NCBI RefSeq assembly: GCF_001870905.1
Contig: NZ_LNDC01000112.1
Location: 1 to 43,655, forward strand
Length of the DNA: 43,655 nt
Direction of reading: 5' to 3'
Source of the DNA: Geitlerinema sp. PCC 9228
GTDB lineage: Bacteria > Cyanobacteriota > Cyanobacteriia > Cyanobacteriales > PCC-9228
Numbering within the stretch: the first letter of the stretch is position 1; each line of letters begins with the position of its first letter. The position numbers were made by a program, and so were the translations under genes. The notes below the pieces were generated by a model. It was not told the origin of the DNA and made no database searches. It saw only the letters and a list, made by a program, of their open reading frames with translations. Shown piece by piece: positions 1-43,655 of the stretch.

Positions 1-505
1 GCGTTGACAGGCAATTTTCGGGATTTGAGCCCATCTTGGCGTTCTCTCAGCCCATCATTGCCAACTTGCCGACAGATTTCCCACTACGACTCTACCTTTG
101 AGCCTGGCGGCATGTCGGCTTGAGGGGAGAATTCGTAGCTGAGAGGCAACATGATGTACGAAAATAGATAAAAAAAATTTCGCCTGCTTTTTTAGATTGT
201 AGACCTCAACTTGATTTTAACGGTGGCGACCGCCGCACGGGTTGCTTTTCATCCCTGCGCGTGAAAAGTCAGGGCTTTCAAGCTCCCGATTCATGGGGTA
301 ACTTCAAAAACTTCCGTTAAGATCGGCAACCGTCCCTGCCAAGTTGATCGACAATAGACAACATAGATAGCATTTGTGCAACGGTTTTTGCGAACCCTTA
401 CCTATCCCCAACTTGACTTGTGCTGCTTTCTAGATTTGGTTTTCAACTTCCGATTGGCCACCATTTCCACAGTGCCGAATACTTCTATTTTCTAAGATTT
501 GACAT
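1..505. other. Left-edge intergenic region, no gene resolved
   Basis: No convincing gene is present. A frame open from base 3 to a stop at 99-101 (32 codons, no start inside the window) could be the tail of a gene cut by the window edge, but a second frame is also open to 123, so the choice is not supported. The rest is the presumed leader and promoter region of the glucan phosphorylase and carries the structured repeat at 235-288. No clear -35/-10 pair or NtcA box was found. Confidence 0.4.
235..288 (+). repeat. 54-nt structured repeat, copy 1 (pseudoknot-capable)
   Basis: This element matches copy 2 (12450-12503, minus strand) at 44 of 54 positions without gaps, including a perfect 19-nt block at 270-288. 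It can form a 7-bp hairpin (CTTTTCA with TGAAAAG). The loop contains CCCTG, which can pair with CAGGG just after the stem, an H-type pseudoknot geometry. A short hairpin follows in the 19-nt block. It lies in sense orientation 218 nt before glgP. The family was not recognised. It could be a regulatory RNA, a transposon end or a plain dispersed repeat. Confidence 0.55.
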
Positions 506-3073
506 ATGCAACCAATTCGTACATTTAACGTTTCGCCCTCCCTACCGCCGCAGTTGGAAAAACTGCGCAAACTGGCATACAACCTCCACTGGGACTGGAA
601 CGTAGAAACGAAAGACCTATTCCGGCGTTTGGACCGGGATTTGTGGGAATCCAGCCGCCACAATCCCGTGTTAATGCTAGGAACCATCAGTCAAGAACGC
701 CTCAAAGAAGTGGCGGAGGATGAAGGGTTCCTAGCGCAAATGGAACGCGCCGAAAGCCAGCTCGATGACTATCTCCGAGACCGCCGCTGGTATCGCAAAA
801 ATCGCTCCAATCCGCCCCAATCGGAATGCTACGCCTATTTTTCGGCGGAATTTGGCTTAACCGATTGCATGCCCATTTATTCTGGCGGTTTGGGCGTTCT
901 AGCGGGGGACCACCTCAAATCAGCCAGCGACTTGGGATTGCCCCTAGTTGGAGTGGGATTGCTCTATCAAGAAGGATATTTTGCCCAATATCTCAACGCT
1001 GACGGCTGGCAGCAGGAACGCTATCCCATCAACGACTTCTACAACATGCCCCTGCATCTAGAAAGGGATGCGGAGGGCAACGAATTGCGCATTACCGTTG
1101 ACTATCCGGGTCGGCAGGTCTACGCGCGAATTTGGCGCTGCCAGGTGGGTACGGTGCCCCTGTACTTGCTCGATACCAACATCGAACCCAATAATCCCTA
1201 CGACCACGATATTACCGACGAACTCTACGGCGGCGACCTGGATATTCGCATCCACCAGGAAATTATGCTGGGCATCGGCGGCGTGCGTGCTTTGAAAGTG
1301 TTGGGATACGAACCTTCTGTTTACCACATGAACGAAGGACACTCGGCGTTTTTGACCCTCGAACGCATTCGCTGCCTGATGCAAGAAGATGGGCTGTCGT
1401 TTTCCGAAGCCCAGGAAGTGGTGATTGCCAGCAGCTTGTTTACCACCCACACGCCTGTTCCTGCTGGGTTCGATATGTTTCCGCCGGATAAGGTGACCTA
1501 CTACTTGGGACACTATGCCAATATATTTGGCATGTCTGCGGAGGAGTTTCTGTCTTTAGGACGGGAAAATCCCGGGGATTTAGAGGCACCATTTAACATG
1601 GCGATTCTGGCTATTAAAATGGCGAGTTTTATCAATGGTGTCAGCAAGCTTCATGGTAAGGTTTCCCAGGAAATCTTTAAGGGGTTGTGGCACAATCTCC
1701 CCGTGCAGGAAGTTCCCGTTACTTCCATTACCAACGGCGTGCACGCGCGCAGCTGCGTTGCCCAACCGGTGCAGGAACTATACGACCGCTATTTGGGTCC
1801 CAAATGGTCTTCTGCTCCCAGCGACCACCCTTTGTGGGAACGTATTGATTCGATTCCCGATGACGAACTGTGGCGGTTGCACGAACGCTGCCGTTCCGAG
1901 TTGGTGGTGTTTGCCCGGGAACAGTTGCAACAGTGGATGCAAGATATTGGGGCGTCTCCTTGGGAAATTGCCAAGGCTCAAGATGTACTCGATCCCGGCT
2001 ATTTGACCATTGGGTTTGCCCGTCGCTTTGCTACGTATAAGCGGGCAACGCTGTTTTTGTGGGACTTGGAACGTATCAAGCATATCATGCGGGATAAGAA
2101 GGTCCAGTTTGTGATTGCTGGGAAAGCCCATCCCAAGGATGTACCGGGTAAAGAGATGATTCGCGATATCATTCACTTTATCCGCGAACATGGCATGCAC
2201 GACCATGTGGTGTTTATTCCTGACTACGATATTCATGTTTGCCGCAAAATGCTGTGCGGTTGCGATGTGTGGCTGAACAATCCCCGCCGACCCCGGGAGG
2301 CTTCGGGAACCAGCGGCATGAAAGCGGCGATGAATGGGTTACAAAATCTCAGTATTCTCGATGGCTGGTGGAATGAGGCGGATTACGTGCGTACTGGCTG
2401 GCCCATTGGCAATGGGGAGGTTTACGAAGACCGGGAGTATCAAGACCGGGTGGAAGCGAATGCTCTGTACGATTTGCTGGAACAAGAGGTAGCACCGCTG
2501 TTTTACGAACATCGCGATGAGGAAGATGTGCCCCGTCGCTGGGTGAAGAAGATGAAGGATGCCATCCGGTTGAATACGCCGCGGTTCAATACGGCACGCA
2601 TGGTACGCGAGTATGCCTTCCATTATTTTGAAGCAAGCGATCGCTACCATGCCCTTACCAAGGATAAGTGCCAGCCTGCCAAAGAGCTAGCCAGTTGGAA
2701 ACACCATCTGTTCGAGCATTGGTACGAAATGAAAATCCGCGATATTGATATTTCGGCACCGGCTGATATTCAGGTAAATGAAAATGTGGCGGTGAAGGCA
2801 CTTATTGATTTGGGCCAACTCAACCCCCAAGATGTACAGGTACAGCTGTATGTAGGCAGCGTCAATGAAGATGGGGAAATTACTGATGGTACACCCATGG
2901 GCATGCAATACCAAGGACAAAATCCAGACAACATTAGCATTTACACCGGCAACATCAGTTACGATTCTTCCGGCTTACAAGGATTTTCTCTCCGAGTGCT
3001 TCCCCAACACGACAATTTGAGCAACGTATACGAGCCGCGTTTGATTTTATGGGCTGAAGGTGCCGAAGGATAG
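506..3073 (+). CDS. glgP: Alpha-glucan (glycogen) phosphorylase, DUF3417 type
   Basis: Cytosolic PLP enzyme that releases glucose-1-phosphate from glycogen by phosphorolysis. The 855 residues fit the shorter 'alpha-glucan family phosphorylase' branch rather than the classical animal-type enzyme. The N-terminus (about residues 10-110) looks like the DUF3417 region. The GT35-like core follows, and the PLP-binding lysine is K606 in the motif SGTSGMKAAMNG. ATG 506 is the first in-frame Met before the conserved start, although no strong Shine-Dalgarno is visible. The gene stands alone: a structured repeat lies in its leader and an intrinsic terminator follows directly, so it is probably monocistronic. 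Nothing looks truncated. The family call is secure; the exact substrate preference is inferred. Confidence 0.95.
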   Translation: MQPIRTFNVSPSLPPQLEKLRKLAYNLHWDWNVETKDLFRRLDRDLWESSRHNPVLMLGTISQERLKEVAEDEGFLAQMERAESQLDDYLRDRRWYRKNRSNPPQSECYAYFSAEFGLTDCMPIYSGGLGVLAGDHLKSASDLGLPLVGVGLLYQEGYFAQYLNADGWQQERYPINDFYNMPLHLERDAEGNELRITVDYPGRQVYARIWRCQVGTVPLYLLDTNIEPNNPYDHDITDELYGGDLDIRIHQEIMLGIGGVRALKVLGYEPSVYHMNEGHSAFLTLERIRCLMQEDGLSFSEAQEVVIASSLFTTHTPVPAGFDMFPPDKVTYYLGHYANIFGMSAEEFLSLGRENPGDLEAPFNMAILAIKMASFINGVSKLHGKVSQEIFKGLWHNLPVQEVPVTSITNGVHARSCVAQPVQELYDRYLGPKWSSAPSDHPLWERIDSIPDDELWRLHERCRSELVVFAREQLQQWMQDIGASPWEIAKAQDVLDPGYLTIGFARRFATYKRATLFLWDLERIKHIMRDKKVQFVIAGKAHPKDVPGKEMIRDIIHFIREHGMHDHVVFIPDYDIHVCRKMLCGCDVWLNNPRRPREASGTSGMKAAMNGLQNLSILDGWWNEADYVRTGWPIGNGEVYEDREYQDRVEANALYDLLEQEVAPLFYEHRDEEDVPRRWVKKMKDAIRLNTPRFNTARMVREYAFHYFEASDRYHALTKDKCQPAKELASWKHHLFEHWYEMKIRDIDISAPADIQVNENVAVKALIDLGQLNPQDVQVQLYVGSVNEDGEITDGTPMGMQYQGQNPDNISIYTGNISYDSSGLQGFSLRVLPQHDNLSNVYEPRLILWAEGAEG

Positions 3074-3102
3074 GCTTTTTCGCTGCTCTCTTTTAGGTTG
3101 AG

Positions 3103-3143
3103 AAATCCCCTCAGGTAGTTTTTGGGGGGATTTTATTTTTTTT
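3103..3143 (+). terminator. Intrinsic terminator after glgP
   Basis: AAATCCCC and GGGGGGATTT form a strong stem around a loop, followed by a run of T (ATTTTTTTT). It begins 30 nt past the glgP stop codon and separates it from the convergent kinase gene. Confidence 0.8.
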
Positions 3144-3225
3144 GGGATTTGCTATGAGCGCCCCTACCAGGGCAATGGGGAAATTCCGGACAATCGTTGT
3201 TTTGCGGATTGTTGCTTTGATCCCC

Positions 3226-6033
3226 TCAATTGGGATGGTGTTTTTCCAGGAACTCTAGTAGTTTTTCTTCTTGGAAGGAGCGGGCCAATTGGAGGACTTT
3301 TTGGGAAAAGCTGGTCAGTTGGGGATCTCGTTGCTGTAGAGAGGCAACGTATTTTTGAACTTTTTTTAAACTCCCTTTGCGGGTGAGTTGGTACAGGGTT
3401 TCTATTGCGTCGGCAGGGGGAATGGTGGGGGGGTCTTCGTTGCTTGCGGGGGAGGGTTGGGGGGTTGGGGATTTCTCTTGGTAGATCCACTGCAATTGTA
3501 AGTGTTTTTCTAATTTTTGCAAGAGTTCTGCCGGGTCGATGGGGTGCGATAAAAAGTCGTTGCCACCGGCGGCGATGCTTTGTCGGCGATCGCTAGTTTG
3601 GGAAGTATCTAGCAATACGATAATGGGAAGATGGGCCAAGTATTGGCTTTGCCGAATTTGCCGCACCAGGTAAAAGCGATCGCTGTTAGGAAAAGTGGCT
3701 TTGGTTAGAATTAGATCGGGTATCAATTCCTGCGCCCGGCGGATGCCACTGGTAGTGTCTGTTGCTTCTACAATATCAAATCCTAACGGTTGCAAGCAAT
3801 CTGCGATCGCGGCGCGGTTTTCTGGTTGGGAATCTACCACCAACAGGCAACGGGTGTAACCTTGGTAACCGGTGACTTGCCTCTGCTGGATTGACATACC
3901 TAGCTGAGAGCTGGGTTGCGCCAAGGGAAAATCAACATCAAACCAGAAAATACTGCCTACTCCCGGTTCGCTAATAACTTGAATTTCGCTATTCATGAGA
4001 TTTATTATTTTTTGACTTAGAGATAATCCCAATCCCGTTCCTGCTGACTTTTGGTTGAGTTCGCCGATTTGCTCGAAAGGTTGGAAAATTTGTTCTAATT
4101 GTTCGCGATCGATGCCTACTCCCGTGTCTTGAATCTGAAAGCGCAGGCGTTGGTTGGTTGCTGTTTCCGCAAAATTGGTGGGTTGTGTTTCTAAAATAGA
4201 TACTTGAAAGGTAACGTTACCGACTTCTGTAAATTTAACTGCGTTGTCGAGCAAGTTAGTCAGCACCTGTCGCAGCCGTTTTTCGTCGGCATATACCGCT
4301 TCGGGAAGCTGCGGGTCGGGTTCGTAGGTGAGGGTAATATTTTTGCGGTTAGCTTGAAATTGGTATAAATGCACAATGCGAGCAAGCAAAGAAGGCAGGT
4401 GAAACTCGCTGGGATGCAGTTGCAGCTTTTGCAATTCGATTTGAGAAAGTTCCAAAATATCGTTGATGAGGGTCAGCAGGTGGGAACCGCATTCTTCGAT
4501 GATTTGCACGTTTTGGCGATCGCTCTCGCTAATGGTCGCACAGCGGCGTAAAATCTGAGCGTAGCCCAAAATGCCGTTGAGGGGGGTACGCAGTTCGTGA
4601 CTCATGGTAGCAAGAAACCGACTTTTGGCACGGTTGGCGGCTTCGGCGGCTTGACGTGCGTGTTCCAGTTCCGATTCTACTTGTTTGCGTTCGGTAATGT
4701 CAGCGGCTACACCCAGAACGTAGGTTTCTTGAGTTTCTGGTAATTGCAAAGGCGTTTTGATGGTCTGAAAATGACGCAGTTGCCGATTACCATTGGTGAC
4801 GCTTTCTTCGAGAATACGCGTTTCGCCAGAACGAATAACCTGCTGGTCGTCTTGGTGAAATTGTTCCACTTGTTGGCGGTTGGGGTTGAAGTCGGCATCG
4901 GTTTTGCCGATTAAGTCTTCAATGGTGGTTCCGTAAACATTGGCCAAAGCTTGGTTGGCTAGCCGAAAACGACCTCGATTGTCTTTAACAAAAATAACGT
5001 TGGGATTGGTATCGATGACTTTGCGGAGAAAAGTTTCTTGTTTTTGTAACGTTTCTTCACTGTTTTTTAAGGAAGCTGTGCGGTCTTGAACTTGTTTTTC
5101 CAGCTGTTGGTTAGCTTGTTGTAGCTGGATTTGTGCTTGCTGCCGTTCGTACAAAACAGTTGACAGGCTTAAAATGGTCAGGGTAATGACGCTGAGAAAC
5201 AGTTGAAAGGAGGTGATGGCTTCTAGCATGGAAGTTTCCACAAATTGGTTAGCGTTTTTGGTGGTAATTTCCCAGATGGCTAGTGCCGAGAGGATGGCAA
5301 TCGATAGAGTCACGATTTGCCGGTTGAAACGATAGGCTATCCAAGCCAGCAGGGGCAGTAACAAGTATTCTAGAGAGAGGGATTGTGTAAAGGTAATATT
5401 TGTAAAAGCGATCGCACCCCCTAGCAGCCATACCAACTCGACAATTTGGTATTTCGATTGCACCCAATTTCCAGGAGATCCTTCGCTCCAGGTAAGAAAT
5501 AGAGGCGTGGTTACAAAAATTCCTGTAATATTACCGACCACCCAAGTTTGCCAAATGCGTCCGAAAAGGTCCCAAGGAGCTTGTTCGGTGGCACATAAGA
5601 TGATTCCTCCCAGGGTAGCACTGGCGAGGGGAGGGGCGATCGCGACGATGCCAATAAAAATAAAAGCGTCTTTTAATTGACTCAACCAAGGCGGTTGGCT
5701 GAAACGACGTAAAATCCAACCTCCCAATGCAGCTTCGCTGGTGTTGGTTAGAGCCACCCCAACAGGAAGAAGGAGACTGACAGCAGATAAGTTATAGTAG
5801 ATTAGGTTGGCAATGAAGTAACCTAGGAACAAACCTGGCAGAACTTGCAAGCCAAAGATGGCTATCCATGCGATCGCAATTCCCGAAGCAATCCAAACCA
5901 CCGCTGCCTTTCCATCCGGTAAGGTTAGCAAATAGAAACCAACTTGACTCGCCAGAAGTGCAAGCACAGCAGCCAGAAGATTTTTGGCGATCGTAGGGTT
6001 TCGTAACCAAGACGACAAACTAGAGAAATCCAT
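3226..6033 (-). CDS. MASE1-PAS hybrid sensor histidine kinase with degenerate receiver
   Basis: Membrane-anchored sensor kinase of 935 residues. A MASE1-like integral membrane sensor occupies about 1-295, a short coiled coil 296-340, and a PAS domain with PAC tail about 335-450. HisKA follows with phosphoacceptor H479 in ATMSHELRTPL. HATPase has N597, the G1 box DTGVG (636-640) and the G2 box GTGLG (665-669). A receiver-like domain (about 728-845) follows. Where a receiver has its phosphorylated Asp, this one reads DLILTKATFP, so the position is K778 and normal phosphotransfer is unlikely. The last 60 residues are a helical tail (LTRKGSLKKVQKYV) shared with the next kinase. It lies 86 nt downstream of that kinase on the same strand, so co-transcription is plausible. 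The signal sensed is unknown. Confidence 0.9.
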   Translation of the reverse strand: MDFSSLSSWLRNPTIAKNLLAAVLALLASQVGFYLLTLPDGKAAVVWIASGIAIAWIAIFGLQVLPGLFLGYFIANLIYYNLSAVSLLLPVGVALTNTSEAALGGWILRRFSQPPWLSQLKDAFIFIGIVAIAPPLASATLGGIILCATEQAPWDLFGRIWQTWVVGNITGIFVTTPLFLTWSEGSPGNWVQSKYQIVELVWLLGGAIAFTNITFTQSLSLEYLLLPLLAWIAYRFNRQIVTLSIAILSALAIWEITTKNANQFVETSMLEAITSFQLFLSVITLTILSLSTVLYERQQAQIQLQQANQQLEKQVQDRTASLKNSEETLQKQETFLRKVIDTNPNVIFVKDNRGRFRLANQALANVYGTTIEDLIGKTDADFNPNRQQVEQFHQDDQQVIRSGETRILEESVTNGNRQLRHFQTIKTPLQLPETQETYVLGVAADITERKQVESELEHARQAAEAANRAKSRFLATMSHELRTPLNGILGYAQILRRCATISESDRQNVQIIEECGSHLLTLINDILELSQIELQKLQLHPSEFHLPSLLARIVHLYQFQANRKNITLTYEPDPQLPEAVYADEKRLRQVLTNLLDNAVKFTEVGNVTFQVSILETQPTNFAETATNQRLRFQIQDTGVGIDREQLEQIFQPFEQIGELNQKSAGTGLGLSLSQKIINLMNSEIQVISEPGVGSIFWFDVDFPLAQPSSQLGMSIQQRQVTGYQGYTRCLLVVDSQPENRAAIADCLQPLGFDIVEATDTTSGIRRAQELIPDLILTKATFPNSDRFYLVRQIRQSQYLAHLPIIVLLDTSQTSDRRQSIAAGGNDFLSHPIDPAELLQKLEKHLQLQWIYQEKSPTPQPSPASNEDPPTIPPADAIETLYQLTRKGSLKKVQKYVASLQQRDPQLTSFSQKVLQLARSFQEEKLLEFLEKHHPN

Positions 6034-6119
6034 GGTCTTTTAGAAATCACAACAACTGGAGACAACCAAAACCGCTACTATGAGATCGGTTAACCCCCCA
6101 TATTCCCCGAGAAAACCAA

Positions 6120-9100
6120 TTATTGTTGCTGTTGTCTCTGCGTACTACAGGTTTTTAAAAATTCTAGCAATTCCGTTTCTTGGAATCTACTGGCTAGCCG
6201 GGCAACTTTCCGAGCAAAAGTCTGTAACTTTGGGTCAGCTTGGGATAAACCGCGAACGTATTTTTCCAGTTTTCTCAAACTGCCTTTGCGGGTTAGTTCT
6301 TGGAGGTAATTTAGTTCTTCCATAGACGGTAAGAACAAAACTTCGATACTGTCAGATTCCGATTCTTCTTCGTTAGAGATGGCTGGGGTTGTTTCTTGGA
6401 GAATCCATTGTAGCTGCAGATGGAAAGCCAGTTTTTGTAGCAGTTCTGCAAAATCCACTGGTTTGGGAAGAAAATCGTCGCCGCCGGCTTTTTGAAATCT
6501 TTCCCGATGGCTGGGAAAAACGTTGGCAGAGGAGACAATAATAGGGATTTTGGCAAGTTCTGGCGCTTGGCGCAGTTGTTGCAGCCAGTCGGCTTCGTTT
6601 TCTGGAAAAACCGAGGTATCGGTAATCGCTAAATCGGGGGGCAATTCTCGACTTTTGCGCCATATGGCAGATGGATAGGTGGCTTCTACAATTTCAAATC
6701 CCAACGGTTGCAAGAAATTAGCAAAAACGGCACGATTTTCCCAGCAATCGTCTACTACCAAAATGCGTCGTTTTTTCCCGCGATAGCCTACAATAGAATG
6801 GCTGTCAAAGCGATCGCTTGGCTTCGTTTGTTGGGTGCTTTCTTCCCCCACAGGAAGCACAACATCCAACCAGAAAGTACTGCCATACCCAGGAGTACTG
6901 CGAACTTGAATGTGGCTATCCATAAGTTGGGCAAGTTTTTGACTTAAAGGCAAACCCAATCCCGTTCCTTGTATTTGCCGGTTATCGGGAGTGACTTGCT
7001 CGAACGGTTGAAAAATATTGTCAATTTTTTCCGGTGGGATCCCCATACCGGTATCCTGAATTTCAAAGCGAATGGTGGCAGTAGGATGACCCATATCGCT
7101 TGTCGTTTCTCTAGTTATCGCAGTCGCCTGAAAAGTAACATTGCCTGCATTGGTAAATTTCACAGCATTTCCCAATAAATTGACCAAAATTTGCCGCAGC
7201 CGTTGTTCGTCTCCTACCACCATTTTCGGCAATGCCTCGTCGGCTAAGTAGCAAAAGGCAAGTTCTTTTTGCTGTGCTTTAATGCGACACATTTGCACGA
7301 CCCCAGTCAGAAAGGAAGGCAAGTGGAAAGGTGCCAAATGCAGTTCCATTTTCTTGGCTTCGATTTTGGATAGATCCAAGATATCGTTGATGAGGGTCAG
7401 TAAATGGGAACCACAGTCGTTAATGATTTTCGCACTTTGGCGATCGCTTGCAGAAATTTCTGGCGATCGCTGTAGAATTTGGGCATATCCCAAAATCCCG
7501 TTCAGTGGCGTGCGCAATTCGTGGCTCATAGCCGCCAGAAACTCGCTTTTCGCCGCATTTGCCGCATCGGCTTGTTCCTTGGCAACCGCCAGTTCCGCCG
7601 TGCGCGCTTCCACTTTTTGTTCTAGTGTTTTAGAATAGTCCTGCAACTGCTCGTACAAATAGGCATTTTCTAAAGAAATCGCCGCTTGCACTGCTAAAAT
7701 TCGCAAAATTTCCCAGCGACTTTCCGTAAAAGCGCCCCGCGTAATGGTATTTTCTAAATAAAGAATTCCTTGCAGTTTCCCTTGATTGACCAACGGCGCA
7801 CACAACAAGGATTGGGGTTGGTTTTGTTGGATGTACGGGTCATCGACAAAATTTCCCGATTCTGTAGCTTCATTTAACAAGACCGTCTCCCGCGTGCGAG
7901 CCACGTAGTTCACAATCCGAACAGATAAGCGAGAAGTATACTGTTCTACCGGGATAGATTGGCGCACTTGTGGCGGTTCAGTTTCGCTGTTTTTACTGGC
8001 TTCCACCAGGAGTTGGTTGTTGGTAGCGCGAATAAACATTCCCCGTTGCGCGCCGGCATTTTCCACCGATGTATCGATCAAAGAAGCCAGCAATTTATCG
8101 AGAACCAATTCGCTGGAAATGGCACTGGTGGCTTTGATAACTGTAGCCAAATCCAGGGTTTGGTTGCTATCTGAAAAACTGGTAGAATCTTTTTGCGGTC
8201 TAATTTCCTTTTCTTGAGCCAGCCAGTGGGGATATTGACCGGCGAGCAAGCTGGTTTTTGCCCAAGCACCCCACCGTTGATAGCTATCAAAAGCTTCTTT
8301 GAGATAGATTTTGGCAATGGTTTCCATACCTTGTGCGTGGTAAAAAGCACCCGCCAACTCCCAACCCAAAGCCTCTTCCTGCAAGTATCCATTGGATCGA
8401 GCACCTGCGATCGCGCGTTCGTAGGCTTGTGCGGCTTGCCAGGGATGGTGGGAAAGTCGAGCTTGTTCGGCAGCCACTAGATCCAACTTGTGTTGGAAAT
8501 TCTGGGGAGCGTGGCTGGCCCAAATTTTCATTTTTTCTTGGTTGGCAGTAACGTGCTGCCAATATATTGGTTGTTCTGTGGTACTAGCATGGGGATAAAG
8601 TGCCAACAAAGCCAACGACTCGTAAAGAGATTTAACCGATAAATAATAGATACCCACCGCTGCTGCTTCGTAAGTTTCCGATTGTTGGCTGTAAAGGTAG
8701 CTGGCAGCAAAATCGCCAAATGTATAGCTAAGTATAATTTTGGCTAGATAAAATACAAACAAACTGGCATGATTGTTACTCTCGTTCAACCAAGCTAGCA
8801 TATCCGCTTCCCGCATCCAAGTTCCCGTCAGTTCTCGATTTTGGCAGGCCGGCGCTTGTAAATTTTCTGCTACTTGTCCGTAAATACAACTGTTAATATA
8901 GGGATGTTCCTGATTGATGCGGCGGGCAAAATTGGCATTCGCCAGCAGCTTTTCTTGTACGAAGGGAAGTGGCGTGCCTAAATGGAAGGTATACAGTGCT
9001 GCCATCATGCGGCTGTAACCGGCAAATTCCAAATCGCCAGTCTCCAAACCATCTTCCGCACTGGCATCGAGGGGGTCGATGGTGGTTTGCAGGTGTTCTT

Positions 9101-12041
9101 GCCAACAGCGAATAAAGGTGTTAAAGACCAATCCTACTTTGCAGCTGACGGCTTTGGCTTGCAAGCGGTCCAACAATTTCCAGGCTAACTTGCCGTACTG
9201 GTAGCCGCGGGAAATATTTTCCAAAGTTGCGCACAAACACAAGCCATACTGTACGTAAGCAAAAGGAGCAATGGTAGAATGACCGTGGTGCTGGCAAATG
9301 TTGACCATGGTGAAAATAATTTGCGGATGCAGGGAAGGATCGGAACAATAGGCAGCTGCGACCATATGGCTGAGAATTTTTAATCCCGATCGCTTGTTAG
9401 GATTTTGAAGGAGAGGTAGTTGGTAGAGGGTATCTAAGTTGGCTGCTTCTGGTGGCGTGCTATCGATAGAAATTTTGAGTTGTTGCAGCACTTGCTTTCC
9501 TAAATGCAAAGCCGATTGCATTTGGTTTTGGGAAATATAAAATTGCATGAGGTTTTCATAGGCGGCGACACGATCTAAAATAGAACGGGCATGTTGCTCG
9601 ATGGTGTCAAAGCAAGCATGCATTTTGGAAAAATCGCCCCCTAAATAAGCCGTTTCCATGGCTTCCACGTGCAATTCTAGGGTGAGTTGGTAGCGATCGC
9701 GCCAGTTGTTTTCGCCGAACTCTTGTTGTACAATGTCCATACCGGCTTGCAAGTAGCTAGCGGCGGCCGTGTAGGCGGTGGCAGTTTTGGCTTTTTTGCC
9801 AGCTTGCAGGTTTAAATGCGCGATCGCTTCCCGTTGCGAAGCATTTGCCAGTGCTACCCCTAGGTTCAACCGATCCACCATGGCAAACAGCCGTTCCTCG
9901 TATTTTTCCGCATCGGTTTCCTGCTGCCAGAGGCAACCGATTTGCAGGTGAATTTGTTTTTTTTCCGCTTCCGGTAACAAGCTATACGCCGCTTGCTGTA
10001 CCCGGTCGTGGGAAAATCGGTAGGTAGCAACGGACAAATCGATATCCAACTGGGAAGTCGGCAGCAAAAATCCCGCTTGCACTATAGGTAACAACTGGCG
10101 TTCGATGTTGGCTTTGCTATCGCCAGCAATTTGCGAAAGCAGGGTGAGTTCAAATTTCGTTCCGATGCAGGCAGCTAGGGATAAAATCCGTTGGGTGGTG
10201 GCAGGTAGTTTTTGCAACTTTTCCACCATCAATGCTACCACGTTGTCGGTAATGCCTTTGGCTTGAATGCGGCCTATATCCCACTGCCAAACCTTGGCTT
10301 TGGCATCAAACCACAGGCAGCTTTCCTCGTATAAAGTAGCGAGAAACTGATTGATAAAAAAAGGATTGCCGCCGGTTTTTTCCGCAGTCAGATTGGCGAG
10401 GGGAAACGGGTTGCTTTGCAGTTGGTGGCGAAAGGTATCGCAAATCAGCTGGCTGATGTGGTTGGCGGTGAGGGGAGGCAGTTGTATGTGAGTGACGGTG
10501 GCATTTTGTTGTTGCAGTTTTTGCCAAGCCAGCAATAGGGGATGACCGGGGTCCACTTCGTTATCCCGATAGGCACCCACAAATAGCAAGTGAGCCAGAT
10601 CGCGATCGCCAATCGTACGTTCTATGAATTTTAACGTAGCCGCATCCGCCCACTGCAAGTCATCTAAAAAAATAACCAAGGGATGCTCTGGCGCGCAAAA
10701 CGTACGAATAAATCGCTGGAAAACCAAATAAAAGCGATTTTGGGATTCCGTCATTCCCAACGCTGGTGCTGGCGGTTGTGGACCAATGATTGCTTCTATT
10801 TCTGGAATTGCGTCAATAATAATTTGTGCGTTGTTCCCCAAAGCCGCTTGCAATGTTTCCCGCCACTGCTGCAGCCGGGTTTCGCTTTCTGCCAGCAACT
10901 GCCTCACCAAACCGGCAAAGGCATCCACAATGGCAGCGTAGGGGATGTGGCGTTGAAATTGGTCGAATTTTCCCCAAATAAAATATCCCCGCTTTTCGGT
11001 GATGGGTTTGTAAATTTCCTTGACCAAAGCCGTTTTGCCAATGCCAGCGTAACCGCTAACCAAAAGCAATTCGGCGGTTTGTTGGTTGGCTACTCGGTCA
11101 AATCCAGCCAGCAGCATCTCGATTTCCTTTTCCCGACCGTAGAGTTTTTGAGGAATTTGCAGTTGGTTCGCAAAATCCTGTTCGCCAAGGGGAAATTCGC
11201 AGATGGTTCCCCTTTGTTGCCACTGCTTCCGGCAGCGTTCCCAATCCGCTTGCAAGCCAGCAGTACTTTGATAGCGGTCTTCGGCGTTTTTTGCCATGAG
11301 TTTTTCTATAATTTGTGCGATCGCTGCTGGGATATCCGGTCGCTTTTCGGTGACCGCAGGCGGCGATTTCGCCAGGTGACAGTAAACCAATTCCAAGGAA
11401 TCTTTTCCTACAAAAGGTAATTCCCCGCACAAAAGTTCGTAGCAGGTGACGCCTAGGGAGTAAAAATCTGTGCGATAGTCTAAGGTACGATTGGTTCTGC
11501 CAGTTTGTTCGGGAGATAGATAAGCAATGGTTCCTTCTAGGGTATTGGGATGGTTGGGGGTGGGGGTTTCGCCGCTGAGTTGGGTGGCAATGCCAAAATC
11601 AATAATTTTGACCACCCCAGTCTCAGGGTTGAAGGCGATATTGCTGGGGTTGATATCTTTATGAACGATATTTTGGGCGTGGATTTGGGATAAACTGTCC
11701 GTAATTTGGATAGCCAACGGCAGAAATTCATCCACCGATAGGGGTTGCTGCCTCTGCTGCAGCCACGCTTGTAGAGAAATGCCGCCAAAGTCTTCTAAGA
11801 TCATGGCGAGGCTTTTGTTGTAGGTTCGCAGTTCGTAGGCTTGGGGAACACCTGGGATGTTTTGCTGGCGCAACAGGTGGTATTCTTGTTGGTAGCGTCG
11901 CAACTGTGCGGGGGAATGGCGATCGCTTTTGAAAATTTTAACCATGACCGGTTGGCGGTCTGCTACGCGCAAGCCACGGTAAACCTGTGAAGTTTCGCTA
12001 TCGGAAACCAAAGCCAATACTTCGTATCCATCGAGATCCAT
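6120..12041 (-). CDS. HstK-type Ser/Thr kinase-ATPase-GAF-histidine kinase-receiver
   Basis: Giant signalling protein, 1973 residues from the chosen ATG. Domains in order: Ser/Thr kinase (about 1-270; Lys35, HKDINPSN with D129, DFG at 148-150); AAA-type ATPase (Walker A GYAGIGKTA about 330-338, Walker B LVIFLDDLQW about 455-464); a long helical TPR-like region to about 1290; GAF (about 1300-1460); HisKA with H1507 in AAMSHELRTPL; HATPase; receiver with D1808 retained; and a helical C-terminal tail shared with the downstream kinase. The same order is known from the Anabaena HstK family. An in-frame ATG lies at 12137, but MDLDGYEVL is the natural kinase start, so 12041 is preferred. No transmembrane segment is seen, so it is probably cytosolic. 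The input signal is unknown. Confidence 0.93.
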   Translation of the reverse strand: MDLDGYEVLALVSDSETSQVYRGLRVADRQPVMVKIFKSDRHSPAQLRRYQQEYHLLRQQNIPGVPQAYELRTYNKSLAMILEDFGGISLQAWLQQRQQPLSVDEFLPLAIQITDSLSQIHAQNIVHKDINPSNIAFNPETGVVKIIDFGIATQLSGETPTPNHPNTLEGTIAYLSPEQTGRTNRTLDYRTDFYSLGVTCYELLCGELPFVGKDSLELVYCHLAKSPPAVTEKRPDIPAAIAQIIEKLMAKNAEDRYQSTAGLQADWERCRKQWQQRGTICEFPLGEQDFANQLQIPQKLYGREKEIEMLLAGFDRVANQQTAELLLVSGYAGIGKTALVKEIYKPITEKRGYFIWGKFDQFQRHIPYAAIVDAFAGLVRQLLAESETRLQQWRETLQAALGNNAQIIIDAIPEIEAIIGPQPPAPALGMTESQNRFYLVFQRFIRTFCAPEHPLVIFLDDLQWADAATLKFIERTIGDRDLAHLLFVGAYRDNEVDPGHPLLLAWQKLQQQNATVTHIQLPPLTANHISQLICDTFRHQLQSNPFPLANLTAEKTGGNPFFINQFLATLYEESCLWFDAKAKVWQWDIGRIQAKGITDNVVALMVEKLQKLPATTQRILSLAACIGTKFELTLLSQIAGDSKANIERQLLPIVQAGFLLPTSQLDIDLSVATYRFSHDRVQQAAYSLLPEAEKKQIHLQIGCLWQQETDAEKYEERLFAMVDRLNLGVALANASQREAIAHLNLQAGKKAKTATAYTAAASYLQAGMDIVQQEFGENNWRDRYQLTLELHVEAMETAYLGGDFSKMHACFDTIEQHARSILDRVAAYENLMQFYISQNQMQSALHLGKQVLQQLKISIDSTPPEAANLDTLYQLPLLQNPNKRSGLKILSHMVAAAYCSDPSLHPQIIFTMVNICQHHGHSTIAPFAYVQYGLCLCATLENISRGYQYGKLAWKLLDRLQAKAVSCKVGLVFNTFIRCWQEHLQTTIDPLDASAEDGLETGDLEFAGYSRMMAALYTFHLGTPLPFVQEKLLANANFARRINQEHPYINSCIYGQVAENLQAPACQNRELTGTWMREADMLAWLNESNNHASLFVFYLAKIILSYTFGDFAASYLYSQQSETYEAAAVGIYYLSVKSLYESLALLALYPHASTTEQPIYWQHVTANQEKMKIWASHAPQNFQHKLDLVAAEQARLSHHPWQAAQAYERAIAGARSNGYLQEEALGWELAGAFYHAQGMETIAKIYLKEAFDSYQRWGAWAKTSLLAGQYPHWLAQEKEIRPQKDSTSFSDSNQTLDLATVIKATSAISSELVLDKLLASLIDTSVENAGAQRGMFIRATNNQLLVEASKNSETEPPQVRQSIPVEQYTSRLSVRIVNYVARTRETVLLNEATESGNFVDDPYIQQNQPQSLLCAPLVNQGKLQGILYLENTITRGAFTESRWEILRILAVQAAISLENAYLYEQLQDYSKTLEQKVEARTAELAVAKEQADAANAAKSEFLAAMSHELRTPLNGILGYAQILQRSPEISASDRQSAKIINDCGSHLLTLINDILDLSKIEAKKMELHLAPFHLPSFLTGVVQMCRIKAQQKELAFCYLADEALPKMVVGDEQRLRQILVNLLGNAVKFTNAGNVTFQATAITRETTSDMGHPTATIRFEIQDTGMGIPPEKIDNIFQPFEQVTPDNRQIQGTGLGLPLSQKLAQLMDSHIQVRSTPGYGSTFWLDVVLPVGEESTQQTKPSDRFDSHSIVGYRGKKRRILVVDDCWENRAVFANFLQPLGFEIVEATYPSAIWRKSRELPPDLAITDTSVFPENEADWLQQLRQAPELAKIPIIVSSANVFPSHRERFQKAGGDDFLPKPVDFAELLQKLAFHLQLQWILQETTPAISNEEESESDSIEVLFLPSMEELNYLQELTRKGSLRKLEKYVRGLSQADPKLQTFARKVARLASRFQETELLEFLKTCSTQRQQQQ

Positions 12042-12734
12042 AAAATGCAAACCAAAAATAAGGATACTGTGAAGGTTTATATCGGAAATAAGAGATTGAG
12101 AACCAAAGTTCGCATTTGGTGGAGAAGATACCGGCAAGTTTCAGCCGCAACCCACGGTCGTACATAGAAGAATCGTTGACCCGCATCAGCCATCCCAGCT
12201 TGCCAGCCATGTAGGATTTTTAGTTGATTTCGCCCATTGTTGACTTTTTGAGATCGATTGACCGCCTCCAGAGGGAACTACCGCTCCCTATTTTATCCCA
12301 AAATCTTTCTATACATTTAAGATATGTTAAGCTACGAACCGAATTTGATGGGAGCGAGCTAATTTACGTGTTTTCTACGTGTTTTCTACGAGATTGCGAT
12401 CGCGAAATATCAAAAAAATTTTCTCTAAACCGTATTTTTCGTGAAAATACGGGAGCTTGAAAGCCCTGTCTCTTTCCCAGCAGGAAGGAAAAGCCACCTG
12501 TGCTACCATTTATTTGTGCAACCAAGCTGACAGCATTTTTGCCGAGGTACTGAATTTGAAAGCTCTTGAGCGAGTTTCTGTCCATTTTGTCTAATGAAGC
12601 GAGCATCTCACGAATAGAATTCATGAGAGTGTCAATCTGGTAGGGAAAGCTATCCTCGTTTTTACAGTCCCATCGGTGGATTTTATTTTTTTGTTAAAAT
12701 TCCTCTAGCAGATGCAACGGTAGGCAAGCTGATT
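12042..12734. other. Divergent intergenic region between kinase and aldo/keto reductase
   Basis: Presumed control region for two divergent genes. It holds copy 2 of the 54-nt structured repeat (12450-12503) and an adjacent A/T-rich palindrome near 12430-12451 (CCGTATTTT / AAAATACGG). An open frame of 86 codons at 12364-12624 (minus) has no Shine-Dalgarno and overlaps the repeat, so it is not called as a gene. The pentamer TTTTC-type repeat 'gtgttttctac' occurs twice near 12368-12389. Confidence 0.4.
12450..12503 (-). repeat. 54-nt structured repeat, copy 2
   Basis: Copy 2 of the element at 235-288, 81% identical by eye. A 7-bp stem can still form (CTTTTCC with GGGAAAG, one G-U pair), and the loop CCTG can still pair with the downstream CAGG. 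Differences between the copies would mostly change amino acids if it were read as protein, so it does not behave like a conserved peptide. It lies in sense orientation 409 nt before the HstK-type kinase start. Confidence 0.55.
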
Positions 12735-13736
12735 ATGGAATACACAAACATTGGTCCTCTCAACAAATCGGTTTCCCGCGTTGGTTTGGGAACCTGGGCC
12801 ATTGGTGGTTGGATGTGGGGTGGAACGGAAGAAAGGCAATCCATTGACGCCATTCTCTGTGCACTGGAACGCGGTGTTACATTGGTAGATACAGCTCCCA
12901 TTTACGGGTTCGGTCGTTCGGAAGAAATTGTCGGCAAAGCCATTGCTGAATATGGCCAGCGGGATGAGGTGGTTCTTGCTACCAAGGTAGGTTTGGAGAA
13001 AAACGACGACGGCATCTTTCGCAAGTGTACCCGCGATCGCATTTTCCAAGAAATCGACGCTTCCTTACAACGATTGCAAACCGATTATATCGATATTTAT
13101 CAAGTTCACTGGCCCGATCCGGTGGTTCCCTTTGAGGAAACGGCAGGGGCCTTAAAGGAATTATACGAACAAGGGAAGATTCGCGCCATCGGCACCAGCA
13201 ACTATTCCCCCGAACAAATGCAGCAATTCCAAAATGCTGCTCCTCTGCATTCCCACCAACCCCCTTACAACTTGTTTGAACGCGGCATCGATAGCGATGT
13301 TTTGCCTTACTGTCGCGATCGCGGTATTGCTCTCATCACCTACGGTGCCCTTTGTCGGGGATTACTGAGCGGTAAAATGTCTCCCAAGCGTCAGTTTCAA
13401 GGGGACGACTTGCGCAAAATGGATCCCAAATTCCAATCTCCCCGCTACCAACAGTATCTCGAAGCTGTGGATAAATTGGATCAATTTGCTCAGGAAAACT
13501 ACAACAAGCGTGTTATTGACTTAGCCGTGCGTTGGATTTTGGACCGCGGCGTCAGCGTTGCTCTGTGGGGAGCCAGAAATCCCGCACAATTGGAAACTGT
13601 TGACCGGGTCGCTGGCTGGTCATTGCAAGAAGATGACTTTGCAGAGATCGATCGCATCCTCACAGAAACCATTAAAGACCCTGTGGGTCCGGAATTCATG
13701 GCCCCTCCCAGCCGCCAACAAGCAACCGCTTCCTAG
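12735..13736 (+). CDS. Aldo/keto reductase
   Basis: NADPH-dependent carbonyl reductase of the AKR superfamily, 333 residues, with the usual TIM-barrel length. The catalytic tetrad is visible: D52 and Y57 (VDTAPIYGFG), K84 (LATKVG) and H125 (YQVHWPDP). The C-terminal cofactor region includes the segment ALWGARNPAQLETV. The start ATG 12735 leads straight into the conserved first strand. It is divergent from the upstream kinase. The physiological substrate cannot be read from sequence; detoxification of reactive aldehydes is a common role but is only an inference here. Confidence 0.92.
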   Translation: MEYTNIGPLNKSVSRVGLGTWAIGGWMWGGTEERQSIDAILCALERGVTLVDTAPIYGFGRSEEIVGKAIAEYGQRDEVVLATKVGLEKNDDGIFRKCTRDRIFQEIDASLQRLQTDYIDIYQVHWPDPVVPFEETAGALKELYEQGKIRAIGTSNYSPEQMQQFQNAAPLHSHQPPYNLFERGIDSDVLPYCRDRGIALITYGALCRGLLSGKMSPKRQFQGDDLRKMDPKFQSPRYQQYLEAVDKLDQFAQENYNKRVIDLAVRWILDRGVSVALWGARNPAQLETVDRVAGWSLQEDDFAEIDRILTETIKDPVGPEFMAPPSRQQATAS

Positions 13737-13811
13737 GATTTTTTCCACCAAACGACACATCGGGGCAACCACAAAGGTTGTCCTGGTAACCACCGAACCT
13801 AGAGAAAATGC

Positions 13812-13817
13812 TATAAT
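13812..13817 (+). promoter_or_regulatory. Candidate -10 box for the pilin-like lipoprotein gene
   Basis: A perfect TATAAT lies 85 nt before the ATG at 13902. No good -35 match is visible at the proper distance, so this could be an activator-dependent promoter or a chance match. Confidence 0.35.
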
Positions 13818-13901
13818 AAATTGCTAATTGATTTGCTGAAAATTATCTCCATTTCCAAGTTTTGTTTTTGATATTTGGAAGGTTCGTTTTTGGAAAAGCT
13901 G

Positions 13902-15164
13902 ATGGTCAAACGTTTCCTGTCATCTACTGCCGTAACCCTAAGTACCCTTATCCTCTTTGGCTGTACCCCGGAAACCAGCCGACAACAGTTGGAAATTCAG
14001 CAAAAATTTGCCTCTCCAACCAACAACCAAGAACTCCAAATAGAAAATTGGTACCGACAGGAAGAATTATATATCAACAGCCGTTCGGAAAATCGTCTTT
14101 CTCCCGCAGAAATGGATACTTGGGTGGCGGTAGAAGTAACAGGAACCAATACCTCCCAAACCGATACCAGTTCATTAGCTGGCGAATATCTTCTGCAAGA
14201 CGCGCAAGGTCGCCAATACCAACCCTATGAAAGCGATACCATCGAACAATTCCGTCAGGAAAGAAGGTTTCAAGCAATTGACGCCGATATCGAACCGGGA
14301 AACAGTGCTAGCAGCGTTCTCCTTTTTCAAACTCCCCAAGACGCGCAAGAGTTTTGGTTGCAATGGGGGGAGCATACCATTTATTTAGGTTGCACGCAAA
14401 AAGCTCAAGAATGTGCCGGTCTTCAGGGGGAAACTTCGCCGCATCCTTTAATGAAAATACCACCAACGGCGGTAGAACTGCGAGCGAAAAATATTTTGGA
14501 TGTTACCAATCGCATCCAACAATCCTATCGCTTGAAAAACGATCGCTTTGCGGAAAGTTGGGAAGACTTGCAACTGGATTTGGAACGGTTTTCCCGGGGA
14601 AAATTTTACGACTATCAAATCGAAAAAGCCGATAAAAATGTAGCGATCGCTACAGCTAAAGCCAAATATCCCGATCGCTTAAAAAGTTTCACCAGCGTAA
14701 TTTATTTGAACGATAGCAATAATAGCATCACTGCCGATTTGTGCCGCACGGAAACCGTTTCCGGCACCCCACCAACCCCCGAAATTGCTGATAGCGGTCA
14801 AATTGATTGTACCGGTGGTCTGGTAGAATATCCCGCCAAACTATCGGCAATTGAACGCCACAAAAACTACGGTGTCATTCTCATGTATCGCAATGAAGAT
14901 AGCATTCGCGAACAAGCCACTCGTCTAAAAGACCGTCTGGGAGACCAAGGATTTCGAGTATTGCAGTTTGAAGCAGTCAGCGAACCCAAGCGTTTGTATG
15001 CCTACGACCGCAAACCAGGAAATGCCTATTTAAGTTTTGACACTTCAGTTCCCGATGGCATCCGCGAAAGCGTATCGCAAAATGTCTTAGAATTCCTTCC
15101 CAATATTATTATTGATGAGGTGGAGAAGGCGAGGAATAATTACTTTTTGATTTGGTTGCTTTGA
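13902..15164 (+). CDS. Lipoprotein with type IV pilin-like (GspH/Pilin_GH) domain
   Basis: Exported lipoprotein of 420 residues. The start at 13902 (MVKRFLSST) gives a proper lipoprotein signal peptide with lipobox LFGC and C21 as the lipidated residue. An earlier start at 13875 would spoil the signal. Residues about 40-170 resemble a DUF4352-like beta domain (WVAVEVTGTN). About 185-305 resembles the cyanobacterial type IV pilin-like G/H region (FTSVIYLNDSNNSITADLCR). About 310-420 is an unassigned domain ending NYFLIWLL. It probably sits in a cell-envelope membrane facing the periplasm. Domain calls are from memory of family patterns; the function is unknown. It is followed directly by a decayed restriction-methylase gene. 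Confidence 0.7.
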   Translation: MVKRFLSSTAVTLSTLILFGCTPETSRQQLEIQQKFASPTNNQELQIENWYRQEELYINSRSENRLSPAEMDTWVAVEVTGTNTSQTDTSSLAGEYLLQDAQGRQYQPYESDTIEQFRQERRFQAIDADIEPGNSASSVLLFQTPQDAQEFWLQWGEHTIYLGCTQKAQECAGLQGETSPHPLMKIPPTAVELRAKNILDVTNRIQQSYRLKNDRFAESWEDLQLDLERFSRGKFYDYQIEKADKNVAIATAKAKYPDRLKSFTSVIYLNDSNNSITADLCRTETVSGTPPTPEIADSGQIDCTGGLVEYPAKLSAIERHKNYGVILMYRNEDSIREQATRLKDRLGDQGFRVLQFEAVSEPKRLYAYDRKPGNAYLSFDTSVPDGIRESVSQNVLEFLPNIIIDEVEKARNNYFLIWLL

Positions 15165-15179
15165 GGGGTGGCATACTTA

Positions 15180-15690
15180 TGAATGCGATCGCACTCCGCT
15201 CGAACAATTTCTCCAAAGATATTTCCGCGAAAGAAATTGCGATTTCGCTATCAGTTGTACGCCGTCTCGAACAAGAGTTTCCGCCGTTCAAAGATACTGA
15301 TTGCCAAGTTGGTATTGGCGTTGCCACGGGAGGCAATCGGGTTTTTATTGGTCTTTACGATCGCTTGAATGTAGAAGCAGAACGCAAACTTCCCCTAACA
15401 ACAACACACGGTAAGGAAGGCTTTACCCGCATCACAATTGATACTATCTTCTTTCCCAAAAATGGGATTTAAAAGCATTACAAGCAGTTTTGCGATCGGA
15501 AATCGCCACTCTGTTCGTTTCAACTTACTCCACTCGAATACGCGTTGGATATTGACGTTTCCAAGCGCGATACCCCGTCTCCCTTATTGGCAAGACGTGT
15601 CGCCAGCAATGTGTAAGGAACTCGTGGCAGCGTTGTCTCTCGGCTGTATGGATTGATTGAGTGAAAAAGAACAAAAGACTAACTTTCCCA
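15180..15690 (+). pseudogene. Eco57I-like restriction-methylase, C-terminal remnant
   Basis: Broken pieces of one protein lie in order across several frames. They are VVRRLEQEFPPFKDTDCQV-GIGVATGGNRVFIG (about 15260-15350), [18 protein letters not shown] then [12 protein letters not shown] (about 15468-15560), PRLPYWQDVSPAMCKELVAA (about 15580-15640), RLYGL, then LSEKEQKT (about 15640-15690). The series matches the C-terminal target-recognition part of Eco57I-type fused restriction-modification enzymes, as I recall that family. At least three frame changes, one internal stop and a deletion are needed to join them. The catalytic N-terminal part is missing. No intact partner is nearby. Confidence 0.7.
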
Positions 15691-15895
15691 GAAAGTATTG
15701 ACAAATTTGAAAAAATAGAGGAAAATCGATCCTAGACATAGGGTGGTGGTGTTCCATCGCCATAAAAAAGGGGAGGTCGCGGACGCCTTTACCCAAACAT
15801 CTAACCTGCGCAAAAATAGAATTTTGTTCGTACAAAATACCAACAAATGCCACCAGTGGGAAAAACAACCAACCCATAGGCACCTCTGGTAGCAG

Positions 15896-16311
15896 TTAAA
15901 AGCGAATCCCTACTTGTCCGTTAATCCCGCGTATGGCATGATATCCTACACCCAAAAAGATATTGCTAGGACTAACCCAATCACTGGACAAAAAATGACA
16001 TTCGTGTCGATTGCGTTCGGTTCGTCCAGCCTTGGTCTCGTAGCAGACTCCGTTATTTCGGTCATGACACCTTTCGCGGTCCAGCCTGAAGCTCTGTCGT
16101 TCGTCGTTAAACAGGTCTAGGTGATTCTAGAAAATCCAGTGCGGCGGATGCCAAAAGCCGAAATCACATTGGCGAGGAAAACTTAACCCGCAAACAGCGG
16201 AGTTCATCCATAAAGCTGACTTAACGCAGGTTCGGCAAAACCAATTGTCCCAATTGTCGCGATGCCAATGGTGGCACTAGCAGCGAATAGTTTTTGAAAA
16301 AGGAAATGCAT
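15896..16311 (-). pseudogene. Decayed secreted, possibly beta-barrel, small protein gene
   Basis: On the minus strand, ATG 16311 opens a 35-codon frame encoding a classic signal peptide (MHFLFQKLFAASATIGIAT, ending AEPALSQ) that hits TGA at 16204-16206. A different frame downstream stays open for about 75 codons and ends YHAIRGINGQVGIRF, with a terminal Phe as in outer-membrane beta-barrels, at stop 15896-15898. The two halves together span about 138 codons, a sensible length for one small secreted protein. They are now separated by stops and a frameshift. The family was not recognised. The ends could also belong to two different remnants. Confidence 0.45.
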
Positions 16312-16496
16312 AAAACAGTTTGATTTCAATTAAGCTCGCAGTTCATACTATCACGAAAGGTATATTTTTTCGTATATTCTCGATCGGGTTGCCATTTTTG
16401 TACAAAAGCGACATCACGAACTTAGATATCAATATCAAAGCGATTTTTCCGGGGTCTACACTTTTTTGACTTTGAATATTTTCTGCCTACCATTTT

Positions 16497-18008
16497 CTAC
16501 CCCATCACCTCATCCAACAGATTGTTCACTTGAGAAACGCCAACCAGGGTATTGGCACACAAAATCCCTGATGCTGCTACAGCAGGAACGCCAATGCCTG
16601 GCATGGTACTGTCGCCAACCCGATACAACCCCTGAATAGGCGTTTGGGTACTGGGAAACATACCTTCCTCGCAAGCAATCGCTGGTCCGTAGGTGCCTTG
16701 GTAGCGACGCAAATAACGCGCATGGGTCAAAGGCGTACCAATCAATTCTACCACCACGCGATCGCGAATGTCGGGAATTACTTTTTCCAAAGCTTGGTAG
16801 AGAGATTCGGCTTTTTCTTGTTTTTTCTGGTGGTAGTGGCGGTCTCGCTGCCAGCCGGTATAGGGTTCTAAGGTATAAGCGTGAATGGTATGGTGGCCTG
16901 CTGGTGCCAAATTGGCATCCCAAACGCTGGGAATGGAAATCATGCAAGTATTGCCAGGAAGGGTAATATCTTGGTTGCTATCGCGAACGACCACATGGTG
17001 ACCGTTTAAATCTGACAATCCGGTGGCGCGAATGCCCAAATGTAGGTGTATGAAACTTTCCACCGCTGGCGTTTGCAAGCTTTTTCTGCGGTAATCTGCT
17101 GGCAAATCTTGGGGTTGCAAAAGATGTTCGTAGGTATCCCAGAGGGTAGCGTTGGAAATGACGGTGTTGGCGGTGATGGTTTCGCCTTTGCGGGTACGAA
17201 TGCCGCAAGCGCGACCGTTTTCTACGAGAATTTGTTCTACGTGGGTTTTCAGGCGCAGTTCGCCTCCCCAACGCTGCAATCCCCTCACCAAAGCGGCGAC
17301 AATGGCTTCGCTGCCGCCGATGGGATATTCGATGGCTACGCGATCGCGTTCTCCCAACATAAAGGCAACTTCCGGTAAAATGGTACCGCGTGCTTTTAAT
17401 CCCGACAGCAGAAAGCATTCTACATCAATTAACCTTCTCACAAAGCTATCGCTGACATGGCGGTCCATGACTTCGCCGACGGATTTTTGTACCATTCCCA
17501 GATGGGGAAGCAACGACAGCAACCCCGGAATGTAGCGCATCAGGGTAAAAATTGCCTGCCAGTCCGACCGCAATGCTAAAGTGGGAACTGCTTGCAAGCC
17601 TTTATACAAGTCTAACAGTTCTTGGGCAAATTTTTGATATTCCCTAGCACCTTGTGAGGTTATTTGCGCGATCGCTTCTAGATATTTTTGCAAATCTCCA
17701 TATACGGGAAACTTGGCTTCGGGAAAATGATAAATTCCCAGCGGCGAATAGGGAACCACTTCTATCGATTCTCCCAGAACTTGCAACACTTGCCGTAAAG
17801 GATTGACGCTGTTGGTATCGGCAAGACCGCAATAAAACGAAGGTCCGGTATCGAAGCGAAATCCCTCATAAGAAAAACCGTGCGCGGCACCACCAGGAAC
17901 GGTATGGCTTTCGCAAACCAACACCCGCCGACCGTAACACGCCAGCAAAGCGCCAGCAACCAAGCCGCCAATACCGCTGCCTACAACGATAACATCCCAA
18001 TCTACCAT
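16497..18008 (-). CDS. CrtISO/phytoene desaturase-like FAD oxidoreductase
   Basis: FAD-dependent oxidoreductase of 503 residues. The N-terminal dinucleotide-binding fold is VIVVGSGIGGLVAGALL (6-22) followed by E33, then PGGAAHGFSYEGFRFDTGPS. The C-terminal FAD motif is GLYRVGDSTMPGIGVPAVAA. This is the layout of carotenoid isomerase (CrtISO/CrtH), phytoene desaturase and retinol-saturase-like enzymes. The protein is clearly of that superfamily, but I cannot assign a carotenoid step. It starts only 9 nt after urtE on the same strand, so it is probably the last gene of the urea transporter operon, an odd functional pairing. Confidence 0.85.
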   Translation of the reverse strand: MVDWDVIVVGSGIGGLVAGALLACYGRRVLVCESHTVPGGAAHGFSYEGFRFDTGPSFYCGLADTNSVNPLRQVLQVLGESIEVVPYSPLGIYHFPEAKFPVYGDLQKYLEAIAQITSQGAREYQKFAQELLDLYKGLQAVPTLALRSDWQAIFTLMRYIPGLLSLLPHLGMVQKSVGEVMDRHVSDSFVRRLIDVECFLLSGLKARGTILPEVAFMLGERDRVAIEYPIGGSEAIVAALVRGLQRWGGELRLKTHVEQILVENGRACGIRTRKGETITANTVISNATLWDTYEHLLQPQDLPADYRRKSLQTPAVESFIHLHLGIRATGLSDLNGHHVVVRDSNQDITLPGNTCMISIPSVWDANLAPAGHHTIHAYTLEPYTGWQRDRHYHQKKQEKAESLYQALEKVIPDIRDRVVVELIGTPLTHARYLRRYQGTYGPAIACEEGMFPSTQTPIQGLYRVGDSTMPGIGVPAVAASGILCANTLVGVSQVNNLLDEVMG

Positions 18009-18017
18009 CAGCTTTCC

Positions 18018-18716
18018 TTAAACTGCCAAGAACTGCGCGATCGTGTCTTGACTCAACTCGCTGGTTGGTCCCGAAGCTACCACGCCACCTCTTTGCAAAG
18101 CATAGTAGCGATCGGCTTGGCGCACGAAATGCAAGTGCTGTTCTACTAATAACACAGAAATGCCTTCCGATTCCACAATGCGCCGGATGGCATTTTCAAT
18201 TTCTAACACAATCGATGGTTGGATGCCTTCGGTGGGTTCGTCCAATACTAACAAACGGGGTTTTCCCATTAAAGCACGCGCGATCGCTAATTGTTGCTGC
18301 TGACCGCCGCTTAAATTTCCCCCCATCCTTCCCAACATGGACCGCAAAGCCGGAAATAATTCCAAAATTTCCTCGGGAATCTTAGAACTTTTCACCGTTT
18401 TTTGACGCGCTTCCCATCCCAATAATAAATTCTCTTTAACCGTCAATCGGGGGATAATTTCCCGACCTTGGGGAACGTAACCAATTCCCATTCTCGCACG
18501 ACGGTCCGGCGTTTTCTTATTAATTTTTTCCCCATCAAATACAATCGTTCCCCCACGCGGCGAAAGCAACCCCATAATTGCTTTCATCAACGTTGTTTTT
18601 CCCACCCCATTGCGACCGATAACGCATACCATTTCCCCAGCTTCAACGCTTAAATCGATATCGCGCAAAATGTGACTTTCGCCATAAAAAACATTTAAAC
18701 TCGATACCTGCAACAT
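18018..18716 (-). CDS. urtE: Urea ABC transporter ATP-binding protein UrtE
   Basis: Cytosolic ATPase of the branched-chain amino acid/urea type transporter, related to LivF, 232 residues. Walker A is GRNGVGKTT (about 34-42), the signature LSGGQQQQLAIARALMG follows, and Walker B is LLVLDEPTEGIQP. The ATG overlaps the urtD stop by one base (TAATG), which indicates translational coupling. With UrtD it energises urea uptake through UrtB/UrtC. Position at the end of a five-gene urtABCDE order makes the urea assignment much firmer than sequence alone. Confidence 0.94.
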   Translation of the reverse strand: MLQVSSLNVFYGESHILRDIDLSVEAGEMVCVIGRNGVGKTTLMKAIMGLLSPRGGTIVFDGEKINKKTPDRRARMGIGYVPQGREIIPRLTVKENLLLGWEARQKTVKSSKIPEEILELFPALRSMLGRMGGNLSGGQQQQLAIARALMGKPRLLVLDEPTEGIQPSIVLEIENAIRRIVESEGISVLLVEQHLHFVRQADRYYALQRGGVVASGPTSELSQDTIAQFLAV

Positions 18717-19465
18717 TAGGCTACTTCCTCCGATTTTCCTAAATAAACCTCAATGGTTCGCGGGTCGTTTTGGACTTCTTCCATGGTTCCTTCGCACAGA
18801 ACCGAACCTTCATGCAAAACTGTTACGTGGCGGTTGAGTTGGCGTACGAATTCCATATCGTGTTCGATAACCAAAATGGTATGGGATTCGGACAAAGATA
18901 CCAACAAATCTCCGGTTAAAAATGTTTCTTCATCGGTCATTCCTGCTACTGGTTCGTCTACTAATAGTAGTTCCGGGTCTTGCGCGACCAACATGCCAAT
19001 TTCCAACCACTGTTTTTCCCCATGGGATAAAAAGGCAGCTTGGATATTGGCTTTGGCGGTTAAACCCACAATTTCTAACAGCCGACCGATTTTTTCTTTT
19101 TCTGATTTGGTGCGCCGGGAAAACAAACTAGCAATAACGGTTTTATTGGGAACTACTGCCAGTTCTATATTTTGCCAAACGGTGAGATTGGAATAAACTC
19201 GCGGAGTTTGAAATTTGCGACCAATTCCCAAACGCGCAATTTTATATTCGGGAAAACGCCGCAAATCTTTGCCTTTGAAATAGATACAACCGCTGGTGGG
19301 TTTGACTTTACCAGTGATAGCATCCTGCAATGTGGTTTTGCCAGCACCATTGGGTCCGATGAGAACCCGCAGTTCCCCTTCGTATAAAGTTAAATTGAGA
19401 TGGTTGATGGCTTTAAACCCATCAAAGGAAACGGTGACGTCTTGAATTTCTAAAATGGGGTTCAT
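18716..19465 (-). CDS. urtD: Urea ABC transporter ATP-binding protein UrtD
   Basis: LivG-like ABC ATPase of 249 residues. Walker A is GPNGAGKTT (about 37-45) and Walker B is LLLVDEPVAGM. The signature segment reads LSHGEKQWLEIGML instead of the canonical LSGGQ; this LSHGEKQW form is characteristic of UrtD as I know the family. The start overlaps the urtC end by four bases (ATGA), so translation is probably coupled. Works with UrtE at the inner face of the plasma membrane. Confidence 0.94.
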   Translation of the reverse strand: MNPILEIQDVTVSFDGFKAINHLNLTLYEGELRVLIGPNGAGKTTLQDAITGKVKPTSGCIYFKGKDLRRFPEYKIARLGIGRKFQTPRVYSNLTVWQNIELAVVPNKTVIASLFSRRTKSEKEKIGRLLEIVGLTAKANIQAAFLSHGEKQWLEIGMLVAQDPELLLVDEPVAGMTDEETFLTGDLLVSLSESHTILVIEHDMEFVRQLNRHVTVLHEGSVLCEGTMEEVQNDPRTIEVYLGKSEEVA

Positions 19466-20658
19466 GGTTTTTCTTGATGGCTATCTTCAACGGTTTCTTC
19501 GCGTTCCTGTTGCACTTCTGGGTTGGCTTCAATTTGTGGATAGGTGGCGAGGTATTTATCCATTCCCAACCAACGACGCAGGTAAAAAATCCCGTCTTGA
19601 CGCAGCCAGCCAATGATGCCGTTGGGAAGAACAGTCACCACAATTAAGAACAAAGCGCCTTGGAAAAATAGCCAAATTTCGGGAAATTGTTCGCTGAGAA
19701 AAGTTTGCGCAAACCGTACCAGTAATGTCCCTAAGATAGCACCAACTAGAGTACCGCGACCGCCGACAGCAACCCAGATTACCATTTCGATGGAGAAGGC
19801 GATTTCCATGGAAGATTGCGGGGTGATAATTCCCGACTGCACGGTATATAAAGCACCGGCAATGCCTGCCAATCCCCCAGAAATAGCAAATACCAAAACT
19901 TTAAATCCGGTGGGGTTGTAGCCAGAGAACAAAACCCGATTTTCATCATCGCGAATGGCAATTAACAAGCGGCCAAATTGTCCGCCAATCAACCATCGGC
20001 AGAAGGCATAGGCAAGGGCAACGGCTATGACGGTGATGATATAAAATACCAGTTGTACGCTGTCGGAACCTACTTGATAGGTACCGAAAAGATTGGTGGT
20101 GGAGGTTTTTAATCCGTTGGTCCCGTTAATGAGTTTTTGCTGTCCGTTGAAGAAGTTGTAAAATACTAGCAAGGCGGCTTGGGTGACGATGGAGAAGTAA
20201 ACGCCGCGAATGCGATTTTTAAATAGCAAATAGCCAAATAAACCGGCGACGATGCTGGGAATTAAGAAGATAGCGACGATGGAAAAAGGAAAGGAATGGA
20301 AAGGCTGCCAAAACCAGGGCAATTCTTGTACGCCGTAGAGGGAAAAGAAGGAGGGAATTTGACCTTCGGGTAGCTGCAAGTTTAGATGCATGGCAAAGGC
20401 ATATCCTCCCAAGCCAAAGAAGATGCCATGACCCAAACTTAACAATCCGGTGTATCCCCAGATGAGGTCGATTCCCAAAGCTACGATCGCTAAGGATAAG
20501 AATCTGCCCAACAAGTTGAGTCGAAATGTTGGTAAAATTAAAGGGATAATGGCTGCTAGAAGAAAAGCGATCGCGATGACGATGCCGGTTTCTAGCAAGA
20601 CTTTTTTACGCTGTCTTTTTTTATAGGTTCCTTTCGCGATCGCAGTATCCCAAGTCAT
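19462..20658 (-). CDS. urtC: Urea ABC transporter permease UrtC
   Basis: Inner-membrane permease of 398 residues, LivM-like, with about eight to ten hydrophobic segments. Recognisable family segments are DLIWGYTGLLSLGHGIFFGLGG and AISGGLAGIAGALYTVQSG. The N-terminus is basic and cytosolic (KGTYKKRQRKK); the C-terminus is a charged tail rich in Glu. Sits between urtB (20 nt gap) and urtD (4 nt overlap). Forms the transmembrane channel with UrtB. Confidence 0.94.
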   Translation of the reverse strand: MTWDTAIAKGTYKKRQRKKVLLETGIVIAIAFLLAAIIPLILPTFRLNLLGRFLSLAIVALGIDLIWGYTGLLSLGHGIFFGLGGYAFAMHLNLQLPEGQIPSFFSLYGVQELPWFWQPFHSFPFSIVAIFLIPSIVAGLFGYLLFKNRIRGVYFSIVTQAALLVFYNFFNGQQKLINGTNGLKTSTTNLFGTYQVGSDSVQLVFYIITVIAVALAYAFCRWLIGGQFGRLLIAIRDDENRVLFSGYNPTGFKVLVFAISGGLAGIAGALYTVQSGIITPQSSMEIAFSIEMVIWVAVGGRGTLVGAILGTLLVRFAQTFLSEQFPEIWLFFQGALFLIVVTVLPNGIIGWLRQDGIFYLRRWLGMDKYLATYPQIEANPEVQQEREETVEDSHQEKP

Positions 20659-20678
20659 ACACTCATCCTACCAAATTG

Positions 20679-21821
20679 CTACGATCGTCCTTTCTGCGGG
20701 AACAAGCCTGCCGGACGGATTTGTAAAAAGGCGATAATTAAAGCAAAAACCATGACTTTCGCCATACTGGTGGTGGCAAAAAAGTTGAAAAAATCTACAA
20801 TGGCTTGCCAATCGGAAAATACCAATGCCATCACTCCCGAACCAATCAAATAGTTGGCTGTACCAATCAACAAAGCGGCGACCACGCTGCCAACAATTTT
20901 GCCAACGCCGCCAACCACCACCACCATAAATGTATCGACAATGTAATTCACGCCTACGTTGGGACCTACCGACCCCAACAGGGTAATGGCGCAACCGGCA
21001 ATGCCTGCCAATCCCGACCCCATGGCAAAGGTCAGCGCATCCACTTTGGCGGTGGGAATTCCCAGACAGGAACTCATGCTGCGATTTTGGGTAACCGCGC
21101 GAATGCGCAATCCCCAGTTAGACCGGTTGAGAAACCAGTAGGTTCCCAACACACACACAATGGTTAGTCCAATAATAAACAAGCGTGCGTAAGGCAGTTG
21201 AAAGCCTCCCACTGGTAAGCCTCCCCGCAACCAATTCGGCGCGGTGACATCCACGTTTTGCGCGCCAAACCAGGGTTTTGCCAGGAATTCCTGACTTTGC
21301 AACGCCACACCAGCGGTAATGGCAAGGCCAGCAGCTAAAACGGACAATACTCCGATTGCGCGCTTGTGAATGTTTTCCCATTGGGTGTAGCGCCGCAATA
21401 GCCACTGCGATCCAAAAAATAACAAACAAAACAAACCAATGGCGATCGCGAAATTCCAACTGACGCTACGCACAAACTGGCGCAAAATTAAACTAATACC
21501 CCAAGTAGCCAGTAAGGTTTCCAAAGGTCTGCCGTACAAATGACGAATAACGCCCCGTTCTAAAATCAGTCCCATTAACGCTGCTACGAAAAAAGCGGCT
21601 GGCAAAGCGGCAAAAATATAAAACTCTAGCCAGCTTTCTCCCAGCCAGGCAAACCCATTTTGCACGACATAGGTGGTGTAAGCACCTAACATCATTAGTT
21701 CTCCGTGAGCTAAATTAATCACCCCCATCAGTCCCAGCACAATTGCCAGTCCCAATGCCGCCAGCAGCAATACCGAACCAATGCTGATGCCGTTGAAAAC
21801 GCTACTGAAAAAGAGCAGCAA
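20679..21821 (-). CDS. urtB: Urea ABC transporter permease UrtB
   Basis: LivH-like membrane permease of 380 residues. The N-terminus carries the family pattern ALGLAIVLGLMGVINLAHGE, followed by LGAYTTYVV. The middle insert (about 180-215, the region around QSQEFLAKPWFG) is the part that distinguishes UrtB from LivH. A later segment GSGLAGIAGCAITLLGSVGP is also typical. It lies 79 nt after urtA, a gap large enough to hold an mRNA processing or attenuation site, although no strong hairpin was identified there. Confidence 0.94.
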   Translation of the reverse strand: MLLFFSSVFNGISIGSVLLLAALGLAIVLGLMGVINLAHGELMMLGAYTTYVVQNGFAWLGESWLEFYIFAALPAAFFVAALMGLILERGVIRHLYGRPLETLLATWGISLILRQFVRSVSWNFAIAIGLFCLLFFGSQWLLRRYTQWENIHKRAIGVLSVLAAGLAITAGVALQSQEFLAKPWFGAQNVDVTAPNWLRGGLPVGGFQLPYARLFIIGLTIVCVLGTYWFLNRSNWGLRIRAVTQNRSMSSCLGIPTAKVDALTFAMGSGLAGIAGCAITLLGSVGPNVGVNYIVDTFMVVVVGGVGKIVGSVVAALLIGTANYLIGSGVMALVFSDWQAIVDFFNFFATTSMAKVMVFALIIAFLQIRPAGLFPQKGRS

Positions 21822-21900
21822 CTTTCTGTTCCCCCAAACACGCCAAAAATCGAACGGTAAGATGGGGGCAGTTTCCTCTGGCTGCCCCCGCTATGCCTAG

Positions 21901-23226
21901 CTAAATTTTATACTTGCCGCCTTTTTCCGGATCGGACCAGTCGCAGGCGAAGCCTTTGGTTTCCGGAACGTATTGGTTCCAGGGTTTCGGTTCGACAGCA
22001 CCATCGGTTTCCGAGATAATTTCAAACAAACCATCTTCACGGACGCGACCCACGCGCACCCACTTAGACAAGTGATGGTTGGCATTCATGGTGACTTTGC
22101 CTTCGGGGGCATCGAAACTCTGACCGTAGGCCGCCTGACGTACGGCTTCTAAGTCGGTAGCGGTTCCCGCTTGTTCCACGGCTTGCTTCCAAATGTATAC
22201 CATGTTGTAAGCCGCTTCCATAGGGTCGTTGGTCACCCGGTCTTCGCCGTATTTGTCTTTAAATTTCTTCACCCACTCTTGGTTTTTCGGGGTATCTACG
22301 GTTTGGAAATAGTTCCAGGTGGCGTAGTGACCCTGTACAAACTCTCTGCCGATTTGACGCACTTCTTCTTCGGAAACGCTCACCGACATAACCGGATATT
22401 TATCTGGTGTCAAACCAGCACCTTGCATTTGTTTGAAGAAAGCAACGTTGCTATCGCCGTTGAGGGTATTAAAAATTACGCCACCATCGGGTAAAGCAGT
22501 TTGAATTTTGGTGATAATCGGGGTTACTTCCGTACTTCCCAGGGGCAAATAATCTTCGCCAACGGTTTCGCCGCCTTTGGCTTTGAGTTGTTGCTTGATA
22601 ATGGTGTTGGCGGTGCGGGGAAATACGTAGTCAGAACCGATGAGGAAGAACTGGTTGCCTTTGTTTTCTAAAAGCCAGTCTACTGCTGGCTGAATTTGCT
22701 GGTTGGGGGCCGCACCACTATAGAAGATGTTTTTGGAACATTCCTGACCTTCATACTGCACGGGATACCACAGCATATGGTCTTTGGATTCAAACACCGG
22801 TTTAACCGCTTTGCGACTGGCGGATGTCCAGCAGCCAAAGACGGTAGCGACTTTGTCTTGTTCGATTAGCTTGCTGGCTTTTTCGGCAAAGGTTGGCCAG
22901 TCGGAAGCACCGTCTTCTCTGATGGGTTCGATTTGTTTGCCTAAGACACCGCCGGCGGCATTGATTTCTTCAATGGCTAGCATTTCCGCATCCACCACGG
23001 TGGTTTCGCTAATAGCCATGGTACCGCTAAGGGAGTGCAAAATGCCTACCTTGATGGTATCGCCACTGGCAGTTGTGGCTGCTGTTTCGGTGCTGGTGTC
23101 GCTGGTTTCGCCGTTGTTGCCGGCGGTTGTATCGGTGCCGCCACCACAGGCTTTTAAAAAGAGGCTAGCGCCCAAACTAGCAGAACCATATAGTAGAAAT
23201 TTACGTCGGTTGAATCTACGAGCCAT
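21901..23226 (-). CDS. urtA: Urea-binding lipoprotein UrtA
   Basis: Periplasmic urea-binding protein of the ABC transporter, 441 residues. The N-terminus has a twin-arginine-like motif RRKFLLYG followed by a lipobox LKAC, so C27 is probably lipidated and the protein is tethered to the membrane. The linker is Thr/Gly/Ser-rich (about 28-55). The mature part starts IKVGILHSLSGTMAIS, the standard type I periplasmic-binding fold seen in UrtA/AmiC-type receptors. An AGGAGC lies 13 nt before the ATG, a little far. The first gene of urtABCDE, preceded by an NtcA-type promoter at 23474-23516, which predicts induction by nitrogen limitation. Confidence 0.96.
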   Translation of the reverse strand: MARRFNRRKFLLYGSASLGASLFLKACGGGTDTTAGNNGETSDTSTETAATTASGDTIKVGILHSLSGTMAISETTVVDAEMLAIEEINAAGGVLGKQIEPIREDGASDWPTFAEKASKLIEQDKVATVFGCWTSASRKAVKPVFESKDHMLWYPVQYEGQECSKNIFYSGAAPNQQIQPAVDWLLENKGNQFFLIGSDYVFPRTANTIIKQQLKAKGGETVGEDYLPLGSTEVTPIITKIQTALPDGGVIFNTLNGDSNVAFFKQMQGAGLTPDKYPVMSVSVSEEEVRQIGREFVQGHYATWNYFQTVDTPKNQEWVKKFKDKYGEDRVTNDPMEAAYNMVYIWKQAVEQAGTATDLEAVRQAAYGQSFDAPEGKVTMNANHHLSKWVRVGRVREDGLFEIISETDGAVEPKPWNQYVPETKGFACDWSDPEKGGKYKI

Positions 23227-23473
23227 ATTGATTTTTTGCTCCTATCTTTTCATTGCTCCCAAGCAAAAATGTTTGTGGTTGGGTGCGGTTTTGAGATGCT
23301 GGACTTTTGGCTTTGCCGCTGCTGGATTGGCTCCTGCAATCGGTTTTTTCTACTTGGATTTTTTGAAGAAAAAAGGGGGTTCTTTTTGCCTAGGATGGCG
23401 ATCGCTTTTTTCCAGTTTTTGGCTAAGGATAGATGGCGCGATCGCCGCAAAAAAACTTATCGATTGGTTGTCA

Positions 23474-23516
23474 ATCCTATGATGGAGTGCTGGAAAAATA
23501 ATGTATTCTACGATAC
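23474..23516 (-). promoter_or_regulatory. NtcA-activated promoter for urtA operon
   Basis: A perfect NtcA consensus, GTATTCTACGATAC (GTA-N8-TAC), lies at 23503-23516. On the minus strand it is followed after 23 nt by TAGGAT (23479-23474), matching TAN3T. This is the classical cyanobacterial class II NtcA promoter geometry. It predicts a leader of roughly 240 nt before urtA. Confidence 0.8.
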
Positions 23517-23577
23517 AAAAAATCAAACTCTTCCCTTAACTGGGGCATTTTCCCAGCAATTTTGCCGCCACCATCCT

Positions 23578-24216
23578 TCAAGTTTGTTGGTTGGTTTCAA
23601 TTGGTTTTGATTGCGATATAACGATTAAGTTATTTATAAATTCTACGACTTTTTCCAAACCGGTTTGGGTTTTTAAATTGGTAAAAACAAACGGTTTTTC
23701 GCCACGCATGGCTTGGGCATCCCGTTCCATCACCGCTAAATCTGCGCCCACGTAGGGTGCCAGGTCGGTTTTGTTGATAACCAACAGATCGGATTTGGTA
23801 ATGCCAGGACCGCCTTTGCGGGGGATTTTGTCGCCGGCAGCTACGTCGATGACGTAAATGGTACAATCGGCAAGTTCCGGACTGAAGGTGGCTGCCAGAT
23901 TGTCACCGCCGCTTTCGATGAAAATTAACTGCAAATCGGACAATTGTTCTTCCAACTGCGCGATCGCAACCAAATTCATGGAAGCATCTTCGCGAATGGC
24001 GGAATGGGGGCAGCCGCCGGTTTCCACCCCTTGAATGCGGTGGGCTTCTAAGGCTTGCGATCGCACCAAAAATTCCGCGTCTTCTCGGGTGTAAATATCG
24101 TTGGTGACCACCGCAATTTGGTAGCGCGATCGCAAAGCTTTGCATAGGGCATCCACCAACGCCGTTTTTCCAGAACCCACAGGACCGGCAACACCAATTC
24201 GCAGTACGTTCGCCAT
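23578..24216 (-). CDS. ureG: Urease accessory GTPase UreG
   Basis: SIMIBI-class GTPase of 212 residues that drives nickel insertion into urease with UreD/UreF/UreH. The P-loop is [10 protein letters not shown] (about 10-19). The metal-binding CPH motif occurs in [30 protein letters not shown] and the base-specificity motif [13 protein letters not shown] are all present. It lies upstream of urtA on the same strand, with a 351-nt gap that contains the urtA promoter, so the two are probably separate units. The structural urease genes are not in this window. Confidence 0.96.
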
Positions 24217-24655
24217 CTCTATTTCCCTCCATTTCTTTATCTAGTAGGATAAGCCATTGGCGAGCTGTTAAAAATTATACAATTACAAAGAAAATCTAAA
24301 AAATCGATGTCTGGCGGTTGAGCTTCATACTGTATTTTATCGAAATGATTGGGGCTGCGCGACGGTAAAACAGCCATTCGCCTCCACCAGAAAGCCAAAT
24401 TTTTCATAGGATTGAATTTCGATCGATTTTTCTCTCAGCGATCGCATCTTTTTTTGAAAGAAAACATATATATTGTCTACACGAAACAAACCAATTCAGA
24501 TCGAATATATAGAAATTTTTGACACTTAGAGAATTTTCCTGCATTTTTGTAGCCCCAAATACTTCTTTCCCCTAGAATTTTCTCGTATCTTAACCAAGAC
24601 TTAATCGTTTCTGACCCCGTACCGAGAATCTTTTTATTGTGTGAGGAGAGGAACT
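24217..24655. other. Divergent control region between ureG and porin
   Basis: About 440 nt without a gene, A/T-rich. The only structure I can support is the NtcA-type promoter at 24549-24591, pointing to the porin, and a good ribosome-binding site AGGAGAGG six bases before the porin ATG. A GTG at 24641 in the same frame lies inside that ribosome-binding site and is rejected as the start. No defined promoter for ureG was found. Confidence 0.5.
24549..24591 (+). promoter_or_regulatory. Candidate NtcA-activated promoter for the porin
   Basis: GTAGCCCCAAATAC (GTA-N8-TAC) lies at 24549-24562, and TATCTT (TAN3T) begins 23 nt later at 24586. Spacing is identical to the urtA promoter. It would give a leader of about 58 nt before the porin ATG. 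The reverse direction lacks a matching -10, so it serves the porin rather than ureG. Confidence 0.6.
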
Positions 24656-26245
24656 ATGTTCCACAGATTCCCAGCGATCGCGGCGATCGCGCCAGCAGCT
24701 CTGGCAATTCCCAGTTTGTACGTCCTCCCAGCAACAGCAGCAGACCCAACGCCTGTTTCCGAGTTACAACAACAAGCATCTACACCAAATTTTGCAGATG
24801 ACGAGCTATCTCAAGTTACCTCCGTTTCCCAGCTACGAGACGTACAACCCACCGACTGGGCATTTCAGGCTTTGCAATCTTTAGTCGAACGTTACGGCTG
24901 TATTGCCGGCTATCCCGATCGCACCTTCCGGGGCAACCGAGCCATGACGCGCTACGAATTTGCTGCTGGCTTGAATGCCTGTATGGAAGTGATGACCCAG
25001 CTCATCGAACAAAGTACCGCCGACCTCGTAAGACAAGAAGACCTAGCTACCCTGCAACGGCTGCAAGAAGAATTCCAAGCCGAACTGGCTACCTTGCGCG
25101 GTCGTGTAGATAGTTTGGAAGCGCGCACCGCGGAACTAGAAGCCAACCAATTCTCCACCACCACCAAACTCAGCGGCGAAGCTGTCTTTGCCCTCAGCGA
25201 CTCTTTCAACGACGACCGAGACACCCAAACCGTCTTCCAAGGTCGGGCGCGTTTGAACTTTGTTGCCAGCTTCACCGGCAGAGACCAGTTGAACGTACGT
25301 TTGGATGCCGGCAATGCCGAATTTGTCGGGGGGACCAACCAAGGAGCTTTTACATATAATTTCGACAGCGGCAACAGCTTCGAGCTAGGTTGGATGGCAT
25401 ACTATTTCCCCATCGGCGATAAAATTCAAGTATATTTGCCCGCGGCATTCCCCTTATGGCAGGACTTCGTACCCACCATTAGCCCGGAATTGGAAGGTTT
25501 CACCGGTGCCAACAACGCCCTCACCAGCTTTGGTGAATCGAGTCCCATCTACAAAATCGGCTTGGCGGCCGGTGGCGGTATTGGTGCCAACTACCAACTG
25601 AGCGACCAACTGACCATTTCCGCCGGTTACTTTGGTGGCGATTCTTCTGACTCCGGTCTAGGAACGGGCTTGTTTAACGGTGAATATTCTGCCCTGGGAC
25701 AAATTACTTTTGAACCCACCGACGATATTCAACTGGCTTTTACTTACGTAAATGCTTACTTTAGCGAACGAGGCAGCGATACGGCCATCTTCGATTTGGG
25801 CGTTGGGACCAACAACGGCGTTCAACCCTTTGGCGCTGGTGCTGCGACCATTACCAACTCCTTTGGTTTGCAAGGGTCTTGGCGCTTGTCTTCTCGCTTT
25901 GTAATGAATGCCTTTGGTGGATACACGGATGCCTCCGAAACCGAAGGCAGCGATGATGCGGAAATTTGGTATTACGGTTTGGGTTTGGCATTTCCTGATT
26001 TGGGACAAGAAGGCAATCTTGCCGGCTTGATTGTGGGGGCAGAACCCTATGTCGGTGGTCTCAACGGCAGTGCTGCCGAACCTAATGCTGACGATGTTGC
26101 CTGGCATGTGGAAGGATTTTACCGCTACCGGCTCAACGACAATATTTCCATTACGCCTGGTGTGGTCTGGCTGACATCTCCCAATGGGGAAGATGATGCC
26201 GACGATACAATCTTAGGAACGATCCGCACCACGTTTATGTTCTAG
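24656..26245 (+). CDS. SLH-domain outer-membrane porin (OprB-like, 'iron uptake porin' family)
   Basis: Outer-membrane porin of 529 residues from ATG 24656. A signal peptide covers about 1-29 (cleavage near ATA-AD). An SLH domain follows at about 50-110 (DWAFQALQSLVERYGCIAGY, then RAMTRYEFAAGL), which anchors it to the cell wall. A coiled coil lies about 115-165 (LQRLQEEFQAELATLRGRVD). The rest is a Gly/aromatic-rich beta-barrel ending in a terminal Phe (TTFMF). This is the main cyanobacterial porin type, often annotated as iron uptake or OprB porin; the solute is not decided by sequence. Genomic setting and the upstream NtcA box suggest nitrogen-regulated expression. Confidence 0.9.
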   Translation: MFHRFPAIAAIAPAALAIPSLYVLPATAADPTPVSELQQQASTPNFADDELSQVTSVSQLRDVQPTDWAFQALQSLVERYGCIAGYPDRTFRGNRAMTRYEFAAGLNACMEVMTQLIEQSTADLVRQEDLATLQRLQEEFQAELATLRGRVDSLEARTAELEANQFSTTTKLSGEAVFALSDSFNDDRDTQTVFQGRARLNFVASFTGRDQLNVRLDAGNAEFVGGTNQGAFTYNFDSGNSFELGWMAYYFPIGDKIQVYLPAAFPLWQDFVPTISPELEGFTGANNALTSFGESSPIYKIGLAAGGGIGANYQLSDQLTISAGYFGGDSSDSGLGTGLFNGEYSALGQITFEPTDDIQLAFTYVNAYFSERGSDTAIFDLGVGTNNGVQPFGAGAATITNSFGLQGSWRLSSRFVMNAFGGYTDASETEGSDDAEIWYYGLGLAFPDLGQEGNLAGLIVGAEPYVGGLNGSAAEPNADDVAWHVEGFYRYRLNDNISITPGVVWLTSPNGEDDADDTILGTIRTTFMF

Positions 26246-26261
26246 TTGCTTCCTGCTTCCT

Positions 26262-26276
26262 GGGTGGGTGGGTGGG
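26262..26276 (+). other. Perfect G-quadruplex motif behind the porin stop
   Basis: Four GGG runs separated by single T (GGGTGGGTGGGTGGG) begin 17 nt after the porin stop codon. One-base loops are the most stable class of parallel G-quadruplex known. As RNA it would sit in the 3' untranslated region. No ordinary hairpin terminator was found for the porin. Confidence 0.6.
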
Positions 26277-26366
26277 AAGGGAATCTACGTTGTCGTTCGC
26301 TTGTTTGGATCTGCCTATGGAACAATGTTAACCTTTCGTCGTTACCTACTGGCGTAGTTTTCTGAC

Positions 26367-27077
26367 TCAACTGCGACACAGACGTGAATACAGCGTTTCG
26401 TGTTGCATACTGGCTAACGATAATCCCCAGGTGCAGCTTTCGAGATCGTCGTTTGGGAGAGCGGCGATCGCGTGGGCTGCTTTTTCTATATCAGAACTGA
26501 GCTGATAGGTAATTTTTTGAGCGGTTGTTTGTCCAATAGGAATCAGGCGTACCCCAGCGTGAATCAAATTGCTGCTCCAAGCGTGCAGGTACCCCAGGGT
26601 AGCGTGATGTTCGTCAATGCCCCAGGTGGCGGCAGCGATGCCAAAGACAAGAGCAAAATTGCGGGGAGATTCGCAAGCATCCAGCCACGGTTGGGTCGTA
26701 GGGGCGATCGCGGCCAGCAAATCCGCCAGAGATTTACCCATTTGCCAGGCTGCCTGTCGCAGTTCTTCCGTTTCTCGGGTAGCCGACAGCCAGTGGTTCC
26801 AAAAACACAACCCCGCGCGATCGCCCGCCACCACAGCCCGATAGCCCCGCAGCATCGCTGCCGTATCGATACGAACGGACCCATATTGTAGTTGGTGCTG
26901 CAACCAAGCGTGCAAACTCACCCCATCAACAATTTTGTGGGCAGCTATCCAAGTTTCCAATCCCTCCGAGTAACTGTATGCCCCCACAGGCAACCCAGGA
27001 CTCACCAACTGCAGTAAGTGCAACAGCGCTTTATCCTCCGATTCTGGGGTGGGGTTGGTGATGTCCGTCAGTGCCAT
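26367..27077 (-). CDS. ureF: Urease accessory protein UreF
   Basis: All-helical urease maturation factor, 236 residues from the chosen start, which couples UreG to the urease apoenzyme. Family hallmarks are LLQLVSPGLPVGAYSYSEGLE near the N-terminus, WNHWLSATRETEELR, and FALVFGIAAATWGI. The ATG at 27077 has a good AGAGGA just upstream, whereas the upstream ATG at 27095 does not, so the shorter form is preferred. It begins 30 nt after hetR on the same strand, so the two are likely transcribed together. UreG is over 2 kb away, on the other side of the porin. Confidence 0.95.
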   Translation of the reverse strand: MALTDITNPTPESEDKALLHLLQLVSPGLPVGAYSYSEGLETWIAAHKIVDGVSLHAWLQHQLQYGSVRIDTAAMLRGYRAVVAGDRAGLCFWNHWLSATRETEELRQAAWQMGKSLADLLAAIAPTTQPWLDACESPRNFALVFGIAAATWGIDEHHATLGYLHAWSSNLIHAGVRLIPIGQTTAQKITYQLSSDIEKAAHAIAALPNDDLESCTWGLSLASMQHETLYSRLCRS

Positions 27078-27107
27078 ATTCCTCTTCGCTAGCAACTCTT
27101 GGGTGGT

Positions 27108-28067
<960 letters not shown>

Positions 28068-28113
28068 CTACGCAATTTTGCAAAACAATGACCAAGAAAG
28101 CCAAATTTTGGCA

Positions 28114-28132
28114 GTAGTTCCTGTTTTACTAC
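28114..28132. promoter_or_regulatory. Inverted repeat upstream of hetR
   Basis: GTAGT-N9-ACTAC is a perfect short inverted repeat 56 nt before the hetR ATG. It resembles a degenerate NtcA box (GTA-N10-TAC) but has two extra spacer bases, so it is only a candidate operator. Confidence 0.3.
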
Positions 28133-28286
28133 AGTTTTCCCTGGAAAATCCGAACCGATCGCACCCATTTGGCAACAAACTAGTGACATGCTTCCATCGT
28201 ATCCTATCCTACATTGAAAATTGGCGATCGCCTTGGGGATAGAATGGTGCCAAAAAAACCCGACCGCAGCATTGTTTAGAGCAATC

Positions 28287-29588
28287 TTAAGATAGCTCTC
28301 GATGGGAGAAAGGTTTGGCATTGGCACCACTGTACGTAGCGGCTACGTGACCGTCACCGGTTAATTGGTATTTGTACGTAACCAACCCTTCCAAACCAAC
28401 TGGACCCCGCGGCGGCATTTGTTGGGTACTAATGCCCACTTCCGCACCAAATCCGTAGCGGTAGCCATCGGAAAATCGGGTGGAACAGTTGTGAAAGACC
28501 CCAGCAGAATTTACTTGAGCTAAAAAGGTTTTGGCAGCTTGCGGGTCTTCGGTGACAATGGCCTCGGTATGACCGGAACCGTATTGGTTGATATGTACCA
28601 TCGCTCGATCTATAGAATCTACCATTTTAATAGACAGAACCAAATCGCTGTATTCGGTAGACCAATCTTCTTCGGTTGCTGCCGCTAGCTGGGGCATGAT
28701 TTCCCGTACGGCATCATCTGCTTTTAAAGTGACCCCATTGTGTTGCAAAGCTGGTACCACTTGGTGCAAGCATGAGTTGGCGATATCTGTGTGAACCAAC
28801 AAAGTTTCCACAGCATTGCAAGCGGCGGGATATTGGGTTTTGGAATCCACTACAATGCTAGTAGCTTTTTCCAAATCGGCGGCGCGATCGAGGTATACGT
28901 GACAAATACCATCGGCGTGACCCAAAACCGGAATTTGGGTGTTTTCTTGAACAAACCGCACGAAGGAATTGGACCCTCTAGGAATAATTAGGTCCACATA
29001 TTCATCCAGTTGCAGCAATTCCTGAATTTGTTCCCGACTGGTTAGCAATTGAACCACAGCCGGGTCGATAGCCGTTTTTTCCAACCCTCGAACGATGGCT
29101 TGCACGATGGCTTGACAGGAACGAATCGCTTCCCGACCGCCTTTGAGAATCACTCCATTGCCGGATTTAACCGCCAAACTGGTAATCTGAATGACCGCAT
29201 CCGGACGCGATTCAAAAATAACACCCAATACGCCTAAAGAGCAGGTTATCCGTTTGAGAATTAAGCCGGTGTCAAGTTCCCGGTGGATCTGTACGTTCCC
29301 TACCGGGTCTTCCAGGGTTTTGACATTGCGTACGCCAGCGATCGCGCCTTGGAGTTTGGTAGCATTGAGTTTTAAGCGATTGTAGAGGGGTTTGGACAAT
29401 CCTTCTGCCTCTGCTTGCCGGCAGTCTTCGGCATTGGCCGCCAAAATTTCCTCAGATGCCGCTTCTAAAGCCTGCGCGATCGCTTCTAGCGCATCGTTTC
29501 TGGCTTCTGTGGGCAAAACTGCCAGTTGGCGAGCGTGGGTGCGGGTTTGTTGGGCAATTTCAGTAATGGAATTAGACGTGGTTTGCAT
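28287..29588 (-). CDS. proA: Gamma-glutamyl phosphate reductase (proline biosynthesis)
   Basis: NADPH-dependent enzyme that converts gamma-glutamyl phosphate to glutamate semialdehyde, second step of proline synthesis, cytosolic. Length of 433 residues is typical. The catalytic cysteine is C257 in [16 protein letters not shown]. Other hallmarks are [18 protein letters not shown] and the C-terminal [22 protein letters not shown] 29588 is the natural start; no close Shine-Dalgarno is visible. It lies upstream of hetR on the same strand, but the 228-nt gap argues for separate control. proB is not in the window. Confidence 0.97.
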
Positions 29589-29792
29589 AGATGCGAAGTA
29601 TCTAAAATATCCTTAGCAATAACGACAAGAGTGCGTCGTGCAACCTTTCTCTATCCTACCGTTGTCTCGGCCCGTTTGTTTGACGAATGGGGCGTTAGGC
29701 TAGAAAAGTTTGCGCCTGCAGGCGTCGATCGAGATTTGATCTCGGAAACGCTAGAATAAATTCAGATAAGCTTCTATCTTGCAAAAATAGCT

Positions 29793-30545
29793 CTAGGCTT
29801 TGGGAAAAACCACGTAAAAAACGTAACCGTATTCATGGCTGTATTTTCTATACAAGTCAATTTCCTGTTGTTCGCTGCGAAGAATCTCTAACGCCTCTGG
29901 TTGTGCCGCATATTTTTCTTGCAACAGGTGTACCCTGCTTTCTAAAGGTGTATAGTAATCATCCCACCAATCAGATTCGGGTAAACAAAAATAGCCAATA
30001 GTTTCGTATCCAGCGCGTTTGATGGTTTGTAAATTTTCCTCAATGGTTTGCATGGCGGGATAGTTTGCCTGCCAAAAATTTTGAATTTCTGGCGATGGCT
30101 TTGAGGTTAGCCAAGTCAGTTCGGTAACCGCCATATATCCGGGATGGTTTAACCAGCGTTTCCACTCCGACAATCCCCTTTCAAAGCCAAGAATATAAAT
30201 CGCCCCCTCCGCCCAAATAAGATCGAAACCTTCCCTACCCAAATCCAAATCAAACATATCTTGACATCTGGCATCAATACGTTCGGCAAACCCTTCTGCT
30301 TGCGATCGCATTATGAGTTTATTTATATACGGCAAATGATTGTCGATGGCAACAATGGTACCGCGCGTTAAGCGTAACAAATCCAGCGTTTGCTGTCCCG
30401 GTCCGCAACCAATATCGAGAATTCGCGGTGTCTGTGGCAAACCAGAAAGCATGGAAAAGGCCTTTTGCGTAGAAGCAAAACTACCCGGACCTTCCCGGGG
30501 CAAATCTTGGTGAACTTCCATGAAAAAGGCGATCGCATCGCTCAT
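29793..30545 (-). CDS. Class I SAM-dependent methyltransferase
   Basis: Methyltransferase of 250 residues from the chosen start MSDAIAFFMEVHQDLPREGPGS, which matches the common N-terminus of this family; an upstream in-frame ATG at 30626 adds 27 residues of poor fit. SAM-binding motif I is ILDIGCGPGQQTLDL, motif II acidic end is AIDNH, and the post-I region reads FDLIWAEGAIYILGF. It is a free-standing small-molecule or protein methyltransferase; the substrate is unknown. The C-terminus (YGYVFYVVFPK) is a typical end strand. It lies 133 nt after the Spy-like gene, same strand. Confidence 0.88.
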   Translation of the reverse strand: MSDAIAFFMEVHQDLPREGPGSFASTQKAFSMLSGLPQTPRILDIGCGPGQQTLDLLRLTRGTIVAIDNHLPYINKLIMRSQAEGFAERIDARCQDMFDLDLGREGFDLIWAEGAIYILGFERGLSEWKRWLNHPGYMAVTELTWLTSKPSPEIQNFWQANYPAMQTIEENLQTIKRAGYETIGYFCLPESDWWDDYYTPLESRVHLLQEKYAAQPEALEILRSEQQEIDLYRKYSHEYGYVFYVVFPKA

Positions 30546-30677
30546 ATTTTTATATGTCCTAAATTGTGCCAGTTCCCCAATCCATTCCAGTAGCGATCGC
30601 CCAATCAAGTGTCTCGACTGCCCCATCTAGCTATAGAATAGCAGAAAACGACAGTCGAGCTACCATCAAAATTCAGT

Positions 30678-31166
30678 TTAACGGCGGAAATTGCGGCGAC
30701 GTTCGCCAAATCGTTCGCGACGCTGCTGTATCATCTCTGCCAGTTGTGCTTTTTGTTCGGAAGTGAGAACATCCCGAATTTGCAGCATGGTTTGAAAACG
30801 ATGGTCTCCCATTTGCTGCCGCAACTGTTGCATTTGTTCGTGTTGTTCCATCAACTGGTCGTTGCCGGCATCGCTGGAAAGTAGAGACTGCATTTTATCG
30901 CGTTCTTGTTGCAATTGCGATCGCAATTCGTCGGCTTCCTCGCGAGATTCCTCCCGGATGGCACGAATTTGGTCAACTTGTTCCTCGCTGAGGTCTAACT
31001 GGTCGATAAACCTCTCAAAGCGATCGCCGCGATGTCCATTACCCGGACCCCTTTGTGTTAGGATTTGAGAATCATCAGCATCCCAGTTTTGCGCCTGTAC
31101 CGCCGGCATTCCCACAGCAAAAAGAACTGGAATCGCAGAAAGTAAAAAGATATGGCGTAACTTCAT
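30678..31166 (-). CDS. Spy/CpxP family periplasmic protein
   Basis: Small exported helical protein of 162 residues. A signal peptide covers about 1-25 (MKLRHIFLLSAIPVLF, cleavage near VQAQ). Two LTXXQ-like motifs, LSEEQ and LTSEQ, flank a long helical, strongly charged stretch with QEEL/RQQM character. Spy/CpxP members act as periplasmic chaperones or stress sensors, and some modulate sensor kinases. The Arg-rich tail (RRERFGERRRNFRR) is unusual but seen in the family. It is divergent from the two-component pair that starts 209 nt away, which may control it, an inference from position only. Confidence 0.82.
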   Translation of the reverse strand: MKLRHIFLLSAIPVLFAVGMPAVQAQNWDADDSQILTQRGPGNGHRGDRFERFIDQLDLSEEQVDQIRAIREESREEADELRSQLQQERDKMQSLLSSDAGNDQLMEQHEQMQQLRQQMGDHRFQTMLQIRDVLTSEQKAQLAEMIQQRRERFGERRRNFRR

Positions 31167-31374
31167 GGTATCGGTCTCCTACGAACAGCAAACGACATGC
31201 AGGTCGCTAGCTTGCAAACATCTCTATCCTAAGCAAAACCATCCCACAGCCGCTTGGATCGCAATTCCCAAACCATCTAGAACCAAAGTTCCAAATCGAT
31301 TTGAAACCTTGGCTCTATTGCCTGACGAGAAATTTTCCCTCTAAGATTCTAGTTTGCCAACATAAAAGCGATTT

Positions 31375-32670
31375 GTGGAAACAACCGTGCAAAAACTGTT
31401 TCGCCAAAGCCATCCGTTTCGCCTGTTGCTCTATCTGGAGTGGATTTTGCTGGGAATTGCCCTGCTAATGGTCTTCTTTTCCCTACCCCTTCCCCATCCA
31501 CCCCACCACCGCTTCTCCATCGACCGCGCGCCATATAGACTTGCTGCCACCACTGCCATCGCCGCTTTAGGATTGATGGGATGGCGTTTTCCCGTGGCAT
31601 CGCGATTCGCACAAGTTTTGTATACCGTGGTAGGATTTGGATTAAGTTGGCTGGCAGTCATGTTAGGCGGTCGCGGACATATTTTGTTTACCGCCTTGTT
31701 GCTGGTGGTGGTGATTCGCGCCTGTCTAATGTTTCGTTGGGGTGGTCGTTTGGTGGTTGCTGCCATGGCATACGGGTCGTTTTTATCCATGTCGTTGCTG
31801 TCACTTCTCGGTATTCGTCCGTTCGGAATTCCCCTCGGCAGACCGCTACCGCCAGCGATACGGCGACTGCCCGCAGACCTATTGCAGAATTTCTTATTTG
31901 GGTTAACGTTCAATATGGCCTTGTTGTTTGCCCTGGTGTTGGGATTTGTGCTGTTGCTAGTGAGTTCTGTCGTGGCAGAATCGCGCAGCCGCAAAGAACT
32001 TGCCAGCGCCAACCGTCGCCTGCGTCAATATGCCCTCACCATCGAGAATCAAGCTACTTTGCAAGAACGTAATCGCATTGCCCGGGAAATTCACGACTCG
32101 GTGGGTCATGCCTTGGCTGCTCAAAGCATACAATTGGAAAACGTAGCCATGCTGTTACCAGACAATGCGAGCCATATTCGCGATCGCTTGCAAAAGGCAC
32201 GAGACTTGGGGCGCGAAGCCCTCCAAAGCGTCCGTCAATCCGTGGCTACCCTACGTCAAAACCCCCTCAAACAGAAAGATTTGCCCGCTGCGATCGCTTA
32301 TCTAACTGAAGAATTTACCGCCAATCACAACATTCAAATTGATACAGATATGCGGGTTCGTTCTCAACTATCCGCAGAAGCGATCGCGCCAATTTATCGA
32401 ATTCTCCAGGAAGCCCTCACCAACATTGCCAAACACAGCGATGCCGACCGAGTACGCTTGCATGTCATCGACAATCCAACCGAAATTTCCTTGCTTGTCG
32501 AAGACAATGGCTGCGGGTTCGACCCCAGCGCCAATACCACCGGATTTGGATTGCAAAGCATGCGGGAACGCGCGGAAGCCCTCGGCGGTCGATTGACCTT
32601 ACACAGCCAACCCGGTCGGGGATGTCAAATTCGCGTGACCGTTCCCCAGGAGGGAGAAAGCAGTGATTAA
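31375..32670 (+). CDS. Membrane sensor histidine kinase, HisKA_3 (NarL/LiaS type)
   Basis: Sensor kinase of 431 residues with about six N-terminal hydrophobic segments (20-200), a short linker coil, and the HisKA_3 motif with phosphoacceptor H240 in REIHDSVGHALAAQS. The HATPase has LLVEDNGCGFD and TGFGLQSMRERAEALGG. A GTG at 31375 is the chosen start; no other good start or strong ribosome-binding site is visible. It overlaps the response regulator by 8 nt, so the two form one operon. Type NarL/LiaS/DesK kinases act on LuxR-type regulators like the one that follows. The signal is unknown; the membrane part carries no obvious sensor domain. Confidence 0.93.
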   Translation: METTVQKLFRQSHPFRLLLYLEWILLGIALLMVFFSLPLPHPPHHRFSIDRAPYRLAATTAIAALGLMGWRFPVASRFAQVLYTVVGFGLSWLAVMLGGRGHILFTALLLVVVIRACLMFRWGGRLVVAAMAYGSFLSMSLLSLLGIRPFGIPLGRPLPPAIRRLPADLLQNFLFGLTFNMALLFALVLGFVLLLVSSVVAESRSRKELASANRRLRQYALTIENQATLQERNRIAREIHDSVGHALAAQSIQLENVAMLLPDNASHIRDRLQKARDLGREALQSVRQSVATLRQNPLKQKDLPAAIAYLTEEFTANHNIQIDTDMRVRSQLSAEAIAPIYRILQEALTNIAKHSDADRVRLHVIDNPTEISLLVEDNGCGFDPSANTTGFGLQSMRERAEALGGRLTLHSQPGRGCQIRVTVPQEGESSD

Positions 32671-33295
32671 ACTGTTGCTGGCAGACGACCAAAGCATCGT
32701 TCGCGAAGGGTTGCGCAGCCTGCTGCAAGCCAAACCCGATTTGGAAGTAGTTGGAGAAGCAGAAAACGGTCAAATTGCCCTAGAACAAGCGATCGCTTTG
32801 CAAGTGGATGTGGTATTGATGGACGTACGCATGCCTGTCATGGATGGGGTTGCCGCCACCCGCCACCTGTACGAACGCGCCCCAGAGATTAAAGTATTGG
32901 TACTGACTACTTTCGATGATGATGAATATGTTTCCCAGTCCATGCGCTACGGGGCCAAGGGATATTTGCTCAAGGATACGCCATCAGAAGAACTTGCAGA
33001 AGCCATTCGAGCGGTTTACAAAGGGTATACACAGCTCGGACCGGGGTTGTTTGAAAAAGCTATGGCTGCCCCACCACCAGCCGACGACCCACCGGCATTG
33101 GAATTGCTAACGCCGCGAGAGCGAGAGGTATTGCGGCTTATTGCTCAGGGATACAGCAACCGCGAAATTGCCAGCCAACTCTACATTTCCGAACGCACGG
33201 TGAAAAACCACGTCAACAGCATTCTCCATCGGTTGGATTTGCGCGATCGCACCCAAGCAGCCATTTTCGCCACCCGCCACTTGCGCTTATCGTGA
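32663..33295 (+). CDS. NarL/FixJ family response regulator
   Basis: Two-domain regulator of 210 residues. Receiver: acidic pair D8/D9, phosphorylation site D54 in VLMDVRMPVMDG, and K104-like lysine in GYLLKDT. The LuxR-type HTH (about 145-205) reads LTPREREVLRLIAQGYSNRE then ERTVKNHVNSILHRL. A GTG start at 32663 is supported by AGGAGG shortly upstream inside the kinase gene. It is the partner of the overlapping kinase. Probable targets include itself and the divergent Spy-like gene. Confidence 0.95.
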   Translation: MIKLLLADDQSIVREGLRSLLQAKPDLEVVGEAENGQIALEQAIALQVDVVLMDVRMPVMDGVAATRHLYERAPEIKVLVLTTFDDDEYVSQSMRYGAKGYLLKDTPSEELAEAIRAVYKGYTQLGPGLFEKAMAAPPPADDPPALELLTPREREVLRLIAQGYSNREIASQLYISERTVKNHVNSILHRLDLRDRTQAAIFATRHLRLS

Positions 33296-33326
33296 GATAC
33301 ATTTCGCGATCGCATCTGGTAAAAAC

Positions 33327-33848
33327 TTATTCTTGGGCAAAGGTATTTGCGTAAACCTTTTTATCCTGCTCGGAAAACAGCACAAAAATAACTTTCTCTA
33401 TTTCCGGATGTCCTTCTAAAAACGCCGCCACCGTATCCACAGCAATTTGACTCGCCTCACGGATGGGATACCCATAAACCCCACAGGAAATCGCCGGAAA
33501 AGCAATGGTTTTTACCTCATTTTCCACAGCCAATTGCAGGCTATTCCGATAACAATTTGCCAGCAAATCCCCATCATTGGGATTTTTCCCGTAAACCGGA
33601 CCCACCGTATGAATCACATAACGCGCCGGCAGATTGTAGCCATTGGTGATTCGAGCTTCCCCAGTAGAACATCCACCTAACCTCCGGCATTCCTCCAGTA
33701 ACTGCGGACCAGCCGCGCGATGGATAGCACCATCGACACCACCCCCACCCAACAGGGAAGAATTCGCCGCATTGACAATCGCATCCACCTTCATTTGGGT
33801 AATATCGCCGCGAACGACTTCCATGCGATCGCGAACTTCCGGTTTCAT
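33327..33848 (-). CDS. Macro-domain ADP-ribose hydrolase (YmdB/MacroD-like)
   Basis: Single macro domain of 173 residues from ATG 33848, which has a perfect AAGGAGG just before it; an upstream in-frame ATG at 33890 is therefore rejected. Hallmarks are VVRGDITQMKVDAIVNAANSS, LLGGGGVDGAIHRAAG and FPAISCGVYGYP, as in O-acetyl-ADP-ribose deacetylase/MacroD enzymes. Members bind ADP-ribose and remove acetyl, phosphate or ADP-ribosyl groups. It lies downstream of a 2H-phosphoesterase-like gene, which could act on the same class of metabolites. Confidence 0.95.
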   Translation of the reverse strand: MKPEVRDRMEVVRGDITQMKVDAIVNAANSSLLGGGGVDGAIHRAAGPQLLEECRRLGGCSTGEARITNGYNLPARYVIHTVGPVYGKNPNDGDLLANCYRNSLQLAVENEVKTIAFPAISCGVYGYPIREASQIAVDTVAAFLEGHPEIEKVIFVLFSEQDKKVYANTFAQE

Positions 33849-33899
33849 AAGATTCCTCCTTAACAACCAACAAAAAAGAAATCCCACCATAAATCATAT

Positions 33900-33972
33900 C
33901 AAATCCGATATTTCTAAACCACAAATATAACCAAAACCGTCCCCCTTTACAAGGAGGACTACAGGGGGTTCC
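33900..33972 (+). repeat. Dispersed palindromic repeat, copy C
   Basis: Diverged copy of the repeats at 39108-39304. It carries the hairpin core GTCCCCCTTTACAAGGAGGAC followed by ACAGGGGGTTCC. One stem base differs (GGAGG for GGGGG). It follows the macro-domain gene's upstream side. Confidence 0.7.
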
Positions 33973-33997
33973 AACCGACGATAACTTGCGAGTCTTT

Positions 33998-34021
33998 ACA
34001 GTACAGATTCCGTATCATATC
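33998..34021 (+). repeat. Short dispersed motif (GTACAGATTCCGTAT type)
   Basis: Related to sequences at 39309-39328 and 43313-43335, sharing a core like GCAG-[TACG]-GATTTGGTATAA. In two cases it lies beside a copy of the hairpin repeat, so it may be part of a larger decayed element. Confidence 0.4.
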
Positions 34022-34120
34022 ACAATTATTCTAGCCACGATCGACCCCGGCACCAAACAAGTTCCCAATCCCATTTTCTTTCTAAGAAATCCAATTTTTT
34101 GATACCAAAAATTCCCTGTA

Positions 34121-34246
34121 GGGGCAACCCCCCGTGGTTGCCCCCTAATTGTGGTTGCCCCATAATTGTGGTTGCCCCATATAATTGTGGTTGCCCCCTA
34201 ATTGTGGTTGCCCCCTAATTGTGGTTGCCCCATAATTGTGGTTGCT
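34121..34246 (+). repeat. GTGGTTGCCCC short tandem array
   Basis: A palindrome GGGGCAACC-N6-GGTTGCCCC (34121-34144) is followed by six more GTGGTTGCCCC units, the last one decayed, with spacers of A/T-rich CTAATT, ATAATT or ATATAATT and a period of about 17-19 bases. It lies immediately after the DUF1868 gene (minus strand), in a position to serve as its terminator or mRNA end. Confidence 0.75.
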
Positions 34247-34266
34247 ACAACATCAAAAATATCGAT

Positions 34267-35100
34267 TCACAAAGCCACAATCGGAAAATGGGAATCCCGA
34301 TAAAAACAAGTCATATCGTCAAACTTGCGCAACTCCGCCTGTTTTATCCAAAAAGAACTGGGATAATTATCCAACCACCATTCATTTAAACGAGATAGCC
34401 GCCAGCCAAGCCAATCGCGATCGCTATTTAGAAAAACCTCTCCCCAATAGCCCAACGTAATATGTGCCGTAAAATGGAACTGCTGGGCAATCCCCAACCC
34501 CATCACACCAGCATTCCCATAAATACAACGGCGCAACGCCACAACCCGCTGATAAGAAACCCCATCTCGAGGCAACAACGCCACCCCAACCGCACTCGGC
34601 ATCACGATAATCCCTCCAAACCGCCAATAATTCGGATAGGAATCCCCCAGAGATTTATATTCCTGAAAGCTATCCCGAATAGATTCTTGCAATCTTTCCT
34701 CAAAATTGGGATAACTTGCCACCGCCTGCCGATAGCCATCATCGCAAATCAAATCGGCTAACGTCAGATGAAAACTAGCCGGCGGCAGAGAAACCATCAT
34801 TCCCGCAAACAATTCTTCTGCCAGAACCTTTTGCAATTCCCACAAACCAGCATAAAACCCTTCATTTTCCGACGCTTCTTCCCAGGGGGAAGTAATTACC
34901 GTATAGCCGGGAAATGCAACTGCTTCCCAACCATGGTTGTCACTACGGCGAAACTTCGACGACTTCTGCAAGTGGTCTACTTGGGAAGTATAGGCTGCCG
35001 TTGCGGTCATTTCAGCCAGTCGATTGGTGTAAATTGTATAGGTATCATCCATTATTTTTTGCCAGCAAGGCCAATCTGTTTCTTTTGCCATTCTATTCAT
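34267..35100 (-). CDS. DUF1868 / 2H phosphoesterase-like protein
   Basis: Cytosolic protein of 277 residues with the two HxT motifs of the 2H phosphoesterase superfamily: SFHLTLADL (about residue 108) and TAHITLGYWG (about 222). This fold acts on cyclic phosphates in RNA or nucleotides, such as 2',3'-cyclic ends or ADP-ribose cyclic phosphate. Length and the layout FPGYTVITSPWEE fit DUF1868 as I recall it. The start is not firmly decided between 35100 and the third codon beyond. No strong ribosome-binding site. The macro-domain gene follows 418 nt downstream on the same strand, past a repeat-rich gap. Confidence 0.78.
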   Translation of the reverse strand: MNRMAKETDWPCWQKIMDDTYTIYTNRLAEMTATAAYTSQVDHLQKSSKFRRSDNHGWEAVAFPGYTVITSPWEEASENEGFYAGLWELQKVLAEELFAGMMVSLPPASFHLTLADLICDDGYRQAVASYPNFEERLQESIRDSFQEYKSLGDSYPNYWRFGGIIVMPSAVGVALLPRDGVSYQRVVALRRCIYGNAGVMGLGIAQQFHFTAHITLGYWGEVFLNSDRDWLGWRLSRLNEWWLDNYPSSFWIKQAELRKFDDMTCFYRDSHFPIVAL

Positions 35101-35136
35101 ACCAAACTCATAACATAACCACCAAAAAATTCTGTC

Positions 35137-35162
35137 GGGGCAATCGGAGGTGGCGTTGCCCC
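35137..35162. repeat. Single GGGGCAA/TTGCCCC hairpin
   Basis: A seven-base palindrome with a 12-base loop, of the same repeat family as the arrays at 34121 and 35811. It lies between the DUF1868 start and the pentapeptide-repeat gene's stop. Confidence 0.6.
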
Positions 35163-35172
35163 TTGCGAAGCA

Positions 35173-35748
35173 CTAACGCGACTTGCGCCTGATAACGCTG
35201 GAACCCACCGACAAACGCAACATCTTCAAATACATATTCTTACCTGCCGTATTCTCCAAATTCGCGCCATCTAAATTCGCCGTCGCCAGATTCACCTGGG
35301 AAAGATTCGCATCTGCCAAATTGGCACCCCGCAAATCAGCCCAAGTGAAATTGGATTGACTCAAATTCGCATTGCTAAAATTCACGTGGGCAGCATAAGC
35401 CTGAGATAAATTGCAGCCAACCAGACTGGCTTCCGAAAAATTGCTTCCCTCGGCAAACACATGTTTGGCATTGCTAAAATCAAGGATGCTGCGGCTAAAA
35501 TTAGCATAGAGAAGGCACGTATAGCTCAAATCGCAGCCGATGAGTTCGCTATCGGTTAAAACCAAATTTGTCAAATCCAATCCTCGCAAATCGATATTGG
35601 CTAACAGCAACCGTTCAAACCGTCGTTCTCCCGCTTCCAAGCGTTTCCGAAAATCCTGCGCCGTCATGGGAGTTTTGGGTAAATCCGAATCAATATTGGA
35701 CCGTTGGGAATCTCTTTTGGACAAGATAGATTTTAAGGTTTTCCACAT
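35173..35748 (-). CDS. Pentapeptide-repeat protein
   Basis: Soluble protein of 191 residues from ATG 35748, which has AAGGAGAA just upstream; a longer frame runs into the repeat array at 35811 and is rejected. The N-terminus is charged (MWKTLKSILSKRDSQRS). From about 50 there are many A(D/N)LXX-type pentapeptides (ANIDLRGLDLTNLVL, then SNANLSQSNFTWADLRGANL), which fold as a right-handed quadrilateral beta helix. Function is unknown; cyanobacteria have dozens of such proteins. No signal peptide is visible. Confidence 0.88.
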   Translation of the reverse strand: MWKTLKSILSKRDSQRSNIDSDLPKTPMTAQDFRKRLEAGERRFERLLLANIDLRGLDLTNLVLTDSELIGCDLSYTCLLYANFSRSILDFSNAKHVFAEGSNFSEASLVGCNLSQAYAAHVNFSNANLSQSNFTWADLRGANLADANLSQVNLATANLDGANLENTAGKNMYLKMLRLSVGSSVIRRKSR

Positions 35749-35810
35749 GGTGTCTTTCTCCTTTTGCAGTTGTACAATGGTTTTTTTGGGATAGTTCTCA
35801 GCGATTTGGG

Positions 35811-35970
35811 TTGGGGGCAACCACGGGGGGTTGGAGGCAACCACGGGGGGTTGCCCCTACGGGGAATTGGTGGTGTGGAAACATGGGGGTTGGAGGCAAC
35901 CACGGGGGGTTGGGGGCAACCACGGGGGGTTGCCCCTACGGGGAATTGGTGGTGTGGAAACATGGGGGTT
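35811..35970 (+). repeat. 79-bp tandem duplication built from GGGGCAACC units
   Basis: Two copies of a unit of about 79 bases (GGCAACCACGGGGGGTTGCC then TACGGGGAATTGG then TGGTGTGGAAACATGGGGG) lie head to tail. The motif TTGCCCCTAC occurs at 35851 and again at 35930. Each contains the GGGGCAACC/GGTTGCCCC palindrome, matching the array at 34121. It fills the gap between the pentapeptide gene's start and the next gene's end. Confidence 0.85.
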
Positions 35971-35974
35971 GGGA

Positions 35975-36775
35975 TTATTCCTGTTCCTCAACAACGGACC
36001 CCCAGAGGTTCGGTACCTTACGGGCAATATTGCTGCGTAGCCGGGGAATCAGCACTTGGGCGGCGTAGTACAGTTCGTAAATGGTATTGTCTAGAACAAG
36101 ACGTTGTAGGTCTGTGTGGGGATGGCAGGTGAATTGCTGTTGCAGTTGTTGGGGACGGAATTTTTCGGTTAAATGAGACAAACTGTGGCGCAAATCGTTA
36201 ACGCGCTTGACTGTATCCATGTAGCAAAGGGCAAATCCTTCTTCAACCCCTGGTTCTGGCGGGTCGAGATGGTTCCGCGCTATGGCTGTGAGTCGGTCTA
36301 TGGGGTCGAACAGTTGCCTGACTGTCTCGGCAATTTCAAATCCCTGTTCTGGCATGGGCGTTTCTTGGTTTTTTACTTGGTTTGCCAATTGGTGGGTGAG
36401 GTGGGCAAGTTGTTCTACTGGCAAAGCGATCGCTTCTTCAATTCTATCTAGCTCCTCATACAAGTATTGAGCATGTTTGGGACTGATGAATTTGCGCTGA
36501 CGAACCAAACGGGCAACTTCCAAAAACGCCAAGACATTAGGGCACTTGCCACTTTGGTGATATTGTTTTTGAGAGCGAAGTAGGACTGTGCGATCGCTAA
36601 CGGCTGGTTTTTTCTCCTGCGGGGCAGGCTGGTGGCTTTTTTCCGGGCGTTCAACTGGCGTCAGATGGGGAGAGCGTTCCAGTTGGCCATTGGGTTGTTC
36701 TTGGGGAGCTTGCATGGGCACCACTTTCCTTTCACTCATAGGTTCAAGGGTCCGCGATCGCTTTTTTGGCATCAT
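35975..36775 (-). CDS. Unknown helical protein, last gene of CHAT island
   Basis: Protein of 266 residues that I do not recognise. The first 80 residues are Pro/Gln/Lys-rich and probably disordered (EQPNGQLERSPHLTPVERPE). The remainder is predicted by eye to be helical and amphipathic (FLEVARLVRQRKFISPKHAQYLYEELDRIEEAI; LALPVEQLAHLTHQL). No membrane segment, no signal peptide and no catalytic motif is visible. The start at 36775 is uncertain because no ribosome-binding site supports it; M13 and M21 are alternatives. It is the most distal of five minus-strand genes after the CHAT protease. Confidence 0.65.
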   Translation of the reverse strand: MMPKKRSRTLEPMSERKVVPMQAPQEQPNGQLERSPHLTPVERPEKSHQPAPQEKKPAVSDRTVLLRSQKQYHQSGKCPNVLAFLEVARLVRQRKFISPKHAQYLYEELDRIEEAIALPVEQLAHLTHQLANQVKNQETPMPEQGFEIAETVRQLFDPIDRLTAIARNHLDPPEPGVEEGFALCYMDTVKRVNDLRHSLSHLTEKFRPQQLQQQFTCHPHTDLQRLVLDNTIYELYYAAQVLIPRLRSNIARKVPNLWGSVVEEQE

Positions 36776-36887
36776 GCCACGCGATCGCTTTATAATAACT
36801 ACGACAAAAAACTGACTTTTTATGCAAATGGCTCAAAAATTTCTTCAGGGCATAAAAAGCATAGGTCAGTTTGAAGAAATCTCCCTA

Positions 36888-38120
36888 TCAATCATCTGGG
36901 GATTCCGCCTCCGACTCCCCATCATCCGCAGCAGCAATCAAATACTCAAAATAGGCATCAATCGCCTCGCCCACCGCTGCATCGCGAGACATAGCCACAT
37001 CTTCCCGTTGCGCGTGAGTCAGCGTCAGCAAACAAGCCGCACCACTGGTCACCACCGAAAGCAAAGCAAAAAACATCGGAAAGCCCAATCCCGCAACATC
37101 GCCAGTTTTTAGCTTATCGTACAAATTTAAAGCCGCCAAACGCACCGTTTCCGTACCAGATGTGAGTTGGTAGCTGTCATTAAAATGTCGTTGGAACAAC
37201 TGCGGCAGTTCCTGCTGCAAAAACAGCACATCATCCCCAATTTCTCCGCGTTTGGCTAACTTTTGATTCCACTCCTTTTGTGCTTGTCGTTTCTGTTGGC
37301 TCGCTCGTTTTTCCAAACGCAACTTCCGTTGTTCCAGGGGTAAATTCTCCGTTGGCACCTGACTCCAATCCTTATTGCGTTCTGACCAACGACCGTACAA
37401 TTCCACATAAGTTGCATCCCATTCCGGGTCGCTTTTGGGCAAGCGTTCCAGTTTGGCACGTGCCCTTTCGTAGGCTTCGCGGGCTTTTCGTGCCTGCTCA
37501 GTGGTCGCTGGTATCTCCTGAATTTTCTGAGTTTTCTCAGCAATCAAGTTCTCCGCCTTCATTCGCGCCAGTTGCGGGCGATTGTTCATGGCTTCCATGC
37601 CTACACCAGCAGCCACCGATTGTAAAACACTCATCGCCACCATAGCAGCAGCACCTGCCCGGCTCCAAGCGAGATTTTTGTGTTTGCGCCCTGCCACCGC
37701 CGTACCGTTGTCGTTGGTAAACTTGACAATCAGCAGATTAAGAACTACACTAGCGCCTACGGCAGGACCACCGCCAAAATCCTTAAAAGCGAAAAACAAC
37801 AGCGGTTGGTTGGTAATGGCGTTAAAAAGACTGCCCACGCTAATCACCCGTGCCGTCAGCTGGGAATGTTCTTCCAATTCGCCGGTGACGTAGTGTTTGC
37901 CGTGGAACTCGCGCGGATTGGCTAGCAGCAAATTTTTGACAAATCGAACCGGTTTGGTAACTGTTTGCCAAGTGTTATCCACCCAAATGCGAACTTGGCT
38001 GCGTGGTTGGGCGGGTTGGGCGAGTTTGGGATCTTCTTCCCGTAGCGTTGCTGCTACTTGTTGGGCTTGTTCTTTTTCTTTTGGATCGGGAAGCGGTAAG
38101 TTTTTGGAATTTGCAGTCAT
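36888..38120 (-). CDS. Unknown membrane protein with central coiled coil
   Basis: Protein of 410 residues, starting at ATG 38120, which has GGGGGAC upstream; an earlier in-frame ATG at 38165 lacks one. Hydrophobic stretches occur at about 90-134 (weak), 152-174 (AGAAAMVAMSVLQSVAAGV) and 344-368 (GFPMFFALLSVVTSGAACLL). In between lies a long Lys/Glu/Arg-rich helical region (about 185-300; REAYERARAKLERLPKS). No signal peptide or enzyme motif is visible. The C-terminus is very acidic (DDGESEAESPDD). I do not recognise a family. Its position in the CHAT island makes it a possible target or effector of the protease, which is an inference from context. Confidence 0.7.
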   Translation of the reverse strand: MTANSKNLPLPDPKEKEQAQQVAATLREEDPKLAQPAQPRSQVRIWVDNTWQTVTKPVRFVKNLLLANPREFHGKHYVTGELEEHSQLTARVISVGSLFNAITNQPLLFFAFKDFGGGPAVGASVVLNLLIVKFTNDNGTAVAGRKHKNLAWSRAGAAAMVAMSVLQSVAAGVGMEAMNNRPQLARMKAENLIAEKTQKIQEIPATTEQARKAREAYERARAKLERLPKSDPEWDATYVELYGRWSERNKDWSQVPTENLPLEQRKLRLEKRASQQKRQAQKEWNQKLAKRGEIGDDVLFLQQELPQLFQRHFNDSYQLTSGTETVRLAALNLYDKLKTGDVAGLGFPMFFALLSVVTSGAACLLTLTHAQREDVAMSRDAAVGEAIDAYFEYLIAAADDGESEAESPDD

Positions 38121-38227
38121 AATGTCCCCCAGTAGAGTGTGATTTTTGGCTTTCACTATTTCCACGCTGACTAGGGGAATTTTTATGCATTTAAGGGAAA
38201 ATTTTTCTGTGGGGGAGCAATGCTGTG

Positions 38228-38246
38228 GGGTGGGCGATGCCCACCC
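38228..38246. repeat. GGGTGGGC-GAT-GCCCACCC hairpin
   Basis: Perfect eight-base palindrome with a three-base loop, in the gap between the DUF1822 stop and the membrane-protein start. Common cyanobacterial small palindromic repeat; it may also act as an mRNA stabiliser or attenuator. Confidence 0.65.
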
Positions 38247-38280
38247 TACGAGGGTTTTGGCTCTTTAGAGAGGGGAGCAG

Positions 38281-39069
38281 TCAATCTAAATTTTCTCGCA
38301 AAGATTGGAAAATACGTTGTACAATCGATCGCAACTCGGCGCGATCGCTACTGTCTTCACCTTCCCGAATCAAAACTACCTCTTCTTTCTCCTCCGTTTC
38401 CGCAGATTGGGCAAGCAAAGACTCCAACTCTTGGGCAGCCGATTCCACCTGGAAACTCTCATCCGACTCCAAAAGCAAAGCTCGTTCTAACTGAGCCACA
38501 ATCGCCAAACGCTGCTCTTCATCCCAACGATGCCAATAGGATTTTAACTCCGAAAATAGCGATTCTTCTGCCAGAGGATCCGCCATTTCCAGCAAATCCA
38601 ATAGCTTCTCTTCCGACAGAAGGTCTTCGCGAGGAATGCTCAAATCCGGGAACTCCACCTCCAAAGCCGGCGTAAATCCCAAAATGGCTCCCCACGTATT
38701 GTCCGCATTCGTTTCTACAGCAATGTAGGCAATGCGATCGCTCATGACCGCCTGTTCCGGAATTTCTAAGGTTTCCGCATCGCTAGCCATAGGAATGCAT
38801 TCTACCATACCCAAAAAGCGATCGCCCTCAAAAACCTCCAAATCCGCCAAATCCGTCAGCAAAGCCGTAACCACATTCCAACAACTGCTTTGCTGGTAAT
38901 CGCAACCGTAACCAAAACGATTCAGATAGCGAGAAACCACCCAAACCGCAATGGCACGCCGACAAACCTCCGTAGCGCGTTCCGGCTGTACCTGGGAACC
39001 AAGCTTCATAATCTGTTCTTGGATACTTGGGGGAATAGGAACCAATTGGGCAAATTGTTGCGTATTCAT
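38281..39069 (-). CDS. DUF1822 family protein
   Basis: Cytosolic protein of 262 residues, DUF1822 as I recall the family, which is largely cyanobacterial. Hallmarks are an N-terminal helical part with PPSIQEQIMKL and RRAIAVWVVSRYLNRFGY, then a compact beta part with the segment DLADLEVFEG and the clause YIAVETNADNTWGAILGF. The last third is acidic and helical. Function is unknown. DUF1822 genes often neighbour sigma-like and CHAT genes in cyanobacteria, as seen here, which suggests one module. It lies 211 nt from the sigma-like gene across a repeat pair. Confidence 0.8.
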   Translation of the reverse strand: MNTQQFAQLVPIPPSIQEQIMKLGSQVQPERATEVCRRAIAVWVVSRYLNRFGYGCDYQQSSCWNVVTALLTDLADLEVFEGDRFLGMVECIPMASDAETLEIPEQAVMSDRIAYIAVETNADNTWGAILGFTPALEVEFPDLSIPREDLLSEEKLLDLLEMADPLAEESLFSELKSYWHRWDEEQRLAIVAQLERALLLESDESFQVESAAQELESLLAQSAETEEKEEVVLIREGEDSSDRAELRSIVQRIFQSLRENLD

Positions 39070-39107
39070 CGAAAAACCTCCAAAAAATTGGAATAACTCT
39101 TATTCAT

Positions 39108-39304
39108 GCCAAATCCGAAACCTAGAAACCACAAACTTAATCAACTTAACTTTAACCGTCCCCCTTTACAAGCTAGAGGGGGTTCTTTCACATTTCGGGG
39201 TTTGCCAAATCCGAAACCTAGAAACCATAAACTTAATCAACTTAACTTTAACCGTCCCCCTTTACAAGGGGGACTACAGGGGGTTCTTTCACATTTCGGG
39301 GTTT
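39108..39304 (+). repeat. Tandem pair of dispersed palindromic repeats (copies A and B)
   Basis: Copy A (39108-39203, 96 nt) and copy B (39204-39304, 101 nt) start with CCAAATCCGAAACC and end TTTCGGGGTTTG. The five-base length difference is at the hairpin: B has GTCCCCCTTTACAAGGGGG intact, A has lost part of the right arm. Copy C is at 33900. It fills the gap between DUF1822 and the sigma-like gene. Confidence 0.88.
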
Positions 39305-39386
39305 GCTAGAGCAGATTTCGTATAACTTCATCATTTTCATCATTTCTAGAACCTAAAAAAATCGATTGCCTGCCAACCAACACCCC

Positions 39387-40091
39387 CTAGACAACATAAT
39401 TAAAAACTTCTTGCAATAAAGGCCTTAATTTTCTGGACCAGGCAGAATTCATCGTTCCTTCCTTCACCTCAAAATGTTCCGCCAACAGTTGAATCGTCCA
39501 TTGTTCCCCCGCAACACAGCGTCGGTAAATTTCTAAAAACACCTGTTGGGCAGTAATAGGCGGTGGTGGCGTTTTGCGAACATAGCTATTTTTGTACTTG
39601 CCCTCAGCATCCTCTTCCAAAACTTGGCGCACCCTTTCCAGCAGTTCAGACACAGAAGGTTGGTTAGAAGCTGGCTGGGGAACCTCCTCAATATTGAAAG
39701 CCTCTCCCGTTCTGGCATCAATGCTAACAAACTGCGGTTGGTCTTGCTGGAGACCTCTGTATACCTTTTCACAGCGTCTATTCCAAAGCGTAATCGGACT
39801 GGCATCACCCTTATCCGGATCGTACTTTTTTTCCTCCGTCGTTCCCTTACCGCGAATATCCCCGTGAATTTTTCTTTCGATATAATCCCAAGCGTCATCC
39901 ACCGCCTGGAAATATAGCAATTCATCCTCAAGGTTGGGGGGACACCAAAACAAACGATCTGGTGCTGCCCTCATCTTACCGATACCTTTTCTTATCAGCG
40001 ACGCACGTTCCTTTTCGGATTCTGCCCGTAACGCCTGGCGGAAAATTTCCTTTAACTCCTCGTGGATGGGATGGGGAGAATCTTGAGTCAC
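39387..40091 (-). CDS. Sigma-70-like / ECF-like regulator, divergent
   Basis: Protein of 234 residues. The middle part (LLYFQAVDDAWDYIERKIHG, then YDPDKGDASPITLWNRR) follows the region-2 layout of the sigma-like proteins that accompany DUF1822 and CHAT genes in cyanobacteria. The end (QWTIQLLAEHFEVKEGTMNSAWSRKLRPLL) reads as a helix-turn-helix of region-4 type. Sigma activity is inferred; the match is by pattern only. A role as transcription activator of the island is plausible. It lies 151 nt after the CHAT gene, same strand. Confidence 0.6.
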   Translation of the reverse strand: MTQDSPHPIHEELKEIFRQALRAESEKERASLIRKGIGKMRAAPDRLFWCPPNLEDELLYFQAVDDAWDYIERKIHGDIRGKGTTEEKKYDPDKGDASPITLWNRRCEKVYRGLQQDQPQFVSIDARTGEAFNIEEVPQPASNQPSVSELLERVRQVLEEDAEGKYKNSYVRKTPPPPITAQQVFLEIYRRCVAGEQWTIQLLAEHFEVKEGTMNSAWSRKLRPLLQEVFNYVV

Positions 40092-40242
40092 CGTACCTTC
40101 CTACCAACACTTGCAACTTGCAGCCAATTATAGAGCGCCAACCGTACTCCTGCAAGCCAGCAAAGGAAGCTATCGACGCGAAAAGAAACTTCGCCAAAAT
40201 CTCCACCATCCCATCCGCAATGGTACCGGTATTTGGTTCTAG

Positions 40243-43179
40243 CTAGCGCAAACCGTAACAACCCAAAGATGCCCAATGAACGGGATGGTCAAACGGACAA
40301 CCTTTGTCGTTGGCATAGCGGTTGATGGCTTTTTGCGCATTCTTAATCTTCCTGAACTCTGTTTGCGTTTGATTTTGGTTCGATTGTTGTCTCAACCGCT
40401 TTTCTTGTTCTTTGAGATGCTTTTGTAAAGACTGGCTGTAGTCTTTTTTAAACACCGCCCCCGTCATTTGCCGCATCTTTTGCTGTGCCGCCTGCAAAGC
40501 CAGAGAACGGTTTTTCCCTTGGTGACGCTGTTCGTGATAGAGAACCGACAGCAGAGCAGCCGACAAATCATAAATCGACCAGTGACTGGCAATCACTCCC
40601 CGCGCCCCAGCACAGAGAAACCCCGTACTGACAGCCACCGGTTCGTCAACAGCACCTTTTGGTGCAAACAGCCCCGTTTCGCAGCAAGAAAGGTACACCT
40701 CCTCCAACTGGGGAAACCGCCAGCCCGGGGAAAACAGTTGGGTAACAGCAATCTTGCCATCGCTAAGCTTCAACCCCGACTCCTCGGGATTGTCAAAACG
40801 ACTTTGGGCGTGGTGGCTGCTCACCAAATGCGTGGTTCCCTGTTCCGCCAGCAAGCGACGGTAGGCATCGCGAGTGGCTTCCTCACCCACCAAATGTTGT
40901 TCTGGGGGAATTTGGAACAGCCGGGCAACATTGCTGCCTTCAAAACCACTAAAGGGCAGGTCGTTGGTAGCGTTTTCTACCGTGGCGTAGTGGCGCTGGG
41001 AGACAGAACCGCGACGGTGGCAAAAGCCCAAAACCTGCAAGCTGGGCGCATACCGCAAGCAGAATTTATCTCCCAAATAGGCTTTCTCCCCAGAAAGGGG
41101 CAAAGCGGCAAAGGGAATTTGATGCAGGAACAGGTGGGGAATGAGGATGAGTTCGTCCACATCGGCAAGTTGTTCGGCAATGAGACGGTCCAAATCCAGC
41201 CGTTGGGATAGTTCGGCGAGGATATCGGGCATTTGTTGGATCCACTGGCTTTTGTTGTTGTTGTAAGGATTGACCCAAGTCTCCCGCAGCCATTGTTGCA
41301 GCTTTTGGTATCCCTGCCCGGAACAAGTGAAACAGTCGGGCGTCGTTTCCCCGGCGCGCAGGATAAAAATGTGGGTGTCATTTTTGGTGGTGTAAAAACT
41401 CAGCAAAGCAGCATGGGGGCTATCTTGTAGCAGGGGCAGGAACTCTTGCAGTTGCGGCGGTTGCACTTGCCGCAGTTTGGCGATGACTTCGTCGCGGCTG
41501 TTGATTTTATCGAGGATGGCTTGTTTTTCCCGTTCCAGTTGCAGAATCTGGTCGGATGTCTCCTTGGCAGCCCGGAGTTGGCGGGTTTTAAGTTTGTTGT
41601 CGCTGCCGTCGTTGTCCTTGTCGTCCATTTGCTGCCGTTGGATAGCAATTTGGTCGTCCAATTGGTCCAACTGTTGCAACCACTGGCGGACTTCTTCGGG
41701 AATGTTGCCATCTTGGTAAAGGTCGGCAGTTGCCATCAGGTCTTTCAAGCGTTTGGCGCGTACCCGTTCCGCAATTTCCAAGGCGGTGGTAATCTCCTGG
41801 CGGTTGATGGCAGCTTGGATGGCATTTTCGTAGACATAGATGGAATTAGCCACCACTTCCTGACGTTCGGCATTGCTGAGGCGCTGGGTACGGCTGTACT
41901 CAATCGCTTCCATGGCATCCCGGTAACCTTCCAAAGCCAGATGCCAGTCTCCCTGGCGAAAGCCTAAATTGCCTAAAGCGCGGGCAGCTGTGAGACAGTC
42001 AACCGGCAAAATTTGGGGACGGACAAATTGTAGGGCTTTTCGGTAGCAGTTGGCAGCTTGTCGGCGGTTTTCCGCCACGTTTTCTCCCACTTTGTCGGCT
42101 TGGATTTGGTAGGCATTCCCCAGGTTGGTCAGGGTTTGGGCAAGGTCTTTTTCCAGTTCCAGACGCCGGAAAATCTCCTCAGCTTGCCGGTAGGCGCGGA
42201 TGGCTTCTTGCAAATTGGCTGCCGGGTCTTGTCCCAATTCGGCTTGGTTGCCGTAGGCAATCCCCAGGTTGTACAGGGTAGTGGCAAGGTCTTTTTCCAG
42301 TTCCAGACGCCGGAAAATCTCCTCAGCTTGCCGGTAGGCGCGGATGGCTTGTTGCAAATTGGCTGCCGGGTCTTGTCCCAAATCGGCTTGCTTGCTGTAG
42401 GCATTCCCCAGGTTGGTCAGGGTTTGGGCAAGGTCTTTTTCCAGTTCCAGACGCCGGCGAATCTCCTCAGCTTGCCGGTAGGCGCGGATGGCTTGTTGCA
42501 AGTTGGCTGCCGGGTCTTGTCCCAATTCGGCTTGGTCGCTGTAGGTATTCCCCAGGTTGTACAGGGTAGAGGCAAGGTTTTTTTCCAGTCCCGGACGCCG
42601 GAAAATCTCCTCAGCTTGCCGGTAGGCGCGGCGGATGGCTTGTTGCAAATTGGCTGCCGGGTCTTGTCCCAATTCGGCTTGGGTTTTGTAGGCAACCCCC
42701 AGGTTGGTCAAGGTTTGGGCATGTTTTTCGGGAACGCTATGGCGCGGTCGAGCTTCTAAAACCAACTCGTACAAAGAAATCGCCAGGGTAATGTTCTCTC
42801 CCTGACGACCTCGGGGATACCCTTGCAGGCGATTTGCCAGGTTTTCAATCAGTCCGACGGCACCATCTTGTAATTCTTGGTCTTGTTCGGTGCTTAGCTG
42901 TTCCAGCAATGCCTTGGCTGCTGCTGGTAATTGTGGGTCTACCCTGCCGTTTCGTTCGTCCAGTACCTTATAAACCGCCTCAGCGCCGCCTTCCGCTCCT
43001 GCTTGCAGTAAGGTTAGCAATAAAGTTTGTGCTGCCTGGCTGGTGGTGGCTGGCGATGGGGTTTTCCCTGGTTGTCCGGGTTTCAACACATTCTGGAGTT
43101 GCGCGTATCCCTGTTGGGCAACTTGAACTGTTTTTTTAAAAAAGCCACAAATTTGTTGGAGTCGTGATGGGGATGTCAT
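40243..43179 (-). CDS. TPR-CHAT caspase-like protease
   Basis: Cytosolic protein of 978 residues. Residues about 140-420 hold TPR-type repeats of 48 residues with a consensus like QAELGQDPAANLQQAIRAYR, at least four of them nearly identical. A helical region follows (about 420-590). The C-terminal CHAT peptidase domain (about 640-978) has the His-Cys dyad intact: H789 in LVSSHHAQSRF, and C833 in VYLSCCETGLF. It ends HPVHWASLGCYGL, typical of CHAT. CHAT proteases cleave specific partner proteins, often as parts of defence or cell-death systems. The first gene of the island, reading toward the sigma-like, DUF1822 and membrane genes. Its natural substrate is unknown. Confidence 0.93.
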   Translation of the reverse strand: MTSPSRLQQICGFFKKTVQVAQQGYAQLQNVLKPGQPGKTPSPATTSQAAQTLLLTLLQAGAEGGAEAVYKVLDERNGRVDPQLPAAAKALLEQLSTEQDQELQDGAVGLIENLANRLQGYPRGRQGENITLAISLYELVLEARPRHSVPEKHAQTLTNLGVAYKTQAELGQDPAANLQQAIRRAYRQAEEIFRRPGLEKNLASTLYNLGNTYSDQAELGQDPAANLQQAIRAYRQAEEIRRRLELEKDLAQTLTNLGNAYSKQADLGQDPAANLQQAIRAYRQAEEIFRRLELEKDLATTLYNLGIAYGNQAELGQDPAANLQEAIRAYRQAEEIFRRLELEKDLAQTLTNLGNAYQIQADKVGENVAENRRQAANCYRKALQFVRPQILPVDCLTAARALGNLGFRQGDWHLALEGYRDAMEAIEYSRTQRLSNAERQEVVANSIYVYENAIQAAINRQEITTALEIAERVRAKRLKDLMATADLYQDGNIPEEVRQWLQQLDQLDDQIAIQRQQMDDKDNDGSDNKLKTRQLRAAKETSDQILQLEREKQAILDKINSRDEVIAKLRQVQPPQLQEFLPLLQDSPHAALLSFYTTKNDTHIFILRAGETTPDCFTCSGQGYQKLQQWLRETWVNPYNNNKSQWIQQMPDILAELSQRLDLDRLIAEQLADVDELILIPHLFLHQIPFAALPLSGEKAYLGDKFCLRYAPSLQVLGFCHRRGSVSQRHYATVENATNDLPFSGFEGSNVARLFQIPPEQHLVGEEATRDAYRRLLAEQGTTHLVSSHHAQSRFDNPEESGLKLSDGKIAVTQLFSPGWRFPQLEEVYLSCCETGLFAPKGAVDEPVAVSTGFLCAGARGVIASHWSIYDLSAALLSVLYHEQRHQGKNRSLALQAAQQKMRQMTGAVFKKDYSQSLQKHLKEQEKRLRQQSNQNQTQTEFRKIKNAQKAINRYANDKGCPFDHPVHWASLGCYGLR
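42140..42715 (-). repeat. 144-bp coding repeats inside the CHAT gene
   Basis: Four nearly identical DNA units encode the TPR array. Anchor motif CCGGGTCTTGTCCCAA recurs near 42222, 42366, 42510 and 42657, with spacing 144, 144 and 147. The odd unit carries an extra GCG triplet, giving a doubled Arg (AIRRAYRQ). High DNA identity indicates recent duplication or gene conversion. Confidence 0.9.
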
Positions 43180-43240
43180 AGGGCTTTGACCTCCGAGGTT
43201 TGGTTTGTCAGGTGGGCAGATGAGACGAAAATAGAGGAGT

Positions 43241-43269
43241 GGGAGAGTGGGAGGAGGGGGAGGAGGGGG
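43241..43269 (+). other. G-rich quadruplex-capable tract upstream of CHAT gene
   Basis: GGG-N5-GGG-N4-GGGGG-N4-GGGGG within a purine-only stretch 62 nt ahead of the CHAT start. The strand carrying the CHAT message is the C-rich one. It could be a mononucleotide-slippage site rather than a control element. Confidence 0.4.
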
Positions 43270-43312
43270 AGAGACAACAAGAAGTTTTAGCTTGGGGGAT
43301 CGTTCGGTTTTT

Positions 43313-43335
43313 GCAGTACGGATTTGGTATAAGTT
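43313..43335 (+). repeat. Short dispersed motif (GCAGTACGGATTTGGTATAA)
   Basis: Third copy of the short motif also seen at 33998 and 39309. It lies between the CHAT gene start and the putative HEARO RNA. Confidence 0.45.
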
Positions 43336-43516
43336 CCTATTCCTTTGGCAAGGGCAAGGATGCGTTGGTGGTGGTTTTGTTGGTTTTTCAAGAAAGGCAC
43401 CGTAAAGCCAAGTGTCTTGAGACGTTGGATATAAGGCGCGTTGACTGAGAGATTCGACATCTTGAAGCCGGGCAAATCGAGAAATTTCTGCTATATTTGA
43501 CCCATTGACGGCTTTT

Positions 43517-43655
43517 GGAGAGAATCCCCTCTGGGGTGGAAAGGAAGTGCATTCCTGGAAACTTTAAGGTGTCGTCACTGACCCCGCGCTAAAGCGACGG
43601 GGCTTGGGAACAGCCAGGTTCCCGTAGTAGTGGCTAGACCAAGAGCCGATAGTAG
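43517..43655 (+). ncRNA. HEARO-type RNA (IscB omega RNA), partial
   Basis: The sequence is a string of hairpins in the order I recall for HEARO RNAs: CCCC-TCT-GGGG (43526-43536), AGGAA-GTGCA-TTCCT (43542-43556), CCCCG...CGGGG around CGCTAAAGCG (43582-43602), GGGAAC-AGCCAG-GTTCCC (43606-43623) and GGCT...AGCC (43632-43647). The segment CTTGG (43603-43607) can pair with CCAAG (43639-43643), a pseudoknot. HEARO RNAs are the guide RNAs of IscB nucleases and lie 5' of the iscB gene, so an iscB gene is expected beyond the right edge. The window ends inside the RNA. The 5' end, where a guide would be copied from flanking DNA, was not fixed. Confidence 0.65.

What the first reader, a model, noticed from the sequence alone, without database searches (positions are those of the whole stretch)
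43517..43655. HEARO/omega RNA cut by the window edge
The hairpin order and the segment CCGCGCTAAAGCGACGGGG then GGGAACAGCCAGGTTCCC match what I recall of HEARO RNAs, which guide IscB nucleases of IS200/IS605-like elements. If right, an iscB gene lies a few hundred bases to the right, and the guide should match the DNA just left of the element. It also suggests that the CHAT island is bordered by a mobile element.
Basis: partly seen in the sequence, partly recalled or inferred. Interest (0 to 1): 0.6.

Follow-up and report, generated by a model that had tools for sequence, protein, structure and literature searches.

The report
Guide-RNA end of IsrB mobile element
The end of this DNA piece is the first 82 bases of a guide RNA that belongs to a small mobile element of the known IsrB kind (an RNA-guided DNA nickase related to the ancestor of Cas9), which has spread to about twenty places in this genome; it is a clear but ordinary example of a known system.

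Summary
The element starts at 43574, not 43517: 43574-43655 are the first 82 nt of a HEARO-like omega RNA, cut because the contig ends there. Rfam HEARO matches weakly (23.6 bits, truncated, gathering 83); three copies elsewhere in the genome run further and reach 44.7-49.3 bits. The three stems covary strongly with cyanobacterial relatives.

The partner is most likely isrB, not iscB. Eight of nine fetched relatives are followed by an HNH-less isrB; the ninth ends inside the RNA. Best solved match: nickase DtIsrB, E 1.5e-54. In this genome the left end occurs at least 23 times and a right end at least 20 times, nearly all at contig ends; one right end reads back into an IsrB C-terminus. All 20 right ends are followed by TTGA, a published IsrB target-adjacent motif. 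In a relative, the site without the element survives in a sister genome: guide, then ATGA.

New multi-copy member of a known kind. Whether this very copy carries isrB cannot be seen.

The parts
43574..43655 (+). Left end of the IsrB-type element = first 82 nt of the omega (HEARO-like) RNA scaffold, cut by the contig end
   Evidence: HEARO 23.6 bits truncated; repeat of at least 23 copies starting exactly here; covariation
43554..43573 (+). Presumed 20-nt guide taken from host DNA (length of guide from PMC9581776)
   Evidence: Lies directly 5' of the scaffold; unique in the genome with up to 3 mismatches; guide role inferred from relatives and the empty site
43574..43579 (+). 5' strand of the closing stem, pairs with 43629-43634
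   Evidence: 6 pairs, 90.4% of cells paired, 3 of 6 pairs with changes on both sides; present in the minimum-energy fold
43629..43634 (+). 3' strand of the closing stem
43582..43602 (+). First hairpin (SL1-like)
   Evidence: 8 pairs, 7 of 8 with changes on both sides, 86.5% of cells paired
43606..43623 (+). Second hairpin (SL2-like)
   Evidence: 6 pairs, 5 of 6 with changes on both sides, 87.8% of cells paired

Best explanation
43574-43655 is the left end of an IS200/IS605-like element whose 5' part is an omega RNA and whose gene is isrB (about 1.4 kb in the intact relative). The RNA takes its ~20-nt guide from the host DNA directly to the left. IsrB binds the scaffold, pairs the guide with DNA that is followed by NTGA (here TTGA), and nicks the non-target strand. 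The element sits exactly between the guide-matching DNA and the TTGA, so its RNA does not match the occupied site but matches the empty site left after excision; nicking that site would favour recopying of the element. Shown here: RNA identity and structure, many copies with exact boundaries, TTGA at all right ends, isrB as partner in relatives and at one right end of this genome, and one empty site in a relative that reads guide then ATGA. Inferred: transcription, nicking, the benefit to the element, movement by a Y1 transposase supplied in trans, the link between left-end and right-end repeats, and the presence of isrB in this particular copy.
For: HEARO match, truncated here and longer in three other copies. 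At least 23 copies of the left end, 22 of 23 running off a contig end. Relatives found by this RNA: 8 of 9 fetched loci carry isrB after it, the ninth ends in the RNA. RRXRR and no HNH in 3 of 3 proteins tested; DtIsrB 8dmb E 1.5e-54 against 6.3e-11 or weaker for IscB chains. Right-end repeat, at least 20 copies, one preceded by an IsrB C-terminus that stops where the repeat begins. TTGA after 20 of 20 right ends. Empty site in G070. Covariation. DtIsrB prefers NTGA/TTGA and two cyanobacterial IsrBs NTG (PMC9581776, passages and one section).
Against: No isrB is visible next to this copy. Left-end and right-end repeats are joined by inference: no contig of this genome holds both with the interior. 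The HEARO gathering score is not reached by any copy of this type, and HEARO is not detected at E<=0.1 in three of the twelve sources scanned (L102, L104, L105), although each has isrB. TTGA could in principle be part of the element; only C131 and the G087/G070 site speak for its being host DNA. The only complete isrB frame in the assembly (C169) is of another lineage. Seven weaker matches were not followed.
Confidence: 0.88

Rival explanations
1. This copy, and perhaps many of the others, is an RNA-only derivative: omega RNA plus right end without isrB, moved and served in trans. (A sub-case of the same element family, so its odds overlap with those of the best explanation.)
For: The interior is missing from the assembly. 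The same genome has 18 RNA-only elements of the IscB type: HEARO followed 58-92 nt later by a right end, with no iscB match.
Against: The one right end that can be read further carries an IsrB C-terminus. Intact relatives carry isrB. No RNA-only copy of the IsrB type was seen, apart from the 81-nt remnant on C131.
Confidence: 0.25
2. A HEARO/omega RNA of an iscB element.
For: Same Rfam family; two near-complete iscB genes with HEARO in this genome (C89, C98).
Against: 46% and 54% identity to the two IscB-type HEAROs compared, against 84% and 73% for two isrB-linked ones; relatives and the right end carry isrB.
Confidence: 0.03
3. The end of a tnpB (IS605/IS1341-type) element; only the G+C hairpin resembles HEARO.
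For: The 24-base hairpin around GCGCTAAAGCGACGGGG also occurs beside a gene that I take for tnpB in G008 and in other genomes of the order.
Against: Outside that hairpin the left end matches an isrB-linked RNA of G371 at 87% over 131 of 132 nt, and the closing stem and second hairpin covary with IsrB RNAs.
Confidence: 0.02

Closest known systems
IsrB OMEGA nickases: DtIsrB (structure 8DMB) and the cyanobacterial CwIsrB and DsIsrB (PMC9581776)
   Same: HNH-less RuvC protein with PLMP motif, omega RNA directly upstream of the gene, NTGA/TTGA motif right of the target, guide at the 5' end
   Different: Multi-copy and nearly identical in this genome (at least 20); the gene of this very copy is not seen; nicking not tested
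Rfam RF02033 HEARO and IscB elements
   Same: Overall architecture of the 5' domain; HEARO model aligns from position 1
   Different: Scores stay below gathering; partner protein lacks HNH; only 46-54% identity to two IscB-type HEAROs of the same genome
Standalone omega RNAs of IscB type (recalled from the literature on Ktedonobacter; no call)
   Same: The 18 RNA-only IscB-type elements of this genome fit that description
   Different: They are a separate set from the element at the window end

Membership tests
IsrB OMEGA element | Omega RNA with closing stem and two 5' hairpins as in IsrB RNAs | tested here: met
   Alignment to 37 other sequences, covariation score 0.515 against 0.172 shuffled
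IsrB OMEGA element | isrB gene directly after the RNA, in this copy | not testable with these tools
   The contig ends at 43655
IsrB OMEGA element | isrB gene directly after the RNA, in the element family | tested here: met
   8 of 9 fetched relatives; one right end of this genome reads as IsrB C-terminus
IsrB OMEGA element | Protein with PLMP and RuvC but no HNH | tested here: met
   In relatives: RRXRR only, no HNH in 3 of 3; aligned to DtIsrB over residues 2-354; PLMP and DPGK motifs read from the alignment
IsrB OMEGA element | Target-adjacent motif NTGA to the right of the guide-matching DNA | tested here: met
   TTGA after 20 of 20 right ends; empty site of a relative reads guide then ATGA
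IsrB OMEGA element | RNA-guided nicking of the non-target strand | not testable with these tools
   Needs an in vitro assay
Rfam HEARO (RF02033) | Score at or above the gathering threshold of 83 bits | tested here: not met
   23.6 bits here (truncated); 44.7-49.3 in longer copies; 38.6-54.2 in relatives, none in 3 of 12 sources
IscB element | RuvC-HNH (IscB) protein after the RNA | tested here: not met
   Homologous RNAs are followed by HNH-less proteins; the guided_IscB model reached 101.5-105.8 bits of the 175 required. Not testable for this copy itself

The most novel reading that the evidence does not exclude
This genome may be a hot-spot of RNA-guided selfish DNA in which most copies are bare guide RNAs: 18 RNA-only HEARO elements of about 375 bp relying on two iscB genes, plus some twenty nearly identical IsrB-type elements of which many may also lack their gene. 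A mobile element that is little more than a guide RNA, with dozens of self-chosen guides served in trans by one or two nucleases, could be tested directly here.
Probability: 0.25. Interest if true: 0.5.

Novelty: new member of a known kind. Interest (0 to 1): 0.3.

Why it matters
It shows that a short HEARO-like stretch at a contig end can be assigned to an IsrB (nickase) element by combining relatives, repeat copies and an empty site. The near-identity of the copies suggests a recent burst, so some twenty natural guides with their flanks come from one genome. That is useful material for asking what a nickase, as opposed to a double-strand cutter, does for the spread of such an element; as far as I recall this is still open (no search was made for that claim).

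Tried and rejected
Rejected: IscB partner; tnpB end or chance hairpin. Led nowhere: an exact 24-letter pattern from the RNA in genome contigs gave no match (the tool says that records of the window's own genome may be left out); a search of plasmid records gave none; the window guide has no second place in the genome with up to 3 mismatches (its backwards control had 1); the right flank of the window copy could not be found, because the right ends cannot be assigned to the left ends. The microRNA-family matches and CRISPR-DR35 (20.8 bits, gathering 35) were taken as chance. Seven weak matches (E 0.001-0.009: G117, G120, G144, G225, G302, G322, G349) were not followed. No structure prediction was run, since DtIsrB is a clear sequence match.

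Limits of counts: only 40 of 81 and 40 of 94 first-look candidates were scored, so 23 and 20 are lower bounds. In one search, 2 of 77 upstream regions (L163, L229) were dropped as too short; one search used 35 of the remaining 75 (chosen by eye before counting, leaving out long loop insertions and near-duplicates) plus the window, G371 and G087. In one search at most 1.7 kb downstream was examined, less where a contig or locus ended. In one search the right-end tail was found by pattern in 10 of 18 RNA-only copies (lengths 320-388; the pattern itself demanded a final GA); the other 8 were printed but not measured.

Names that come from no call: pntA/pntB for the genes around the G087 element; IS200/IS605 kinship; the retention model; the Ktedonobacter case; 'cyanobacterial' for the 80 titles (read from the names, not looked up); tnpB in L037/L040.

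Papers: PMC9581776 was seen as passages and one whole section. All other papers were seen only in search listings.

Full report
What is there. The window is a whole contig, C112, of a 4.8 Mb draft genome in 223 contigs, and it ends inside a repeat. Scanning the last 1,056 bases against Rfam gives HEARO at 43574-43655, 23.6 bits, model positions 1-71 of 211, cut off at the 3' end. With gathering cut-offs nothing in the window is reported.

Where it starts. The last 216 bases were searched against the own genome (40 of 81 candidates scored). Of the 40 matches listed, 23 (the window itself included) cover the stretch from 43574 on over about 79-85 bases at 99-100% identity; the other 17 are a 24-base hairpin only. 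The 23 copies have 23 different left flanks. Twenty-two of 23 run off a contig end while still in the repeat, the signature of a multi-copy element that the assembler could not cross. Three copies run further: C189 to 162 nt, C146 to 141, C148 to 137, scoring 49.3, 44.7 and 48.0 bits as HEARO. The remaining copy, on C131, is cut after 81 nt and continues with TTGA and unrelated sequence.

What the element is. A search of 388 genomes of the order with 132 nt of the left end found 14 with a match at E<=0.01, the own genome included. I fetched nine loci from six of the 13 others. Eight of nine have an isrB reading frame after the RNA; in one of these (L098) the contig stops after 57 residues; the ninth (L099) ends within the RNA. 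Pfam finds RRXRR and no HNH in three of three proteins tested; the NCBI IscB model stays below its cut-off. The best solved structure is DtIsrB, 8dmb, E 1.5e-54 over residues 2-354 of 389, against 6.3e-11 or weaker for IscB chains. A scan of genome contigs kept the best 80 of 139 isrB-like loci, with titles that I read as cyanobacterial.

The other end in the same genome. Thirteen contigs fetched by place begin or end with an 82-base sequence (81 in two of them) that stops at TTTTACTTGA. A dedicated search found 20 such right ends (40 of 94 candidates scored). Nineteen of 20 run off the contig within one base of the repeat's inner edge. The twentieth, C151:13263-13345, has one extra base and can be read 219 bases further; it reads as an IsrB C-terminus ending ...RRSNKLCTA* just where the repeat begins. 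The left-end and right-end repeats are therefore most simply two ends of one IsrB element. The two G087 copies measure 1,380 and 1,379 bp from left end to ATGA, and isrB is the only gene of the element that I recognised there. The joining contig is missing from the assembly. The only complete isrB frame found in the assembly, at C169, is of another lineage, 57% identical to that of G087.

RNA structure. Thirty-five of 75 usable upstream regions, plus the window, G371 and G087, were aligned. For the closing stem and two hairpins read from the window, 88.1% of 746 cells are paired (shuffled 67.7), 161 cells have changes on both sides (shuffled 54.6, sd 5.2), and the covariation score is 0.515 (shuffled 0.172, sd 0.013; slid by one base 0.131 and 0.167). 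One measure does not stand out: pairs with any change on both sides, 15 against 13.3, reached by 54 of 500 shuffles. Not every pair holds: 12 of 38 sequences break the pair in columns 6 and 74, and 14 of 38 that in columns 14 and 36.

Target site. All 20 right ends are followed by TTGA; from the next base on the flanks are mixed. Published work gives NTGA, with TTGA preferred at 60 degrees, for DtIsrB, NTG for two cyanobacterial IsrBs among others, a 20-nt guide, and nicking of the non-target strand (PMC9581776; passages, one section). In G087 one copy sits between two flanks that, joined, match a continuous stretch in G070 of the same genus at 94% over 181 bases; only these two genomes were searched. 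The sister sequence reads ...AAAGGAGGCTAAAGC ATGAATCTG..., and the element lies exactly between GC and ATGA. Its guide thus matches the empty site with ATGA behind it. For the window copy the guide would be 43554-43573; it has no other match in the genome with up to three mismatches, so no empty copy of this site was seen.

Mechanism. The geometry fits the usual (recalled) view of such elements: the nuclease spares the occupied site and attacks the site left empty. Shown: the RNA, the boundaries, the motif and one empty site in a relative. Inferred: transcription, nicking and its benefit, and movement by a Y1 transposase in trans. Eight Y1 matches, at seven places and one with stop codons, exist in the genome.

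Against this reading. isrB is not seen beside this copy; the ends are linked by inference; no copy of this type reaches the HEARO gathering score, and three of twelve sources show no HEARO match at E<=0.1. A fair chance remains that this copy is RNA-only, since the genome holds 18 RNA-only elements of the IscB type.

Verdict. The partner is isrB in place of iscB, the start is 43574, and the neighbouring large ORF is merely next to it. It is a new member of a known kind, of modest interest.

Noticed in passing
window 15970-16187 (+): A second HEARO RNA inside the window, complete over model 1-211 at 75.6 bits (gathering 83, E 3.6e-15), with no iscB match and no right-end match within 1.7 kb downstream; it looks like a decayed standalone copy.
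   Followed up: partly
whole genome G000 (43 HEARO places); examples L002, L003, L004: 43 HEARO matches, 22 over the gathering score, but only two near-complete iscB genes behind them (C89, C98). In 18 a right end follows 58-92 nt after the RNA with no iscB match: compact RNA-only elements, 320-388 bp in the 10 measured, mean pairwise identity 0.805.
   Followed up: partly
L112 (G000:C169:7400-10500): An IscB-type RNA-only HEARO element sits directly in front of a complete isrB frame of another lineage, as if it had jumped into that element's own omega RNA; a nested insertion.
   Followed up: partly
L060 (G000:C131, copy at 49437-49517 minus strand): An 81-nt remnant of the left end is followed directly by TTGA and host sequence, as if the interior had been lost exactly up to the target motif.
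   Followed up: no
L048 about 1490-1840 (G000:C140) and L041 about 1170-1530 (G008:C1): A non-coding stretch of about 350 bp with similar ends: the TAAAGCGACGGGG hairpin on one side and a right-end-like sequence (80-85% to the IsrB right end) on the other, in two genomes; possibly another RNA-only element.
   Followed up: no
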